A stretch of DNA of 64,000 bases, taken from a virus. The DNA lies in the IMG/VR virus record IMGVR_UViG_3300032213_001850, positions 17,380 through 81,379 of that record; one strand, 5' to 3'. Shown piece after piece: positions 1 to 64,000 of the stretch (positions within the stretch are counted from its first letter, which is position 1; every line of letters starts with the position of its first letter). A program made the position numbers and the translations under genes. Below the pieces are notes generated by a model that was not told the DNA's origin, searched no databases, and saw nothing but the letters and a program-made list of their open reading frames with translations.

Positions 1-102
1 GATACTCGTCAAATGTTTGAGAAGGATGATGAAGTAGGTTCTATATTTTATCAAATAAAAGAAACTATCGAAAAATTCAAAACAAAACAAAATGCCAATT
101 AG
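1..102 (+). CDS. C-terminal fragment of an upstream protein (partial)
   Basis: The first base is in frame with an open reading frame that ends at a TAG at 100-102, giving 33 residues of a C-terminus rich in Lys, Glu and Gln (it ends KTKQNAN). The next gene starts inside it (ATG at 92), the same overlapping style used by most genes here, so it is probably the tail of a real upstream gene. The fragment is too short to identify. Confidence 0.6.
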   Translation, partial: DTRQMFEKDDEVGSIFYQIKETIEKFKTKQNAN

Positions 103-790
103 AAAAAAAAGGGGCCCTAATAGACAATACTTTACGAAGGATACGGAAGATGCTATCATTGAATATAATCTTACAACCGACCAATATATTAAAGATAAAT
201 TGTATAGAGAAAGAATTGCATCTGCATTTGACAAACTTGCAGAGATAGTTTACAACAAATGGAAGTTTACTTATTTCGATGATGACCCAAAAGATGTAAT
301 GGCAGAGGTTGTTGCATTTATGATTGAAAAAATTCATATGTATAAAAATGGTAAAGGTAAAGCTTTCTCATACTTTACAATTGTTGCAAGAAACTATCTT
401 ATCTTAAATAATAATGCAAACTACAAAAGATACAAAGATACGGATATAATGTCTGGTTTACCCGAATCGTTTGATACTGAAAATAATTTTAGAGAAGAGG
501 AGAGAAACGAAGAGCATAGAACATTTAATGTTAGAATGTTACAATATTGGGATAAACATTTAGAAAACTATTTTCCTAAAAAAAGAGACATGCAAATTGC
601 AGATTCTGTTTTGGAATTATTTAGAAGAGCAAATTATATAGAAAACTTTAATAAAAAATCATTATATTTACTTATTAGAGAAATGACCGGACATCCGACT
701 CATTACATAACCAAAGTTGTCAACAAAATGAAAGAAAGACAAATGGAGTTATATAATGAATTTGATAAAGAAGGTGATATAAAAATTTAA
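92..790 (+). CDS. T4 gp55-like RNA polymerase sigma factor for late transcription
   Basis: The product is 232 residues, charged and mostly helical. It resembles the gp55 family of T4-like phages, small divergent sigma-70 proteins that direct host RNA polymerase to late promoters. A region-2-like segment runs through residues 60-120 (FTYFDDDPKDVMAEVV, then GKAFSYFTIVARNYL, the pattern of sigma region 2 helices binding core polymerase and the -10 element). The C-terminal third has an HTH-like pattern ending in a basic helix. The ATG at 92 overlaps the preceding reading frame by 11 bases. It is the likely reader of the recurrent ATATTTA boxes in this window, though that is inference. Confidence 0.8.
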   Translation: MPIRKKRGPNRQYFTKDTEDAIIEYNLTTDQYIKDKLYRERIASAFDKLAEIVYNKWKFTYFDDDPKDVMAEVVAFMIEKIHMYKNGKGKAFSYFTIVARNYLILNNNANYKRYKDTDIMSGLPESFDTENNFREEERNEEHRTFNVRMLQYWDKHLENYFPKKRDMQIADSVLELFRRANYIENFNKKSLYLLIREMTGHPTHYITKVVNKMKERQMELYNEFDKEGDIKI

Positions 791-793
791 TTT

Positions 794-2491
794 ATGATAC
801 AATTAGGTTTATCAGGATTTTACCACGATTCAGCAGCAGCTTTAGTTATAGATGGTAAAGTTATATGTGCAATTGAAGAAGAAAAACTATCCGGCGAAAA
901 GCATGATAGTTCTTTTCCGTTTAAAGCAATTCAATGGTGTTTAGAATACGCAAAGATAACAATTGATGAAGTTGATATGGTTTGTTGGTATGAAAACCCA
1001 AACGATAAATTTGAAAGAGTTAGAGAAACGATTGGTAAGTGGGGTGGTTTAAGATACCCAATGAAATGGAGACAATTCTTAAAAAGATGGAATCAATCGG
1101 AAGGTAATTTAAAAGGAATATTAAAATCAATTGGATATGATGGAGAAATTTTATATTCATTACACCATCATTCACATTTAGCACTATCTTACTACACATC
1201 ACCATTTGATAAAGCAATAGGTTTGTCAATTGATGGAGTTGGTGAATCACATACGATATATGCAGCAATGTGTGATGAGTTTGGTTTTCATAAAATACAA
1301 ACATTACACTTTCCACATTCATTGGGATTGATTTATTCAGCATTTACTGCTTATTTAGGATTTAAACCAAACGAAGGTGAGTATAAAGTAATGGGCCTTG
1401 CTCCATATGGTGATAATGAAAAATATAATAAGATATTTGATAAAGTTGTTACTACCGGTGGTGAAATAGACATTGTAAAGATGGATATGTCTTACTTTAC
1501 ATGGCATACATCGGATAACGATATGTTTAATGATAAGTTGATTGATTTAATTGGATTTCCACCAAGATTCAAAGATGAACCAATAGAACAACATCATAAA
1601 GACTTAGCTGCTTCATTACAAAGATGGTATGAAGCTGCGTTATACTTTATTATCAATAGAATTACAAATACTTGGGAATGTGAGAATTTAGTATTAGGTG
1701 GTGGTTGTGCATATAATGGAACTGCTAATGGTAAAATTAAACAATTCACTGCAATTAAGAATGTATTCATTCCATTTGCTCCATCGGATAGTGGTTCTGC
1801 AATTGGTGCATGTTTATATCATTATCATCAAACATTTGGCAATCCCAAAGTAAAAGGTGGAGATAACCAATCACCATATTTGGGTGAGGAGTGGAGTAAT
1901 CCTGAATTACTTAAAATTATATTACAAAATCATAGAAGTAAGGTTGTAATGTATGATACCAATGATGTATTATGTAAAGAAGTTGCAAAGTTAATCAATG
2001 AAGGTAATATTGTAGGATGGTTTCAAGGTAGAACTGAATTTGGTGCAAGAGCATTGGGTAATCGTTCTATATTAGGTAATCCACATTTGTCCGACATTAG
2101 AGATAGAATTAATAAGGTTGTCAAAAAGAGAGAGATGTTTAGACCATTTGCTCCATCGGTTACAATTGAAGATTATCAAAAGTATTTCCTATCAGAAGAA
2201 GATGTTCCTTATATGAATCAGGTTGTCAAAGTTAAAAAAGGAGTAAACATTCCGTCAGTAACCCATGTTGACAATTCTGCAAGGATACAGACACTTAAAA
2301 GAGAGGATAATCCACTTTACTATGACTTATTAAAGGAGTTCGAAAAACTAACAGGAACACCCATTCTATTGAATACATCATTTAACTTAAAAGACCACAC
2401 AATGACAAATGACCCACAAAAAGCAATTTGGACATTTAATAATTGTGATATGAATTATTTAGTATTAGGTAAATTTTTAATTAGCAAATAA
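794..2491 (+). CDS. NodU/CmcH/TobZ-family O-carbamoyltransferase
   Basis: At 565 residues it has the full length of the family, which moves a carbamoyl group from carbamoyl phosphate, via carbamoyl-AMP, to a hydroxyl on a sugar or similar acceptor. The N-terminal Kae1-like domain starts GLSGFYHDSAAAL (metal-type His at 11) and has the HHHSH cluster at 124-128 and an IDGVGE segment. The C-terminal domain carries GRTEFGARALGNRS and RPFAPSV. It lies three bases after the sigma gene and shares its last base with the SGNH gene downstream. It may decorate the glycan made by the 31.6-52.4 kb locus; the acceptor is unknown. Carbamoyltransferases are known in phage genomes. Confidence 0.9.
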   Translation: MIQLGLSGFYHDSAAALVIDGKVICAIEEEKLSGEKHDSSFPFKAIQWCLEYAKITIDEVDMVCWYENPNDKFERVRETIGKWGGLRYPMKWRQFLKRWNQSEGNLKGILKSIGYDGEILYSLHHHSHLALSYYTSPFDKAIGLSIDGVGESHTIYAAMCDEFGFHKIQTLHFPHSLGLIYSAFTAYLGFKPNEGEYKVMGLAPYGDNEKYNKIFDKVVTTGGEIDIVKMDMSYFTWHTSDNDMFNDKLIDLIGFPPRFKDEPIEQHHKDLAASLQRWYEAALYFIINRITNTWECENLVLGGGCAYNGTANGKIKQFTAIKNVFIPFAPSDSGSAIGACLYHYHQTFGNPKVKGGDNQSPYLGEEWSNPELLKIILQNHRSKVVMYDTNDVLCKEVAKLINEGNIVGWFQGRTEFGARALGNRSILGNPHLSDIRDRINKVVKKREMFRPFAPSVTIEDYQKYFLSEEDVPYMNQVVKVKKGVNIPSVTHVDNSARIQTLKREDNPLYYDLLKEFEKLTGTPILLNTSFNLKDHTMTNDPQKAIWTFNNCDMNYLVLGKFLISK

Positions 2492-3267
2492 TGAAAATAC
2501 ATGCATTTGGAGATAGTTGGACAGAAGGAGAAGGAACTAACTGGTCCATAGAACAATCATTTAAAGACAGAAAACAATTACAACTATTCAGAAATGAAAG
2601 TAGTTGGGTAAACATTCTTGCCAATAAATTAGGATTAGAACCTGTAAATAATGGGTGGAGTGGTAAAGCAAATAATGTTATTTTTAATGAGGTTATAAAT
2701 GATTTAAGAAATGGTAAAATTCATAAAGATGATTTTATTGTTATCATGTGGAGTTCATCGTTAAGAGATTATGTTCCATTTTTACCAAAAGGTGAATGGA
2801 TAAGTTGGGGACAAATGGAATTATCAGCCTTACCACATAAGTTTACAGAATCATATACATACGGAGATGAGAAGTTTAATAATTTTTTGGCTGAGTATAA
2901 AAAATTCTTTTTAGGAAATTTATTTACACAAAATTATTATAATATAATAAATCAAAATTATATAATTTATTTACAACATATGTTAAATGAATATGGTGTA
3001 AAATATATTATGTGTGATGCATTTGACTTAATGATTCAAAATTTAGATAAAAAAGATGATAACACTTATTTAATTGATAAATCAACATATTGGGGTTTTG
3101 CAAACGAATCTTTGGAATCATGGTTAATGAAAAATTATAAAGGTAAAGATGTTTGGGAAAAGAAAATTCCAAACCCAATGAAAGTTGCACAACATCCAAA
3201 TAAAGAAGGTTACAATCTAATAAGTCAGGAACTTTATAATTATATAATAAAGAACAACATAATATAA
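2491..3267 (+). CDS. SGNH/GDSL hydrolase-like protein
   Basis: This 258-residue protein opens with block I of the SGNH family (FGDSWTEGEG, nucleophile Ser9) and near the C-terminus has a block-V-like segment AQHPNKEGYNLI with the catalytic-type His. The family comprises esterases, acetylhydrolases and some acyltransferases acting on glycans and lipids. The start overlaps the carbamoyltransferase stop (TAATG), so the two are translationally coupled and may modify the same glycan. It is the most canonical of five SGNH-like proteins in the window. Substrate cannot be told. Confidence 0.7.
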   Translation: MKIHAFGDSWTEGEGTNWSIEQSFKDRKQLQLFRNESSWVNILANKLGLEPVNNGWSGKANNVIFNEVINDLRNGKIHKDDFIVIMWSSSLRDYVPFLPKGEWISWGQMELSALPHKFTESYTYGDEKFNNFLAEYKKFFLGNLFTQNYYNIINQNYIIYLQHMLNEYGVKYIMCDAFDLMIQNLDKKDDNTYLIDKSTYWGFANESLESWLMKNYKGKDVWEKKIPNPMKVAQHPNKEGYNLISQELYNYIIKNNII

Positions 3268-3674
3268 TGTCAAACGAATTTCAATTATTTGATGGTAAAA
3301 ACTTATCATCATTATTTAAAGATATATACGAAAACCAACAAAACAAAAAGAAAAACATTTCCGATTTGATTGAATCACTTCGTAAATTGATTAAAAATGT
3401 TGGTGAAGCAACGGTCATTGCACCTATCATAAAAGATTTAATTGAGGTATCGGTTAAAAATGATGACCATTTAATTAAACTTGCAACAATTGCACAAAGA
3501 CTTGCAGCTGCAGAAGCCAAAGGTATTGGTGAGGATGGTTGGTTAAGTGAACAAGAAAAAGAACAATTACTTGCAGATATGGAGGACGCAATAGATGCTG
3601 TTGAAGAAAAAACCAAAGAAAAAATGGTTGATTTGGAAATAGAAATTGAAGAAATAAAAACTAAAGTAAAATAA
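3267..3674 (+). CDS. Small helical/coiled-coil protein of unknown function
   Basis: It has 135 residues, almost wholly helical and highly charged, with a heptad-like C-terminal half (long Glu/Lys/Ala stretch from about residue 70). No catalytic motif is seen. It is coupled at both ends by 1-base overlaps to the SGNH gene and to the baseplate hub-like gene, so it may be a tail-assembly or chaperone-type protein, but this is positional inference only. Confidence 0.6.
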   Translation: MSNEFQLFDGKNLSSLFKDIYENQQNKKKNISDLIESLRKLIKNVGEATVIAPIIKDLIEVSVKNDDHLIKLATIAQRLAAAEAKGIGEDGWLSEQEKEQLLADMEDAIDAVEEKTKEKMVDLEIEIEEIKTKVK

Positions 3675-4900
3675 TGGAAATAAATTCATTTTTAGCAACT
3701 GTTGAAACTGTATATACATCTTTACCAACTGATAGAAAAATAGATATAGATAGTAATTTCATTCCAAAATATAATGATAATAAAAATTATATTGAATCAT
3801 TTGATAATATGGAGTATTTGGGTGCAATTAAATTCAAATCAAATAAAGTAAATTCAAAAAGTGAAAACATTGCATTTCCTTTTGATAAAAATAATATAAC
3901 ATATCCAATAACAGGTGAAACTATTGTAATTTTAAAAATACAAGATGGATATTATTGGTTACCATATAGTATTTCTTTATACCCAAATTATAGAGAAAAT
4001 GCTGCAATTTCTATATCAACTACGGATAGGGAACCAATAAGTTTAAATACATCTAATAAAAATGCAGATTATAAATCTGCAAAAGATGGTACACCAAATT
4101 CTGCACCTACTAAATCCGATTCCCAAAAATCTTTATATAAAAAAAATGAAAAGATTAAATTTTTATTACCAAAAGAAGGTGATACAATTTTACAAGGTAG
4201 AGTTGGCAATACAATTCGTTTTAGTGAGTTCTTTTTGACAGAAGATGATAAAACTTCCTCACCTGGAATTTATATTCGTAATAAACAAAATAACGAATTA
4301 GATTCTGAGCCGATTGGAACATTGGTCGAGGAGAATATTAATAAAGATGGAACTTCTGTATATTTCACATCAGGTAAAGTAAAAGTCCCATTCAAAGAAA
4401 CAATTAAAAAACAAAAAATAGCATTTACTAACTATCCAAATTCAACGGATTTGACTGGTGACCAATTATTTGTAAATTCCGATAGAATAGTGTTATCTGC
4501 AAAATCAAAAGAATTTATTATATTTGGTAAAAGTAATACGGGTATAATAACTGATGGTAAATTTAGTGTAGATTCTATTGGTGATTCACATATACATTCC
4601 AATAACAACATTATATTACAAACAAAAAGAAACGTTGTAATATCAACGGATGGTGTTGGTAATATTTGGTTAGGTGAAGTTAAAAAAACATCAGGAAAAG
4701 CCGGTGAGCCGGTTCAAAGAGCAGTATTGGCGGGAGAATTAATTGCATTAATGGAAGAAATGTTGGATGCAATCAATAAGATGGTTTTTGCAACAGGAGT
4801 AGGCCCAAGTGGAGCAGGGCCACATAATGCTGCAATTTTTACCTCAATTAAGAAAAGATTAGGTAAAATACAATCAAGTAGAACATTTTTAAGTAAATAA
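3674..4900 (+). CDS. gp5-like baseplate hub / spike protein
   Basis: It has 408 residues. The middle segment (about 165-205) has the pattern of the gp5 OB-fold family: LPKEGDTILQGRVGN followed by TIRFSEFF and a PGIYIRNKQ strand, typical of T4-like and marine-phage baseplate hub subunits at the tip of the tail tube. The last third is beta-rich (SHIHSNNNIILQTKRN), as in a short spike or beta-prism. No lysozyme domain like that of T4 gp5 is present. It sits at the head of the baseplate gene block. Confidence 0.65.
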   Translation: MEINSFLATVETVYTSLPTDRKIDIDSNFIPKYNDNKNYIESFDNMEYLGAIKFKSNKVNSKSENIAFPFDKNNITYPITGETIVILKIQDGYYWLPYSISLYPNYRENAAISISTTDREPISLNTSNKNADYKSAKDGTPNSAPTKSDSQKSLYKKNEKIKFLLPKEGDTILQGRVGNTIRFSEFFLTEDDKTSSPGIYIRNKQNNELDSEPIGTLVEENINKDGTSVYFTSGKVKVPFKETIKKQKIAFTNYPNSTDLTGDQLFVNSDRIVLSAKSKEFIIFGKSNTGIITDGKFSVDSIGDSHIHSNNNIILQTKRNVVISTDGVGNIWLGEVKKTSGKAGEPVQRAVLAGELIALMEEMLDAINKMVFATGVGPSGAGPHNAAIFTSIKKRLGKIQSSRTFLSK

Positions 4901-4901
4901 T

Positions 4902-6356
4902 ATGTGGGCAATTTTTAAATTGAATGTTTTGACCGCAATGGTTACAGGACAATTTAAGGCTGACCCGGATGAGTTTGCTGAATTTTATGCAAATGAATAC
5001 GATAAGGCAATAAAAAGTGGTGGTGATTTATTGTATGGAGTCAACGTTATCAATGGTAGTGTTAAAGGTATGGCAGATGCTATAAAAATTGCATTAAAAA
5101 AAGGAACGGATAGTGTTGGTAGTAATTTTAATGTATTGGCGGAAATATATCCCGCAGCATTTGATGCATATTGGTTGGGTGCAGAAATGTCACCATTACC
5201 AAACCCATTAATAAAGCCTTTGGGATGGCCTACAACACCACCTGCACCTGGTACAATACAAAATATTGGCCCGGACCCGATATCATTGGCAGCTACTGCA
5301 ACATTACATAAAGCAGAAGTGGAAATATTAAAAGCGTTGGAAGATGAGTTGAAAAAACAAACAATAACATTACCGGCAATTGCACCATTACCATCAATCA
5401 CTATTCCTGTATATGAAACTGCCCAAAAAATAATAAACAAAGAAGCAGTTGCACCGGATATAAAAAATCATCCGGTGGTTAAAGGTGCAGTTGAGATAAT
5501 AAAAAAATTAAAAGAAGCTAAAAAGAAAAAACCAGCAATAGGAAAACAAATTAAAAAGGCCTTAAAATTTGAATTTCCAAAATTACCAGATAGGAAAAAA
5601 ATAATAGAAGAAACAAAAGAAAAATTATTAGAAAAAGCAATTGAAGAGATTAAAAATCAAATTATACCTCCAATTGAAGATATCATACTACAACCAATAT
5701 ATCAGTATGTTCAAATGGCAGTTGCAATATTAGATTCTATTCCAAGTCCAAAACCAACTACATCAGAAATTAAAAAATTTGTAAAAGATACTGCAAAGGG
5801 GTTAATACCTGAAATAGATATACCAATTGAAATTCCAAATATACCAACGAAAGAAGAATTACAAGAACAAATTGATGCTAAAACTCCTACTGACGAGGAA
5901 ATAAGAGCATTAGCAGAAGAAAAAATAAAAGATTTAATTCCAGACCCACCATTCATTAGTTTTACCCCACCTAGTTTTATTTTTAGTACCAAAACAAATG
6001 TAATGATTGACCCGTTTCTTCAACTTGCACAGGTACATTTAATGGGTGTTGGTGGTAATATGATGGTGACATCACAATATACACCACCTGCACCACCTGC
6101 ACCTGCAATTATAAATTATACGGGATACCAAGTAAAATCAGGACCACCTGTGCCAGATTTTCCTTCAACGGTTGAATTTCCTCAAATTGATTTGGGTAGT
6201 ATTGAAATTCCTAGTTTTCCGGAATTACCACAATTGCCAAACATAAGTCCTGTCGATTTATTAACATCATTGGCAATATCTTTACCTGATGTAAAAATAA
6301 ATGCACCAAAGGTTGATGTAAACATTAAAATACCAACAATACCAAATGTTGGATAA
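4902..6356 (+). CDS. Proline-rich virion protein, probably baseplate/tail
   Basis: The 484-residue product has an alpha-helical N-terminus (1-70), a Lys/Glu-rich helical centre (180-260) and a C-terminal half full of Pro-Ile/Leu strands (PPAPPAPAIINYTGY near 400). No enzyme motif is seen. It lies between the gp5-like and gp25-like genes, so it is probably a structural component of the hub or wedge. Repeated short strands of the type IPxIPxxE suggest an extended fold. Function unknown. Confidence 0.6.
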   Translation: MWAIFKLNVLTAMVTGQFKADPDEFAEFYANEYDKAIKSGGDLLYGVNVINGSVKGMADAIKIALKKGTDSVGSNFNVLAEIYPAAFDAYWLGAEMSPLPNPLIKPLGWPTTPPAPGTIQNIGPDPISLAATATLHKAEVEILKALEDELKKQTITLPAIAPLPSITIPVYETAQKIINKEAVAPDIKNHPVVKGAVEIIKKLKEAKKKKPAIGKQIKKALKFEFPKLPDRKKIIEETKEKLLEKAIEEIKNQIIPPIEDIILQPIYQYVQMAVAILDSIPSPKPTTSEIKKFVKDTAKGLIPEIDIPIEIPNIPTKEELQEQIDAKTPTDEEIRALAEEKIKDLIPDPPFISFTPPSFIFSTKTNVMIDPFLQLAQVHLMGVGGNMMVTSQYTPPAPPAPAIINYTGYQVKSGPPVPDFPSTVEFPQIDLGSIEIPSFPELPQLPNISPVDLLTSLAISLPDVKINAPKVDVNIKIPTIPNVG

Positions 6357-6368
6357 TTATTTAAATCA

Positions 6369-6376
6369 AATATTTA
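6369..6376 (+). promoter_or_regulatory. ATATTTA box before the 6402 gene
   Basis: AATATTTA lies in a 45-base intergenic gap, 25 bases before the ATG at 6402. It matches the box found in nearly every intergenic gap of the window. No TTTG lies 18-20 bases upstream, so if it is a promoter it belongs to the group with only a -10-type element. Confidence 0.45.
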
Positions 6377-6401
6377 TTACTAAAACATACAAACAATTAT
6401 T

Positions 6402-6899
6402 ATGAAATCAGACATTTTATTAACTTTAATTAAAGAAGTTGTTAAAAACGAAGTTAAACAACAAGTTAAAGAAGAACTTGTTAAACTAATTAAATCTGGT
6501 GCAGTTACATTGAACTCACAAACAAAAACATCTACTCCATCGTTAAGAGAGATGACAGAAGTTACTCCTACACCGGTTAAAAGACAACAACCTGTACAAC
6601 AACCACAAAGACCACAAAGAGAATTTTCAAAAGACCCAATGATAAATGAAATTTTGAATATGACTCAACCATTTACTTCCGAACAAAGGAAAGAGGGTGC
6701 ACAGGCAGTTGGAAGTGTATTGGATATGATTAAACCAGAATTAAGGGTCGATGAAAGTGAGTGGGAAACAATGGATTTTAGAGAGGTAAATGTACCATCC
6801 AATGTCCCAAATTTTGAATCAACCGGTGATGGTTTACAAGATGCTACAATAAAAGCATTGACAAGAGATTATAGTGAATTAGTAAAAAGATTTAAATAA
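6402..6899 (+). CDS. Conserved-type phage protein of unknown function
   Basis: It has 165 residues. The N-terminus is a helix rich in Lys, Glu and Val (1-40), followed by a Gln/Pro-rich linker (60-85) and a C-terminal part with SEWETMDFREVNVPS. The layout, a helical tag plus a disordered linker, suits a structural or assembly adaptor. Its stop overlaps the gp25-like gene by one base. No recognised domain. Confidence 0.55.
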   Translation: MKSDILLTLIKEVVKNEVKQQVKEELVKLIKSGAVTLNSQTKTSTPSLREMTEVTPTPVKRQQPVQQPQRPQREFSKDPMINEILNMTQPFTSEQRKEGAQAVGSVLDMIKPELRVDESEWETMDFREVNVPSNVPNFESTGDGLQDATIKALTRDYSELVKRFK

Positions 6900-7336
6900 T
6901 GGCAATAGAGTTAGGAAAAATTAATGTAGACGACTTATCGGAAAATAATTACAAAGTATTGGGTATTGGTATTAATAGAACATCCAATTCTAATGGTATT
7001 TTTTCCGTTAATTATACTACCCTATCTCAGGCCAAAGATAATATTATAAATCTAGTAATGACCGCAAAAGGTGAAAGAGAAATGAACCCAAATTTTGGAT
7101 GTGATGTTTGGCAAGTTTTATTTGAACCAATTATAGATGAAACGATTTCTCAAAAAATAGAAGATAGTATTTTAGATGCTGTTAAAACTTGGTTACCTTA
7201 TATTGAAATTCAACAAATAATCTTTGATTATGATAGTGATGATATAGATGCAAATAAGATATTATTAGAAATACAATTTTCTTTAGCAGCAAATCCATCT
7301 CTATCGGATACGATAACCTTAAAAATAGAAAAATAA
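6899..7336 (+). CDS. gp25-like baseplate wedge protein
   Basis: It has 145 residues. It shows the gp25/gpW signature: VMTAKGEREMNPNFGCDVW followed by LFEPI, the EPR-like core conserved in T4 gp25, P2 gpW and type VI secretion TssE. These proteins form the wedge core that starts sheath polymerisation. The position directly before the gp6-like gene matches the usual order in contractile phages. Confidence 0.85.
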   Translation: MAIELGKINVDDLSENNYKVLGIGINRTSNSNGIFSVNYTTLSQAKDNIINLVMTAKGEREMNPNFGCDVWQVLFEPIIDETISQKIEDSILDAVKTWLPYIEIQQIIFDYDSDDIDANKILLEIQFSLAANPSLSDTITLKIEK

Positions 7337-7340
7337 TAAA

Positions 7341-9353
7341 ATGGCTATAAAGTCTATAAATAAAAATTGGGGAAACACCAAAAACATAAATTACTTAGGT
7401 AAGGATTTTGATGCATTAAAACAAAATCTTATTGATTTTACTAAGACATATTTTCCAAATCAATATTCGGATTTCAATGATGCATCTCCGGGTATGGTTT
7501 TCTTAGAACAAGCTGCAGCAATTGGTGATATGTTATCTTTTTATCAAGATATACAACTTAAAGAATCAATGTTATCAAATGCAACTGAAAGGAAAAATGT
7601 AATTGCATTGGCTCAATCTATGGGATACAAACCAAAAGTAACAACCCCGGCCGTAACAACATTAACTGTTTATCAATTAATTAAAAGTATTGGTTCAGGT
7701 GTAAACAACAAACCAGATGATAGCTTATTTTTAAAAATTAAAAGTGGAATGGAAGTTACATCAAAAAGTAACTCGAATGTAGTTTTTAGAACAATTGATG
7801 CAGTCGATTTTGCAAATTCAAGTAGTAGAGAAATTGACGTTTATAGTAGAGATGGAAGTGGAGAACCGACACAATATTTGATAACTAAACAAGTTCAGGC
7901 AATATCTGCTAGAGAAGTTTCTACAACTATTACGGTTTCAAATTCAACGGATTACCCAATTATAACATTATCGGATTCAAATATTATACAAATAACAAAT
8001 GTTGTTGATGAAGAAAACATTCAATATTATGAAGTCCCATATTTGGCACAAGAAACTATTTTTGTGGAACAACCAAATACACTATTAAACAATAATGAAA
8101 ATGATATATCTGCAGACGTTCCTTATATTTTAGAAGTTCAAAAAGTACCTTATAGATTTTCGACCAAAGTAAATTCAGATAATACTATTGACTTACAATT
8201 TGGAAATGGTAGTTTAAGTGAAAGTGATGAAATCCTTTTGCCAAACCCAAAAAATGTTGGATTGGGATTAGCAAATTCAATACAAAGATTAAATGAAGGT
8301 ATTGACCCATCTAACTTTTTAAAAACAAATACATTGGGTATTGCACCTAACGGAAAACAATTAACTATAAAATATTTAGTTGGTGGTGGGGTATCATCTA
8401 ATGTAAATGCAAACGATTTAACAACCATTTCAAAAATAGAATTTGAAGAAGATTTGGCATCTATAACTGATATAAATTTATATAGTTTATATAAACAATC
8501 AATTGGAGTTGAAAATTCCGATGCTGCAACTGGTGGTAGAGATAGTGAATCAATTGAAGAAATTAGACAAAATGGTTTGGCAATGTTTGGGTCTCAAAAC
8601 AGAGCAGTAACTAGACAGGATTATATTGTGAGAGCATTATCTATGCCAGAAAGATATGGCAGTGTTGCAAAAGTATATGTTAGTCCCGATGGTGAGGTGG
8701 ATAATAATTCTCCATCATCTATTTTGGCATCACCACAAAATATTAATGAATTTGTTAATTTAGTTGATGGATTAAAAAATAGTTCTAGACAAGATATACA
8801 AAAAGAATTAGTTAAATATCTTAGTCAAAAGAAAACATCTATTAGTGAAGTAAATAATCCATTTGCAATTAATATGTATGTATTGGGGTATAATTCTAAT
8901 AAAAATTTAACAATAATAAACAAATCAGTTAAACAAAATCTAAAAACGTATTTAGGAGAATATAGAATGTTAACCGATGGTGTTAATATTATTGATGGGT
9001 TTATTATTAATATTGGTGTAGACTTCGATGTAGTTGTTTATTCAAATTATAATAAGAGAGAAGTTATTACAAACTGCTTAACAGAATTGCAAACTTATTT
9101 TAATATAGATAATTGGACATTCAACAAACCAATAAATCTTTCAGAAATAGAATTGATACTAGCAAATGTGGAAGGGGTAATGAGTGTTCCATCCGTAAAA
9201 ATTTCAAACTTATGTGGTGGGGACGGTAATTATTCACCAAACAGATATAACATAGATGAGGCAACCAAAGGAAAGATTGTCTACCCTTCCTTAGACCCTT
9301 CTATATTTGAAATTAAATATCCAAACAAAGACATAAAAGGGAGGGCATTATAA
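7341..9353 (+). CDS. gp6-like baseplate wedge protein (baseplate J family)
   Basis: The 670-residue length and context match T4 gp6 and baseplate J-type proteins that form the iris-like ring around the hub. Supporting segments are the N-terminal FNDASPGMVFLEQAAAIGDMLSF (the family's DxSxxxxxLEx pattern) and the central GGRDSESIEEIRQNG ... RAVTRQDYIVRALSMP, which is characteristic of the family. It starts four bases after gp25 and shares its last base with the next ORF. Confidence 0.85.
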   Translation: MAIKSINKNWGNTKNINYLGKDFDALKQNLIDFTKTYFPNQYSDFNDASPGMVFLEQAAAIGDMLSFYQDIQLKESMLSNATERKNVIALAQSMGYKPKVTTPAVTTLTVYQLIKSIGSGVNNKPDDSLFLKIKSGMEVTSKSNSNVVFRTIDAVDFANSSSREIDVYSRDGSGEPTQYLITKQVQAISAREVSTTITVSNSTDYPIITLSDSNIIQITNVVDEENIQYYEVPYLAQETIFVEQPNTLLNNNENDISADVPYILEVQKVPYRFSTKVNSDNTIDLQFGNGSLSESDEILLPNPKNVGLGLANSIQRLNEGIDPSNFLKTNTLGIAPNGKQLTIKYLVGGGVSSNVNANDLTTISKIEFEEDLASITDINLYSLYKQSIGVENSDAATGGRDSESIEEIRQNGLAMFGSQNRAVTRQDYIVRALSMPERYGSVAKVYVSPDGEVDNNSPSSILASPQNINEFVNLVDGLKNSSRQDIQKELVKYLSQKKTSISEVNNPFAINMYVLGYNSNKNLTIINKSVKQNLKTYLGEYRMLTDGVNIIDGFIINIGVDFDVVVYSNYNKREVITNCLTELQTYFNIDNWTFNKPINLSEIELILANVEGVMSVPSVKISNLCGGDGNYSPNRYNIDEATKGKIVYPSLDPSIFEIKYPNKDIKGRAL

Positions 9354-10411
9354 TGCATATATTTTACACATCATCATATGACGCAAGTGTATATCTACAA
9401 CAACCTGAACAAAATGCAGGTAGAGATGAGATATTGGAAGTAGGTAAACTTTACTACGGAGGAGTAAAGGATATTGCTAGAACTTTTATTAAGTTTGATG
9501 TTTCTAATTTGGAAACCGGCAGTAATTGGAAAGCTTATCTTAATCTTAAATCTGCAAATTCTGAAGAAATTCCACTGGAATATACAATATATGCAAATGC
9601 AGTTTCTCAAAGTTGGACAATGGGGACTGGTACAAAATTCGATAATATAACTTCTGATGGTATTAGTTGGAAATATAGAAATGGAATAGATAGTTGGCAA
9701 GATAATGTAATAGCAGGGACTGCGGTGTTTACCAATGGAACAACGGGTTCTGCAAATGCAGAAGGAGGTACTTGGTATTTAAGTGGTTCTGCATCACAAT
9801 CATTTAATAATGAACCAGACGACATCAGAATGGATGTAACAAATATTGTAAGCCTTTGGTTGAGTGGTTCGTTGCCAAATAATGGATTTATAGTACATCA
9901 TAGTTTAAATTCGGAAAATGATTCATTAGACTATGGATTATTAAAGTTCTTTTCAAAAGAAACTAATACAATATACGAACCAAAATTAGAAGTAGTTTGG
10001 AATGATATTTCGTTTGTAACTGGAAGTTTATTACCTGTAACAGGTTCTGCAGAGGATGGATACAAGGTTGTAATTACAAATCTTAAAAACGAATACTCAT
10101 CAAATACAAAGGTAAAAATTAGAGTTAAGGGTAGAGATATGTATCCTTTAAAATCTTTTGGAACAACATTTGCATACGACCAATCAAAATATATAACAAA
10201 TATTTATTATCAATTAGAAGATTATATTACATCTGAAGTTATTTTACCTTTCGGAGATTATACAAAAGTAAGTTGTGATTCAACATCAAATTATTTTATT
10301 ATGAATTTGAATAGTCTTCCAAAAAATAGAACTTATAAATTAAAATTGAAAGTTATAGAGGGTGGTATATCAACAATAATTGATGAAAAATATATTTTTG
10401 ATTTAGTATAA
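9353..10411 (+). CDS. DNRLRE-like domain virion protein
   Basis: The 352-residue product has an N-terminal beta-sandwich (residues 1-225) of DNRLRE type: ARTFIKFDVSNL, then SQSWTMGTG, then DVTNIVSLWLSG and NGFIVHHS. Such domains occur in carbohydrate-binding and surface proteins and in many phage tails. The C-terminal 120 residues form a second beta-rich module. Placed among baseplate genes, it is likely a wedge-attached structural or glycan-binding protein. Confidence 0.6.
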   Translation: MHIFYTSSYDASVYLQQPEQNAGRDEILEVGKLYYGGVKDIARTFIKFDVSNLETGSNWKAYLNLKSANSEEIPLEYTIYANAVSQSWTMGTGTKFDNITSDGISWKYRNGIDSWQDNVIAGTAVFTNGTTGSANAEGGTWYLSGSASQSFNNEPDDIRMDVTNIVSLWLSGSLPNNGFIVHHSLNSENDSLDYGLLKFFSKETNTIYEPKLEVVWNDISFVTGSLLPVTGSAEDGYKVVITNLKNEYSSNTKVKIRVKGRDMYPLKSFGTTFAYDQSKYITNIYYQLEDYITSEVILPFGDYTKVSCDSTSNYFIMNLNSLPKNRTYKLKLKVIEGGISTIIDEKYIFDLV

Positions 10412-10412
10412 T

Positions 10413-11549
10413 ATGACAGGATTAGAAGCAATAGCAGAAAAATTACAAGAACAAAAAAAGAAACAATTCGAAGAAATTCTAAGTGTATCCGGTTCGTCTG
10501 CAATATCAAAAAATGATTATAATGTAACCATCGTTGATAATGTAAATCCCGCAACTTCATTAATATTTAAAGGGTTAGATAAACCAAAATACGATGAAAC
10601 CGAATTACTTAAAGCAGTAAATGTATCAGTCACAGAATTGGCACCGAATATACCAATAGCAAATTTGGATTTAATTCCAAAACCAATATATGATGCAGAG
10701 GTAACATCTAGTAATGAACTAAGAATTCAAAATACAAGATTACAATTAACAATAGATTCATTAAATAATACTATTACCGATTTAAGAGCACAAGTTCAAA
10801 CTGAAATAAATAATAGATTAACAATTGAACAAACAAATGATGCTTTAGTAAATCAATTAGATACTTTAAATGGAACAATTACGGATTTTACAGGTCAAAT
10901 TACTACATCATTACAAAAATCGGTAGATGAAAGTATTTTAAGAGCATCGTTACAGTCACAAAATACAGGATTTAAAGCACAGATTAAAGCACTTATTAAA
11001 CAAATTGATTCTTTAAATTCAATCATTGAAGGTTTACAAGCTCAATTGGGTGCATTACAACAACAACAAGCAATTGAACAATCTGCACAAAATGTAGCAT
11101 TTGCATCTGGTGCTGAAGTTATTAATGAGGTTGGTTTAGTTAAATTTACATCTAAAGGAAATGATACGGATGGATGGATAACTGCTGCAGTATCTACACA
11201 TCAATTAGAAAGAAAAAGACAACAAAAATGGCAATATGGTGAAACGATAGAGTTTACAAATAATGATAAGTTTCCAATTACAATCAATATAAACACTACA
11301 TTTGGGACGAAAGGTAAGTGGTTTAGCCTTACAGAAACTAGTTTCACTTTAGGAGCAGGTAGTGCAAAATCACTAAAACCCACATTATATAAGGGTAGGC
11401 CCCCATTAAAATTTGGTGATAGAGAACGTAGTTCCGATTCTATTGGTAATATAGCTATCGAAGTAGTAAGACAAGATGGTTCTAAAAAATCAAAAAGTTT
11501 TAAAACCAAATTAATGGTGAGACATCCTGATTCTTTTCCAGGATTTTAA
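10413..11549 (+). CDS. Coiled-coil tail/baseplate protein
   Basis: It has 378 residues. Residues about 105-225 form a long coiled coil rich in Leu/Gln/Asn (DSLNNTITDLRAQVQ ... IEGLQAQLGALQQQQ), and residues 250-378 form a beta-rich C-terminal domain with a basic end. The architecture suits a trimeric fibre or tail-peripheral protein. No catalytic motif. Confidence 0.6.
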   Translation: MTGLEAIAEKLQEQKKKQFEEILSVSGSSAISKNDYNVTIVDNVNPATSLIFKGLDKPKYDETELLKAVNVSVTELAPNIPIANLDLIPKPIYDAEVTSSNELRIQNTRLQLTIDSLNNTITDLRAQVQTEINNRLTIEQTNDALVNQLDTLNGTITDFTGQITTSLQKSVDESILRASLQSQNTGFKAQIKALIKQIDSLNSIIEGLQAQLGALQQQQAIEQSAQNVAFASGAEVINEVGLVKFTSKGNDTDGWITAAVSTHQLERKRQQKWQYGETIEFTNNDKFPITININTTFGTKGKWFSLTETSFTLGAGSAKSLKPTLYKGRPPLKFGDRERSSDSIGNIAIEVVRQDGSKKSKSFKTKLMVRHPDSFPGF

Positions 11550-11559
11550 AAAATAAAAT

Positions 11560-12453
11560 ATGAGTATAAAAAAATATACAAATTTTGAAAATATAAATAA
11601 TAAAACCGAAAATTCTGGTCAATTTTTGGAAGATAAAGATTTGTTCATAGTTTCAAAAAAAGAAATACAAATAAGTGAGTTTGGTAACACTCCATATGAT
11701 GTTATGGAAATATCGGTTTATGATATTAATAATAATTTGTTACCACACAAATCTGGAAATAATGTAGCATATATAAAATCTACGGATATTAAGAACTACA
11801 TGTACGATATTACAAATAATTTAGGTAAAAAAGAAGTTGCAATTGATATTGAAAAATTATTAAGTGATTTAGGATTTACCAATGGTATATTAAAAATAAA
11901 TCTTAACTTTGTTAGAAATAGAGTTGGTAACGAAAATGAATTACAAAGGGTTTGGATACATGAAATATCACCTTCAAGAGAAGAAATTCGTATTTTGCCA
12001 TTAAAAACAAATAACGAAAGTATAAATAAACTTAATATAAACCAATTTAAGAATTTAAAAGCGTTATCTAAAGATTTTATTTTTTATAAGGAAAGTATTT
12101 TAAATACTATAAATTCTTTTGATAATTCTTTTCTATCAAAGGTGGATGATTATTTAATTTCTCAATATGGAAACGATTATATTAAAATTTTAAAAAAGGA
12201 TTTTGGTATTAATGATTTTGAAGGATACAAAAAAAGAATAGTAGAAAATTTTAAAAATTCCGTTAATTATTTTTTGACAAATAAGGAATATAAAATAGGA
12301 AATCCCAATTTTGGAAAACCATCAGAAGTTAGATTCTATGATTACGAACAATATGCATATGAATATTTACTTAATGAAATTAATAGTATGTTACTGGATT
12401 GTATAAAATACAATTCATCTATTTTTAAAAGAAGAGATATAATTGTTAAATAA
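11560..12453 (+). CDS. Uncharacterised virion-block protein
   Basis: The 297-residue product has a beta-rich first half (residues 30-150) and a helical second half (170-297). It lies between the coiled-coil protein and the giant baseplate protein in an unbroken block, so it is probably a baseplate component. I do not recognise the family. Confidence 0.55.
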   Translation: MSIKKYTNFENINNKTENSGQFLEDKDLFIVSKKEIQISEFGNTPYDVMEISVYDINNNLLPHKSGNNVAYIKSTDIKNYMYDITNNLGKKEVAIDIEKLLSDLGFTNGILKINLNFVRNRVGNENELQRVWIHEISPSREEIRILPLKTNNESINKLNINQFKNLKALSKDFIFYKESILNTINSFDNSFLSKVDDYLISQYGNDYIKILKKDFGINDFEGYKKRIVENFKNSVNYFLTNKEYKIGNPNFGKPSEVRFYDYEQYAYEYLLNEINSMLLDCIKYNSSIFKRRDIIVK

Positions 12454-12461
12454 AATATTTA
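12454..12461 (+). promoter_or_regulatory. ATATTTA box before the giant baseplate gene
   Basis: AATATTTA followed by TATAA lies in the 24-base gap, 16 bases before the GTG at 12478. No TTTG is present at -33 spacing. It matches the recurrent box seen at other gene starts. Confidence 0.45.
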
Positions 12462-12477
12462 TATAAAATAATAAATT

Positions 12478-15400
12478 GTGCAGAATATAAATCCAGACGC
12501 TTTCGAAAATATTCAAATAAATAATGAATCAGGCCGTGCCGAAATTATTGGTGGAGGTGGTGGTGGAGGTTCATCGACATCAAATACAACGGGCACATTT
12601 AATCTATATTTAAATTGTGCTGATATTGCGGAATACTTTGATGGAAACAATACATTGGGAGTTGGTACATCTCAATATATATCATATGCACCTGTAACAA
12701 CATTTGGTTCGTCTAGAACATATACATCAAAAATAGATAATAAAGTTGCAAAAAATTACTTTGTAGTATTTTTGAACAATGAATCCAAAGGATACAACCA
12801 ACAAACCGGTGAACCAACTTATTATGAATCAATAAGAGCATCGGAATATAGATTAAAACCCGGAAGTCAAACCGAATATGAGTTTTATGAATATAAAAAT
12901 TTACCAGGAGTAGATGGTACTATGGAGTTACAATTTTTATTCGAACCGAAAAAAGTTGCAGATGACCCTATTATAACTCCTGCTACTAAAAATTACGATT
13001 TTAAATTAAATTTAAATTCAAATTTTTCAAATGAATTAGAAAATTCTTTTTCATTAAAATATGAAATTGTTAAGTTAAATCAAGTTATATTAACTGGTAA
13101 TTTAACACCAACGGTAGATAGTACAGATTTATTATCTTTGAGTGAAGAAATATTAAATTCTTCAAATGTTGTTTTTAGTGTTGTAGGAGACCTTCCGAAA
13201 AATTTTACTTTTGAAAATATAAAAATAAAAAAAGGAGCGGTTATAAGTTTTTCTCCCGATATTGCATCATCAACTGACCGAATATTAACAATACCTGCAT
13301 CCAATTTAAAAAGTGGAAATGTAGATATTGATGTTACATTTGCAAAAAACATTCCACAACCAGTTGTTAGTACAATTGATACACAATACAATGACCAGGT
13401 TAAAGATAGTGATTCCGATAAAGTAATTGAAATACCTTTTACAACATCGAATGCAAATAGTATAAACGTAACATTTCCAAATGGTAGTGTAAGAAATATA
13501 ACAACTACATCGTTTAGCGTATCATTTAAAAACGATTTAGGTGGAAGTTTTGATTTACAAAAATTAATACTAACTCCTGTTTTTGATAATATTTTAGGAG
13601 CATCTAAAGAAGTATTTGTTAAATTTGTAAGAATTAACAATACTCCCGATATTGTAAGTGTTTCATACCCTGCATCCATTGATATTCCGGCGTTTTCGGA
13701 CTACAATATTGAATATGAGGTAAAATATGAAGCATCGAATACAACTCATGTAAAAGTTGAATTATTACAAAAAGATAATACAAAAATTGTTTATTTAGAT
13801 AAATTGACACCGATTGGTTCTTTTAAGGTAAATATTAAAGCTTTAAAACAAAAATTTGTAAATTGGGAAGGAAATATATCTTTTATATTTACATCAATTA
13901 ATAATGCTGGTGATGTTACATTGAGTAGTAATACCTATTCATATACAACAAATGTTATATATCCAACAATACAAATGGATGAAGATTTAATTAATACATC
14001 TTTATTCAATGCATTTAAGAATCAAATTAAAATTCCAGATTTAGATAAAGATAGTAAATATTTAACACATCTTACTAATTTTGGAGATGATAATCAATTT
14101 TTGGTTTCAAGTTGGGAAAATGATGATTGGACATTATCAAAAAAATCCACAGATGAATTAGGTAATGAATTTGTTAGGCCAGAAGATAAGGTTGAAAGTT
14201 TAATATTAAAATTATACAAACCACTTTCGGCAAATATTACAAATAATTCAACATTATGGATTACCAAATTATTAACGAATCCATTAATTGAAACTATTGT
14301 TTTAAATCAACAAGATGATTTAAAATGTCCACCTTTAAAAGGCCCTAATTTTAATGTTGAGGTGGATTTTGTAACAGGAAAATCAACCGGATACGAATCG
14401 TTGGATGATTTAATATTGAGCGGTTCTACTTCATCTGCACAATTGGTAAATAAATATCTAAGTGGTTCCGTTATTGACACAGAATATTTAAATATAGAAT
14501 ATACAAGTGGTTCGGAATATCTTTGGGAAAACTTTGTTCATTTTAGTTCTGCAACTGAGAGAGTGGATAATTTTGTATATAAAGTTAAATTAATTGAATT
14601 ATATGAACAATTAATAATAAGTGCATCCACAAACTATACAGGAGGTTCGTCTGGGTCGTATACTGGTTCAATTTCATCATTACAAGAAGTTGATAGACAG
14701 AATACAAAGAAAAATCAAATTATCCAATCATTTGATGGGTTTGAAACATTTTTATACAACGAATCATCTTCATCTTTAAATTGGCCATATACGAATGGTA
14801 ATAGAGATTTAAGTGTATCGAATAATGTTTCCAATTGGTATGAAAATATAATAACATTGGCAGAAGATTTTGATATTGAAAATAGAAACTGGATTAATAA
14901 TAATATTCCACAATATATTGTAAATAATGAAGATAATGCAAGTTTGTTATTATTCTTTTCAATGATTGGCCAACACTTTGATAACATATATTTTCATACG
15001 AAGGCAATTGAAAAAAGTAGAGGTTTGGGATACAAACAAACAGGAAATATTTCTGATAAACTATTATTTGATATTTTAAAATCTTTTAATTGGGATGCTA
15101 AAAATTTAGCTGCAGATAATCAACTTTGGAGTTTAGTATTTGGTGTTGATAAAGCTGGAGATGAAGTAAATTCAAACCCTGCAAAACAAAGAAATTTTGA
15201 AGTTTGGAGAAGAATTGTAAACAACTTACCTTACTTATTAAAACATAAAGGTACAAGACAAGGTATTTATGCATTATTGGCTTGTTATGGTATTCCATCA
15301 TCAAACCTTTCAGTTTTAGAATTTGGCGGGCCGGAAGTGACCGAAGAACAAAAAGGTAAATTGGTAATGGATAATATTACTAATGCTCTTAAATTTAATA

Positions 15401-17448
15401 GTGGTGCTAAAATAGAAGTAGAATGGAAAAATACTGATAAAGGTAGAAGGCCAAATACAATTGAATTATTTATAAAACCAGATTCAGCACAAAGCTCTTC
15501 TATCATATCTGGAACTAATTGGGATGTTGTAGTGAGTGGTTCTACTAATAGTGAATATGGTAAAGTATTTTTTAATTATAGTGGTTCTACTAATATATCA
15601 ACATCATTATTACCAATATTTAATGGTAGATTTTTTGGTATATCAGTAAGTAGTGGTTCAACTGGGTTAAAATTAGATGTAAGACAATCGGAAAAAGAAA
15701 GAACTATATTTGAAGAATCGATTACGGGTTCTTCATTAACTAATTGGAATAATGGCTCTACATTAAATATTGGTGGTACATATGTTGGTAGTGTAGATGA
15801 ATTCCGTTTATGGAGTGAACAATTAAATACCGATGTATTTTATCAACACGTTTCATTCCCTGAAATGGTTAATGGTAATTCTTACACAGCATCAACTGAT
15901 GATTTGTATTTCCGTTTAGATTTCGAATATCCTAAAAACTTAGCTCAAACATCTTCTTTAATAAATGTAGATACAAACATATATTTTAGTAGTAGTGTTA
16001 GTAGAAATCATTTAGAAGGTGGAAATGTATCAATTATATCTGGCTCAACTATATTATCTGAAAATACAAACGCATTATATTCAGCTAGTGCTAGTGGGTT
16101 TAGTTCAAGTGTAACGTATCCATTCCAATTTGAACCAATAGATAGAACAATTGTAATGTCTTATCCAGATGGTGGTGCAAGTAGATTTCAAACATCAAAA
16201 ATTAGATTTGAAGAACAAACTTTAATTTCCGATTTATCTTCAAAAAGTAGAGCAACTAAAAAATCATTTGACCAATCTCCAACGGATTCTAATAGAGTTG
16301 GTTTATTTTTCTCTCCTACAAAGGAATTAAATATTGATATTGCAAAGTCATTGGGTGGATTAAATTTGGACAATTATATTGGTGACCCATCGGATGAATA
16401 TAAATCAAATTATGTTAGATTAGATGAATTAAGACAATATTATTTCCAAAGATTTGATAATAGAGACATATATGCATATATCAACTTAATCAAATTATAT
16501 GAGAAGTCTATGTTTGATGATATTAAAAAAATGTTACCGGCAAGGGTTAAAGCTACAACCGGTTTATTAATCGAACCTCACTTTTTAGAAAGAAGTAAAA
16601 TTGCAAGAAAAAGACCAGTTGGTGAAGATTATCAATTAAATACCGAAATAAAATATAGTGATACAACATTAACAACGGCTGAAAATAATCAATATGAAAG
16701 TATACTTGATGCAAATTTAAGTGAAAATTTAATTGGAGAAAATAATCAATATGAATCACTAATTTCAACAACCGATACACAAAGAACAATTGCAGAAAAT
16801 TATCAATATACGGCATCTTATGTATATTTTGATGATACATCGTTAACGGCTGAAAATTTGCAATATGAAGTAAGTATAGATGCCAAATTGGAGCAACCTA
16901 CTATTACAACGGAAATTGATTTAGGAGTAGAAACTTATGGTGAAACCGCGTATGAGACTATTGGATTTGGTATTTATGCACAAAATGGTAATACAATTAG
17001 AACTTATTTAGACAAAGATAATAGAAGAGTAAAAGAAAGAATTAGAGTTCAATTGATTACAGAGGAAAAAGAAAGAATGATAACTAAATTTGCAGTGACC
17101 GCATCTGCAACTGGATTTGGAGACCCACGTGGAGGATATGTTTCTGCTATTGAAACATATAATCAAACTTATTTAAACATCCAACCATTTAGTGGTTCCA
17201 CAATTCCTACAGTTCAAAATAATATAGTTGCAGTAGTACCTGTGGACGGATATTTACCGACACATTATAGAAATACATCGGATTTAACAAGAGGATTGGA
17301 AAATTCATATTATAGAGGGTCAAAAAATACTGCAGCAACTACTTTGGATGGTTCATCACCAATTGAAACATTTGTATCTAATCCAAATACATTAACGGTA
17401 AATAGAACAGGCAGAAATACATCAGAACCAATTTTGGAAGTAGAATAA
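12478..17448 (+). CDS. Giant baseplate/tail protein with gpI-like and LamG-like domains
   Basis: It has 1656 residues and starts with GTG (no in-frame ATG nearby fits). After a Gly-rich N-terminus come beta-sandwich, fibronectin-like modules (150-500). Around 815-960 is a helical region ending WRRIVNNLPYLLKHKGTRQG and LLACYGIPSSNL, the KGT pattern of the P2 gpI tail-protein family and related baseplate proteins. Next is a LamG-like beta-sandwich (about 975-1130), then KKMLPARVKATTGLLIEPH. Residues about 1383-1477 are five 19-residue repeats. It is probably a gp7/gp10-like wedge component bearing a glycan-binding module. Confidence 0.65.
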   Translation: MQNINPDAFENIQINNESGRAEIIGGGGGGGSSTSNTTGTFNLYLNCADIAEYFDGNNTLGVGTSQYISYAPVTTFGSSRTYTSKIDNKVAKNYFVVFLNNESKGYNQQTGEPTYYESIRASEYRLKPGSQTEYEFYEYKNLPGVDGTMELQFLFEPKKVADDPIITPATKNYDFKLNLNSNFSNELENSFSLKYEIVKLNQVILTGNLTPTVDSTDLLSLSEEILNSSNVVFSVVGDLPKNFTFENIKIKKGAVISFSPDIASSTDRILTIPASNLKSGNVDIDVTFAKNIPQPVVSTIDTQYNDQVKDSDSDKVIEIPFTTSNANSINVTFPNGSVRNITTTSFSVSFKNDLGGSFDLQKLILTPVFDNILGASKEVFVKFVRINNTPDIVSVSYPASIDIPAFSDYNIEYEVKYEASNTTHVKVELLQKDNTKIVYLDKLTPIGSFKVNIKALKQKFVNWEGNISFIFTSINNAGDVTLSSNTYSYTTNVIYPTIQMDEDLINTSLFNAFKNQIKIPDLDKDSKYLTHLTNFGDDNQFLVSSWENDDWTLSKKSTDELGNEFVRPEDKVESLILKLYKPLSANITNNSTLWITKLLTNPLIETIVLNQQDDLKCPPLKGPNFNVEVDFVTGKSTGYESLDDLILSGSTSSAQLVNKYLSGSVIDTEYLNIEYTSGSEYLWENFVHFSSATERVDNFVYKVKLIELYEQLIISASTNYTGGSSGSYTGSISSLQEVDRQNTKKNQIIQSFDGFETFLYNESSSSLNWPYTNGNRDLSVSNNVSNWYENIITLAEDFDIENRNWINNNIPQYIVNNEDNASLLLFFSMIGQHFDNIYFHTKAIEKSRGLGYKQTGNISDKLLFDILKSFNWDAKNLAADNQLWSLVFGVDKAGDEVNSNPAKQRNFEVWRRIVNNLPYLLKHKGTRQGIYALLACYGIPSSNLSVLEFGGPEVTEEQKGKLVMDNITNALKFNSGAKIEVEWKNTDKGRRPNTIELFIKPDSAQSSSIISGTNWDVVVSGSTNSEYGKVFFNYSGSTNISTSLLPIFNGRFFGISVSSGSTGLKLDVRQSEKERTIFEESITGSSLTNWNNGSTLNIGGTYVGSVDEFRLWSEQLNTDVFYQHVSFPEMVNGNSYTASTDDLYFRLDFEYPKNLAQTSSLINVDTNIYFSSSVSRNHLEGGNVSIISGSTILSENTNALYSASASGFSSSVTYPFQFEPIDRTIVMSYPDGGASRFQTSKIRFEEQTLISDLSSKSRATKKSFDQSPTDSNRVGLFFSPTKELNIDIAKSLGGLNLDNYIGDPSDEYKSNYVRLDELRQYYFQRFDNRDIYAYINLIKLYEKSMFDDIKKMLPARVKATTGLLIEPHFLERSKIARKRPVGEDYQLNTEIKYSDTTLTTAENNQYESILDANLSENLIGENNQYESLISTTDTQRTIAENYQYTASYVYFDDTSLTAENLQYEVSIDAKLEQPTITTEIDLGVETYGETAYETIGFGIYAQNGNTIRTYLDKDNRRVKERIRVQLITEEKERMITKFAVTASATGFGDPRGGYVSAIETYNQTYLNIQPFSGSTIPTVQNNIVAVVPVDGYLPTHYRNTSDLTRGLENSYYRGSKNTAATTLDGSSPIETFVSNPNTLTVNRTGRNTSEPILEVE
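16624..16908 (+). repeat. Five tandem 57-bp units encoding a 19-residue repeat
   Basis: The units begin at 16624, 16681, 16738, 16795 and 16852, exactly 57 bases apart. Each opens with the same core E-[ND]-x-Q-[YL] (EDYQLNT, ENNQYES, ENNQYES, ENYQYTA, ENLQYEV), while the other 12 residues vary. The protein repeat is clear but the DNA is diverged, so it is an old repeat held by structural selection rather than a recent slippage product. Confidence 0.85.
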
Positions 17449-17466
17449 CTAAATTTAAAAAATAAT

Positions 17467-17474
17467 TATATTTA
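17467..17474 (+). promoter_or_regulatory. TATATTTA box before the 17497 gene
   Basis: TATATTTA lies in the 48-base intergenic gap, 22 bases before the ATG at 17497. No TTTG lies at -33 spacing. It is one of the recurrent boxes and could be a late promoter for abundant structural proteins. Confidence 0.45.
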
Positions 17475-17496
17475 TAAACAAAGATAATATTAAACT

Positions 17497-18120
17497 ATGG
17501 GATATTTAAGTAACACAGAACTAACCGTTGACGCCATTCTTACCAAAAAAGGTAGAGAAAAATTAGCAGCAGGTCAAGGTTTAAACATTACTCAATTTGC
17601 ATTAGCGGATGATGAGATTGATTACACATTATACGAACCGGCTCACCCATTAGGTTCATCTTATTATGATGCATCTATTAAAAATATGCCTGTATTAGAA
17701 GCTAATCCAGATGAAACTCAAGTAATGAAGTATAAGTTGGTAACTTTACCTAAAAATACAACTAGAATTCCAGTTGTTGAATTTGGTGTTCCTAACATTG
17801 CAGTTAATCAAAGAAGTGGTGAGGTATCACTATCTCCAACTACATCTCCTGCAGGTAATAGAACAATGGGATATACGATTATTCTTTCTAATAAAAATGC
17901 GGGTGATATTGTAGGTGAAGGTGTGACATCAGATGCTGGAACAACTCCGGTATTCATTGGTGATAATGCATCTGCAACGGCAGCAATCGCTAAAGGATTA
18001 TCTTTCAAATTTATTCCAAACCCATCATTGACTTCGACTATCAAAACAACAATAACTGTTTATGGTAACGAAACTGGTGGTTCACAAACTATTCCAATCA
18101 CAGTAACTTACGTTCAATAA
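17497..18120 (+). CDS. Virion structural protein
   Basis: It has 207 residues. The N-terminus (ELTVDAILTKKGREKLAAG) is a motif I associate with structural proteins of marine contractile phages; the rest is beta-rich with Thr/Ser-rich strands. It has its own upstream ATATTTA box and lies immediately before the two paralogous structural proteins. The size would fit a tail-tube-like or connector protein, but I cannot assign one. Confidence 0.55.
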   Translation: MGYLSNTELTVDAILTKKGREKLAAGQGLNITQFALADDEIDYTLYEPAHPLGSSYYDASIKNMPVLEANPDETQVMKYKLVTLPKNTTRIPVVEFGVPNIAVNQRSGEVSLSPTTSPAGNRTMGYTIILSNKNAGDIVGEGVTSDAGTTPVFIGDNASATAAIAKGLSFKFIPNPSLTSTIKTTITVYGNETGGSQTIPITVTYVQ

Positions 18121-18129
18121 TAAAATACT

Positions 18130-19383
18130 ATGGCATTAATACGAGACAATAGAGGAGCCCTTTTAGCAAGTAATTTATCAAATTATTTAGCAGGTGCGTC
18201 AAACACAACGGGAACACCTGTCGATACGACACAATTGATAAGTATCATTAACCAATTTTTAGGAGCAGGTGAACAAATATCTGCCGATGTAACTACCATT
18301 ACAAATGGTATTTATAAAAAGTTTGGTTCAATCGATAAAGTAGTAAATAGAACACAAATTGTAACTTCTGGAATATGGAGTGGTGATACTGGTTCATTGG
18401 ACGCCAAAGCAACTTATACATCATCTACTCAGGCTGCATCTACAAGTGGTAGATACTATTTAGATGTATATAATGGATTACCATCATCAGGTACTTCGGA
18501 GGTTCAATTCTCAATTGCATATGGTGATGCCAACGGATTTGGTGCACCAACTATAACACAAAATGACGATTCAACCTTACCAACCAAAGCAACTTATAAT
18601 CAATTCAAAAATATATTATTAGACCCTGCAGATAATTACTTTAGTGTTTATACAGGTTCAGTTGCAGGTGGCCATGATATGAAAAATTTCTATGTATTAA
18701 ATGTTAATAGAGCAAGATACAAAGAAAGACTAGACCCAGGAAATATTTCAATAGATTTATCTGGTTCAGTTAGAAGTATTACTTTAATTGATGATAGTGG
18801 TGGTAGTGATGAAAATGTAACAACTGCGGGTAGAGTTTACAACTTAGTTAGTGGTTCATTAAATATCGGTTCGGCATTAACTGCTTCAATCGCTATAACC
18901 GGTGGATATAGTGCAGCACAAAATGGACAAGGATATGGTTTATTTTATCCAGATATGGGTATTATATTATTAAATCCATTAGCATTAGCAGCTGCATGTG
19001 ACCCAAATTTAGCACCTGCAACAAATTCAATACAATCAGTTTATCATCAAAATAATGGTAATAAGTCAGGTTCAGTTGCATTATTGATGGCCATTAGTGG
19101 TGGTGCAGACTTACAAATAAGAAGAACTGAAAATATTTCAACTTCTCATTACTTTGTAAGAGCAAATAATAGAGAATTTAATTTCTCAAATAACCCAACA
19201 TTTACAACAGGTTCAGTTGGTGCATTTGTTAACCCATTATTTGAAAGAGACCCACATGTATACATTACATCGGTAGGTTTATATGATGATGCAAATGAAT
19301 TATTAGCAGTTGCAAAAACTTCTCAACCAATTGAAAAATCTTTTGATAAAGAGATAGCAATTAAAGTTAAATTAGATTTCTAA
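18130..19383 (+). CDS. Virion structural protein, paralogue A
   Basis: It has 417 residues, rich in Ser, Thr, Gly and Asn with many short beta strands. The C-terminus (YITSVGLYDDANELLAVAK, then PIEKSFDKEIAIKVKLDF) recurs in the next gene (TTIGLYDDDCNLVAVAK, then PIKSEHDLTVNFIVRFD), so the two are paralogues. It is followed by the clearest intrinsic terminator in the window, which suggests a highly expressed late transcript. It could be a sheath, tube or capsid-surface protein. Confidence 0.55.
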   Translation: MALIRDNRGALLASNLSNYLAGASNTTGTPVDTTQLISIINQFLGAGEQISADVTTITNGIYKKFGSIDKVVNRTQIVTSGIWSGDTGSLDAKATYTSSTQAASTSGRYYLDVYNGLPSSGTSEVQFSIAYGDANGFGAPTITQNDDSTLPTKATYNQFKNILLDPADNYFSVYTGSVAGGHDMKNFYVLNVNRARYKERLDPGNISIDLSGSVRSITLIDDSGGSDENVTTAGRVYNLVSGSLNIGSALTASIAITGGYSAAQNGQGYGLFYPDMGIILLNPLALAAACDPNLAPATNSIQSVYHQNNGNKSGSVALLMAISGGADLQIRRTENISTSHYFVRANNREFNFSNNPTFTTGSVGAFVNPLFERDPHVYITSVGLYDDANELLAVAKTSQPIEKSFDKEIAIKVKLDF

Positions 19384-19406
19384 TCGGAGAATAAAATAAA
19401 AACTAT

Positions 19407-19438
19407 AACCCACCTTAATTTGGTGGGTTTTTAGTTTT
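19407..19438 (+). terminator. Rho-independent terminator
   Basis: AACCCACC (19407-19414) and GGTGGGTT (19422-19429) form a perfect 8-bp stem around a 7-base loop, followed by the T-rich tail TTTAGTTTT. It lies 23 bases after the stop at 19383 and ends the 17.5-19.4 kb transcript. It is the only strong intrinsic terminator I found. Confidence 0.88.
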
Positions 19439-19440
19439 AG

Positions 19441-19448
19441 AATATTTA
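19441..19448 (+). promoter_or_regulatory. AATATTTA box 8 bases before a start codon
   Basis: AATATTTATA lies just after the terminator and only 8 bases before the ATG at 19457. A TTTG in the terminator loop/stem (19419-19422) is 18 bases upstream. If this is a -7/-10 element, the transcript would start at or next to the ATG and be nearly leaderless. Confidence 0.45.
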
Positions 19449-19456
19449 TATACGAT

Positions 19457-20650
19457 ATGTTAAAAAGAATACCAAAGTCAGATATTAGTATTAGGCCGTT
19501 TAAGGCATACAAAGAATGGAGTTTCAATAACTTTGATTCTGGTTCAATTACTATGTTAGATGCAAATGAAGCTTCAACGGATTTAAATTTAATTACAACG
19601 GGTAGCTTAACAGGTTCTACATATCCTAAAAATTCATTATTCGGTCAATTAAGAGCTCAATTTTACAATGATTTAGGAGATAATCCATTTTTAAGAACCG
19701 GAGAAAAAACAAATTATTATTCAAATAAACCAAAAGCTCAAGAAAGATTTTTAAGTGGTTCGGCAAAAGTAATATCAATTCCAAACATTTATGTAGGTGA
19801 GGGGATTAAAAAGGGTTCTTTAATATTGATAGATAATGGAACAACTTATTTTGATGATACATATGGTAATTTAGTTGGTGATGTTCCTGATAGAATTTAT
19901 TTTGGAAAAATAGATGTGGAAAACCAAACAATTAATTTTACCGATATTGCAGATAATGCATATAGTGGAACAATTGATTCTTATTTTTTAGATATTGAAA
20001 ACAATGAATTTACAATGTCGTATTCAGGAACAGAATATGATATGGTAATAGTGTCTTTTGATATAGAATCTGGATTAATGTTGGTTGATGATATACCATT
20101 TTTAGAACCAGAAGCACAGATAATTAGATTTGGTAATGTTTTTTATAATCAAGGATTAATAGTAATGACACGTGAATTTGATTCTTTATTAAATTCAAAT
20201 TGGGATTTATCATTTAAATCAACTAAAACAATTTATGAACACGAATATTTGTTAATAGCCGAACAAGATGAGTTCAATGTATCACAAAACCCATCTGCAA
20301 TTATTAATGTAGGTAGACAATCACAGAGATATATAACATCGGATGGTAAATCTATGAGTATTATTACAAATCCAGGAGTAAATTATATCAAAAAGAAAAC
20401 TATACTAGAAAATGGAAATATATTAGATTATAGATTTACATCATCTTACAATGAAACGACATTGGCTGGGTTTGAACATTATTTTGAAAGTGGTTCTGCA
20501 GATACTACCGGTTCTTTTTTAACACCATTTATTACAACAATAGGATTATATGATGACGATTGTAATTTGGTTGCAGTAGCAAAATTACCACAACCAATAA
20601 AATCGGAACATGATTTGACTGTAAACTTTATTGTACGATTTGACACATAA
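19457..20650 (+). CDS. Virion structural protein, paralogue B
   Basis: The 397-residue product is beta-rich and ends with the same module as the preceding protein (GLYDDDCNLVAVAKLPQPIK). The N-terminal halves are not obviously alike. A terminator and a promoter-like box separate the two genes, so they are probably expressed at different levels. The length suits a tail, neck or head surface protein; there are no enzymatic motifs. Confidence 0.55.
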   Translation: MLKRIPKSDISIRPFKAYKEWSFNNFDSGSITMLDANEASTDLNLITTGSLTGSTYPKNSLFGQLRAQFYNDLGDNPFLRTGEKTNYYSNKPKAQERFLSGSAKVISIPNIYVGEGIKKGSLILIDNGTTYFDDTYGNLVGDVPDRIYFGKIDVENQTINFTDIADNAYSGTIDSYFLDIENNEFTMSYSGTEYDMVIVSFDIESGLMLVDDIPFLEPEAQIIRFGNVFYNQGLIVMTREFDSLLNSNWDLSFKSTKTIYEHEYLLIAEQDEFNVSQNPSAIINVGRQSQRYITSDGKSMSIITNPGVNYIKKKTILENGNILDYRFTSSYNETTLAGFEHYFESGSADTTGSFLTPFITTIGLYDDDCNLVAVAKLPQPIKSEHDLTVNFIVRFDT

Positions 20651-20653
20651 TCT

Positions 20654-20667
20654 TATATTTATATTTA
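20654..20667 (+). promoter_or_regulatory. Overlapping ATATTTATATTTA boxes
   Basis: Two overlapping ATATTTA boxes (20655-20661 and 20661-20667) lie 14-20 bases before the ATG at 20682. ATTG at 20630-20633 is 20 bases upstream of TATATTTA, a one-mismatch version of the Bacteroidota TTTG element. Confidence 0.45.
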
Positions 20668-20681
20668 AAAAAACAAACACA

Positions 20682-20927
20682 ATGGCAAGTATTATAGAAA
20701 TGTATAATGAGGATAAAAAATTACAAGTAGCTACGACATCCGATAAAACACCATACTATTCAGAAGGAACCGATGGTAAAACTGCAAATTTAGTAGATGA
20801 AAAATCTATATCCGAATTGGAGAAAAAATTATCTACCAAAAGATATGGTGCTGGTGTGGGAGATTGGGGTGCAGTATATAGTGATGCAACGGGGAAAAAT
20901 TATAGCAAAGTAGTAAAAAAGGATTAA
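20682..20927 (+). CDS. Small uncharacterised protein
   Basis: The reading frame extends upstream to 20631, but the start at 20682 (MASIIEMYN, 81 residues) is preferred because the upstream part overlaps the preceding gene and contains the promoter-like box. The product is hydrophilic, with a Lys/Glu helix followed by a Gly-rich segment (YGAGVGDWGAVY). Function unknown. Confidence 0.55.
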   Translation: MASIIEMYNEDKKLQVATTSDKTPYYSEGTDGKTANLVDEKSISELEKKLSTKRYGAGVGDWGAVYSDATGKNYSKVVKKD

Positions 20928-20935
20928 TTAATTTA

Positions 20936-21361
20936 ATGGCTAAAAAAGTTACAAAAAAGAACAATTCAAAATGGGTTGCTAAAAAGTATGGATTTAAGTC
21001 TGGTTTAGAAGAAACCATATCATCCCAAATTGAAAGTAGAGGTATAGTCGTAGAATATGAAACGGAAAAGGTTGCATATATCATACCGGCATCAGAACAC
21101 AACTATCATCCAGATTTTAAATTACCGAATGGTATAAGAGTTGAGACCAAAGGTAGATTTGTTGCCGCAGACCGTAAGAAACACCAATTGGTAAAAGAAC
21201 AAAATCCCAATTTGGACATTCGTTTCGTATTTTCCAATTCAAAGAACAAAATCAGCAAAAACTCTAAAACTACATACGGAATGTGGTGTGAAAAGAACGG
21301 ATTTAAGTATTCGGACAAATTCATCCCAGAAGAGTGGTTTTTAGAGGAAAATAGACCGTAA
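20936..21361 (+). CDS. T7 endonuclease I-like Holliday junction resolvase
   Basis: The 141-residue product has the endonuclease I layout: SGLEETIS (Glu25/26), YHPDFKL (Asp60) and VETKGRF (Glu70, Lys72), matching the PD-(D/E)XK residues of T7 gp3. The enzyme cuts four-way junctions and branched DNA during recombination and before packaging. It opens the DNA-metabolism cluster with primase and the Mre11/Rad50 fusion. Confidence 0.85.
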   Translation: MAKKVTKKNNSKWVAKKYGFKSGLEETISSQIESRGIVVEYETEKVAYIIPASEHNYHPDFKLPNGIRVETKGRFVAADRKKHQLVKEQNPNLDIRFVFSNSKNKISKNSKTTYGMWCEKNGFKYSDKFIPEEWFLEENRP

Positions 21362-21365
21362 ATTA

Positions 21366-21397
21366 TTTGGTAATATCAAATATTTGTCGTATATTTA
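21366..21397 (+). promoter_or_regulatory. Bacteroidota-type promoter TTTG-N20-TATATTTA for the primase gene
   Basis: TTTG at 21366-21369 is exactly 20 bases from TATATTTA at 21390-21397, close to the Bacteroidota consensus (-33 TTTG, -7 TAnnTTTG). The GTG start is at 21402, only 4 bases past the box, so transcription would begin at about the start codon. Confidence 0.62.
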
Positions 21398-21401
21398 GGG
21401 G

Positions 21402-22343
21402 GTGTTGAAGCAAAATGATAAGAATATAGTCGTATCTACCCTAAGTGGCGTTTTGGGTAGTCACCTCACTCTTAAAGGGAATGAGTTGGCATTTTACTGT
21501 CCTTTCTGCAATCATCACAAACCAAAACTTCAAGTCAATACCGAAACTCAAAAGTGGCATTGTTGGACTTGCAATAGTGGTGGTAAGAAATTGACCTCAT
21601 TATTAAAAAAGTTAGATGTTGATAGAAAGACTATTTCAATCATTAGAGAAATCTACGGAGATAACAATTATAACCCACAATTAGAGGACGCCGATACAAA
21701 GGTGTTCATTTCCCTACCAAAAGAATTTATCAGTCTTAGTGAGACTCCAAAGGGGTTTAATCCAGAATTTAAACATGCAATACATTACCTTACTCAAAGA
21801 GGTATTACTGAAAAGGACATAATCAAATATAACATAGGATATTGTAAAGAAGGGTTGTATGGACAAAGAGTAATTATACCATCATACAATTCCGATGGTA
21901 CATTAAATTACTTTGTTTCTCGTTCGTATTATCCGGAGAACAAAATGAAATACAAAAATCCTCCAATCAGTAAAAATATAATATGTTTTGACTCTCAAGT
22001 AAATTGGAGTGAACCGATTATACTTTGTGAGGGTGTATTTGATGCAATCACAATTAAAAGAAATGCAATTCCACTTTTAGGTAAATTTCCATCAAGAATA
22101 TTGGTTGAAAAAATCTTTATGAGCGGTATTACCGATATTATTATTTCATTAGACAACGATGCAATAAATGAGGCACTTAAAGCTGCCGAATATTTTAGAA
22201 AACAAGGTATTCATGTAAAAATGATGTATCTTAAAGACAAAGATGCCGCCGATATGGGGTATGAAAAATTCTATGAGGAATTAAAGAAAACCAAAGAGTT
22301 TTCTCCCGAAGAATTATTATTAAACAAAATAAACTCACTATGA
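21402..22343 (+). CDS. DNA primase (CHC2 zinc finger plus Toprim)
   Basis: It has 313 residues. The zinc finger uses Cys33, Cys36, Cys54 and Cys57 (CPFCNHH ... HCWTCNSGG), and the Toprim domain has LCEGVFDAIT and the acidic strand ISLDNDA. The primase makes RNA primers for lagging-strand synthesis. No helicase domain is present. The start is GTG; no in-frame ATG lies before the zinc finger, so the start must be near 21402. The gene ends with an ATGA overlap into the methyltransferase. Confidence 0.85.
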   Translation: MLKQNDKNIVVSTLSGVLGSHLTLKGNELAFYCPFCNHHKPKLQVNTETQKWHCWTCNSGGKKLTSLLKKLDVDRKTISIIREIYGDNNYNPQLEDADTKVFISLPKEFISLSETPKGFNPEFKHAIHYLTQRGITEKDIIKYNIGYCKEGLYGQRVIIPSYNSDGTLNYFVSRSYYPENKMKYKNPPISKNIICFDSQVNWSEPIILCEGVFDAITIKRNAIPLLGKFPSRILVEKIFMSGITDIIISLDNDAINEALKAAEYFRKQGIHVKMMYLKDKDAADMGYEKFYEELKKTKEFSPEELLLNKINSL

Positions 22344-22963
22344 AAGGGAATGAACAAATAGAGGTTTTTGGAGAAAAAATTGAAATTCAAAATACAAAAA
22401 AGAATGGTAACAATGTCATTATGCATATTGGAGAAAAATATTTAATGACTAAACTTGCAGAAATTGTTACAAAAAACGGAGGTGACATATTAGAAATTGG
22501 ATTTGGAATGCATTTATCTGCCGATGCTATACAATCAAATGCAAATGTGACATCACATACCATAATAGAAATTCATCCAGTACAATATGAAAGAGCATTA
22601 GAATGGGCAAAGTTACAAAAAATAAAAACAACAGTTATATTAGGTGATTGGATTGAATTATTACCATTGACTAATATGAAGTTTGATGGAGTATTACATG
22701 ATACACATTTAGACCCGAATATACCTAAATTTTTAGATTATATAGTAGATAATTGTAAAAAAGGTACAATTGTAGGTTTTTTTGAATTTCAAAAATTTGA
22801 CGCTCGTTTAAATGGATATAGGGTTAATATACCTGAGGCAGAGTATCAAACGATTCCATATAAAGAAAATTTATCTTTTAAAGACAATCAATTTGAACTA
22901 AAATACACCACATTTGATGGTGATGAATTTTATAGTGAAAAGAATATAAATAAACTATTATGA
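22340..22963 (+). CDS. Guanidinoacetate N-methyltransferase/RMT2-like SAM methyltransferase
   Basis: It has 207 residues. Motif I is ILEIGFGMHLSA (50-61), motif II is TIIEIHPVQYERALEWA, and FDGVLHDTH (115-123) matches the GAMT/RMT2 family's FDGILYDTY pattern. Family members N-methylate guanidino groups (guanidinoacetate or Arg residues). It is coupled by ATGA overlaps to primase upstream and the Mre11/Rad50 fusion downstream. The substrate here is unknown; a protein Arg or a small molecule are both possible. Confidence 0.7.
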   Translation: MKGNEQIEVFGEKIEIQNTKKNGNNVIMHIGEKYLMTKLAEIVTKNGGDILEIGFGMHLSADAIQSNANVTSHTIIEIHPVQYERALEWAKLQKIKTTVILGDWIELLPLTNMKFDGVLHDTHLDPNIPKFLDYIVDNCKKGTIVGFFEFQKFDARLNGYRVNIPEAEYQTIPYKENLSFKDNQFELKYTTFDGDEFYSEKNINKLL

Positions 22964-25900
22964 GTTTAAAAACAATTTACCACATTGCCGATGTTCACAT
23001 CCGTAATGTAAAAAGACACAAAGAGTATAGACAGGTATTTGAAAAAATGTTTGAGGAAATCCGTAAAAGAGGAACCGAAGATGCAATCATTTATTTAGCA
23101 GGTGATATTGCCCACGCTAAATTAGAAATGTCTCCTGAATTAGTCAACGAAATAAGTTGGTTATTCAAAGAGTGTGCTAAAACTTGTCCTACAATTCTTA
23201 TTACTGGAAATCACGATTGTAATATGAACAATATGGATAGAATGGATGTTCTTACTCCATTGGTTGATGCATTAGAATTAGAAAACTTTTATTATTTAAG
23301 AGACACACAAGTATTTTCTATTGGTGGTATTGATTTTTCAGTATTTTCAATTTTAGATAACAAAGACAATTGGATTAGTGCTGACAAAATGTTTGGTAAT
23401 AAAAAGATTGCTTTATTCCACGGGCCTGTTGATAATTCACAAACTGATATAGGTTATGTGGTAAGTAGTAGACATTTTACAACGGATATATTTGATGGAT
23501 TTGATTTAGCCTTATTAGGTGATATTCATAAGCGTCAAGAAATGATAAGTCCGAAAGGTTGTAAGGTAGTTTACGCAGGTTCTCTATTACAACAAAACTT
23601 TGGTGAGACATTGGATAGACATGGTTTTTTAGCTTGGGATTTAGATACAATGACCTATGAGGAAATTGACATTCAAAATGACTATGGTTATTATACTATG
23701 GATATTGACAATGGTAAGGTTCCAGTTGTAAACGATATGCCAAAACATCCTCGTTTGAGAGTAAGATTGTCAAACACCGATACTGCGGACACTAAAAAGG
23801 TAATTGCAGAAATCAAAATGAAATATGGTGTTGATGACTTTACAATTATTAGAACGGACTCTCTATCAAAAAAGAAAACAGGAGATAGAAGTAATAAATT
23901 AGACTTTGAAAACATTGCAGATATAAACTATCAAAACTCTTTAATAAATGAGTATGTGGAAAGAATGATGCCGTTTGTTGATGCAAAAGACTTAGGTGAA
24001 TTGGAAAAGATAAATAGAGATGTTAATAGTAGAATTACACATGAGGAAACTTTAAGAAACATTTATTGGAAACCGATTAGATTTGAGTTTTCTAATATGT
24101 TTAGTTATGGTGAGGACAATAAGATTGATTTTAGTAAGTTAAACGGATTGATGGGATTGTTTGCACCAAATGCACAAGGTAAATCATCTATATTTGATGC
24201 AATTTCATTCTGTCTTTATGATAAGAGTAGTAGAGCATTCAAAGCACAAAATATCTTAAACAATAGAAAGCAAGATTTTAGTTGTCATTTACATTTTCAA
24301 ATTGAAGGTATAGATTATCATATTGAAAGAACTGCAAAAACTATAAACAAAGGAAAAAATGTAAAAGTTGATGTTCAGTTTTATAGACAAGATGGTGATG
24401 ACAAAACTTCTTTGAACGGAACCGAAAGGAGAGACACAAATACAGTAATTGAACAATATGTTGGTAAGTATGAAGATTTCGTATTGACTGCATTATCGTT
24501 ACAAGGTAATAACTCCATATTCATTGACAAATCACAAAGTGAGAGAAAAGACTTACTTGCTCAATTTATGGGATTGAATGTTTTTGACAAATTATACGAT
24601 ACGGCAATTGAAGATATCAAAGAAGTTTCGGTATTGATTAAAAACTTTAAGAAAAACGACTTTACTACCGAACTTGCGGATAAAGCAAATGACTTAAAAG
24701 AAAAGAAAGGTGAGTTAAAAGAATTAGATAAAGAATTAGCTAGATTGAATGGTGATAAGGATGGATTAGATAGTGTTATATTAGAATTAAGTAGAAACCT
24801 TACTCCAATTGATGGTAATTCAAATATTGATGATTTAAATACTCGTAAAGAAAAATTAAAAAGTGACATTGAAATAAATGAAATTTATATAGAAAACAAA
24901 GTTGGTAATATTAACGCCATAACTGAAAAGATGGTTGAGTTATTACAAAGTGTAAACGAAAAGAAACAATCAAATGGTATTGATATAGAAATTGTCTATT
25001 CAAACTATCAACGAGAACAAAAATCTTTAATTGAAGCAGAGAAAGTATATTCAAATGCAAAGTTATATTTAAGTTTAGCTGAAGAAAAAATAAAACATTT
25101 GGATAAACATGAGTATGACCCAAATTGTAAATATTGTTGTGATAATACATTTGTTAAAGATGCGATGGTTGCAAAAAATGCATTACCTGAATTGGAAGCA
25201 ATAGTTAAACAAGCAATGATTGATTGTGTTGGTATTCAACAAACTCTGGATACTATGGAGGACATTGAAGAACAATATAATGAATGGAATGACTTTAAAA
25301 ATAAATTGGAACAATCTAAATCTATTCATAAAACTTATGTATTAGAATTTGATGGTTTGAATACTAAAAAAGAATTATTAGAAACCCAATTAGACAATGT
25401 AGAGGATGATATTGAAAAGTATTATGAGAATGAGGACACTATTCAAAGCAATAAAGAGTTAGAAAAACAAATCAAAGACTTAGAAATTGCAAAGAAAGGA
25501 TTTGAGTCGGACATTAAAGATATTACTAAACAAATAGCAACTACAAATGGTTCTATATCATCATTACAGACTTATATAGACAACATCAAACAAAAGATGA
25601 ATGAGGTTAAGGACTTAGAGGAAAAGAACCGATTATACACCTATTATTTAGATGCCGTAAAGAGAGATGGTATTCCATATGAATTGATTTCAAAAGCTTT
25701 ACCTGTTATTGAGAATGAGGTAAACAATATCCTTGCACAAGTTGTAGACTTTGGTGTTACAATGGAAATGGATGGTAAATCAATAAATGCAAAAATAGTT
25801 TACGAAGACCAGGAATGGCCATTGGAGATGTGTAGTGGAATGGAGAAGTTCGTTAGTGGACTTGCTATTAGAGTTGCACTTATTAATGTATGTAACTTAC

Positions 25901-26103
25901 CTCGTCCGAATTTCTTAGTAGTAGACGAAGGATTTGGAACATTGGATGCAGATAATTTATCATCTTTATTTATGATGATGCAATATCTTAAAACTCAATT
26001 TGATTTCATTTGGGTTATTTCTCACTTAGAACAAATGAGAGATATCGTAGATGGATTGATAGAAATAAAAAAAGAGAATGGATTTAGTAAGATTGATTTC
26101 TAA
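22960..26103 (+). CDS. Fused gp47 (SbcD/Mre11) nuclease and gp46 (SbcC/Rad50) ATPase
   Basis: A single 1047-residue chain. Residues 1-350 are a metallophosphoesterase with HIADVH (Asp11, His13), AGD (Asp49), GNHD (84-86), FHG (His154) and GDIH (187-190). Residues 370-1047 are an SMC-type ATPase: Walker A APNAQGKSS (402-410), coiled coil, zinc hook CKYC (723-726), second coil, signature MCSGMEKF (near 958) and Walker B LVVDEGFGTLD (986-996). In T4 these are two proteins that process DNA ends for recombination-dependent replication. Here no stop or restart separates them. Confidence 0.9.
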   Translation: MSLKTIYHIADVHIRNVKRHKEYRQVFEKMFEEIRKRGTEDAIIYLAGDIAHAKLEMSPELVNEISWLFKECAKTCPTILITGNHDCNMNNMDRMDVLTPLVDALELENFYYLRDTQVFSIGGIDFSVFSILDNKDNWISADKMFGNKKIALFHGPVDNSQTDIGYVVSSRHFTTDIFDGFDLALLGDIHKRQEMISPKGCKVVYAGSLLQQNFGETLDRHGFLAWDLDTMTYEEIDIQNDYGYYTMDIDNGKVPVVNDMPKHPRLRVRLSNTDTADTKKVIAEIKMKYGVDDFTIIRTDSLSKKKTGDRSNKLDFENIADINYQNSLINEYVERMMPFVDAKDLGELEKINRDVNSRITHEETLRNIYWKPIRFEFSNMFSYGEDNKIDFSKLNGLMGLFAPNAQGKSSIFDAISFCLYDKSSRAFKAQNILNNRKQDFSCHLHFQIEGIDYHIERTAKTINKGKNVKVDVQFYRQDGDDKTSLNGTERRDTNTVIEQYVGKYEDFVLTALSLQGNNSIFIDKSQSERKDLLAQFMGLNVFDKLYDTAIEDIKEVSVLIKNFKKNDFTTELADKANDLKEKKGELKELDKELARLNGDKDGLDSVILELSRNLTPIDGNSNIDDLNTRKEKLKSDIEINEIYIENKVGNINAITEKMVELLQSVNEKKQSNGIDIEIVYSNYQREQKSLIEAEKVYSNAKLYLSLAEEKIKHLDKHEYDPNCKYCCDNTFVKDAMVAKNALPELEAIVKQAMIDCVGIQQTLDTMEDIEEQYNEWNDFKNKLEQSKSIHKTYVLEFDGLNTKKELLETQLDNVEDDIEKYYENEDTIQSNKELEKQIKDLEIAKKGFESDIKDITKQIATTNGSISSLQTYIDNIKQKMNEVKDLEEKNRLYTYYLDAVKRDGIPYELISKALPVIENEVNNILAQVVDFGVTMEMDGKSINAKIVYEDQEWPLEMCSGMEKFVSGLAIRVALINVCNLPRPNFLVVDEGFGTLDADNLSSLFMMMQYLKTQFDFIWVISHLEQMRDIVDGLIEIKKENGFSKIDF

Positions 26104-26269
26104 GAACTACCTTATCAGCCTTCAACACACTAGATTGTGGTTTTGAGACACCGATGTGTTTCTTAATTAGATTTTCAACTAGGCTACCCATTTTAAACCC
26201 GTGTTCTTCACAATACCCTTTGAGAAGTTCATGGGTTTCTTTTTTGATTTGTAACATTGCGTATTTCAT
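26084..26269 (-). CDS. Ribbon-helix-helix (Arc/CopG-like) DNA-binding protein
   Basis: The only complete gene on the minus strand. The 61-residue product has the ribbon-helix-helix pattern: beta strand AMLQIKK (4-10), helix A through ETHELLKGYCEEHG and helix B SLVENLIKKHIG (29-40). Such dimers or tetramers bind tandem short operators. Its start is 10 bases from tandem AGTTTTCTTT repeats, which suits autoregulation. Its last 20 coding bases overlap the end of the convergent Mre11/Rad50 gene. Confidence 0.72.
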   Translation of the reverse strand: MKYAMLQIKKETHELLKGYCEEHGFKMGSLVENLIKKHIGVSKPQSSVLKADKVVLRNQSY

Positions 26270-26278
26270 AACTTATTT

Positions 26279-26328
26279 AGTTTTCTTTAGTTTTCTATAA
26301 TACATTAAAGTATTTATTAGTTTTCTTT
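26279..26328. promoter_or_regulatory. 10-bp-phased AGTTTTCTTT repeats, probable RHH operator
   Basis: AGTTTTCTTT occurs at 26279 and 26319, with AGTTTTCTAT at 26289 and a weaker copy AGTATTTATT (7/10) at 26309, all in the same 10-bp phase. They lie between the minus-strand RHH gene and the + strand tail fibre gene. RHH proteins typically bind such same-face tandem sites. A near-identical pair occurs at 63844-63863. Confidence 0.6.
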
Positions 26329-26358
26329 ATATAAATATGTGATAATAATTTTTTTGAA

Positions 26359-26366
26359 GATATTTA
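26359..26366 (+). promoter_or_regulatory. ATATTTA box before the tail fibre gene
   Basis: GATATTTA, continuing as TTTA, lies 14 bases before the ATG at 26381. There is no TTTG at -33 spacing. It is likely the promoter for the tail fibre and, through overlap, the glycan locus behind it. Confidence 0.45.
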
Positions 26367-26380
26367 TTTAAAAAGATTAA

Positions 26381-29300
26381 ATGGCTGTTATAAAGAAAAC
26401 CTTATTTGCAAAAAATTTAGATAAATATGCGGTATTAGTAAATGATACTCAACCGGATAGTAAATATTTTAAAATAAGTGAACTATCCGACACATTCACA
26501 GGTGGTAAAAATGCATTTTTAATTGCAGGTTCGGAATACTTAGTTCCTGATACAAAAATACAAATTGAATTAAAGGATTCGGCTGGTAATGTTATTTATC
26601 ACGAACCAGGTGAAGGTATGATATCATCATCAATTAATGGTGAATCATTTGTTGCAGAATATTATGAAGGTGTTTCTAAGGTAGTTGCAGTTTATGTATA
26701 CCCGGATACTGCATATGGCCCTTGTACTCTTACAATATTAGGTGAATTAAACCAATATGTAGATGGAAATGGTTTTACTAAACCCGTATCTTTAGATTGG
26801 GAAAATAAGTATAATGTAAAATGGCAAAAACAAATTAATGTAAATCCATCATTAGCAAACACAACTAAAATTAGATTTTATAAAAGGCCAATTGTAAGTA
26901 TTACCGAATTGTTGGAACCAGTTTATAGAATAGAAAGTGGTTCTAAGGTAAGTTCGGGGATAAATCAATCTTTTGCAAACATAAAAATATCCAATTTAGA
27001 AACTTTTGCAGGTGATGTAAAAAGAGTAAAAGTATTTAGAACATCATTTGGTGATATATCCGATTTTAGTTTGATACAAGATATATTGGTTGAATCAAAA
27101 GAACTATTAACCACATTTGAATTATCAGGAAGTGTTGTAGGAAATACCGGAATATTTACATCGGAAACTCTTAAAAATTACTGGAATACGAGTTCATTAA
27201 ATGTAGAATTATCAAATAATAGAGTTGAGAGTGGTATAAAAATGATTGGTAGTGGAAAATTAACATATACCTCATCTTTAGATATAAGAAGTGCAAATAC
27301 ATATGAATTAAATTTAGATGCATTTTATTCTGCATCCACATCTAGCAATTTAGGAATATATTTAAATTATGTGTCTCAATCTACAACATTTACAAGTAGT
27401 ATTGGAACATTGGTAGGAACACAGCCAACTAAAAATTTATTAGACACCACTATACCATTTAAAATAGATAAAGATTATCCATCTGCTAGTTTATATTTTT
27501 CACAATCTCAAGGTGAATGGCATTTAGGAAATATAAGTTTAAAATTATCACAAGATACTGCTTTTTCTCCTGATGAGGTTTCTTTTATTACAACAATGCC
27601 TACTGTGATTGGTAATGAAGATTTTAATTTTAAGTTTGAATTTTATGATGTTAATAATAACTATGTACCTGTATTTGTTACACAAAGTGCAAATTTTACA
27701 GGTGGTTCAAATACAATTACAAAATTATTAACATTTGAGTCCGATAGAACTGCATTTAGATTTTCAACTGGGTCTTTTGCAAATCCACCAAATCAATCGG
27801 TAAGATTTAAAACTATAAAAACTAATTTCACAGGTTCTATAACATATGCATCATCTGCATTTGATGTTGGTGGTAATTACATTCAACCATCAACTTACGC
27901 TGGAACATATCCAGGTGCATTTGTATCTCAAAATGATAATGGTGCACTTTTAAATATAGCCAGTTTTAGTGGAAGTGTTGCAAGTGTATTAGTTGGTTCA
28001 ATTGTTTATACCGCATCATGTGAAGGTTTTACTGAATTTGAAACCATTTATAGATTTGAAGATGGTGATAATGCACCCGGTGTATTCGTAACTGCAAATA
28101 CAAATCAATTTATTTATAAGGCAACCGACTTATCTCTTAACCCAACGGGTCAAGTTATTACAATAGAAGCAAAACGTAAAAACTTAGCATCAGCTTCAAC
28201 TCCATTGACTATAAATTCTGGAAGTGGGAAACCACCTCTAACATATGTTTCTACAAATACTACAAATGGTGTAGATACTTATACAATATCCGGAACTTCA
28301 TATCCATATTCAACCAATGAAACAATTTATTCCATTTCCGGTTCTGACCAATTTGGTAACGTTTTTTCTGATGCAATTAAAATAAGTCCTGTAAAAATAT
28401 TAGACGGTTTTTCGGTTGCAACCAGTAATGAGAATACATCGTTCCCTGCTAATTCAGCGGGTTCGGTGATTGGTGGGTTTGCTGCAAGTAGTGGTTCTAT
28501 AACTGTTAAAGTTGGTAACGAAGTTATAAGTTATGCATCACCTATTGCTAATAACAAATTTAGTGCAAGTATTTCTGCAACTTCTGGATTAACTGCTAAT
28601 ACATTTAATGGAACAAATTATTCAATAAATGCTTTAAGCCAAGATAGTGGTTCCTTAACGTTATTAGTAAAATATCAAGATGGTGGTGGTACTATAATAA
28701 GTTCTTCAAAAGAAGTAACATATTCAAAGGTTAAAAAGGCTGCACCGGTATTATCTTTTGTAATTGGTAATAATAATCAAACTGTAACTGCAAAATCAAC
28801 GGGTGCACAAATTGACGCATTTGTAACTGCAAGTTTATCTGTAATTGAAACATATGATGGTATTAGTTCTACTAAAACATTAACTGCGTCACCTACCACT
28901 ACTGCTACCAATTCATATACAATTGGTAATAAAACAACTACAACAATTGCATTACCAAATATGGCAAACGGAACCGATTCGGTTGATATTACAATAACAG
29001 GTTCGGTAGTTGATTCGGAAAATACAACAAGATTGGTTTATGGTAATATTTCATTAGCAAAAAGTAAAAAGGCCGTTCCAAATATAGTAATAACTGCTAC
29101 ACCACAGGCACAATCGGTGTTGGCAAATTCATCAGGTGTCCAAACTGGAACATTATCAAATGTTACAATTGAAGCACTGGAAGGTAGTACGAGTCGATTT
29201 ACATCAATGACTGGGACATATAGTGGATTTTCTACTAATCCAACAATTAGTGATAATATTTTAACTATGACATCTGCCGTTATGAACGCTGCAGAAGCGT

Positions 29301-31555
29301 CGGTAACATTGACGGTAACTCATACTGATAGTGAAGGAACCACCGGTCAAACTAAAACAATAGTAGTAAGGACAACAAAGGTAAACGTTGGAACAAATGG
29401 AACTAATGGTGACCCCGGTGCACCTGGTAGTACCGGTGTAACTGGACCCGGTGTAGTTCATACCGGAGTTTGGACAAGTGGTAGAACATATCAATTTTCA
29501 AATGGGTTAACGGATGGTACAGGTAGGAGAGATACGGTTTTATGGAGTTCAACTGGAAATGCACCTTATAATACATACTATGCGTCCACCAGACAACATC
29601 TTTCAGCAACAGGTAACGTAATAAATGGTGCACCACACCAATCATCACAAACGGCTTGGACTTCTTTAGGTGCACAAGATTTTTTTGTAGCTGCTAAAGT
29701 AGGTATATTTGAAGACTCTTTTGTTCAAAACACGTTAAACATTGGTACGAATTCGAATGGAGCGTTGTCATCCGCAAATATTACTTTGGCGGGTGGTAGT
29801 GCGTATCCGTATATATCCATCGGTCAAAGTTCAACTGCAGGTGAACAAGGATACAATGTAAATGGTATTTTTATTGGAGTGGTCAATGTTAGTGATTCAC
29901 CTGTGTATAGATTATCTTTAAAATCTGCCAGTAATTCTTTATTATGGAATGGTACATCTTTGACTATAAATGGTGGAGGAACATTTAGTGGTGACATATC
30001 AGCAGCTACTGGTACATTTACAGGAGGAGTTTCAGGAACAGGATATAGCTTAAATAATTCGGGATTAAGTTTAACAAATGCCGGTTCATCTATATCATTG
30101 GGTAATGGTGTTACATTAAATAGTAGTGGGTTAAGTGGAACGGGATTTAGTTTAACCACAACGGGTGTGGTTGCAAATACTGGTACAATTGCTGGATGGG
30201 GAATCACCGGTGCCGAATTATTCAAATCCAATGGTGTACATACCATTAGCTTAAATTCGACAGATGCTGCATATTATATTACAAGAAATAGTACCAATCA
30301 AACAAAAGTAAAAATATCACCGGCCACCTACTATAACAAAATAACTGTTTCTTCTTCTGACTTTGTTAATTTTACATATGCATATACCACAAGATTGACA
30401 GGTACCGGTAATAGTTCTCAAGAAGAAACTAGAACATTACCCGCAACAAGTGGAAGACACGATGCTGCCGGTGGGCCAGGAACTGATGGGCCCACATTTG
30501 GTGTTATACAATTAATATATCCCACCGAAGAAATTTGGGTTGATTCTGATGGTGTAAATGGTTTAGATTTTTTAGGATTTATAGCAACTATTGCTGCTAG
30601 TGGTGGAACGATTAATAATGATGATGGGGTGGATGCAAAGTATAGATTAACATTGGTTGCGGAAAAATTTGCAAATTATACCGATGCTGCCAATAGAACC
30701 AATATAATTCAAACATATAGGTCAACTATTGTTGAAAATACTTTAAAAAAACCTGCAGGTGAAACTTTTACTTATGCCGATTATTCATTTGGTCTTTCTG
30801 GTGGTGGTTTTCAAGTAGATAGTAATTTAAACTGGTTTTATGTTTATTTAGAACAATACGTTAGTTGTACAACTACCAATGGTGTACCAGAAGAAGACTC
30901 TGCATTGATTGAGGTGCGCGATTTTGGTGGAACTGTAAAAGTACAGTTTGGTAGAGTAGATAATGGATTTTCACAATTGGCACCTGCAGGTTTGCAAGTG
31001 TATACGGGTGTTAGAACTTATATGAATGCATCGGTGTCGGGTGTAAGTGGAGACAACTTTTTTGAAGTTAAAGGTAAATCTGCATTTTTATCAGGATTAG
31101 CTGTTAATGGTACATTTTCTGCGACTACTAAACAATTCCAAATTACACACCCATTAAATGAAAATAAATGGTTATATCATACTGCAATTGAGGGCCCTCA
31201 AGCAGACTTGATTTATAGAGGTAAATTAAATTTAATAAATGGTGAAGGTAGTTGTAATATAGATGTTTCTTCAAGATTAACAAATGGAACATTTAATTCA
31301 TTAACAAGAAATCCACAATTATTTTTGCAAAACAATGATTCATTTGATAGAATAAAAGGTAAAATTGAAAATGGAAATGTATATGTTGTTAGTGAAAACG
31401 AAAACTCTTCTGCATCGGTTGATTGGACAGTTATTGCTGAAAGATGTGATACGGAAATATTGATGGGTGGTACATATGGTGGTGATGGTAAATATAAAAC
31501 CGAAAAGTGGAAAAGGGAATTTCGTGATACTTTAATGATAACGGGTTCTGTATGA
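26381..31555 (+). CDS. Giant tail fibre protein
   Basis: It has 1724 residues, rich in Ser, Thr, Gly and Asn. Three Ig-like repeats of about 110 residues start near 680, 797 and 905, each opening with an [AN]-x-S-[TAS]-G pattern. A seven-triplet collagen-like stretch (GTNGTNGDPGAPG...) follows near residue 1003, then a beta-rich region. The C-terminus carries FQITHPLNENKWLYHTAIEGP, a C-terminal motif typical of tail fibres of marine contractile phages. Its stop overlaps the start of the first glycosyltransferase (ATGA), so fibre and glycan locus are translationally coupled. Confidence 0.8.
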   Translation: MAVIKKTLFAKNLDKYAVLVNDTQPDSKYFKISELSDTFTGGKNAFLIAGSEYLVPDTKIQIELKDSAGNVIYHEPGEGMISSSINGESFVAEYYEGVSKVVAVYVYPDTAYGPCTLTILGELNQYVDGNGFTKPVSLDWENKYNVKWQKQINVNPSLANTTKIRFYKRPIVSITELLEPVYRIESGSKVSSGINQSFANIKISNLETFAGDVKRVKVFRTSFGDISDFSLIQDILVESKELLTTFELSGSVVGNTGIFTSETLKNYWNTSSLNVELSNNRVESGIKMIGSGKLTYTSSLDIRSANTYELNLDAFYSASTSSNLGIYLNYVSQSTTFTSSIGTLVGTQPTKNLLDTTIPFKIDKDYPSASLYFSQSQGEWHLGNISLKLSQDTAFSPDEVSFITTMPTVIGNEDFNFKFEFYDVNNNYVPVFVTQSANFTGGSNTITKLLTFESDRTAFRFSTGSFANPPNQSVRFKTIKTNFTGSITYASSAFDVGGNYIQPSTYAGTYPGAFVSQNDNGALLNIASFSGSVASVLVGSIVYTASCEGFTEFETIYRFEDGDNAPGVFVTANTNQFIYKATDLSLNPTGQVITIEAKRKNLASASTPLTINSGSGKPPLTYVSTNTTNGVDTYTISGTSYPYSTNETIYSISGSDQFGNVFSDAIKISPVKILDGFSVATSNENTSFPANSAGSVIGGFAASSGSITVKVGNEVISYASPIANNKFSASISATSGLTANTFNGTNYSINALSQDSGSLTLLVKYQDGGGTIISSSKEVTYSKVKKAAPVLSFVIGNNNQTVTAKSTGAQIDAFVTASLSVIETYDGISSTKTLTASPTTTATNSYTIGNKTTTTIALPNMANGTDSVDITITGSVVDSENTTRLVYGNISLAKSKKAVPNIVITATPQAQSVLANSSGVQTGTLSNVTIEALEGSTSRFTSMTGTYSGFSTNPTISDNILTMTSAVMNAAEASVTLTVTHTDSEGTTGQTKTIVVRTTKVNVGTNGTNGDPGAPGSTGVTGPGVVHTGVWTSGRTYQFSNGLTDGTGRRDTVLWSSTGNAPYNTYYASTRQHLSATGNVINGAPHQSSQTAWTSLGAQDFFVAAKVGIFEDSFVQNTLNIGTNSNGALSSANITLAGGSAYPYISIGQSSTAGEQGYNVNGIFIGVVNVSDSPVYRLSLKSASNSLLWNGTSLTINGGGTFSGDISAATGTFTGGVSGTGYSLNNSGLSLTNAGSSISLGNGVTLNSSGLSGTGFSLTTTGVVANTGTIAGWGITGAELFKSNGVHTISLNSTDAAYYITRNSTNQTKVKISPATYYNKITVSSSDFVNFTYAYTTRLTGTGNSSQEETRTLPATSGRHDAAGGPGTDGPTFGVIQLIYPTEEIWVDSDGVNGLDFLGFIATIAASGGTINNDDGVDAKYRLTLVAEKFANYTDAANRTNIIQTYRSTIVENTLKKPAGETFTYADYSFGLSGGGFQVDSNLNWFYVYLEQYVSCTTTNGVPEEDSALIEVRDFGGTVKVQFGRVDNGFSQLAPAGLQVYTGVRTYMNASVSGVSGDNFFEVKGKSAFLSGLAVNGTFSATTKQFQITHPLNENKWLYHTAIEGPQADLIYRGKLNLINGEGSCNIDVSSRLTNGTFNSLTRNPQLFLQNNDSFDRIKGKIENGNVYVVSENENSSASVDWTVIAERCDTEILMGGTYGGDGKYKTEKWKREFRDTLMITGSV

Positions 31556-32535
31556 TAGTTTTTATTACAACAGGTTACGGAAAAAATGTTATTGGGGGGG
31601 CCGATTTATGGTGCAATAACTTTATTGAAAATGTTTTACCATTAGTCAAAGAAGATTACAAAATTATAATTGATGGTAGACCTTTGATTAGAGAAATTGA
31701 TGCAATATACACTTTTGGAAACGAAAAAGAAGTTGATAAAATATTAGACGAATGTGATAAGATTATTTTCTTACACCATTCTTACAAACAAAATCCTATC
31801 ATTAAAAACTATTTACACAAAACTTATCTTACATTTGTCCATGCTTTTATTCCTGACATGTTGGGTTTAAATTCTGATTATGAAAATATAATGACAAAAG
31901 TTGATTGGGAATGGCAAAAAGAAATATTAGATAATTCCGACAATATAGTTTGGATAGGTTATGAAAAAGATTCGATACATAAACAATATCCTAAAACAAA
32001 AACTATCACAAATTATTATGAGTGGAAACATAATAAACCATTTACAGGAATAATAACTAATAAAATTGGATATGCTGCAAGATGTGAGACCAGAAAGAAT
32101 GCACACTATTTAGATTATATTCCATCGATTATCTTTTCAAACAAATACGATTACAAAAGAATGTTGGAGGGGTCAAAAACCAATTCCGACTATCATAGGT
32201 TTATGGAATTTGATTATACATTTCATAATAAATTTTTTGAAGGTAATTTTCAAATATTTCATGGATGTTATACAAAAGAACCATTTGGATATGCAATTTT
32301 CGATGCAGTTGATAATGGTAAAGTTCCAATCATACATACCGATTGGATGACACATATTGATTACAAATATAGAGCAAGTAGTAAAGGAGAATTTCATCAA
32401 AGATATTTAGAAATACAAGAAGATAGTTTTGAAAAAATAAATTTAGAATTTTGTAAATTAAGAGACGGATTAACAAAATATACAAATAAACAAAATTGGA
32501 TTAAAAAAATATGCAGTTACTTAATCAAAAATTAA
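31552..32535 (+). CDS. GT-B glycosyltransferase (GT4-like)
   Basis: The 327-residue product has an N-terminal GGADLW segment (15-20), as in GT4 enzymes that bind the acceptor in a Gly-rich loop. The C-terminal nucleotide-sugar site is marked by TKEPFGYAIFDAVDNGKVPI (the E-x7-E-like loop of GT-B enzymes; here Glu then Asp). It is shorter than typical GT4 enzymes (about 370). The start overlaps the tail fibre stop and the gene overlaps the next methyltransferase by 25 bases. Confidence 0.75.
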   Translation: MIVFITTGYGKNVIGGADLWCNNFIENVLPLVKEDYKIIIDGRPLIREIDAIYTFGNEKEVDKILDECDKIIFLHHSYKQNPIIKNYLHKTYLTFVHAFIPDMLGLNSDYENIMTKVDWEWQKEILDNSDNIVWIGYEKDSIHKQYPKTKTITNYYEWKHNKPFTGIITNKIGYAARCETRKNAHYLDYIPSIIFSNKYDYKRMLEGSKTNSDYHRFMEFDYTFHNKFFEGNFQIFHGCYTKEPFGYAIFDAVDNGKVPIIHTDWMTHIDYKYRASSKGEFHQRYLEIQEDSFEKINLEFCKLRDGLTKYTNKQNWIKKICSYLIKN

Positions 32536-33266
32536 TAAAAGAATATCTTACCAACAATCACACCATTGATGAAAACGGAAACATGATTTTGGAACCAGTA
32601 AAATATCGTTGGTCACATGGTGCAACCGATTTACACTTAGGAGATGGATTGCTGATATATTCACTCATAATGTTTAATAGAGCAAAGATATGTGTATGTA
32701 TTGGGTCAGGAGGTGGATTTATACCACGTCTTATGACACAAGCTAGAAAAGATTTATGGGAACAAAAGATATTTGAAGGAAATCCACAACAAGAATGGGG
32801 AGATATTGGAACTACAATTATAGTGGATGCTGCAAATGGTATTGGGGGACATACTGATTGGTTAAATGAAGATTCTTTTTTAAGATATCATTTTACACCA
32901 CAAATAATTTTAGAAACATCGGAAAAATCATTTTATGATTATTTTGTAAGACAAGATATTAAAATAGATTATTTGCATATCGATGGTGACCATTCTTATG
33001 AGGGAGTTAAAAAAGATTTTGAATTATATTCAACAATTATGTCTGAAAATTCAATTATTACTATTCATGATAGTGACCAAAATTACCATGATACACTTAT
33101 AGTTACTGAAAATTCTAAAAAAGATTTTGTTCCTTTTGAAGGGCCTGCAAGGTTTATTAAAGATTTAGAAAAAAATGAGGATTGGAATTTGGTAAATTTA
33201 AAAAATTTCCGTATGTTTGATAAAAAAGTTACAAGTACAGGTTTAACACTGTTAACTAGAAAATAA
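32511..33266 (+). CDS. Class I SAM methyltransferase (Methyltransf_24-like)
   Basis: It has 251 residues. Features are the Gly-rich CIGSGGGF segment in motif I position (about 63-70) and IDYLHIDGDHSYEGVKKDF, a strand pattern typical of sugar- and macrolide-type O-methyltransferases with a metal-binding Asp/His. Within the glycosyltransferase cluster it probably O-methylates a sugar. It overlaps the preceding gene. Confidence 0.75.
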   Translation: MQLLNQKLIKEYLTNNHTIDENGNMILEPVKYRWSHGATDLHLGDGLLIYSLIMFNRAKICVCIGSGGGFIPRLMTQARKDLWEQKIFEGNPQQEWGDIGTTIIVDAANGIGGHTDWLNEDSFLRYHFTPQIILETSEKSFYDYFVRQDIKIDYLHIDGDHSYEGVKKDFELYSTIMSENSIITIHDSDQNYHDTLIVTENSKKDFVPFEGPARFIKDLEKNEDWNLVNLKNFRMFDKKVTSTGLTLLTRK

Positions 33267-33275
33267 AAAAACTAA

Positions 33276-34118
33276 ATGAAAAAAACAAGATTAGTAACAG
33301 TTACAGGTTCAAGAACATTAACACTTTGGCATATGTTAAATCATTATAAAAATATGGTGGATGAAATGTATGTCGTAGTTTATGAGTGGGATGGTACAAA
33401 TATTTTAAAAGAAGTTGGTAGAATATTAGAAAATTTTCCAACTGCTAAGATTGTTAAAGTAGAAAGGAGGGAAAAGTTTAATTGGGAAGTTGTTACACAA
33501 TTATATAATGAAACTAAATTGATGCATCCTGATGATTGGTGGGTTGTTTCTGATGATGATGAATTTCATGTATATCAAATGCCTTTACCATTTATGATTG
33601 AAGATTGTGAAGAAAATAATTGGGATATGATAAGAGGTGGGTTTATTGATAGAATTGGTGAAGATGGTAGTTTTCCTGAAATACAACCATATAAAAATAT
33701 ATTTGAACAATTTCCACTTGCAGGATTTTTTAGATATCCATTATCAGGTGCTTGTCCTAATAAAGTGTGTGTTATGAAAGGATATGTTGAGATAACTCCT
33801 GGCCAACACTATGCTAAATTAAATGGTGAAACTACTTGGGGTTTGCAAGACAACAATAAATTAATAGCACCTATTGATAGATATTCTACTCAGGTCCACC
33901 ATTTTAAATGGGATAGTACGTGTATAGAAAGAATTAAAGCTGTAGCAGATATTAAAAAAGATTATGCATATTCAAAAGAATATCTAAAAATGTATCAAGC
34001 AATTAGAAGTAATAATTTTCAAATTGATATTACTAATCCGGAATTTATGATGGAGAATATAGGTGAAGGAGAATATTCTCAATGGAAAAATCTTTTTGCA
34101 AAAATTGTTACAATATAG
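33276..34118 (+). CDS. GT-A family 2-like glycosyltransferase
   Basis: The 280-residue product starts with a short Rossmann-like strand (LVTVTGSRTLTLWHM), and WWVVSDDDEFHVY (Asp93-95) is the DxD-type metal/nucleotide-sugar site of GT-A enzymes. The Trp-rich LNGETTWGLQDNN and QVHHFKW (distal HxxW) patterns occur in phage and bacterial glycosyltransferases of the GT2/GT92-like group. It is followed by a promoter-like gap. Confidence 0.7.
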   Translation: MKKTRLVTVTGSRTLTLWHMLNHYKNMVDEMYVVVYEWDGTNILKEVGRILENFPTAKIVKVERREKFNWEVVTQLYNETKLMHPDDWWVVSDDDEFHVYQMPLPFMIEDCEENNWDMIRGGFIDRIGEDGSFPEIQPYKNIFEQFPLAGFFRYPLSGACPNKVCVMKGYVEITPGQHYAKLNGETTWGLQDNNKLIAPIDRYSTQVHHFKWDSTCIERIKAVADIKKDYAYSKEYLKMYQAIRSNNFQIDITNPEFMMENIGEGEYSQWKNLFAKIVTI

Positions 34119-34150
34119 TTTGGTAATTTGAATAAAAAATCATATATTTA
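34119..34150 (+). promoter_or_regulatory. Bacteroidota-type promoter TTTG-N20-TATATTTA
   Basis: TTTG at 34119-34122 is exactly 20 bases from TATATTTA at 34143-34150, in the 47-base gap before the ATG at 34166. It gives the GT7/radical SAM part of the locus its own transcript. Confidence 0.62.
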
Positions 34151-34165
34151 AAAAAATAAGTTATT

Positions 34166-34381
34166 ATGGCAAAAACAACAACAAAAACAGAAACAACGGC
34201 AACTAATCAAAATGAATTATTTTTATTAGAACAAAGAAAAGTAAAAGCTTTAGAAAAAATAGGCAATTCTTTGGATGCTTTAGTTATTTGGTTTGAAGAA
34301 ATTAATAAAGATGAGTGGAGTGAAAGAACTCAATATTATTTATCCGAATTCCATAGAAAGATTATAAATAATGAGGATTAG
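34166..34381 (+). CDS. Small helical protein of unknown function
   Basis: It has 71 residues: a Thr/Lys-rich disordered start followed by a helix (LEQRKVKALEKIGNSLDAL) and a Trp-containing C-terminus. It overlaps the next gene by 11 bases, so it is probably coupled to it. It could be a small accessory subunit of the GT7 enzymes, but nothing in the sequence proves this. Confidence 0.6.
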   Translation: MAKTTTKTETTATNQNELFLLEQRKVKALEKIGNSLDALVIWFEEINKDEWSERTQYYLSEFHRKIINNED

Positions 34382-35789
34382 TCCATATAGATTGGGAGTA
34401 ATAGTACCTTACAGAAATCGTTATGAACATTTAGAAAGATTTAAAACGGTAATGACTACCTATTTAGATTATCTAAAAATAAAATACGAATTGATTATTG
34501 TCGAGCAAGATGATGCAAAACAATTTAATAGAGGTATGTTATTAAACATTGGTTTTAAAATTGCAAAAGAAAAAAAATGTCACTATGTTGTATTTCACGA
34601 TGTAGATATGCTTCCGGTTGGTGTTGATTATTCTTATTCGGAAATTCCATTACATTTATCAACAAACTTTATTACGGAACCTGGTGAAAAAGAAAGAATT
34701 TTATTTGATACTTACTTTGGAGGTGTTACATTATTTCCTGTAAAAGATTTCGAAGAAATTGATGGATATTCTAATAAATACTGGGGATGGGGATATGAAG
34801 ATGATGATTTACTATTTAGATGTAAGGAAAAAATGATTCCATTAAATACACTAAAAATTAAAAATTTGGGTAAAAAAGGAAAAGCATTAAAATTTAATGG
34901 AATAAATTCATATGTTAAATCTAAAAATATAATTGATTTTAATTCAAATTTTACAATTTTTGTATCGTTTTATCCCGATGAATTAGAGTTAAATTATTTA
35001 AAAGAATGGGACGAGTTTACTATATTCAGTATACCTGGATATGATTTTGCAATTAGTTATAGTTCTTTTAAAAGATATAATTTTTGTACATTTGACAATA
35101 AAAAAAATGCATTATATGTTAATTCAAATATAAAAACAAATTATAAAACAAACTTTACAATTACATCGGATATAAAATCAAAAACGTTCAAAGTATATCA
35201 GGATGGAAAATTCATAGGAGAAACAAATTCATATAAAAAGTTATATAATTATTCCGAACAACCGAATTTTTATTTAGGTGTAGGTAATCCGGAAAGAGAA
35301 GGTGACGAAAGATTTTTTAAAGGACATATGGATTCATTTGCTTATTATGATTCTTTATTATCAGATGAACAAATTTTAGAAATATCAACTACTCAAGAAA
35401 ATTTTAGAAAATTAGAATCCAATTTTAATTTAAAAACTTATTATAATGCAAATGATATGATTGATTATAAATTAAAAGATTTATCAAGAAATAAAAATAT
35501 TGGAGAAATATTTGGATGTGAAATAGTTGATTTGGATTTTGATGAATATACTGAAATACAAATACCACATAGAAGACCATCTACATTTCATTCTTTAAAA
35601 CACGAAGAAAATGGATTTGTTACCAATAGTTGGAAAGATAAAGCAACAAGATGGAATCAATTAAGATTTGAAAATGAAGTAACAAAACATTCATCATTAA
35701 TAACAAGAGATGGAATTTCTACATTAGATTATGCTGTTCATGGTATTGTAGAAAACGGAAAAATAACACAAGTAAATGTAGCAATATAA
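34371..35789 (+). CDS. GT7 beta-1,4-galactosyltransferase-like enzyme interrupted by a LamG-like domain (A)
   Basis: It has 472 residues. Residues 1-160 carry the animal beta-1,4-galactosyltransferase signature: VPYRNRYEHL, FNRGMLLNIGF, FHDVDMLP (metal DVD 77-79), YFGGVTLF and WGWGYEDDD (138-146). Residues about 165-385 are a LamG/concanavalin-like beta-sandwich (ALKFNGINSYV ... FFKGHMDSFAYYDSLLSDEQI). The GT7 C-terminal end then resumes with HSLKHEEN ... LITRDGISTLDYAV (396-460). The lectin module is thus inside the transferase rather than appended. Its stop overlaps the paralogue. Donor and acceptor unknown. Confidence 0.8.
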   Translation: MRISPYRLGVIVPYRNRYEHLERFKTVMTTYLDYLKIKYELIIVEQDDAKQFNRGMLLNIGFKIAKEKKCHYVVFHDVDMLPVGVDYSYSEIPLHLSTNFITEPGEKERILFDTYFGGVTLFPVKDFEEIDGYSNKYWGWGYEDDDLLFRCKEKMIPLNTLKIKNLGKKGKALKFNGINSYVKSKNIIDFNSNFTIFVSFYPDELELNYLKEWDEFTIFSIPGYDFAISYSSFKRYNFCTFDNKKNALYVNSNIKTNYKTNFTITSDIKSKTFKVYQDGKFIGETNSYKKLYNYSEQPNFYLGVGNPEREGDERFFKGHMDSFAYYDSLLSDEQILEISTTQENFRKLESNFNLKTYYNANDMIDYKLKDLSRNKNIGEIFGCEIVDLDFDEYTEIQIPHRRPSTFHSLKHEENGFVTNSWKDKATRWNQLRFENEVTKHSSLITRDGISTLDYAVHGIVENGKITQVNVAI

Positions 35790-37192
35790 TGAAATTAGGA
35801 GTTTGTGTCCCATATCGTAACAGAGAAGAGCATATGAATATATTTGTTCCTCATGTATCAAAGTTCTTAGAAGAAAGAGGAATTGAACACACAATATATC
35901 TTGCACACCAATGTGACGATAAATTATTCAATAGAGGTTTAATGAAAAACATTGCAGCAAAGTATGCATTTGACGATGGGTGTGATTATATAGTATGGCA
36001 CGATATTGATATGGTTCCTGAAGATGATAGTTGTGATTATTCATTTCCAAAAGATAATCCACAACACATAGCAGTTCGAATTTCACAATCTGATTATCAA
36101 TTAAAATATGAGGAATACTTTGGAGGTGCAGTTGTATTCTCAAAAGAACAAGTTGAAAAAACAAATGGTTATTCAAATGATTATTGGGATTGGGGTATGG
36201 AAGATGATGATTTGTTTTGGAGATGTGTAATGGAGGGATATGCAGAAAAAACTAAATTGGATTATAATGTAGAAAAATTTGTAGGATACTTTAATGGTAC
36301 GGATGCAAAGATAAGTTATAAACCTTCTAGAGAACAAAAAGATTGTTTACATGAATCACATACGGTATCAATATTGGTAAAATCAGACCAACAAATAGAA
36401 AAAGCACCAATTTGGTTAATAGGTGACGCCGATAGACAATTTATAGAATACCCAATATTCAGAAAACCTGGTTATGATTGGGGATTATCTTTTAATAATA
36501 GTAGAGCATATACAATGCAACTTTGGGATAGAATGCGAAATCATTTATATCAATGGATTAAACGATATGAAAATCAATGGAGTTGGATAACAATGGCCGT
36601 TGATGCTGAGAATAAAAAAATACATTTCTATCTAAATGGTAGAGAAAGTGATGCAAGATTAGGAACAGGTACACAATCACCATTGAAATATGATGAATCT
36701 TTAAAAAGATATGCAATGGAACCATTCAATATTGGTTATTCTAAATCTCCTGTTGAAATATTTTTTAAAGGATACATTTCTGATATTAAAATGTGGAATA
36801 GATACTTAACTGCAAATGAAATAAAAAATTTACACAAGAAAACTCCACAAGAAAATTTGATATTAGATTTTGACTTTGACAATGAAGTAGATAATTTAGA
36901 AAATGTAGAAATTTTAAAAGAAAAAATAGAAATACCACATACAATATTACCTTATAGAAAAGATGGTAAATTTTTATGTTTACCACATCAAACTGAGGGA
37001 TTGATTAACGAAGGCGGAATTGATAAATGGGCAAAAGGTAAAACAACGGCAGAAAATGAAAGAAGATATGTGCTTCAAATGCAACAAGGTAAAATAAATT
37101 ATAAAAAAGATGGAATCAATAGTATGAAATACGAATTTATTTCAATAGACACTATTTATAATAAGCACAAAATGATAAATGTAAAAGCATAG
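35789..37192 (+). CDS. GT7 beta-1,4-galactosyltransferase-like enzyme interrupted by a LamG-like domain (B)
   Basis: The 467-residue product is a paralogue of the preceding one. Motifs are CVPYRNREEHM, LFNRGLMKNIA, WHDIDMVP (Asp72, Asp74), YFGGAVVF and YWDWGMEDDD (132-141); the usual WGWG is DWGM here. A LamG-like domain fills about 162-365 (FNGTDAKISY ... FFKGYISDIKMWNRYL), and the GT7 tail resumes with LPHQTEG ... YKKDGINSMKYEF (398-450). Both proteins have about 300 residues between EDDD and the DGI motif. Probably transfers a different sugar, or acts on the product of the first. Confidence 0.8.
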   Translation: MKLGVCVPYRNREEHMNIFVPHVSKFLEERGIEHTIYLAHQCDDKLFNRGLMKNIAAKYAFDDGCDYIVWHDIDMVPEDDSCDYSFPKDNPQHIAVRISQSDYQLKYEEYFGGAVVFSKEQVEKTNGYSNDYWDWGMEDDDLFWRCVMEGYAEKTKLDYNVEKFVGYFNGTDAKISYKPSREQKDCLHESHTVSILVKSDQQIEKAPIWLIGDADRQFIEYPIFRKPGYDWGLSFNNSRAYTMQLWDRMRNHLYQWIKRYENQWSWITMAVDAENKKIHFYLNGRESDARLGTGTQSPLKYDESLKRYAMEPFNIGYSKSPVEIFFKGYISDIKMWNRYLTANEIKNLHKKTPQENLILDFDFDNEVDNLENVEILKEKIEIPHTILPYRKDGKFLCLPHQTEGLINEGGIDKWAKGKTTAENERRYVLQMQQGKINYKKDGINSMKYEFISIDTIYNKHKMINVKA

Positions 37193-37194
37193 TT

Positions 37195-38595
37195 ATGGCA
37201 TATAAAAAACCTCTTTACGAAGATGTAAAGAATACTTTGGATGGAGTTGGTAAAGGGATGTGTTTGGCAAAATGGACACAAGTAACAGCCCACTTACACA
37301 CAGGACACAATCATAGTTGTCACCACCCAAATACACATAAAATATCAGAACAAGAAATTAAAAGAAACCCATCTGCAATTCATAACACTTTGTTTAAAAA
37401 ACAGAGAAGAAAAGAAATGATGAATGGTGCAAGACCTACTGAATGTGATTATTGTTGGGGTGTAGAAGATAATTCCGATTTATATTCTGATAGAGTTTTT
37501 AAATCATCCGAAGATTGGAGTTGGCCATTGGCAGACCAAATTATTAATTCAAATTGGAGAGATGATTTTAACCCACGTTATGTGGAAGTTGCATTCTCTA
37601 ATACTTGTAATTTTAAATGCTCTTATTGTTCACCAACATTCTCTACAACTTGGATGGATGAGATTCAACAATTTGGTGGTTATAATACAACTGACCATTT
37701 TAATGATTTGAAACACCTTGCTGCGGAACAAAAAATGCCAATACCAAATAGAGAACACAATCCATATGTAGAAGCATTTTGGAAATGGTGGCCGGATTTA
37801 TATAGGGATTTACACACATTTAGAATTACAGGTGGTGAACCATTATTATCAAAAGATACTTGGAAAGTATTGGATTATATTATTGATGAACCAAACCCAA
37901 ACAAAAATTTAGATTTTTCAATAAACACTAACTTAGGTGTACCTGATGAACTAATTACTAAATTAATTGAAAAATTAAAAAGAATTACTGAAGAAGATAA
38001 AGTAAAAGGATTTGTATTATTTACATCTTGTGATGCATGGGGTGAACAAGCTGAATACATTCGTAATGGTTTAGAGTTTCCTAGATTTTGGAATAATGTA
38101 AATAGAATTTTAAGAGAAGTTCCAAGAATCACTATTACATTTATGGTAACTTATAATATGTTATCTGTATTTAGTTTTGATAAATTAATTAAAGGTGTAT
38201 ATCAATTAAAAAATGATTATGCAGGAGACGATAGATATTGGTTATCACCGGTATTATTAGATACATCGTATTTAAGACACCCTCGTCATCAAACGGTTCA
38301 AATACTTCCACATCAATTTAAACAAAACATATTTGACCAAGCTCAGTTAGCATTCTATCATGGTATTCCATATTATTCAAAAGGATATGTTGGGTATTCC
38401 GATTTAGAAATTCAAAAACTAAAAAGAACATACGATTGGGCAATATCACCAATAAAAGATGAAGAATTACACAAAGCAAGATATAATTTTTATCAATTCT
38501 TTAGTGAACATGATAAAAGAAGAGGAACAAACTTTTGTAAAACATTCCCAGAATTAGAAGAATTTTATCATTTCACAAAAACAATACAGTTATAA
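37195..38595 (+). CDS. Radical SAM enzyme, twitch type
   Basis: It has 466 residues. CNFKCSYC (Cys138, 142, 145) is the CX3CX2C cluster motif that binds the 4Fe-4S/SAM centre, and FRITGGEPLL (about 209-218) is the SAM-binding GGE motif. Upstream is a His/Cys-rich stretch (HTGHNHSCHHP near 35-45) and CDYC (84-87), which may hold a metal. Twitch radical SAM proteins are frequent in phage and glycan gene clusters; the reaction is not known. It lies between the GT7 enzymes and a lectin protein. Confidence 0.8.
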   Translation: MAYKKPLYEDVKNTLDGVGKGMCLAKWTQVTAHLHTGHNHSCHHPNTHKISEQEIKRNPSAIHNTLFKKQRRKEMMNGARPTECDYCWGVEDNSDLYSDRVFKSSEDWSWPLADQIINSNWRDDFNPRYVEVAFSNTCNFKCSYCSPTFSTTWMDEIQQFGGYNTTDHFNDLKHLAAEQKMPIPNREHNPYVEAFWKWWPDLYRDLHTFRITGGEPLLSKDTWKVLDYIIDEPNPNKNLDFSINTNLGVPDELITKLIEKLKRITEEDKVKGFVLFTSCDAWGEQAEYIRNGLEFPRFWNNVNRILREVPRITITFMVTYNMLSVFSFDKLIKGVYQLKNDYAGDDRYWLSPVLLDTSYLRHPRHQTVQILPHQFKQNIFDQAQLAFYHGIPYYSKGYVGYSDLEIQKLKRTYDWAISPIKDEELHKARYNFYQFFSEHDKRRGTNFCKTFPELEEFYHFTKTIQL

Positions 38596-38596
38596 T

Positions 38597-39331
38597 ATGC
38601 ACAAAATAGAACATAAAAAACCTTTAATAATGGCAGATTTGCCATGGTGGCCACATAATGCATATGGTATTATAGATACCGCTGCATTCTATGTTATGAA
38701 TGAAAATGATTGGACAATAAGTGGTACATGGAAAAGAAGTGAGAATTCCGATAATGCCGACGAAATGGCAGGTATTTTTATTCGTAGGGGATTACATACG
38801 GGTATTGTTTATAGAAAACCTGATATGATTATGATAAATTTTTGGTATATTGAAAACGATGAAGAAAAATATGCCGATAGAATTTTATTTTACAAAGACC
38901 AAAAGTTTTGGGATAAACCACATTTATTTACATTAAATTGGGATTCTAAAACATTTACATATGAATTATGGATTGATAATGAAATGGTTAATACCGAAAC
39001 ATTGGGTGGTAAATTGAGAGATTATGTAAATTCACCATATTTTATTGGAGCGGCAGATACAAAAGGAGAATTCAGTTGGGCCCAAGAATGTTATACGGAT
39101 TTCTTTATGGTATCTAAGAAAAAATTAGATGGTAAAACTTGCAACAATTTTAGAAGAAATATAAAAAAATATACAAAACCAAATAAATATGGGTTTAATA
39201 TAGTTGATAAAGAACCATTAGGATTATTGGCATGTTTTGATTTCCAAAACGAAACACCATATAAATTTTGGGATGTAACGGGAAATAATAATCATTTAAT
39301 GAAACATTGTAAAGCCTTAGAAATGTTATAA
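38597..39331 (+). CDS. Stand-alone LamG/concanavalin-like lectin protein
   Basis: The 244-residue product has the strand pattern of the LamG domains in the two GT7 proteins: DWTISGTWKR, then LFTLNWDSKTFTYELWIDNE, PYFIGAADTKGEF and CYTDFFMVSKKKL, ending LLACFDFQNE. There is no signal peptide, so it acts inside the cell or in the virion. It may bind the glycan under construction, or a sugar on host or virion. Confidence 0.6.
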   Translation: MHKIEHKKPLIMADLPWWPHNAYGIIDTAAFYVMNENDWTISGTWKRSENSDNADEMAGIFIRRGLHTGIVYRKPDMIMINFWYIENDEEKYADRILFYKDQKFWDKPHLFTLNWDSKTFTYELWIDNEMVNTETLGGKLRDYVNSPYFIGAADTKGEFSWAQECYTDFFMVSKKKLDGKTCNNFRRNIKKYTKPNKYGFNIVDKEPLGLLACFDFQNETPYKFWDVTGNNNHLMKHCKALEML

Positions 39332-39332
39332 T

Positions 39333-40304
39333 ATGAAAATACTAATTACAGGAGGAGCTGGTTATCTTGGTTCGGTTATAACCGGCCATATGTTAAAAGA
39401 AGGTTATAAAGTAATTGTTTTGGATAAATTAATTTTTAACCAAACATCATTACTCCAATATACTTCAAATAATAATTTTAAATTTATTCATGGTGATGTG
39501 CGTAATGAAAAATTATTAGAAAAACTTTGCAATGAAGTGGATGTAATAATTCCTCTTGCTGCAATTGTAGGATTTCCTGCATGTGCATCTGAACCTGATT
39601 TGGCAAGAGAAATTAATTTCCAACAAATAGTAAACATAGTTAAATTTACAAACGGAAAAGGTAAAAAGATTTTATATCCAAATACAAATAGTGGATATGG
39701 TTTAAGTACAGGACAATTAGAATGTACCGAAGAATCACCACTAACTCCAATATCAGTTTATGGTACTACTAAATGTGAAGCTGAAAACTTTTTAAGAACT
39801 GCAACCGATTCAATTATATTTAGATTAGCAACTGTATTTGGTGTCTCACAAAGAATGAGAACAGATTTATTAATTAATGATTTTACTTATAAAGCAATTA
39901 CCGACAAATATATTGTTGTATTTGAAAAAACATTTAAAAGAAATTTTATTCATATAGAAGATGTTGCAAATGCATTTGTGTTTATGTTAAAAAATTATGA
40001 TAAATATAAAGGTGAAGTTTTCAATGTAGGATTAAGTGATGCAAATCTTTCAAAGCAAGAATTGCTCGAAAAAATACAGACACATGTAAAAGATTTTGCA
40101 GTAGTATATGATGATTATTATGAAGACCCGGATAAACGAAATTATATTGTATCTAATGAAAAAATAGAAGCAACTGGTTGGAAACCGGAATGGAATTTAG
40201 ATAGAGGTATTGAACAATTAATAATGGCTTACCAAATGATTGTACCAAAAATGGGTGCAGAATTTAGAAATGGATTTCCTTTGGGATACGCAAATCAAAC
40301 ATAG
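39333..40304 (+). CDS. NAD-dependent nucleotide-sugar epimerase/dehydratase (extended SDR)
   Basis: It has 323 residues. The NAD-binding ITGGAGYLGS lies at the N-terminus and the catalytic pair is in the regular SVYGTTKCEAE (Tyr-x3-Lys). Asp-rich segments HGDVRN and the C-terminal GWKPEWNLDRGIEQ fit UDP-glucose 4-epimerase-like or dTDP-sugar dehydratase-like enzymes. It is followed one base later by an RmlC-type epimerase, so the two probably act in sequence on a nucleotide sugar. Confidence 0.8.
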   Translation: MKILITGGAGYLGSVITGHMLKEGYKVIVLDKLIFNQTSLLQYTSNNNFKFIHGDVRNEKLLEKLCNEVDVIIPLAAIVGFPACASEPDLAREINFQQIVNIVKFTNGKGKKILYPNTNSGYGLSTGQLECTEESPLTPISVYGTTKCEAENFLRTATDSIIFRLATVFGVSQRMRTDLLINDFTYKAITDKYIVVFEKTFKRNFIHIEDVANAFVFMLKNYDKYKGEVFNVGLSDANLSKQELLEKIQTHVKDFAVVYDDYYEDPDKRNYIVSNEKIEATGWKPEWNLDRGIEQLIMAYQMIVPKMGAEFRNGFPLGYANQT

Positions 40305-40305
40305 T

Positions 40306-40851
40306 ATGAGTAATAAATGGGATGAGTTTCAAATTACTCCATCAAAAAAATTTGGTTATGAAGTACCAACATATACTCCATCAATTTATAGAGAATATAG
40401 AGGTGAGATATTTACAACCTTTCATTCGGAGGAACATCCAGTAATGACACAAATACATTATGATAAAAGTGAGATTAGTATTCATGGTAGATTTTCAAAA
40501 TCATACAAAGGTGTATTAAGAGGATTACATTGGGATAGTAAAACGTGGAAATTAGTACAAGCTGCAGTGGGTGATATCTATTTAGTCGTTTTAGATATGA
40601 GACTAAACTCACCAACATCAGGAGAGTGGGAGTCTTTTATTATATCCGAAAGAAATAGAAATCAAGTATTAGTTCCACCAGGCTTTGCAAATGGACATTA
40701 CGCATTAACTGATTGTATGTTTCATTATAACTTATTTTACAAAGATGGTTATGTTGATGCAGATGAGCAAGGTGTAGTTAAATGGAATGACCCGGAATAT
40801 CAAATGGAATGGCCAACTACAAATCCAATACTACAAAAAAGAGATAGATAA
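40306..40851 (+). CDS. RmlC-like dTDP-4-dehydro-sugar 3,5-epimerase
   Basis: It has 181 residues from the ATG at 40306. An earlier in-frame ATG at 40240 lies inside the preceding SDR gene and is unlikely. The cupin signature RGLHWDSKTWKLVQA with the catalytic-type His, then GDIYLVVLDMR and VPPGFANGHYAL, matches RmlC enzymes that epimerise 4-keto sugars before reduction. Together with the SDR it implies that a 6-deoxy or 4-keto sugar is made for the glycosyltransferases in this locus. Confidence 0.8.
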   Translation: MSNKWDEFQITPSKKFGYEVPTYTPSIYREYRGEIFTTFHSEEHPVMTQIHYDKSEISIHGRFSKSYKGVLRGLHWDSKTWKLVQAAVGDIYLVVLDMRLNSPTSGEWESFIISERNRNQVLVPPGFANGHYALTDCMFHYNLFYKDGYVDADEQGVVKWNDPEYQMEWPTTNPILQKRDR

Positions 40852-41582
40852 TGTATGATTTAATAATAGGTTTTGGTTGTTCTTTTATGGAAGGTGGAGG
40901 ACTTGATAATCCAGAAATTCATAAAAGAATAAATAAATTAAATAAAGTGGCAGAATTGGAAGATGCTATTATTTTTAAACATAAAAATAATTTTATTGCA
41001 TATTTGGGAGAAATTTATAAATGTGAATATATCAATTTAGCAGAATCTAGATGTCCAAATGATTTGATTTTTCAAAATATATACAATTATTTTAACAATA
41101 AAAAAATTGATAAAAAAATATTAATGGTCGGCCAAATTAGTTTATTTAGTCGTTTATATCTTTATTATGAAAAAACAAAAGAATATTTAAAATTAAATAG
41201 TTTAGATTTTAATTTACCACCATTTAATAGTGAAGATAGATATAAAGAATTATATCAATATTATCAAAATTATTTATCATATGTATACAATGAAAATTTG
41301 GTATATAATAAAATTATTAGAGATATTGTAACATACACAAAATGGTTAGAATCCATTGGAATTAGTTGTATTTGGTTGTCGTATGATGGAACACCACATC
41401 AATTTTCAGAATCAAAAAATTTTATAAAATTCAACGGAGATAATTTAGGTGCATGGATTGAAAAAAATAAATTAAGATTGTGTGATATTTCTGAATTAGA
41501 AACGGGAGATTTGCATATGTCAATTGAAGGGCATGAGTTGGTAGCAAAAAAAATATATGAACATTTAAATAAAAATATATGA
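40851..41582 (+). CDS. SGNH hydrolase-like protein
   Basis: The 243-residue product has block I as GFGCSFMEGGG (Ser11) and block V DLHMSIEGHELVAKKIYEHL (Asp-x-His, then GH). In this group Cys replaces the Asp of the usual GDS. Shared 1-base and ATGA overlaps tie it to the RmlC-like gene and the E1-alpha gene. Possible sugar O-acyl esterase or acyltransferase. Confidence 0.6.
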   Translation: MYDLIIGFGCSFMEGGGLDNPEIHKRINKLNKVAELEDAIIFKHKNNFIAYLGEIYKCEYINLAESRCPNDLIFQNIYNYFNNKKIDKKILMVGQISLFSRLYLYYEKTKEYLKLNSLDFNLPPFNSEDRYKELYQYYQNYLSYVYNENLVYNKIIRDIVTYTKWLESIGISCIWLSYDGTPHQFSESKNFIKFNGDNLGAWIEKNKLRLCDISELETGDLHMSIEGHELVAKKIYEHLNKNI

Positions 41583-42217
41583 TAAAAAATTTAGAACAAT
41601 ATCCAATAGTAAGAACTGAGACCGAAATTGGTTGGACACCGGAAAAATTAATCAGATTTGAAAATAGAATAGTAGAACATTGGGAAAATGCAAAAATCAC
41701 AGGCCCTATACACTTATCAAATGGTAATGAAGAACAATTGATTGAAATATTCAAAAGAGTTTCTGAAAATGATTGGGTATTCAGTACTTGGCGTTCACAC
41801 TACCATTGGTTGTTAAAAGGAATATCGTCCGATTATGCAGAGGAACTTATTTTGCAAGGTAAATCTATTACTTTATGTGATATAGACCATAAATTCTATG
41901 CTTCTGCAATTGTAGGAGGTACTCTATCAATTGCATTGGGAGTTGCAATGGGAATTAAGCAAAAAGGAACTGACGAAAAAGTATTTGTATTCATTGGTGA
42001 TATGTCATTTGAAAGTGGTATATTTTATGAAGTTCATAAATATGCAAGAAACTTTGACTTACCAATTGTATTTGTTGTAGAAGATAATGATGTTTCAACT
42101 TATACACCAACCGAAGCAACTTGGAATACAAAAAGAGAAATCCCATCGGATGTAATTCATTATACATATAAATCAAAATTCCCACATTATGGAACTGGAA
42201 AGTGGATTGCCTTTTAA
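41579..42217 (+). CDS. Thiamine-diphosphate-dependent E1 alpha-like subunit
   Basis: It has 212 residues. It resembles the alpha subunit of pyruvate/acetoin dehydrogenase E1: FSTWRSHYHWLLKG (near 68-81), then IVGGTLSIALGVAMG, and the ThDP/Mg motif GDMSFESG ... VEDNDVS (Gly140-Asp141 to Asn170). The end YPHYGTGKW-like (FPHYGTGKW) is a natural terminus of short E1-alpha-type proteins, so it is probably complete. The matching beta-type subunit lies about 8 kb away. Expected chemistry is decarboxylation or ketol/acyl transfer on a keto acid or keto sugar. Confidence 0.75.
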   Translation: MIKNLEQYPIVRTETEIGWTPEKLIRFENRIVEHWENAKITGPIHLSNGNEEQLIEIFKRVSENDWVFSTWRSHYHWLLKGISSDYAEELILQGKSITLCDIDHKFYASAIVGGTLSIALGVAMGIKQKGTDEKVFVFIGDMSFESGIFYEVHKYARNFDLPIVFVVEDNDVSTYTPTEATWNTKREIPSDVIHYTYKSKFPHYGTGKWIAF

Positions 42218-43511
42218 GTTTTACTTTGAAAACATAGATTCTTATGGAAGAACTTTGCCAAATAATTTATCTAAAAAAGAATTAGAAGAATATAACTCTC
42301 TATGCTCTGAAGAATATAATTGGAATTCACATATAGAAAGTGGAAGAACCCAAAAATTAATTAATACATTTTATAGTTGGTTATCAGATAATAATGCAAT
42401 TGCAAAAAATATCAACGATTCAAATTTAGTATATTTGTGTGAATCATATACTCCCCCCGCATATTATAAAAATTTATTCGTAGAAAATTTAAGCACGGAA
42501 GTATATAATAAAATTAAAAACGGAGAAATTATTGTTATTTTTAGTTGGTTTAGTGAACCATTATATGATTCCGATTTTAATGAAAACATAGAAAAAATTT
42601 GTGAAGAAAATAATTTTGATGTTAATAAATTTTTTGTTTTTACTAGTGGAAATAATATAAAAAATACCTCGAAAATTAAACACATATCCGACCATTTCTT
42701 TCTAAAAAATTCAGCTGAGTTTTTAAAATATTTTTTACAAAATAAAATTTTCAAACCAAATACATTTGATTATGTTTGTGAAATTGTTAATCAAAATATA
42801 TTTCAACAAAAGAAAGAAAAACATTTTTTATGTTTAAATAGAAGTGCAGATAGACCACATAGATTTGGATTAGGAATGTTTATTGAAAAACATAATCTAT
42901 GGGATAAAGGTGAATTTACTTTTTTATTATGTGACAAGAAAAAAGAAGATGATGAACTTGTTGAAGCATTTAGTTGTGAAACATTGAAAGAATATACTGA
43001 ATATAAGGATTCTTTTTATAATAAATTACCAATGGAAATTGACACTAAATTTTTAATGAAAGGTAATGAACTTTTTAACTTTGGAACATCTAGAATTTAT
43101 TACAAACCAATATATGAAAAAACTGCAATCAATATTGTAACAGAAACCACATTTACAAAAAATAAAGTTTTTATATCAGAAAAAACATTTCATCCAATAA
43201 TTAACTTACAACCATTTATAATGTTTGCATCAAACGGACAATTACAAGAACTTCGTAATTTAGGATTTAAAACCTATGGCCATATAATTGATGAAAGTTA
43301 TGATGATGAAGAAAATAATCACATAAGATTTAAAATGGTATGTGATGAAATATTAAGATTATCAGAAATGTCTATTGATGAAATAAATAAATTATTTTTA
43401 TCCTGTAAAGATATATGTATTTATAATAGAAATCATTTATTAAGTTTTACAAAATATGATGTTTTCAAAAATAGTTTAGAAAAATTAAATAAAATTTGTT
43501 ATGGAATTTAA
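42189..43511 (+). CDS. GT-B-like glycosyltransferase, unclassified (A)
   Basis: The 440-residue product shares a signature with the 50891 gene: KHFLCLNRSADRPHRFG, then FISEKTFHPIINLQPFIMFAS and LGFKTYGHIIDESYDDEEN. The SEKxxxP(I)..PF(I) segment looks like the C-terminal donor site of GT10/GT47-type enzymes, but I cannot assign a family. It overlaps the E1-alpha gene by 29 bases, an unusually long overlap for this window. Probably transfers a sugar in this locus. Confidence 0.55.
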   Translation: MELESGLPFKFYFENIDSYGRTLPNNLSKKELEEYNSLCSEEYNWNSHIESGRTQKLINTFYSWLSDNNAIAKNINDSNLVYLCESYTPPAYYKNLFVENLSTEVYNKIKNGEIIVIFSWFSEPLYDSDFNENIEKICEENNFDVNKFFVFTSGNNIKNTSKIKHISDHFFLKNSAEFLKYFLQNKIFKPNTFDYVCEIVNQNIFQQKKEKHFLCLNRSADRPHRFGLGMFIEKHNLWDKGEFTFLLCDKKKEDDELVEAFSCETLKEYTEYKDSFYNKLPMEIDTKFLMKGNELFNFGTSRIYYKPIYEKTAINIVTETTFTKNKVFISEKTFHPIINLQPFIMFASNGQLQELRNLGFKTYGHIIDESYDDEENNHIRFKMVCDEILRLSEMSIDEINKLFLSCKDICIYNRNHLLSFTKYDVFKNSLEKLNKICYGI

Positions 43512-44502
43512 AGGAAAAAAAGTTATTATAACCGGTGCAAACGGTTTAGTTGGATTACCAACAGTTAAAAAGTGTTTAGATGAAGGTGCTGAAACAGTAT
43601 ATGCAGTAGACCTTAGAATTGGAGACAATCTTAAATTTTTACAAACAATGTATGGTGCCAATAAATTGGCATTGGTTACAACTGACCTAACATATCTTTC
43701 TCATTGTGAAAATTTATTTAAACAAGAAAAAATAGATATAGTTCTTCACATTGCAGGTGTTAAAGGTTCACCGGCTAGGTCATCAACTCAACCTGCAGAT
43801 TATTTATTCCCAATGTTGATGTTTAATACAAATATGATTAAAGCATCATTTGAAGCAAAAGTAGATTGGTTCGTGTATCTTTCATCGGTTGGAGTTTATA
43901 ACCCATCAGAGATAATGAATGAAGAAGACATTTGGTCACAAGAAGAAACTTGGGCATCAACTCCATCTCGTTTAGATTGGCATCCAGGTTGGACAAAAAG
44001 AATGGGTGAATTAACTTTAGATTCTTTAAGAGTTCAATATGGTTGGAAAAACTATACAGTTATTAGACCTTCAAACATCTATGGTGTAAATGACAACTTT
44101 GCAGAAGATGCAACTGTTATTAGTTCCAACATTTGGAAATTATTTAATGTAGAAGGTGACGACATGGTATGTTGGGGTAATGGTTCTTCTCGTAGAGACT
44201 TTGTATTTGGTGACGATGTTGCACAAGCTGCAATTGATGTAGTTAAAAAAGAAGTTAGTGATATTATTAATTTTGGATGTGCAGAAGCAGTCACTATTAA
44301 AGAAACAATTGAAACTATTGTTGAATGTTATACAGAACTTACAGGAAAAACTAAAAATATTGTTTGGGATGAAAGTAAAACAAATGGTGACCCCATCAGA
44401 TGTTTAGGTTCTAAGAAACAAAAACAATATGGTATTTTACCACAAACCACTTTAAAAGATGGTATCATGCAATCAATTAAACAATATAAGAGTAGATTAT
44501 AA
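43501..44502 (+). CDS. Extended SDR (nucleotide-sugar epimerase/reductase-like) with altered catalytic motif
   Basis: It has 333 residues. The NAD-binding motif is IITGANGLVG. Where the family has Tyr-x3-Lys, this protein reads DWHPGWTKRMGE: the conserved Lys is there, but Pro sits at the Tyr position. The rest (VIRPSNIYGVNDNF, WGNGSSRRDFVFGDDVAQA) is typical of GDP-fucose synthase and 4-epimerase-like SDRs. It may use another residue or bind without catalysis. It is coupled to the GT-B-like gene. Confidence 0.75.
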   Translation: MEFKGKKVIITGANGLVGLPTVKKCLDEGAETVYAVDLRIGDNLKFLQTMYGANKLALVTTDLTYLSHCENLFKQEKIDIVLHIAGVKGSPARSSTQPADYLFPMLMFNTNMIKASFEAKVDWFVYLSSVGVYNPSEIMNEEDIWSQEETWASTPSRLDWHPGWTKRMGELTLDSLRVQYGWKNYTVIRPSNIYGVNDNFAEDATVISSNIWKLFNVEGDDMVCWGNGSSRRDFVFGDDVAQAAIDVVKKEVSDIINFGCAEAVTIKETIETIVECYTELTGKTKNIVWDESKTNGDPIRCLGSKKQKQYGILPQTTLKDGIMQSIKQYKSRL

Positions 44503-45524
44503 TGAAACATTTAATAACTGCAGGATGTTCATTTACAAGTTTAACAAAACCAAATGTAGATTTTTCTGTTGAAATTGAAATACCCCTAAGGCATAAGAAT
44601 GTAAATATGTGGACGTGGGTTGATTGGGTTAGACATTATAATACAGAAACTCATATAGTATATAATTACGGTTGCCCTACAAATGATAATACAACTATAA
44701 CAGAAAGTGCTTTATATGGTATTAATAAATTAATTAAAGCAGGTGCAAATCCAAAAGATATTGAACTTGTAATCCAGTGGTCATGTGCAACCAGAAATTC
44801 TTTTTTTATACCAAATGGAGTTGTTGATAGAGAAAAATTACAAAGAGAACATCTTAACGATTTTGTTTCTGAAAAAAAATATAATTTTGAAAACGGATTT
44901 AAATATCTAACAGGTGGATATAATAAAACGTCCCAACCAGATGAATTGAATGATATTTCTTTTAGTTATCTTGCAAATCAATTTTCACATGAAGAAAGAA
45001 TAATTAATTGGTTAAAAAATATTATTCTAATTTCTTCATTCTGTAAAAATTTGGGAATTAAGTATAAGTTTTTTCAACTTAATAATAATATTTCATCTTT
45101 CTTTTATACATCATATAAAGAAATGAATAAAGTAGAGAAAAGAAATTCAGAACCAGGAATACCAGCATCGGAAAATTTCCTAAAAACAAAAGAAATACAA
45201 AATACTTGGGAAGATAGTATATTTTTGGATAACCCATATATAAATTATTTATTAGAGTTAGTTGATTTAAAAAACGATTTTTGGTTTTATGAAAGAGAAA
45301 ATCATCACAAATTTGGTGGTTCTTTAGAATGGACAATCGATGCATGGGAAGATGATTTAAAAAATGATAGTGAATTTTCTTTATCAAATGTAATCTATTA
45401 TGAATTAGAAGGTATGACCGAAAAAGAACAAAAAGCTTATTTTAAAAAAACAACATACGGACACCCCTCATCTTTGATGTGGAGAAAATTTTATTTAGAA
45501 GTTATAAAACCTAAATTTTTATGA
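44502..45524 (+). CDS. SGNH-like protein, paralogue pair member 1
   Basis: It has 340 residues. Block I is TAGCSFTS (Ser10), LVIQWSCATRNSFF lies in the middle, and a C-terminal TTYGHPSSLMWRKF carries the block-V-type His. It is clearly paralogous to the next gene (same segments, VIVQWSSFYRNSYF and CPLGHVSARMYKIF). The nucleophile and the His are kept, but the block V Asp is not obvious, so it could be an acyltransferase or an inactive relative. Confidence 0.5.
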   Translation: MKHLITAGCSFTSLTKPNVDFSVEIEIPLRHKNVNMWTWVDWVRHYNTETHIVYNYGCPTNDNTTITESALYGINKLIKAGANPKDIELVIQWSCATRNSFFIPNGVVDREKLQREHLNDFVSEKKYNFENGFKYLTGGYNKTSQPDELNDISFSYLANQFSHEERIINWLKNIILISSFCKNLGIKYKFFQLNNNISSFFYTSYKEMNKVEKRNSEPGIPASENFLKTKEIQNTWEDSIFLDNPYINYLLELVDLKNDFWFYERENHHKFGGSLEWTIDAWEDDLKNDSEFSLSNVIYYELEGMTEKEQKAYFKKTTYGHPSSLMWRKFYLEVIKPKFL

Positions 45525-46621
45525 AGTATTTAATTTGCAATGGTTGTTCATTTACAAGAGCTGGTAGATTGAACATAGATGTTACCGATGATAATTTTTT
45601 AACCGAAGATAATACTGCATCACATTCATCAACAAATTCAAATGAATTTTATTATTATCCACATCAAATTCAATTATTACATCCTGAAATAAAAGTTATT
45701 AATTTAGGAAATGTTACAAACGATAATCAAGTAATAGCTAGAAATATTATTTATAAAATTGAAAAACTAAAAAAAGAAGGATTTGATACGAAAGATATTT
45801 CCGTAATTGTTCAATGGTCATCCTTTTACAGAAACTCATATTTTGTATCTCCATCAAAAATAGAAGAAAATAAAAAATTAAAATTAACACAACATAGAAA
45901 AAGATGGGATGATGATTATGCACATATAAACGATTTTGCAGAAGAAAAAACTGAAGTTGGTGAAAATGGATATTATTTTTTATCTGGTAATTTTGGAATG
46001 GAACATGTTAAAAATCCTATGAAAGATTTTGCACATTTATATTTGGGACATTTGCATTCACACGAAGAACGATTATTGGTATTTTTGGAAACAATTATGA
46101 TGTTACAATTGTATTTAAAATCTAATGGTATTAAATATAAAATGTTTAATATAGCAAACAATTTTTCAGATACATATGTTTATAATTCTAATAAAGGTTC
46201 TGGATTTCCAATATTCAAACCAGAAAATTCTAAGAATAATGAAATGTATGAAATTATAAAAAATAAACATATACCAAATACTTGGAATGATAAAATGGAA
46301 TATTTTAATAATCCTTATTTAAATTATTATTGGAATATTATCGATTGGAATGATTTTTGGTTTTATGAAGAAAATGGATTACATAAATATGGTGGTGTAA
46401 CTGAGTGGGCTATTAGAAATTTTAATATAAATGACCCAATAAGAGATTTGAATTATAAAAATACTTTATTTTTAGAACAAGAATTAAAAAACGGAAAAGA
46501 ATATACGGAAGATAATTTGATAGATATTTATCAACAAGGTATGTGTCCATTAGGTCATGTATCGGCTAGAATGTATAAAATATTTGTGGATAAAATTGTA
46601 TCAAAATGGGAACTATATTAA
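45521..46621 (+). CDS. SGNH-like protein, paralogue pair member 2
   Basis: The 366-residue product has block I CNGCSFTR (Ser10), IVQWSSFYRNSYFVS in the middle and LGHVSARMY near the end, collinear with the preceding protein. Both share the SHEER and FWFYEE/FYERE segments. It overlaps the previous gene by 4 bases and the next by 16. The pair looks like a gene duplication within the locus. Confidence 0.5.
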   Translation: MKYLICNGCSFTRAGRLNIDVTDDNFLTEDNTASHSSTNSNEFYYYPHQIQLLHPEIKVINLGNVTNDNQVIARNIIYKIEKLKKEGFDTKDISVIVQWSSFYRNSYFVSPSKIEENKKLKLTQHRKRWDDDYAHINDFAEEKTEVGENGYYFLSGNFGMEHVKNPMKDFAHLYLGHLHSHEERLLVFLETIMMLQLYLKSNGIKYKMFNIANNFSDTYVYNSNKGSGFPIFKPENSKNNEMYEIIKNKHIPNTWNDKMEYFNNPYLNYYWNIIDWNDFWFYEENGLHKYGGVTEWAIRNFNINDPIRDLNYKNTLFLEQELKNGKEYTEDNLIDIYQQGMCPLGHVSARMYKIFVDKIVSKWELY

Positions 46622-47265
46622 AAGAAGAATTATTTCAAAATGGATTTGTTTCTTTTAATTTAAAAAACTTTGATGAAAATTTATATAATAAATTAAAAGT
46701 ATTTTTTCCAAAAGAAAATTTAAAACCTGAAATGTTCAATCATTTGAAGAATTCTATAATAGGAGTTGAACATGAATATCCAAATTCAGCATTAATGGGA
46801 AAACCATTTACCGAATTAGATAAAATAAAATATGATATTATACAAAAATATGAATATACATGTGACCAACTTTGGTTTTTTGATTGGCCTTATGATGTAA
46901 AAATAGAAAAAACCCCATATACTGAAATAATAAAACCATTGTTTAAATATTTTTACGATGAAGAATGTAAAGGTGCAAATTCACAAGTAACTATGTATAA
47001 TGATGGTTGTTATTTAAAAAATCATACGGACGGAAACGGTGGATATACTGGTGATAGACATTGTGCAATTTTAATATATCTTTCAACTGAATATCAAAAA
47101 GGAAAAGGTGGAGAAATGGTGTTGAGTAAAGATAAAAAGGAAGAAGTTTGGGTAGAACCAATATATGGCAATGTTGCTATATTTGATTTTACAAAACATG
47201 ATATTTGGCATAGAGTAGAAAAAGTAAAAGAATATAACAGATATTGTTTTATTAATTTTTGTTAA
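46606..47265 (+). CDS. 2-oxoglutarate/Fe(II) oxygenase (prolyl-4-hydroxylase-like)
   Basis: It has 219 residues. The HxD...H iron triad is visible as LKNHTDGNGG (His140, Asp142) and DIWHRVEKV (His202), and NRYCF (Arg212) supplies the 2-oxoglutarate-binding Arg. The double-stranded beta-helix core (CAILIYLSTEY ... GGEMVLS) is regular. Such enzymes hydroxylate proteins or small molecules. A related domain follows in the next gene. Confidence 0.78.
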   Translation: MGTILKEELFQNGFVSFNLKNFDENLYNKLKVFFPKENLKPEMFNHLKNSIIGVEHEYPNSALMGKPFTELDKIKYDIIQKYEYTCDQLWFFDWPYDVKIEKTPYTEIIKPLFKYFYDEECKGANSQVTMYNDGCYLKNHTDGNGGYTGDRHCAILIYLSTEYQKGKGGEMVLSKDKKEEVWVEPIYGNVAIFDFTKHDIWHRVEKVKEYNRYCFINFC

Positions 47266-47289
47266 TTTGAAAAAAAATCATTATATTGT
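47258..47289 (+). promoter_or_regulatory. Promoter-like TTTG-N20-TATATTGT
   Basis: TTTG at 47258-47261 is exactly 20 bases from TATATTGT at 47282-47289, in the short gap before the ATG at 47295. The second box has TTGT instead of TTTA. Start-site spacing to the ATG is short, as at the primase gene. Confidence 0.45.
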
Positions 47290-47294
47290 ATAGT

Positions 47295-48911
47295 ATGAAA
47301 AAAGAAGCATTTAAAACATTTGTTATATCTGATAAACAAAAACAAATTGTAAATAAGTTAGTAGAAACACCTTTACAAATTAAAGGATTAAGAGCTGCAT
47401 TGGAACATATTGGAAATCCACCAGTACCCTTGCCAGAAAATTTTGTAAAAACAAATGAAAATTTTGATAATTTTAAAAAAGAAATTTTAAAAACACATAC
47501 CGATAATGTATATCAGGCTTGGTATTCCTTAGAAGTAAATAAACTCATAAAACCTGAAATAACAAATGTATTACAGGAAATATTTACACAAAATTATCCA
47601 GAAATAACTGAACCTGTTGAGGTAATGTGGGAATTTACAATGTTTGATGAGGGATGTTATATAAAAGACCATTTGGATGGTAGAGACCCAAAAAGAATTG
47701 CCGGTATATTAATTTACCTTAATAAAGATTATGATGAAAACAATGGTGGATTATTGAAAGTTGTTCATCCTGATACAAATGAAGAAAGTTATGTTATTCC
47801 TGAATTTGGAAATGCAATTTTAGTAGATTATACACAAAACGAAGTCGCACATGAAGTTACCGAAGTTAAAAAAGAAAAAAGGTTGGCAATTTGCGCATTT
47901 ATACACAAAATAAATTTTATGGACAAAAACAAAAAAGTACTGGTTACAGGAGCAAGTGGATTTATAGGTTCACAATTAGTTAAAACATTATTAGATAAAG
48001 GATATACAAACATTAGAACAACTTCTTTTGGCAGAGATTTACCAGTATCTTTAAACAATTATAAATGGTTAGAACACATTAAAGGTGATTTGAGAGATGC
48101 TGAATTTTGTGAAAAGATTAGTAAAGATGTTGATGTTGTATTTCATTTAGCAGCAAATACTTCAAACGCATTAGATACCAAATTTAACCCATTATTACAT
48201 GTTACTCCAAATGTGGAGATGAATGTAAACTTAATGGAACAAAGTTGGAGGAACGGAGTTAAGAAATTTATGTTTATATCATCTAATACAGTTTATCCAG
48301 ATATGAGAGATAAATTTTGTAGAGAAAATTTAGATATACACGGAACACCATTGGTACCGATATATAAGGCAGTTGGTGGTATGAAGAGATATGGTGAAAT
48401 GTTATGTGATTTCTTTTCAAATCAGATTCATAACCCTATGCAATGTGTAATTATTAGACCATCTAATGCATTTGGCCCTAATGATAAATTTGATTTTGAA
48501 AAATGTCATGTTACTCCTGCAAACATCAGAAAAGTGGCAGATGGGTTGAATCCAATACCATTGTGGGGTGACGGAACTGAAATCAGAGATTTATTACATG
48601 TTGAAGATATGGCAGAAGGATTTTTATGGGTTGCTGAAAAATGTGCAAGATATGATATTGTAAATGTTTGTTATGGTGAAGGATTTAGTGTAAACCAAGT
48701 ATTAGAATGGTTAAGAGAAATGGAAGGAAATACAAACCCCATCGAACATACCAATAATAAAGCTCCTATGATTCCTGTAAGATTATTATCTTCAGAAAAA
48801 ATAAATAAAATGGGATGGAAACCAAAGAGAGATTTAAAACAAGCTCTTAAAGAAACTATGGATTGGTATAAAGAAAATAAACATTTATATAATCCAAATT
48901 CAAAACCTTAA
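47295..48911 (+). CDS. 2-oxoglutarate/Fe(II) oxygenase fused to an SDR nucleotide-sugar epimerase
   Basis: It has 538 residues from ATG 47295 (an in-frame TTG lies 9 bases earlier). Residues 1-208 are an oxygenase: DHLDG (His126, Asp128), VAHEVTEVKKEKR (His186, Arg196). Residues 209-538 are an SDR with VLVTGASGFIG (219-225). Its Tyr-x3-Lys equivalent reads YKAVGGMKRYGE, with Tyr not in the usual place. A Met at 209 (ATG 47919) sits exactly at the join, so an internal start could also yield the free SDR. There is no stop between the domains. Confidence 0.75.
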   Translation: MKKEAFKTFVISDKQKQIVNKLVETPLQIKGLRAALEHIGNPPVPLPENFVKTNENFDNFKKEILKTHTDNVYQAWYSLEVNKLIKPEITNVLQEIFTQNYPEITEPVEVMWEFTMFDEGCYIKDHLDGRDPKRIAGILIYLNKDYDENNGGLLKVVHPDTNEESYVIPEFGNAILVDYTQNEVAHEVTEVKKEKRLAICAFIHKINFMDKNKKVLVTGASGFIGSQLVKTLLDKGYTNIRTTSFGRDLPVSLNNYKWLEHIKGDLRDAEFCEKISKDVDVVFHLAANTSNALDTKFNPLLHVTPNVEMNVNLMEQSWRNGVKKFMFISSNTVYPDMRDKFCRENLDIHGTPLVPIYKAVGGMKRYGEMLCDFFSNQIHNPMQCVIIRPSNAFGPNDKFDFEKCHVTPANIRKVADGLNPIPLWGDGTEIRDLLHVEDMAEGFLWVAEKCARYDIVNVCYGEGFSVNQVLEWLREMEGNTNPIEHTNNKAPMIPVRLLSSEKINKMGWKPKRDLKQALKETMDWYKENKHLYNPNSKP

Positions 48912-49726
48912 TGAAAAATATAGTATTTGGTGGATGTTCTTTAACTTGGGGCCAAAGTTTGTGGTATGAAGGTAATTTTCCCAATGATAAACACCCTAGA
49001 GATGGATTTTTTTATGAACCACAAATTTGTAAAGAATGTTATGAATATATGTTTGAGCATAGATGGCCACGACAAGTATCCAAACATTTCAATAAAGAAG
49101 AAAAAGTAAATGCACTTAATGGTGGAAATAATATGGGTATAAAAGCATTTATACAAAATAGTATAAATGAAAACACCCAATTAGTTGTATTTCAAACTAC
49201 TCAATTTGTAAGATATCCACAATATGTAGATTATCAGGTAGAAAGAATTGAAGAATTTGTATTAGAAACAGAAAAAAAAGGAATACCTGTTAGATTTATT
49301 CATTGGATGTGGCCTGATATAACCGATGAAGAAATGAAAATATTTTTAGGTAATAAAAAATATGATGCAGATGCAAATAGATTAAAATTTCCTCCTGGTG
49401 GAAAAAGTGCCGAAAATAATAAAGCAGAAGTTCCAAAAATCAAATTTCAATTACCACCATATGATGGAAATTTATTAACATCTAAAATTGTAAGAGACAG
49501 AACAATTTATATTTTAGATAAATTCAATTTTTCAGAAATAGTAGAGTGGCAGTATCCAGCTGGAACTGATTTTCAAAAAAAATATACAATTGCAGGAAAA
49601 TTTGGTGTTCCTGAGACTGCATCCGCACCAGATACACATTTTAATATGGAAGGCCACAATTTAATTGCAAATGAAATAATTAAACATTTAGAAAAAGAAA
49701 TCAAAGACGGAACACTTAAATTATAA
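48911..49726 (+). CDS. SGNH hydrolase-like protein
   Basis: The 271-residue product opens VFGGCSLTWGQ (Ser10 in block I) and ends with DTHFNMEGHNLIANEI, a block-V-like Asp-x-His. The middle has FQTTQFVRYPQY and the Trp-rich HWMWPDIT. It is one base overlapped with the SDR fusion, and is followed three bases later by the E1-beta gene. Esterase or acyltransferase role on a glycan is inferred from family and context. Confidence 0.6.
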   Translation: MKNIVFGGCSLTWGQSLWYEGNFPNDKHPRDGFFYEPQICKECYEYMFEHRWPRQVSKHFNKEEKVNALNGGNNMGIKAFIQNSINENTQLVVFQTTQFVRYPQYVDYQVERIEEFVLETEKKGIPVRFIHWMWPDITDEEMKIFLGNKKYDADANRLKFPPGGKSAENNKAEVPKIKFQLPPYDGNLLTSKIVRDRTIYILDKFNFSEIVEWQYPAGTDFQKKYTIAGKFGVPETASAPDTHFNMEGHNLIANEIIKHLEKEIKDGTLKL

Positions 49727-49729
49727 AAT

Positions 49730-50269
49730 ATGAATACACCACAATTTTCTCCATATAAAGATGCATTAACAAATGCAATGACAGAATTGGCAAAATTAGA
49801 TAATACAATTTTTATAGGCCAACAAATAGTATATGCTGGAAATCCTATGAGTACAACATTAGGTGAAGTACCAAAAGAAAAGATGATTGAAGTACCTGTT
49901 ATGGAAGAAACTCAAATGGGTATGACTTTAGGATTGGCCATAACTGGAAAACAAGTTGTAAGTTTTTACCCGCGTTGGGATTTCATAGTATCGGCTGCAA
50001 ATCAATTAATAAATCATGTTGATAAATTTGAAGTAATGACTGGTAAAAAATTAAATATTATAATTCGTTTAGGAAAAGGTTCGGATAAACCATTAGACCC
50101 TGGCCATCAACATAAAGGAAACTATTTGGAAGAATTTAAATCTCTATGTAAGAATATAGAATTTCACGATTTAAAAACACCAACCGATATTGAACTGGCC
50201 TATAAATATGCAACCAAAGAAGGTGGCATTCATGTACTTGTAGAATATCCTGAACTATATTATAGTTAA
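49730..50269 (+). CDS. Thiamine-diphosphate-dependent E1 beta-like subunit (PYR domain only)
   Basis: It has 179 residues, about half the length of a usual E1 beta. It keeps the pyrimidine-binding domain: IFIGQQIVYAGNP, then IEVPVMEETQMGMTLGLAITG (catalytic-type Glu59/60) and QLINHVDKF. The transketolase C-terminal domain is absent. It pairs logically with the E1 alpha-like protein at 41579, although ten genes away. It shares one base with the following methyltransferase. Confidence 0.72.
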   Translation: MNTPQFSPYKDALTNAMTELAKLDNTIFIGQQIVYAGNPMSTTLGEVPKEKMIEVPVMEETQMGMTLGLAITGKQVVSFYPRWDFIVSAANQLINHVDKFEVMTGKKLNIIIRLGKGSDKPLDPGHQHKGNYLEEFKSLCKNIEFHDLKTPTDIELAYKYATKEGGIHVLVEYPELYYS

Positions 50270-50898
50270 TGAAAGAATTAATTTTAGATAATGGTAAAAT
50301 CATATATGATGAAATATATGATGGTGGTGGCAGTGTATTTGGAATAAATGCATTAAAAGATGAACGTGTTATAAATGTTATAAAAAAAGGTAACATATTA
50401 GAAATGTGTTCTGGACCTGGATTTATGGGATTTTTTCTAAATTTACAAGGATTTGCAAACGATTTAGTTTTATCCGATATTAATGAATCACATGGTTTTT
50501 ATATTAGAGAAACCATTTTACAAAATAATTTAATGAATACTAAATTTATCCAATCGGATGGATTTAAATCATTTGAAATTCATACTATGTTTGATACAAT
50601 TATTATGAATGCACCACATTATTCATCTCCAAGAGAAGGTGGATATGTTAGTAAAGAAGAAGAACTTATTTGTTTAGACCAAGATTTACAATTTCATAAA
50701 CATTTTTTGAAATATGCAAAAAATTATCTAAAAAAAGATGGAGTTATTGTGTTGATTGGAAATATGGGTGGTATTCAACCACAACAAATAATTGATGTAG
50801 CAGGGGATGGATATATATGTAATGTAATATCTTGTGAAAGATATGGGTGGATTAGAGATTCTAGATTTTATGTTTTAGAAATAAAATTAAATGGATAA
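50269..50898 (+). CDS. Class I SAM methyltransferase
   Basis: The 209-residue product has motif I ILEMCSGPGFMGFFL and, in motif IV position, MNAPHY, an N-[DP]-P-[YF]-like motif (N-A-P-H-Y). Such motifs occur in N-methyltransferases of bases, amides or amines. It may act on an amino sugar in this locus or on another substrate. It overlaps the next gene by 8 bases. Confidence 0.65.
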   Translation: MKELILDNGKIIYDEIYDGGGSVFGINALKDERVINVIKKGNILEMCSGPGFMGFFLNLQGFANDLVLSDINESHGFYIRETILQNNLMNTKFIQSDGFKSFEIHTMFDTIIMNAPHYSSPREGGYVSKEEELICLDQDLQFHKHFLKYAKNYLKKDGVIVLIGNMGGIQPQQIIDVAGDGYICNVISCERYGWIRDSRFYVLEIKLNG

Positions 50899-52366
50899 TA
50901 AATTAAAAAAATTAATTTTAGGATATGATGTGATATTTCCATATTGTGAAGTTCCAAATGCATTAAATCCAAAATATTTGAGTTTTGCAGAACATTGTGA
51001 TTGGACTTTTGATAAATCAGAACAGTATTTTTTAAATGAACTAAAAATTGCATGGCCTGTATTTAATGGTAGATTTATGGTTCAACTCAATGATGAATCT
51101 GGTAATCCCGGATATTTTGCAGCAGATAAAAAATTAGTATACGATATAATAAAAGATAGAGAAAGAGGAAAACCTGCATATGATTGGTATTATTTAATTG
51201 AACCCTATGGCCATATTGATAATTTTTTAGGATTAAGAAAGGAATTCAAAAATGAATATTTTGATAGATTTATTCCAAAAAAGACTTTAGAAGAAATACG
51301 AGATGGCCATGGTAAATTGATTATCAATTATGCAATCGATGGTGGATTTGAAACACACAATGTGATACAATTAAAGAAATCTTTAGATAATTTAAATTTA
51401 CCTAAAGAAAAAATTATTATCATCCATAATGATATTAATTTAGAAAATATGATGAAACCATTATTTGGTGAAAATATGCCTAAATTAATTCATTATTGTT
51501 TTTCGTTAAATTCAAAATCACAAGAATATTATAAAAAAGAAACTCAAAAAGAATATTATTTTTGGAAAGATGAAGCCAGACAAAAAAAATACGATTTTCA
51601 AAATAAACAAGAATCTCTTAATTTGAATAACAAAACACATAAGTTTTTAAATTTAAATAGGAGATTAAGAAAGCATAGATTTGATATATTAAAATTTTTT
51701 TGGGATGAGAATATGATTGATGATGTTTTAATAAGTTATGATTATAAATTATTGGTTGGGGATACTGTAGAACATTCTATACAAAAATATGGAATAGATG
51801 AATTTAATAGATTTATAAATTATTTAAATGAAAACCCCAAAAAAACACTTGATTATGATGATTTAGAATCGGTATGGGGATATGGGTATGAGACAAAAGA
51901 AATATACAATCAATCTTTAATATCAATTTTATCAGAAACTAATTTCTATGAAGAAACTGGTTATTTAAGTGAAAAAATTTGGAAACCAATTGCACATGGC
52001 CACCCATTTATATTAGTAGGGCCTTATAATTCTTTAAAATCATTGAGAGAAGATTTTGGTTTTAAAACATTTTCTCCTTTTATAGATGAAAGTTATGATG
52101 AAGAAAAAGACCCAAATGTTAGAATGAAAATGATTAAAACCGAAATTAAAAGATTAAATAATTATACATTAGATGAATTAAAACAAATCGTTAAAGAATT
52201 AAAAACTATATTATTACATAATAGAAATTTACTTTTTAAATATGGTTCAAAATCTCACATATGTTTAGATTATTTACATTATTTAAGAATATCCGATAAA
52301 GACGAAGAGGCAAATGAAATATTAAAATTATTTTTACAAAATTTAAACCAAACAAAATTAATATGA
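50891..52366 (+). CDS. GT-B-like glycosyltransferase, unclassified (B)
   Basis: The 491-residue product is related to the 42189 protein: HKFLNLNRRLRKHRFDI, then LSEKIWKPIAHGHPFILVGP and FGFKTFSPFIDESYDEEKD. The SEKxxxP...PF(I)LVG segment resembles the C-terminal nucleotide-sugar half of GT10/GT47-type enzymes. Probably a sugar transferase at the end of the locus. Its stop overlaps a small ORF by ATGA. Confidence 0.55.
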   Translation: MDNKLKKLILGYDVIFPYCEVPNALNPKYLSFAEHCDWTFDKSEQYFLNELKIAWPVFNGRFMVQLNDESGNPGYFAADKKLVYDIIKDRERGKPAYDWYYLIEPYGHIDNFLGLRKEFKNEYFDRFIPKKTLEEIRDGHGKLIINYAIDGGFETHNVIQLKKSLDNLNLPKEKIIIIHNDINLENMMKPLFGENMPKLIHYCFSLNSKSQEYYKKETQKEYYFWKDEARQKKYDFQNKQESLNLNNKTHKFLNLNRRLRKHRFDILKFFWDENMIDDVLISYDYKLLVGDTVEHSIQKYGIDEFNRFINYLNENPKKTLDYDDLESVWGYGYETKEIYNQSLISILSETNFYEETGYLSEKIWKPIAHGHPFILVGPYNSLKSLREDFGFKTFSPFIDESYDEEKDPNVRMKMIKTEIKRLNNYTLDELKQIVKELKTILLHNRNLLFKYGSKSHICLDYLHYLRISDKDEEANEILKLFLQNLNQTKLI

Positions 52367-52482
52367 TAAACCCAATCAAAATCATCAAAAAGTGGTATGA
52401 AAACTATAAGATGAAAAAAAGAATAAAGAAAAAGTTAGAAGAACTTAAAAAAAGAGACCCATTTGTTTATAAGAATTTCTAA
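52363..52482 (+). CDS. Small basic phage protein ending RDPFVYKNF
   Basis: An ATGA-overlapping ORF of 39 residues, Lys-rich (KKRIKKKLEELKKRDPFVYK). Short Lys-rich proteins ending in a DPF[IV]Y-type motif are familiar from T4-like marine phages. It is below usual gene-calling length, but spacing and overlap support a real gene. Function unknown. Confidence 0.55.
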   Translation: MINPIKIIKKWYENYKMKKRIKKKLEELKKRDPFVYKNF

Positions 52483-52490
52483 TATTTTAA

Positions 52491-52498
52491 GATATTTA
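52491..52498 (+). promoter_or_regulatory. GATATTTA box 5 bases before a start codon
   Basis: GATATTTATA is 5 bases before the ATG at 52504. TTTG at 52462-52465 is 25 bases upstream, longer than the usual spacing. If it is a promoter the mRNA would be leaderless. Confidence 0.45.
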
Positions 52499-52503
52499 TA
52501 TAC

Positions 52504-54753
52504 ATGAATTTAAATCAATTACAATTTAATGAAGAATTTCCTGGAGGAATAGGTACCGGATTAGTTTTACCTGGTGGATATATTAATGGTGCACCCAGTG
52601 AATCGGTTTCAAAAATAATGACTTCAAATGAAGAAGAGAAAATATTTGAAGAATTTGTAAATAAATATTTTGTCATAAAAGAAGGAGGAGCTGCAGGACA
52701 TTTGGCACATCCATTTGAAGATGAAAATCTAAGGTTCTCCGATATGAAATCCATGCTTAATAAGGGATTATTGGGAGGACTGGATTCAGAAGCTCCTGTT
52801 AGTGAAAAACTAGACGGACAGAATATTGCATTTACTGTAAAGGATGGTAATATAAGATTTGGTAGAAACAAAGGCCATGTTAAAAATAGTGGAGAAAATT
52901 CATTGGATGTTCAAGGAATTGCAAAACAATTTGCCGGAAGAGGTGGAATTGAAAAAGCTTTCACCGGTGCAGCTGAAGATTTACATGCGGCCGTTTCTAA
53001 ATTAAAACCAGAACAAGTTAGAAAAATGTTTGGTAATGGTTCTAAATTTATGAGTTTAGAAATTATATTACCTGATACCACAAATGTAATCCCATATGGT
53101 AGAAGTGTATTGGTAATGCATGGAACAATTCAATATGATAAAGAGGGAAATGAGGTAGGTCGTTCTAATGAAGATGCACAATTATTTGCAACAGCAGTTC
53201 AAAAAGTTGGAGCTGATAAACAAAAAACATTTGGTATTGAAGGGCCCAAAACAATTGCATTTTCCGATGAACCAACAAAGGAATATTTGGATAAATACAA
53301 ATTATATGATAAGCAATTATCCAATTTACAAAAACAATATGGTTTAACTGATAAATCTAAATTAGAAGATTACAGAAGAAAATGGTGGGAAAATGAAATT
53401 AATAACCAAGAAAAACAATTAGGTGTTAAATTTTCTCCATCACAAAAGAAAGGTTTAATTAAAAGGTTTGCAGATGGTGATAAAACATTTGGAGTAAAAA
53501 ACTTAGAACAACCAGCACAACAACAGTGGTTTAGAGATTTTGAAACAAACAAATTACAGGCATCTCAAAAACAAATGATTAAACCAATTGAAAGTGTATT
53601 TTTAAACGCAGGTGCACAGACATTAAAAAGAGTAACAAACTTTTTAGCAGCAAACAATCCTGGTGCAGCTGATGCACTAAGAAAGGAAACCTTACAATCA
53701 ATTAAAGGAATTAAAGATAGTAAAGATGTCGATAAAATTGCAAAATTACAAATTGAATTAGAAAGATTAAATAATATCGGTATGGATAATATTGTCCCAT
53801 CCGAAGGAGTTGTATTTCAATATAAAGGAAAACCATACAAATTTACAGGAGCATTTGCACCTATAAATCAAATACAAGGAACTTTTAAATTTGACAAACC
53901 AAAAAAGAAAGAAGAAACTCCTGTATCTGGAAAAGAACAACCAAAAGAAACTAACAAAAAAACAATAGCTATTTTTTCTGGTAGATTCCAACCATTCCAT
54001 GCAGGACATTATAGTATTTACAAATCATTGGTTGATAAGTTTGGTAAAGATAATGTATATGTTGCAACCTCAAATATTGTTGACCCAATTAAGTCTCCAT
54101 TCTCATTTAAGGATAAGAAACAAATTATGACTACAATGTTTGATATACCAAAAAACAAAGTAGTACAGGTTAAAAATCCATATGCACCGGTTGAGATTTT
54201 AGAAAAATTTCCACCAGAAACTTCATATGTTACTGCAGTTTCAGAAAAAGATGCAGAAAGACTTCAAAGAAATGATAAATATTTTAAAAATATAGAAGAT
54301 GTTCCATCACAAAAAAGAAAAGGATATGGTGATGAGGGATATTTTATAATTGCACCTGAAATGCAGTTAAAAGTAAATAGAAAAAATATTAGTGGTACTC
54401 AATTGAGAGCAACTTTTGGAAATGATATGATGTCCGCAGCTGAAAAGAAAAAAATATTTACACAAATATATCCTAAATTTGATAAAGATGTTTTTGCAAA
54501 TATTGTAAATACAACCAAAAAAGCAGAAGCATTAAAAAAATCAAAACAAGTTACCAAAGATACAGCTTTAAAATCAAAATTAAAATCATTAGACCCTAAA
54601 ACTAAAAAGAAAGTACAAAAAACTTTACAAACTAAAATTAAAAATCCTGTTACTGGAAATGTAATATTAGTTAAATCTGCATTAAAATATGATGATAGTC
54701 AAGCAGTAAAAAAACTTGCAGTTGGTTTAATAAAACAAGCTATGAAAAAATAA
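52504..54753 (+). CDS. Nucleotidyltransferase (RNA ligase-like) fused to NMN adenylyltransferase-like domain
   Basis: It has 749 residues. Residues 95-465 resemble the ATP/NAD-dependent ligase superfamily: SEKLDGQN (KxDG, Lys102), GRNKGHV, KFMSLEIIL (motif III/IIIa-like), SEGVVFQY (433-440, motif IV-like) and KFTGAF (motif V-like). Residues 485-680 are a NadM-type cytidylyltransferase-like domain: FSGRFQPFHAGH (HxGH at 499-502) and NISGTQLRATF (the ISxTxxR motif). The C-terminus is Lys-rich. Such a fusion could combine NAD synthesis with ligase-type adenylylation or RNA repair. Confidence 0.72.
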   Translation: MNLNQLQFNEEFPGGIGTGLVLPGGYINGAPSESVSKIMTSNEEEKIFEEFVNKYFVIKEGGAAGHLAHPFEDENLRFSDMKSMLNKGLLGGLDSEAPVSEKLDGQNIAFTVKDGNIRFGRNKGHVKNSGENSLDVQGIAKQFAGRGGIEKAFTGAAEDLHAAVSKLKPEQVRKMFGNGSKFMSLEIILPDTTNVIPYGRSVLVMHGTIQYDKEGNEVGRSNEDAQLFATAVQKVGADKQKTFGIEGPKTIAFSDEPTKEYLDKYKLYDKQLSNLQKQYGLTDKSKLEDYRRKWWENEINNQEKQLGVKFSPSQKKGLIKRFADGDKTFGVKNLEQPAQQQWFRDFETNKLQASQKQMIKPIESVFLNAGAQTLKRVTNFLAANNPGAADALRKETLQSIKGIKDSKDVDKIAKLQIELERLNNIGMDNIVPSEGVVFQYKGKPYKFTGAFAPINQIQGTFKFDKPKKKEETPVSGKEQPKETNKKTIAIFSGRFQPFHAGHYSIYKSLVDKFGKDNVYVATSNIVDPIKSPFSFKDKKQIMTTMFDIPKNKVVQVKNPYAPVEILEKFPPETSYVTAVSEKDAERLQRNDKYFKNIEDVPSQKRKGYGDEGYFIIAPEMQLKVNRKNISGTQLRATFGNDMMSAAEKKKIFTQIYPKFDKDVFANIVNTTKKAEALKKSKQVTKDTALKSKLKSLDPKTKKKVQKTLQTKIKNPVTGNVILVKSALKYDDSQAVKKLAVGLIKQAMKK

Positions 54754-54821
54754 AAAATTTATTTTTGATAGATTATTTTGATATATATAATATAAAGAAA
54801 CGGTTATAAAAGTATAGAAAT

Positions 54822-55490
54822 ATGGCAAAAAGAAAAAGTTTTGATGAGAAATCAAAAGGGATGCACAAATCTCGTAAACTCATTATAGACACGGTTTTTG
54901 GAAGAGAGGACAACACACAACGAGTACATGGTTATGAAGGTGAGGTTGAACAAAAAAGAGAAGTGGGTGAAAGATGGGTTGACAAAGATGATAAAGAGTG
55001 GGAACAAAAAGAAGGTTTCAAAGTTGCAGTCACTCAAATGGATGATGTTAGACAATTTTTACAAAAGCTGAGCACATGTTCAGTTGAAGATTGTAAAACG
55101 GAAACATATAGTAGTGCAGACAAAAAACTAATTCGCAAAACAGGAATGTGTATAGTTTGTCTTGCAAAATTTGAACAAGGTTTAAAACAAGATGGAACAT
55201 ATCCTTTCTATGAAGATTATAAGATAACAAGAAACAAACTTGCTTATGTTAGAGAATTAAAAGATAGATATGAAGAAGCCTTAGGTGGTATTAAAAAACA
55301 AATGGAAATTATCACCGAAGATGGCAGAACTGAAACTTGGACATGGGATGTTGATATTGAAAAAGTAAAACAAGATTTAAAAAATGATATAGATGGTGCA
55401 TATGAGGCCATCGAATTATTAATAGAAAGAAAGAGGTTATTAGAAGAAAAATTGGTTGAGTTAAATCATCCAGAATTAATTAAAAAATAA
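54822..55490 (+). CDS. Uncharacterised protein with a Cys pair region, upstream of terminase
   Basis: The 222-residue product has a basic N-terminus, then Cys-containing LSTCSVEDC and CIVCLAKF (near 83-117), possibly a zinc site, and a charged C-terminal coiled coil. It lies between the ligase-like gene and the terminase, so it could be a packaging accessory, for example a small-terminase equivalent. No family recognised. Confidence 0.55.
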   Translation: MAKRKSFDEKSKGMHKSRKLIIDTVFGREDNTQRVHGYEGEVEQKREVGERWVDKDDKEWEQKEGFKVAVTQMDDVRQFLQKLSTCSVEDCKTETYSSADKKLIRKTGMCIVCLAKFEQGLKQDGTYPFYEDYKITRNKLAYVRELKDRYEEALGGIKKQMEIITEDGRTETWTWDVDIEKVKQDLKNDIDGAYEAIELLIERKRLLEEKLVELNHPELIKK

Positions 55491-55495
55491 AAATT

Positions 55496-56143
55496 ATGAA
55501 AAAATTCTTAAATTTAAAAAACATTGCAATTGCAGTATTAGTAGTAATCGTATTATTAGAGTATTTTAACCCAGGTGGAAAGATGCCAGGTAGAACTGTT
55601 AGAATTGATGGTAAAAAATACGAAGTTATTAAACATGACATAGATACATTTGAAGTTGTTAAAACGAAAGTAGTAACTAAAAAAGGTTCGGACATCTATC
55701 ATGAAACAATTGTAGAAAAAGAAGTAGTAATCCCTGCAATAGTGGATACTCAAGCTTTATTAAAAGATTACTATTCAAAAGTATTATACAAAGATGTATT
55801 AGTATTACCTGATTCATTAGGAACAGTTTCAGTAACGGATACAATTTCACAAAACAAAATTATGGGTAGAACTTTCGATGCTAAAGTAAAAGAAAGAACT
55901 ATTAAAGAAACTCTTATTGTTAAAGAATTGCCTAAAACACAAGTGTATTATGGTTTTACTGGTGGATTTAACAAAGCTGATGTAGTTTCAAATATTGGTG
56001 GTGGGTTGTTGATAAAAACTAAAAAAGATAAAATCTACCAAGTTGGTGTGGGTGTTGCAAATAGAGTAACAGACGGAACTAACGGAACATTATCACCATA
56101 TGTTGGTGCAGGTGTATATTGGAAGATTAAATTCAAAAAATAA
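55496..56143 (+). CDS. Membrane-anchored protein of unknown function
   Basis: It has 215 residues. Residues about 9-24 form a hydrophobic segment (IAIAVLVVIVLLEYF) after a KK-type N-terminus, so it is probably anchored in the inner membrane. The C-terminal half has alternating strands with Gly-aromatic patterns (YYGFTGGFNKA, YVGAGVYWKIKFKK), as in outer-membrane barrel-like or periplasmic beta proteins. A spanin-like or superinfection-related role is possible but unproven. Confidence 0.55.
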   Translation: MKKFLNLKNIAIAVLVVIVLLEYFNPGGKMPGRTVRIDGKKYEVIKHDIDTFEVVKTKVVTKKGSDIYHETIVEKEVVIPAIVDTQALLKDYYSKVLYKDVLVLPDSLGTVSVTDTISQNKIMGRTFDAKVKERTIKETLIVKELPKTQVYYGFTGGFNKADVVSNIGGGLLIKTKKDKIYQVGVGVANRVTDGTNGTLSPYVGAGVYWKIKFKK

Positions 56144-57753
56144 TGGGAGTTCAGGGGCAACCTAAGAAAACATTAAAAGAGATAATTGCTGAAGAATATC
56201 GCAAGTGTGCGTTAGACCCAATTTACTTTATGAAAAAGTATTGTGTCATTCAGCATCCGGTGAGAGGAAAAATACCCTTTCACCTTTATCCTTTCCAGGA
56301 AGATTGTTTAACAGACTTTAAAGATAATCGTTTTAACATTATTCTTAAATCTCGTCAGTTGGGTCTATCGACTTTATCTGCAGGATTTATTTTATGGAAG
56401 ATGTTATTCAACCAAGATTTCAATGCGTTGGTAATTGCAACGAAAGTCACTGTAGCAAAGAATCTGGTAGAGAAGGTAAGAGTTATGCACGATTTACTTC
56501 CTGTTTGGTTGAGAGATGGTGGTAGTTCATCGGTAGAAGATAACAAACTATCACTTAAATTAAAAAATGGTTCACAAGTAAAAGCAATCGCAAGTTCTCC
56601 AGACGCAGGCCGTTCGGAAGCCTTATCATTGTTAGTTGTGGATGAAGCTGCATTCATTAGAGATATTGATGAGATTTGGTTATCTGCACAATCTACATTA
56701 TCAACGGGTGGTTCTGCAATTGTATTATCTACTCCAAATGGCGTTGGTAACTGGTTCCATAAAATGTGGGTAGAAGGAGAAAGTGGTGCAAACGGATTTA
56801 ATTGTATTAACCTACATTGGACAAAACATCCAGAAAGAAATCAAGCATGGAGAGATGAACAAACTCGTATTTTGGGAATTAAAGGAGCAGCACAAGAATG
56901 TGATTGTGACTTTGTTGGTTCTGGTGATACGGTATTTGAACCGGCATTATTGACATGGTATAAAGATACATATGTGATGGACCCGGTTGAAAAAAGAGGA
57001 TTTGATAGTAATTTGTGGGTTTGGGAACATCCTAATTATAATAGAGCATATATGATATCCGCCGATGTCGCTAGAGGTGACGGAGCCGATTATTCTACTG
57101 CACAAGTTATAGACATAGAAGATTCATCACAGGTTGCAGAATATAGAGGTAAAATAGACACAAAAGATTTCGGAAACTTTTTAACATCATTGGCAACCGA
57201 ATATAATAACGCACTATTAGTTGTGGAGAACTCAAATGTGGGTTGGGCTTGTATTCAACAAATTATCAATAGAGGATATCAAAACTTATTTTATATGAGT
57301 AATGATTTAAAGTATATTGATACCGAAAGACAAATGTCAAACAAATATTATAGAGACGAAAGACAAATGGTTGCGGGATTTTCAACAACAACCAAAACTC
57401 GTCCTCTTATCATATCAGCATTGGACACATATATGAATGACAAAGATATTCTAATTCGTTCAAGTAGATTGATAGATGAAATGTTTACATTCATTTGGCA
57501 GAGTGGTAGGGCAGAAGCAATGAAAGGTTATAATGATGACCTTATTATGGCATTAGGTATTGGACTTTGGGTTCGTAATACTGCACTTCGTTTAAAACAA
57601 GAGGGAATTGATTTGACAAAAAATATGTTAAATGCAACATCAATTAATCCAAATCAGGGAGTTTATTCTTCAAATTGGCAAAATCATAAAAATCCATATG
57701 AAATGGAGCTGGGAAAAGGTGAAGTAGAAAACCTAACTTGGTTGCTAAAGTAA
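56143..57753 (+). CDS. Terminase large subunit (gp17-like)
   Basis: The 536-residue product pumps DNA into the prohead and cuts the concatemer. The ATPase has a deviant Walker A, LKSRQLGLST (Lys69 at its start rather than a GKT), and a Walker B LLVVDEAAFI with the catalytic Glu. Motif C follows as IVLSTPNGVGNWF. The RNase H-like nuclease domain has YMISADVARGDGADYS. The position before the portal matches T4-like order. Confidence 0.92.
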   Translation: MGVQGQPKKTLKEIIAEEYRKCALDPIYFMKKYCVIQHPVRGKIPFHLYPFQEDCLTDFKDNRFNIILKSRQLGLSTLSAGFILWKMLFNQDFNALVIATKVTVAKNLVEKVRVMHDLLPVWLRDGGSSSVEDNKLSLKLKNGSQVKAIASSPDAGRSEALSLLVVDEAAFIRDIDEIWLSAQSTLSTGGSAIVLSTPNGVGNWFHKMWVEGESGANGFNCINLHWTKHPERNQAWRDEQTRILGIKGAAQECDCDFVGSGDTVFEPALLTWYKDTYVMDPVEKRGFDSNLWVWEHPNYNRAYMISADVARGDGADYSTAQVIDIEDSSQVAEYRGKIDTKDFGNFLTSLATEYNNALLVVENSNVGWACIQQIINRGYQNLFYMSNDLKYIDTERQMSNKYYRDERQMVAGFSTTTKTRPLIISALDTYMNDKDILIRSSRLIDEMFTFIWQSGRAEAMKGYNDDLIMALGIGLWVRNTALRLKQEGIDLTKNMLNATSINPNQGVYSSNWQNHKNPYEMELGKGEVENLTWLLK

Positions 57754-57767
57754 TTTTTATATATTTA
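57737..57767 (+). promoter_or_regulatory. Promoter-like CTTG-N19-TATATTTA
   Basis: TATATTTATATG (57760-57771) follows the terminase, with CTTG at 57737-57740, 19 bases upstream: one mismatch to the -33 TTTG. It is 20 bases before the ATG at 57788. Confidence 0.45.
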
Positions 57768-57787
57768 TATGTTGAAACTATTATAAT

Positions 57788-58351
57788 ATGAAACTAATTA
57801 ATTTAATTCCAAGTAATTTTACAGACATCAAAATTCTTACAAAAGAAGAATTTATGCAAGAAATGGAAAACCCGTGTTGGAAAGGATATGAAATGGTAGG
57901 TACTAAGAAAAAAAATGGTAGAGAAGTGCCTAATTGTGTTCCTAAAAATGAAAATATAGAAGAAGATATCAATAGTGATGACGATATTAATTATGGTAAA
58001 GTAGAACCTGAAGAATATGATGTAGATAATTATGATGATTTCAAAGACTTTATATCATACATAAAAGAATACAATAAAGAATTATCAGAAGCAACTTGCC
58101 CATGCATGACCGAAGGTGAATATCAAGGTAGAGATGTTCCGTTGGGCAAACCAATGAGAGGTGATGTAAAGAAATTTAAAGTATATGTAAAAAATCCTGC
58201 AGGCAATGTTGTTAAGGTAAACTTTGGTGACCCGAATATGAGAATTAAAAAATCAAATCCTGCAAGAAGAAAATCCTTTAGAGCAAGACATAATTGTGCA
58301 AACCCAGGACCAAGAACAAAAGCAAGATATTGGAGTTGTAGAAAGTGGTAA
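57788..58351 (+). CDS. Conserved head-region protein with basic Cys-containing tail
   Basis: It has 187 residues: an acidic centre (EEDINSDDDINYG...) followed by a very basic C-terminus with Asp-Pro-Asn-Met-Arg and NPARRKSFRARHNC, ending in a Trp-Ser-Cys motif. The C-terminal block is recurrent in marine T4-like phages next to the portal gene. Its role is unknown; it may be a DNA- or capsid-binding assembly protein. Confidence 0.6.
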   Translation: MKLINLIPSNFTDIKILTKEEFMQEMENPCWKGYEMVGTKKKNGREVPNCVPKNENIEEDINSDDDINYGKVEPEEYDVDNYDDFKDFISYIKEYNKELSEATCPCMTEGEYQGRDVPLGKPMRGDVKKFKVYVKNPAGNVVKVNFGDPNMRIKKSNPARRKSFRARHNCANPGPRTKARYWSCRKW

Positions 58352-58352
58352 A

Positions 58353-58384
58353 TTTGGAAAAGTGGAAAATTTTTCATATATTTA
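58353..58384 (+). promoter_or_regulatory. Bacteroidota-type promoter TTTG-N20-TATATTTA for the portal gene
   Basis: TTTG at 58353-58356 is exactly 20 bases from TATATTTA at 58377-58384; the ATG is at 58406. One of three exact TTTG-N20-TATATTTA sites found in the window. Confidence 0.65.
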
Positions 58385-58405
58385 GAAAAATAGAATTATA
58401 TAAAA

Positions 58406-60151
58406 ATGGCAGATAAATCAATATTTAGTAGGTTACAAAAATTATTTTCAACAAATACTATTGTCAGAAAAACGGCAAAAGGAATCAAAGTCGTAGATAC
58501 CGATGAGTATCAAAATATGACTACGAACCTAGTTGACCGTTTTATGAAACTAAAAGTTACAAATTATGGAACTGGACAAGTAGAATCTTCATTAGCATAT
58601 CAACAAGTTAGAATTGACCTATTTAGAGATTACGACTCAATGGATACAGACCCAATTTTATCATCGGCATTAAATGTGTATGCAGACGAATGTACTGCTA
58701 GAAATGAAATGGGTAGTGTATTAAAAATACATCACGAAGACGACCAAATCAAACAAGTATTAGAAAATTTATTTTACGATACACTTAATGTTGAATTTAA
58801 CTTATGGCCATGGGTTAGAAATTTAGTAAAATATGGTGATTTTTACTTACAATTAGAAATGGCAGATGAATTAGGTATTGTGAATACAAACCCATTATCT
58901 ACTTACGAAATGAGTAGAGTTGAAGGATTTGACCCACAAAACCCACAAAGAGTTAAATTTGTATATGCACCATATCAAAATCCAAATAGTGGATATTCTC
59001 AAAATAATAAAAAAGAATACGAAAACTATGAAATTGCACACTTTAGATTAAATGGTGATGCAAACTTCTTACCATATGGAAAATCTATGTTAGAAGGTGG
59101 TAGAAGAGTTTGGAAACAATTAATGTTGATGGAAGATGCAATGTTAATTCATAGAGTAATGAGAGCTCCTGAAAAGAGAATCTTTAAAGTGGATGTTGGT
59201 AATATCCCACCAAACGAAGTGGATAACTACATGCAGAAGATTATCAACTCATCTAAAAAAGTTCCCTTCGTTGATGAAAGAACTGGTGAGTATAACTTAA
59301 AATACAATATGCAAAACTTAATTGAAGATTATTATATGCCAGTTCGTGGTAGTGATAATGGAACTTCAATTGATACTTTAAAAGGTTTGGAATATAATAT
59401 GATTGATGATATCAACTATTTAAAAAATAAGTTGATGGCTGCTTTACAAATTCCAAAAGCATATTTAGGATATGAAGAAGATACAAATGGTAAAGCAACT
59501 CTTGCAGCAATGGATGTTAGATTTGCAAAAACAATTGAAAGAATACAAAGAGTTATCATTTCGGAATTAACTAAAATTGCAATCGTTCACTTATATGCAC
59601 AAGGAATTGAAGATGATAGATTAACTAGTTTCACATTAGAATTAACTATTCCATCTAAAATATATGAACAAGAAAAGGTTGAATTATATACATCAAAAAT
59701 AGCATTGATTCAACAAATGCAACAAACCAAAATGGTTTCAAAAGAATGGATGTATAAGGCTATATTAAATATGGCTAAAGATGAACAAGATGAAATGACA
59801 ATGCAAGTATTAGATGATACAAAACAATCATTCCGTTTAACTTCTATTGAAACACAGGGTATGGACCCGGCTAAACCAACCGGAACCGAAGGTACGACAA
59901 ATGTTGAAGAAGAAATAGATAATATCAATTCCGAATTGTCAAATGAAGATGAAGGTGGAAGACCAAAAGACCTTACAAGATATGGTAAAGATGACCACCC
60001 ACAAGGTAGAGACCCGTTGGGTGTTAAAACACTTAAAGCAAAAGAAGGTTCTGTAAAATATAAACCTAGAGAATCATATACTGAAATATTTAAAGATATG
60101 AAAGGTAATAAAAAAAAGATTTTAACAGAGAATTTAACAAAAAAGCAATAA
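58406..60151 (+). CDS. Portal protein (gp20-like)
   Basis: It has 581 residues; T4 gp20 has 524. N-terminal RIDLFRDYDSMDTDPILSSALNVYADECT, central YEIAHFRLNGDAN and LEGGRRVWKQLMLMEDAMLIHRV, and then PEKRIFKVDVGNIP and KAYLGYEEDTNGKATL are typical of portals of T4-like phages. The dodecamer forms the DNA channel and docks the terminase. The C-terminal 100 residues are acidic and disordered-looking. Its promoter is described separately. Confidence 0.88.
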   Translation: MADKSIFSRLQKLFSTNTIVRKTAKGIKVVDTDEYQNMTTNLVDRFMKLKVTNYGTGQVESSLAYQQVRIDLFRDYDSMDTDPILSSALNVYADECTARNEMGSVLKIHHEDDQIKQVLENLFYDTLNVEFNLWPWVRNLVKYGDFYLQLEMADELGIVNTNPLSTYEMSRVEGFDPQNPQRVKFVYAPYQNPNSGYSQNNKKEYENYEIAHFRLNGDANFLPYGKSMLEGGRRVWKQLMLMEDAMLIHRVMRAPEKRIFKVDVGNIPPNEVDNYMQKIINSSKKVPFVDERTGEYNLKYNMQNLIEDYYMPVRGSDNGTSIDTLKGLEYNMIDDINYLKNKLMAALQIPKAYLGYEEDTNGKATLAAMDVRFAKTIERIQRVIISELTKIAIVHLYAQGIEDDRLTSFTLELTIPSKIYEQEKVELYTSKIALIQQMQQTKMVSKEWMYKAILNMAKDEQDEMTMQVLDDTKQSFRLTSIETQGMDPAKPTGTEGTTNVEEEIDNINSELSNEDEGGRPKDLTRYGKDDHPQGRDPLGVKTLKAKEGSVKYKPRESYTEIFKDMKGNKKKILTENLTKKQ

Positions 60152-60164
60152 ACTAATATAAAAA

Positions 60165-60172
60165 CATATTTA
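60165..60172 (+). promoter_or_regulatory. ATATTTA box before the 60196 gene
   Basis: CATATTTATAT in the 44-base gap is 23 bases before the ATG at 60196. There is no TTTG at -33 spacing. Confidence 0.4.
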
Positions 60173-60195
60173 TATCTGATAAATAATATCAATTG

Positions 60196-61068
60196 ATGAA
60201 AAAAATAAAGCATTCAAAGTTTAAAAATACCGGATTTATATTCGAATTATTAGTAAGACAAATTACGTCCGAAATAATGTCTAATAACAAATCTGTTGCA
60301 GAAAAAATTTTAAAAGAACATTTTAATTCAAAAAAAGAATTATCTAAAGAATTGAAATTATATCAATATCTTGTTAATGAAAAATATAATTCAGAATCTA
60401 AAGCTGAACAATTCATCAACACAATATTAGAAGCTCGTAAAAGATTAGATGAAACTAAACTTACAAGAGAGAAATACAATCTTATTAAAGAAATTAAAGA
60501 AACTTATAATTTAGATGAATTTATAAAATCATCTATTTCAAATTATAAAACTCTTGCATCTATTTACAAAATATTTGAAACCGTTACATCTGAAGAACAA
60601 TTTGACCCAACTGATATCGTTTCATCTCGTTTTACAATTGCAGAAAATATAATCAACTCATCTATTGAAAATAAAGATGTAAAAATTAAAGATGCAGTTT
60701 TAGAAGAATATAGAAAACAAGATGAAGATTTAAGAGCAGTATCTTATAAATTATTAGTAGAATCATTTAATAACAAATATAAAAATCTTACAAACGACCA
60801 AAAAGGATTATTAAGAGAATATATTAATAATATTAATAATACTGGTAAGTTAAATGAATATGTTGGAAATGAAGTAACTAATTTGGTTACTGCATTGAAA
60901 GAAGTAGGTTCTAAAATATCTGACAAAGTTACAAAAATTAAATTAGCAGAAACAATTTCAAATGTTAAAAAAATTAAATCGGTTAAGAAAATAAGAGAAC
61001 AACACCTATCAGCAATGATGATGACATATGAATTATTAAATGAATTAAAGGAATCTTTAAAAAAATAA
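60196..61068 (+). CDS. Helical protein of unknown function next to the portal
   Basis: The chosen start is ATG 60196 (290 residues); an in-frame TTG is 3 bases earlier. The protein is almost wholly helical and Lys/Glu/Asn-rich, without Cys or enzymatic motifs. It follows the portal where T4 has prohead core genes (67/68), so it could be an internal head or scaffold-type protein. Confidence 0.55.
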   Translation: MKKIKHSKFKNTGFIFELLVRQITSEIMSNNKSVAEKILKEHFNSKKELSKELKLYQYLVNEKYNSESKAEQFINTILEARKRLDETKLTREKYNLIKEIKETYNLDEFIKSSISNYKTLASIYKIFETVTSEEQFDPTDIVSSRFTIAENIINSSIENKDVKIKDAVLEEYRKQDEDLRAVSYKLLVESFNNKYKNLTNDQKGLLREYINNINNTGKLNEYVGNEVTNLVTALKEVGSKISDKVTKIKLAETISNVKKIKSVKKIREQHLSAMMMTYELLNELKESLKK

Positions 61069-61071
61069 AAA

Positions 61072-61383
61072 ATGACAAATTATAGAATATTTAACGCAAA
61101 AGAAATCACAACAGGACAATCTGGTTCGTTGGATAGAGCGTGGGGTATAATGGTTAATACATCAATATGTACTGGTACTTTATATTTGGAAGGATTTACA
61201 GGTACATCCCATACTACTATGAGTTTGGCATATTTACCAAAAAATACACCAATACCAATATATCCTGCAAATTTACTAATATATAGTGCATCTGCTGCAC
61301 AACAATCATCTGGTTCAGCTGGTGTTGCAACAACAATGTATAGTGTTCAAGTAACATCTGGTTCAGTATATTTATTAGCTTAA
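61072..61383 (+). CDS. Small beta-rich structural protein
   Basis: It has 103 residues, rich in Ser, Thr, Ala and Gly with alternating hydrophobic strands (GTLYLEGFTG, TMYSVQVTSGSVYLL). Length and composition suit a capsid decoration or head-tail protein. It lies three bases after the preceding gene. No assigned family. Confidence 0.5.
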   Translation: MTNYRIFNAKEITTGQSGSLDRAWGIMVNTSICTGTLYLEGFTGTSHTTMSLAYLPKNTPIPIYPANLLIYSASAAQQSSGSAGVATTMYSVQVTSGSVYLLA

Positions 61384-61393
61384 TATTATCAAA

Positions 61394-61978
61394 ATGCCAG
61401 CAGTATCAAAAGCACAACAGAGATTTATGGGTATGGTTCACGCCGCTCAAAAGGGTGATATGGAAAATCCATCTCCGGAAGTTGAAAAAGCAGCAGACTC
61501 AATGTCTGATAAAGATGCTAAAGATTTTGCATCAACTAAACATAAAGGATTACCAAATAAAGTAAAAAGTGAATCAATCAATAAACTTAAAGAAATAATC
61601 AAAGGAATGGTTGATGAGATGAATGTTACGGGTAATGTACAAGGATATGATACTCCAAAAGCATTTGCTAAACCTGGAAATGAAAAAAAGAAAGGTAAAA
61701 AACAAGCAGACCTTACTGGATATAGTGTAGTAAACGAAAATAGATGGTTAGCATTAAAACAAGACGAATCAACTGCACAATCTAAAATTGGTAGAGGTAT
61801 ATCTAATATCAATAAACAATTAAGAGAAATGGAAAGATTTCTTAATTGGTATGGTAAGATTAAGAATGAAAGTGGTGTTAGTAACAAATCTTATTGGAAA
61901 AGGACAAATAGTCATATTTATAGTATACAAGAGAGATTATTAAAATTAGACCAAAAAATCAGACAAATATCAGAATAA
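61394..61978 (+). CDS. DUF3008-like protein
   Basis: It has 194 residues. The N-terminal 57 residues (PAVSKAQQRFMGMVHAAQKG, then MSDKDAKDFASTKHKGLP) fit the DUF3008 pattern, found as a short protein in phages and bacteria. The remainder adds a helical tail with SINKLKEIIKGMVDEMN and a basic end. It sits between portal and prohead protease, so it is probably an internal head protein or a protease substrate. Confidence 0.65.
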   Translation: MPAVSKAQQRFMGMVHAAQKGDMENPSPEVEKAADSMSDKDAKDFASTKHKGLPNKVKSESINKLKEIIKGMVDEMNVTGNVQGYDTPKAFAKPGNEKKKGKKQADLTGYSVVNENRWLALKQDESTAQSKIGRGISNINKQLREMERFLNWYGKIKNESGVSNKSYWKRTNSHIYSIQERLLKLDQKIRQISE

Positions 61979-62271
61979 TGAAATTAGAACAATTAAAACA
62001 AATTGTAAGAGAAGTAATAGATGAATCTCATGATGATTATGAGAAATTTTTCAAACACATGCTTACTAAAACTGGCCATTCATTGAAAAACATGTCACCA
62101 ACGGCTAAAAGTAAATTTTTTATTGCAATCGATAAAGCATATAAAGCTAAGAACGAAGGTAAATTGAGAGGATATAACGAAGACTTACCTGGAAATCAAG
62201 ATGTATTGGATGTAGATAAAGATGGTGAAATCGAAGCTTCTGATTTGGCAAAATTGAGAAACAAGAAATAA
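61978..62271 (+). CDS. Small protein with EF-hand/dockerin-like calcium motif
   Basis: The 97-residue product starts KLEQLKQIVREVIDES and ends with DVDKDGEIEASD (Asp78, 80, 82, Glu84, Asp89), a match to the EF-hand DxDxDGxIxxxD loop. The N-terminal helix is like that in neighbouring proteins. It overlaps by a base with both neighbours. A calcium-dependent role in head maturation is possible but unproven. Confidence 0.6.
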   Translation: MKLEQLKQIVREVIDESHDDYEKFFKHMLTKTGHSLKNMSPTAKSKFFIAIDKAYKAKNEGKLRGYNEDLPGNQDVLDVDKDGEIEASDLAKLRNKK

Positions 62272-62861
62272 TGAGTAAAGGATTATTGATAGAAACACAT
62301 TTGTTTGAAGCAAAACTTCAAAAAGAAGAAAATGGAACTTATTTGGTTAAGGGAATTCTTCAACGTGCAGGTGCTCCAAATCAAAATCACAGAAGATATC
62401 CTAAAGAGATATTAGAAAGGGAGTGTAAAAAATACAATCAACTTATTCAAGAAAGAAGAGCATTGGGTGAATTAGACCATCCTGAGTCTCCAGTTATCAA
62501 CCTAAAAAATGTATCACATAATATTAGAGAAATTTGGTGGGAAGGTGATGATGTTTGTGGTGTGGTAGAAATTCTTTCAACTCCATCTGGTAATATCTTA
62601 AAAGAATTATTGAAGAATAATATTCGTTTGGGTATTTCATCAAGAGGATTGGGTTCGGTAAAAAATATGAATGATGGGACTGTAATGGTTCAGGAAGACT
62701 TTGAATTAGTAGGATGGGACTTTGTATCAAATCCATCAACACATGGTGCATTTATGGCTCCTATGAACGAATCTAAACAATGGGCACAACAAGCTGAAGA
62801 ATGTGGTAAATGGTGTAAGTCACAAGATTTAATGAGAGAAATTATAATAGAATTAAACTAA
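62271..62861 (+). CDS. Prohead core protease (gp21, S80 family)
   Basis: It has 196 residues. The catalytic His lies in GELDHPESP (His70) and the Ser in RLGISSRGLGS (Ser123/124), as in the S80 prohead proteases; SNPSTHGAFMAP is a typical C-terminal segment. It cleaves scaffold and head proteins during maturation. It is encoded between small head proteins and the 62866 gene. The capsid protein expected after it is not in the window. Confidence 0.88.
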   Translation: MSKGLLIETHLFEAKLQKEENGTYLVKGILQRAGAPNQNHRRYPKEILERECKKYNQLIQERRALGELDHPESPVINLKNVSHNIREIWWEGDDVCGVVEILSTPSGNILKELLKNNIRLGISSRGLGSVKNMNDGTVMVQEDFELVGWDFVSNPSTHGAFMAPMNESKQWAQQAEECGKWCKSQDLMREIIIELN

Positions 62862-62865
62862 TAAG

Positions 62866-63291
62866 ATGATAAAGTTAAAAGATTTAATGAAAGAAAATGA
62901 GGAATTTCAAAAATTGCCTTCAAATTTAAAGAAGCATTTTTTGGAAATCATTTCAACATATGGTCAACATAGAGAAGGAATAAGTAGAAAATCGGACATT
63001 AGACAAGTTGCAGAAACATTGGGTGCAATTGCAGATGCTGCACAAGAATACACTTTAAGAGAAGGTGATGATTGGTTTGATAGAGTGACTATTAAAAGAA
63101 ATATGGGTGAGTTGAAAAAACTACAAAGTTCGTTTGAAAAAGAAGCATTAGAAGCTTCTGCACAACAACAAAGATTGGAAGCTCTTTACGAAGATATGGG
63201 ACATGTATTAGGTAGATATTTTGAAATAGCAGATATTACTGAAGATGTTATGAAAAAAAGATTGGGTATCAGAGAAAATAAAAATAAATAA
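62866..63291 (+). CDS. Helical protein downstream of the prohead protease
   Basis: It has 141 residues, mostly helix (IKLKDLMKENEEFQKL start; AETLGAIADAAQEYTLREGDDWF in the middle). It is in the position of the T4 scaffold gene 22 but much shorter. The N-terminal LKDLMKEN recalls the N-terminal helices of neighbouring head proteins. Function unknown; possibly a core or scaffold-related protein. Confidence 0.55.
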   Translation: MIKLKDLMKENEEFQKLPSNLKKHFLEIISTYGQHREGISRKSDIRQVAETLGAIADAAQEYTLREGDDWFDRVTIKRNMGELKKLQSSFEKEALEASAQQQRLEALYEDMGHVLGRYFEIADITEDVMKKRLGIRENKNK

Positions 63292-63663
63292 ATGGAACAA
63301 TTGGCATCATTATTATTACATAGTAGAACACAGGCACATGCATTCCATTGGGGACAAAAAGGTGTTGGGTCATTATCCGCACACTTAGCATTGGGAACTT
63401 ATTATGAAACAATTGGTGGATTAATTGATGGATTAGTTGAAGCATATCAAGGACAATATGGTTTAATTAAAATACAAGGAATTGGAACTATTGATACTAA
63501 TAATGACATCAAAAATGTTATTGCATATTTTGAAAAATTATGTAAATTAGTTGATAAGTTAAGAAAAGACGAAAAATTACAAATGAGTTGGTTACAAAAC
63601 GATATAGATACGGTTGTAACTTTATTATACTCTACAAAATATAAATTGGTTAATTTACAATAA
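63292..63663 (+). CDS. Dps/ferritin-like phage protein (DUF5856-like)
   Basis: It has 123 residues. SRTQAHAFHWGQKGVGSLSAH, then YYETIGGLIDGLVEAYQG, follow the Dps ferroxidase pattern (HW...G..., H-x6-YxE, D...E), with His, Glu, Asp and Glu in the expected spacing. Related phage proteins are labelled DUF5856. Iron binding or DNA protection is possible. It starts immediately after the previous gene and precedes bS21. Confidence 0.55.
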   Translation: MEQLASLLLHSRTQAHAFHWGQKGVGSLSAHLALGTYYETIGGLIDGLVEAYQGQYGLIKIQGIGTIDTNNDIKNVIAYFEKLCKLVDKLRKDEKLQMSWLQNDIDTVVTLLYSTKYKLVNLQ

Positions 63664-63665
63664 GG

Positions 63666-63842
63666 ATGTTAATAGTTAGTGTTAAGGGTGGAAATATAGA
63701 GTGGGCATTAAAGGATTATAAAAGAAAGGTTCAGTCCACAAAACAAATAGAAGAACTTAGAGATAGAAAGAATTTTACTAAACCCTCTAAGAGAAAAAGG
63801 TTACAAAGAGAAGAAACTATAAGAAAAAACAAATTATTTTAG
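63666..63842 (+). CDS. rpsU: Ribosomal protein bS21 homologue
   Basis: It has 58 residues: an N-terminal strand LIVSVKGGNIEWALKDYKRK, then QIEELRDRKNFTKPSKRKR and a basic helix, the order of bacterial bS21 (core, E-L-R-x-R, F-x-KPS, basic tail). bS21 binds near the 3' end of 16S rRNA on the 30S subunit and helps initiation. Phage-encoded bS21 is known in marine and Bacteroidota phages. The ATG lies 2 bases after the previous stop. The last codon joins a tandem repeat. Confidence 0.85.
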   Translation: MLIVSVKGGNIEWALKDYKRKVQSTKQIEELRDRKNFTKPSKRKRLQREETIRKNKLF

Positions 63843-63843
63843 T

Positions 63844-63863
63844 AGTTTTCTTTAGTTTTCTAA
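63844..63863. promoter_or_regulatory. Second tandem AGTTTTCTTT/AGTTTTCTAA site
   Basis: Two 10-bp units in direct tandem, directly after the bS21 stop. They match the first two units at 26279-26298; over 20 bases (TAGTTTTCTTTAGTTTTCTA) the sites are identical. A CATATTTATTA box follows 10 bases later at 63872, as the 26.3 kb site is followed by a TATTTATTA. Possibly bound by the RHH protein. Confidence 0.5.
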
Positions 63864-63909
63864 AAAATTTACATATTTATTATCAAATATCTTATTTTTT
63901 ATTATAAGA

Positions 63910-64000
63910 TTACAAGACATCGTTGGTTAATGAATACCCTTCTCTATAAGGTGTGACCGAACAATCAACATAATTACATTGGAGTTTCTTATACGAAATA
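63910..64000 (-). CDS. Possible C-terminus of a minus-strand gene (partial)
   Basis: A frame open to the window edge on the minus strand ends with TAA at 63912-63910 and encodes about 29 residues (ending REGYSLTNDVL). No competing + strand ORF with a start is present. It would be the second minus-strand gene, convergent with bS21. The length is too short for a firm call. Confidence 0.3.
   Translation of the reverse strand, partial: ISYKKLQCNYVDCSVTPYREGYSLTNDVL

Follow-up and report, generated by a model that had tools for sequence, protein, structure and literature searches.

A single phage gene whose product joins a ligase-like domain to an NMN adenylyltransferase (NadM)-like domain raises the question of what the two halves do together, and at which stage of infection. 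The gene occupies 52504–54753 on the plus strand of the window, the 64,000-nucleotide stretch analysed here, as one ATG-to-stop ORF of 749 residues; the surrounding record, from an uncultivated virus, spans 81,379 bases and contains the fusion ORF once, intact. The protein is organized into a disordered, hypervariable N-terminus (residues 1–60; 52504–52683) that is possibly a capsid-targeting propeptide with a putative cleavage site, a ligase-like covalent nucleotidyltransferase domain (residues 60–467; 52681–53904), a NadM-like HIGH-superfamily adenylyltransferase domain (residues 487–676; 53962–54531) and a Lys-rich tail. In the AlphaFold2 model of the whole protein (pLDDT 80), residues 1–68 (pLDDT below 50) and the inter-domain linker are disordered. 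A sequence-only reading had placed a KxDG domain and a NadM-like domain in one protein; both halves were modelled with high confidence, and Lys102 (within SEKLDGQN), HxGH and ISGTQLR were all found as it described. The window copy consists of these two enzyme domains only, and extra mosaic modules occur in homologues. Scanning the window for Rfam families and for tRNAs gave no match.

The ligase-like domain was delimited by alignments, the AlphaFold2 model and Foldseek. Covalent nucleotidyltransferases carry motifs I, III, IIIa, IV and V in this order, and the same order was observed in an alignment of 101 homologous domains reaching down to ~33% identity with the window domain. Within motif I, EKLDG (52804–52818), E101, K102, D104 and G105 are identical in 101/101 domains, with Lys102 as the predicted nucleotidyl-lysine. 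Equally invariant are R121–N122 of RNKG (52864–52869), an expected phosphate contact; Glu186 of motif III (53059–53061); Y198; Glu434–Gly435 of motif IV (53803–53808); K446-x-T448-G449 of motif V (53839–53850); and H66 and H69, while His206 in the motif IIIa region (53119–53121) is retained in 100/101. The defining elements of the superfamily, namely a KxDG motif I, a downstream Arg and the Glu residues of motifs III and IV, are present throughout (101/101). Chance is ruled out as the source of this predicted ligase signature by its identity across all homologues at such divergence, and residues so strictly conserved suggest that the active site is functional. The expectation of a conserved lysine and a motif V holds for Lys102 and K446 but not for the second lysine of motif V, where the usual K-x-K is K-x-T across the 101 homologues.

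As a single sequence, the ligase half gave no database match and no family above cut-off. Among 30 members of the ligase alignment, Pfam RNA_ligase (PF09414) was the commonest weak match (15/30; best E 0.003), and membership of that family was rejected as no score exceeded its cut-off; a PDB profile search with the alignment returned chance matches only. Modelled alone, the domain reached a pLDDT of 88.6 and a pTM of 0.84, and its first eight Foldseek neighbours in the PDB were fungal tRNA ligase, T4 Rnl1, archaeal RNA ligase and T4 Rnl2. These matches are weak (E 8e-3 to 4e-2; TM-scores 0.2–0.35), and the model therefore points to kinship at the level of the superfamily rather than to a place in a known ligase family. 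The scores are probably lowered by a helical insert of ~180 residues that separates motif IIIa from motif IV.

The NadM-like half was recognized by Pfam CTP_transf_like (E 1.8e-7, above cut-off) and PHROG 395 cytidyltransferase (7e-12), and a 25-sequence profile of it retrieved PDB entries of archaeal NMN adenylyltransferases (1f9a, 6e-9; 1ej2, 3.6e-8). In a Foldseek search of the whole-protein model against the PDB, NMN/NaMN adenylyltransferases ranked first, consistent with the NadM fold anticipated from sequence. The alignment of NadM-like domains places GRFQPFHAGH, with its HxGH motif, at residues 493–502 (53980–54009) and ISGTQLR at residues 629–635 (54388–54408), the S, G and R of the latter being invariant in the 25 sequences. 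GRFQPFHxGH, SGTxxR and the fold together identify a NadM-like domain, with the first His absent from some marine members. Many marine domains (e.g., L078, L049 and L037) read GRFQPFGPHH or GRFQPAASHH, with the first HxGH His lost and the second kept. The NCBIfam equivalog cut-offs were not reached, the highest score being 30 bits where 449 are required. The NMN-specificity region does not align, so that NMN is a presumed substrate. Such a divergent substrate region, a chain with two nucleotidyltransferase active sites and kinship to a superfamily that includes mRNA capping enzymes would suit a protein that makes or removes NAD-type RNA caps; however, no result here points to RNA caps, and a transfer of NMN to RNA after transcription has no precedent known to us; this reading is highly improbable.

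The ligase-like domain was detected in at least 536 viral contigs, in 3 of 50,697 phage records and in 1 of 84,980 cellular species genomes. The single cellular case is a metagenome-assembled contig with adjoining phage terminase and portal genes, on which ground a cellular origin was rejected. Among 46 complete ORFs, NadM precedes the ligase in 26, the ligase precedes NadM in 19, and one carries the ligase alone; with 45 of the 46 fused, an accident of one phage was likewise rejected. The ligase-then-NadM order, including the window, forms one clade of the tree (support 99) and corresponds to one reversal; as this order is confined to a single clade, the fusion outlived the rearrangement. Even the sole unfused copy, in the jumbo phage LR756500, is followed directly by a gene that is again NadM-like at its C-terminus. 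The product of this following gene (L023, 13274–15244) starts with ENLDG where the motif I lysine is expected, possibly representing a degenerate ligase-like domain.

N-terminal extensions vary from tens to ~1000 residues, reach up to the ligase domain and contain shuffled modules, including a zeta-toxin/AAA_33-type P-loop kinase, an M78-type metallopeptidase, and ParB-like, zinc-ribbon and KOW-like domains. The kinase module (GGPGSGK) is present in 13 of the 26 complete NadM-first ORFs (L050, L078, L099 and others), and in L196 (4186–6924) it is fused to a cyanophage-type NadM protein. This recurrence suggests a kinase–NadM–ligase trio, which would suit RNA end repair by kinase and ligase, but also the pairing of a NadR-like kinase with an NMN adenylyltransferase (NMNAT). 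The Lys-rich tail carries a SALKYD module that is repeated in the extensions.

We then asked whether the NadM-like half belongs to a conventional salvage pathway. A host NAD+-dependent DNA ligase releases NMN, which an injected NMNAT could use. In phages, every NadM is reported to be accompanied by NadV (Iyer et al. 2022, PMC9503650). NadV was searched for in ten complete or near-complete genomes carrying the window pair or its cyanophage counterpart, a set to which the window record, as a fragment, does not belong. It was absent from Mel-JY01, LR756508, the five cyano- and pelagiphages S-PM2, Syn9, P-SSM2, S-RIM2 and HTVC008M, and two contigs (177 and 196 kb long); only LR756500 has it. With nine of ten genomes lacking NadV, classical NadV–NadM salvage is unlikely; the proposal of phage NAD salvage thus stands as regards a NadM-like domain with conserved motifs and is weakened in its usual two-gene sense. 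An intracellular NAD+ salvage enzyme of NadV–NadM type, made during infection against NAD-depleting defences and with the ligase half as an accessory, would accord with those motifs, with the NadV of the jumbo phage and with NMN supplied by the host DNA ligase, but it is unlikely given the missing NadV, a gene position among head rather than metabolic genes and the presence of the cyanophage counterpart in virions (see below). The same absence of NadV bears on a one-cycle scheme, in which the NMN freed by an NAD+-dependent ligase is turned back into NAD+ by the NadM half. Such a cycle would explain why a ligase and an NMN adenylyltransferase have remained one protein even though the domain order changed and NadV is missing; the fold matches, however, are ATP-dependent RNA ligases, and the Ia-type NMN-binding domain of NAD+-dependent ligases was not recognized, which makes the scheme very doubtful.

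The gene neighbourhood places the fusion among head genes. In most loci that are long enough, terminase, portal and other head genes follow 0.5–2 kb downstream of the gene, and in Mel-JY01 it lies ~2.6 kb upstream of the terminase. On the plus strand of the window follow the terminase large subunit (56143–57753; Pfam, PHROG and synteny), a T4-type portal protein (58406–60151; Pfam, 2.6e-69) and a probable prohead protease (62271–62861; 212 bits to a Mel-JY01 gene annotated as prohead protease). This position in a head cassette is that of packaged proteins of the T4 Alt/internal protein type. A small protein encoded at 57788–58351, with the C-terminus VKNPAGNVVKVNFGDPNMRIK...RARHNCANPGPRTKARYWSCRKW, has matches in ten PHROG families whose function is unknown, and it recurs beside the terminase in homologous loci. 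Between the tail and head genes, ~20 genes (31552–52366) include, by eye, epimerase-, glycosyltransferase- and methyltransferase-like ORFs, and the block looks like a surface-sugar island.

Upstream of the fusion gene, ATATTTATA (52492–52500, plus strand) ends 3 nt before the start codon; it is common to other late genes, also occurs 5′ of four homologues (L003, L010, L016 and L026) and is a possible late promoter. The motif ATATTTAT(A/T) is located 3–23 nt before the start codons of nine late or structural genes on the plus strand of the window (6370, 12455, 17468, 19442, 26360, 52492, 57761, 60166 and 61368), and Shine-Dalgarno sequences are scarce. Judged from these sites, ATATTTAT(A/T) may serve as the late promoter of the window phage. 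The T4 late promoter TATAAATA, the reverse complement of ATATTTAT, showed no enrichment in the window.

The boundary between the N-terminal extension and the ligase domain provides a candidate processing site. The T4 prohead protease gp21 has the consensus (L/I)xE, and the window junction VIKE60–G61 fits a T4-like site of this kind. At the same junction, (L/I)xE directly followed by GG was found in 34 of 41 non-redundant homologues, compared with a chance occurrence of [LI]xE at 1.3% of extension positions. The other seven junctions all end in Met or Cys, so cleavage at this point would not be universal. The stand-alone copy in LR756500 begins with MKFLKSYEEFLNENLILE immediately before GG, and T4 internal proteins begin with MKTYQEFIAE; the latter bear a ten-residue capsid-targeting sequence that is removed by gp21 (PMC9026906). 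The N-terminus of the window protein has no clear T4-type targeting sequence. A capsid-targeting regular expression matched 18 of 22 members of the fusion family against 33 of 385 same-locus ORFs, a post hoc comparison among homologous sequences whose background includes family members, and it showed no enrichment at cyanophage-type NadM-like N-termini (9/43 versus 50/277 in the background); the cyanophage comparison was left out of the statistical evidence, and the post hoc one is not taken as proof.

A parallel system in cyanophages was reached via a fold match and then gene neighbourhoods. Over 712 columns, the whole-protein model matches a cyanophage S-PM2 protein of 591 residues (E 1.4e-10). 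In the S-PM2 genome record, this region consists of two ORFs, one with the front of DUF6267 and the other with its back and a fused cytidyltransferase, and the 591-residue entry would be the joined form of both. Invariant in DUF6267 are HLEHxED, KWDG, QGD, NTxxY, HTxY, EG and KxVDR, to which the window family offers seven co-linear parallels: H66..H69PFxD73, EKxDG, LE186, NVIxY198, H206GTxxY, EG and KxTG. These shared motifs only suggest that DUF6267 is a distant relative of the window ligase family. An hhalign comparison of the ligase family with DUF6267 (3 and 83 sequences) was not significant, though motif I was paired; Pfam gave no DUF6267 (PF19782) match for the window domain; and a ligase-family profile found no match in cyanophages, T4, CBA120 or RM378. 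DUF6267 never occurred together with the window family in the genomes searched; no mention of it was found in the literature searched. In S-SM1, the DUF6267 gene overlaps the T4-GC190 cytidyltransferase gene, which is a cyanophage core gene; its product was found when purified virions of S-SM1 were analysed (Sullivan et al. 2010, PMC3037559). Virions of S-CREM2 also contain a cytidylyltransferase (PMC10665884).

Counterparts in virions, a fixed place beside terminase and portal, and a Lys-rich tail whose SALKYD module recurs in the extensions could also be expected of a head-assembly or scaffold-associated protein that is not injected and whose enzymatic folds are structural or capsid-modifying. 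The full conservation of catalytic residues in both halves and the high variability of the extensions, with their enzyme modules, speak against such a role, which is decidedly unlikely. We give a similarly low probability to a self-recycling enzyme delivered by the virion, either a nucleic-acid ligase or an RNA-cap enzyme, in which the ligase half would consume NAD+, or act on NAD-type RNA ends, and the NadM half would regenerate NAD+ from NMN. We know of no organism in which a ligase and NadM are coupled for NAD+ recycling; if true, T4-like phages abundant in aquatic habitats would carry such an enzyme in their heads.

What is directly established for this family is its anatomy of two domains, their fusion in nearly all members, the conservation of active-site residues, the synteny with head genes and the specificity to phages. 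The explanation to which we give about an even chance is a late-expressed, head-packaged and injected bifunctional enzyme, combining RNA end-joining with NAD+ restoration on presumed substrates; for the window phage itself, we infer packaging, cleavage and injection. The variable disordered N-terminus would target the protein to the prohead, where the prohead protease would cut between (L/I)xE and GG; the processed enzyme would be ejected with the DNA, in the way that T4 Alt and the internal proteins are. Inside the newly infected cell, the ligase half would form lysyl-AMP and join or adenylylate nucleic-acid ends, most likely those of RNA broken by host defences; the NadM half would use ATP to adenylylate NMN, or a close analogue of it, yielding NAD+ or a related dinucleotide. 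Together, the two halves would reverse early damage to RNA and NAD+ ahead of phage gene expression. As cyanophage counterparts of the NadM half are detected in virions, such an injected early-infection role, possibly in anti-defence, appears a better reading than those offered from sequence alone.

The fusion is real, conserved and widespread, with many T4-like phages of aquatic habitats having it, and was not found described as a unit in the literature searched. Two large and unexplained protein groups, the window family with at least 536 viral contigs and DUF6267 with at least 572, are now linked as probable ligase-superfamily enzymes with NadM-like partners. For the cyanophage partner, a core gene whose virion product was reported in 2010, we found no established function. 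If injected, these proteins would constitute a ready-made repair kit for RNA and NAD+, active before phage transcription. Cultured phages carrying the family or its counterpart are the Microcystis phage Mel-JY01 and the cyanophages S-PM2, Syn9 and S-SM1.

Compared with known systems, the window ligase family shares with ATP-dependent RNA ligases (T4 Rnl1, Rnl2, and archaeal and fungal tRNA ligases) motif I, the Arg, motifs III and IV and the first lysine of motif V, in that order; these ligases are also its top Foldseek neighbours, and its Pfam RNA_ligase matches are weak. It differs from them in low TM-scores, the long IIIa–IV helical insert, the K-x-T of motif V, an N-terminal GHxxHPFxD motif of its own and the NadM-like partner. 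NadM and archaeal NMN adenylyltransferases, including the phage bifunctional NadM-Nudix, share GRFQPFHxGH, SGTxxR, the fold and the profile match, whereas the window protein has a ligase-like partner in place of the Nudix domain, its family mostly lacks NadV, and its substrate region has diverged. With polyvalent proteins (Iyer et al. 2017, PMC5512222), the family shares a large mosaic multi-domain build, a head-gene context, and shuffled metallopeptidase and ParB-like domains; several homologues have the features of that class, although the window copy carries two enzyme domains only, and a term search of that paper returned no description of a ligase–NadM core. A parallel in architecture is the pairing of DUF6267 (PF19782; PHROG 455) with T4-GC190 in cyanophages and pelagiphages, in which a KxDG-type protein adjoins or is fused to a NadM-like domain (S-PM2, S-SM1, Syn9 and S-RIM2), likewise near head-protein genes; there, however, the genes are usually separate and lie between replication and head genes, not beside the terminase. 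T4 Alt and the internal proteins resemble the family as products of late genes near head genes, and the window family may also be like them in a putative N-terminal propeptide that ends in a gp21-like (L/I)xE site. They are known to be injected, whereas virion presence on our side is seen for the cyanophage counterparts; unlike Alt, the window protein has no ADP-ribosyltransferase, and its packaging and cleavage are predicted. The fusion is therefore best filed as a new variant among head-packaged phage effector proteins, with a two-enzyme core that, as far as we found, had not been reported together before.
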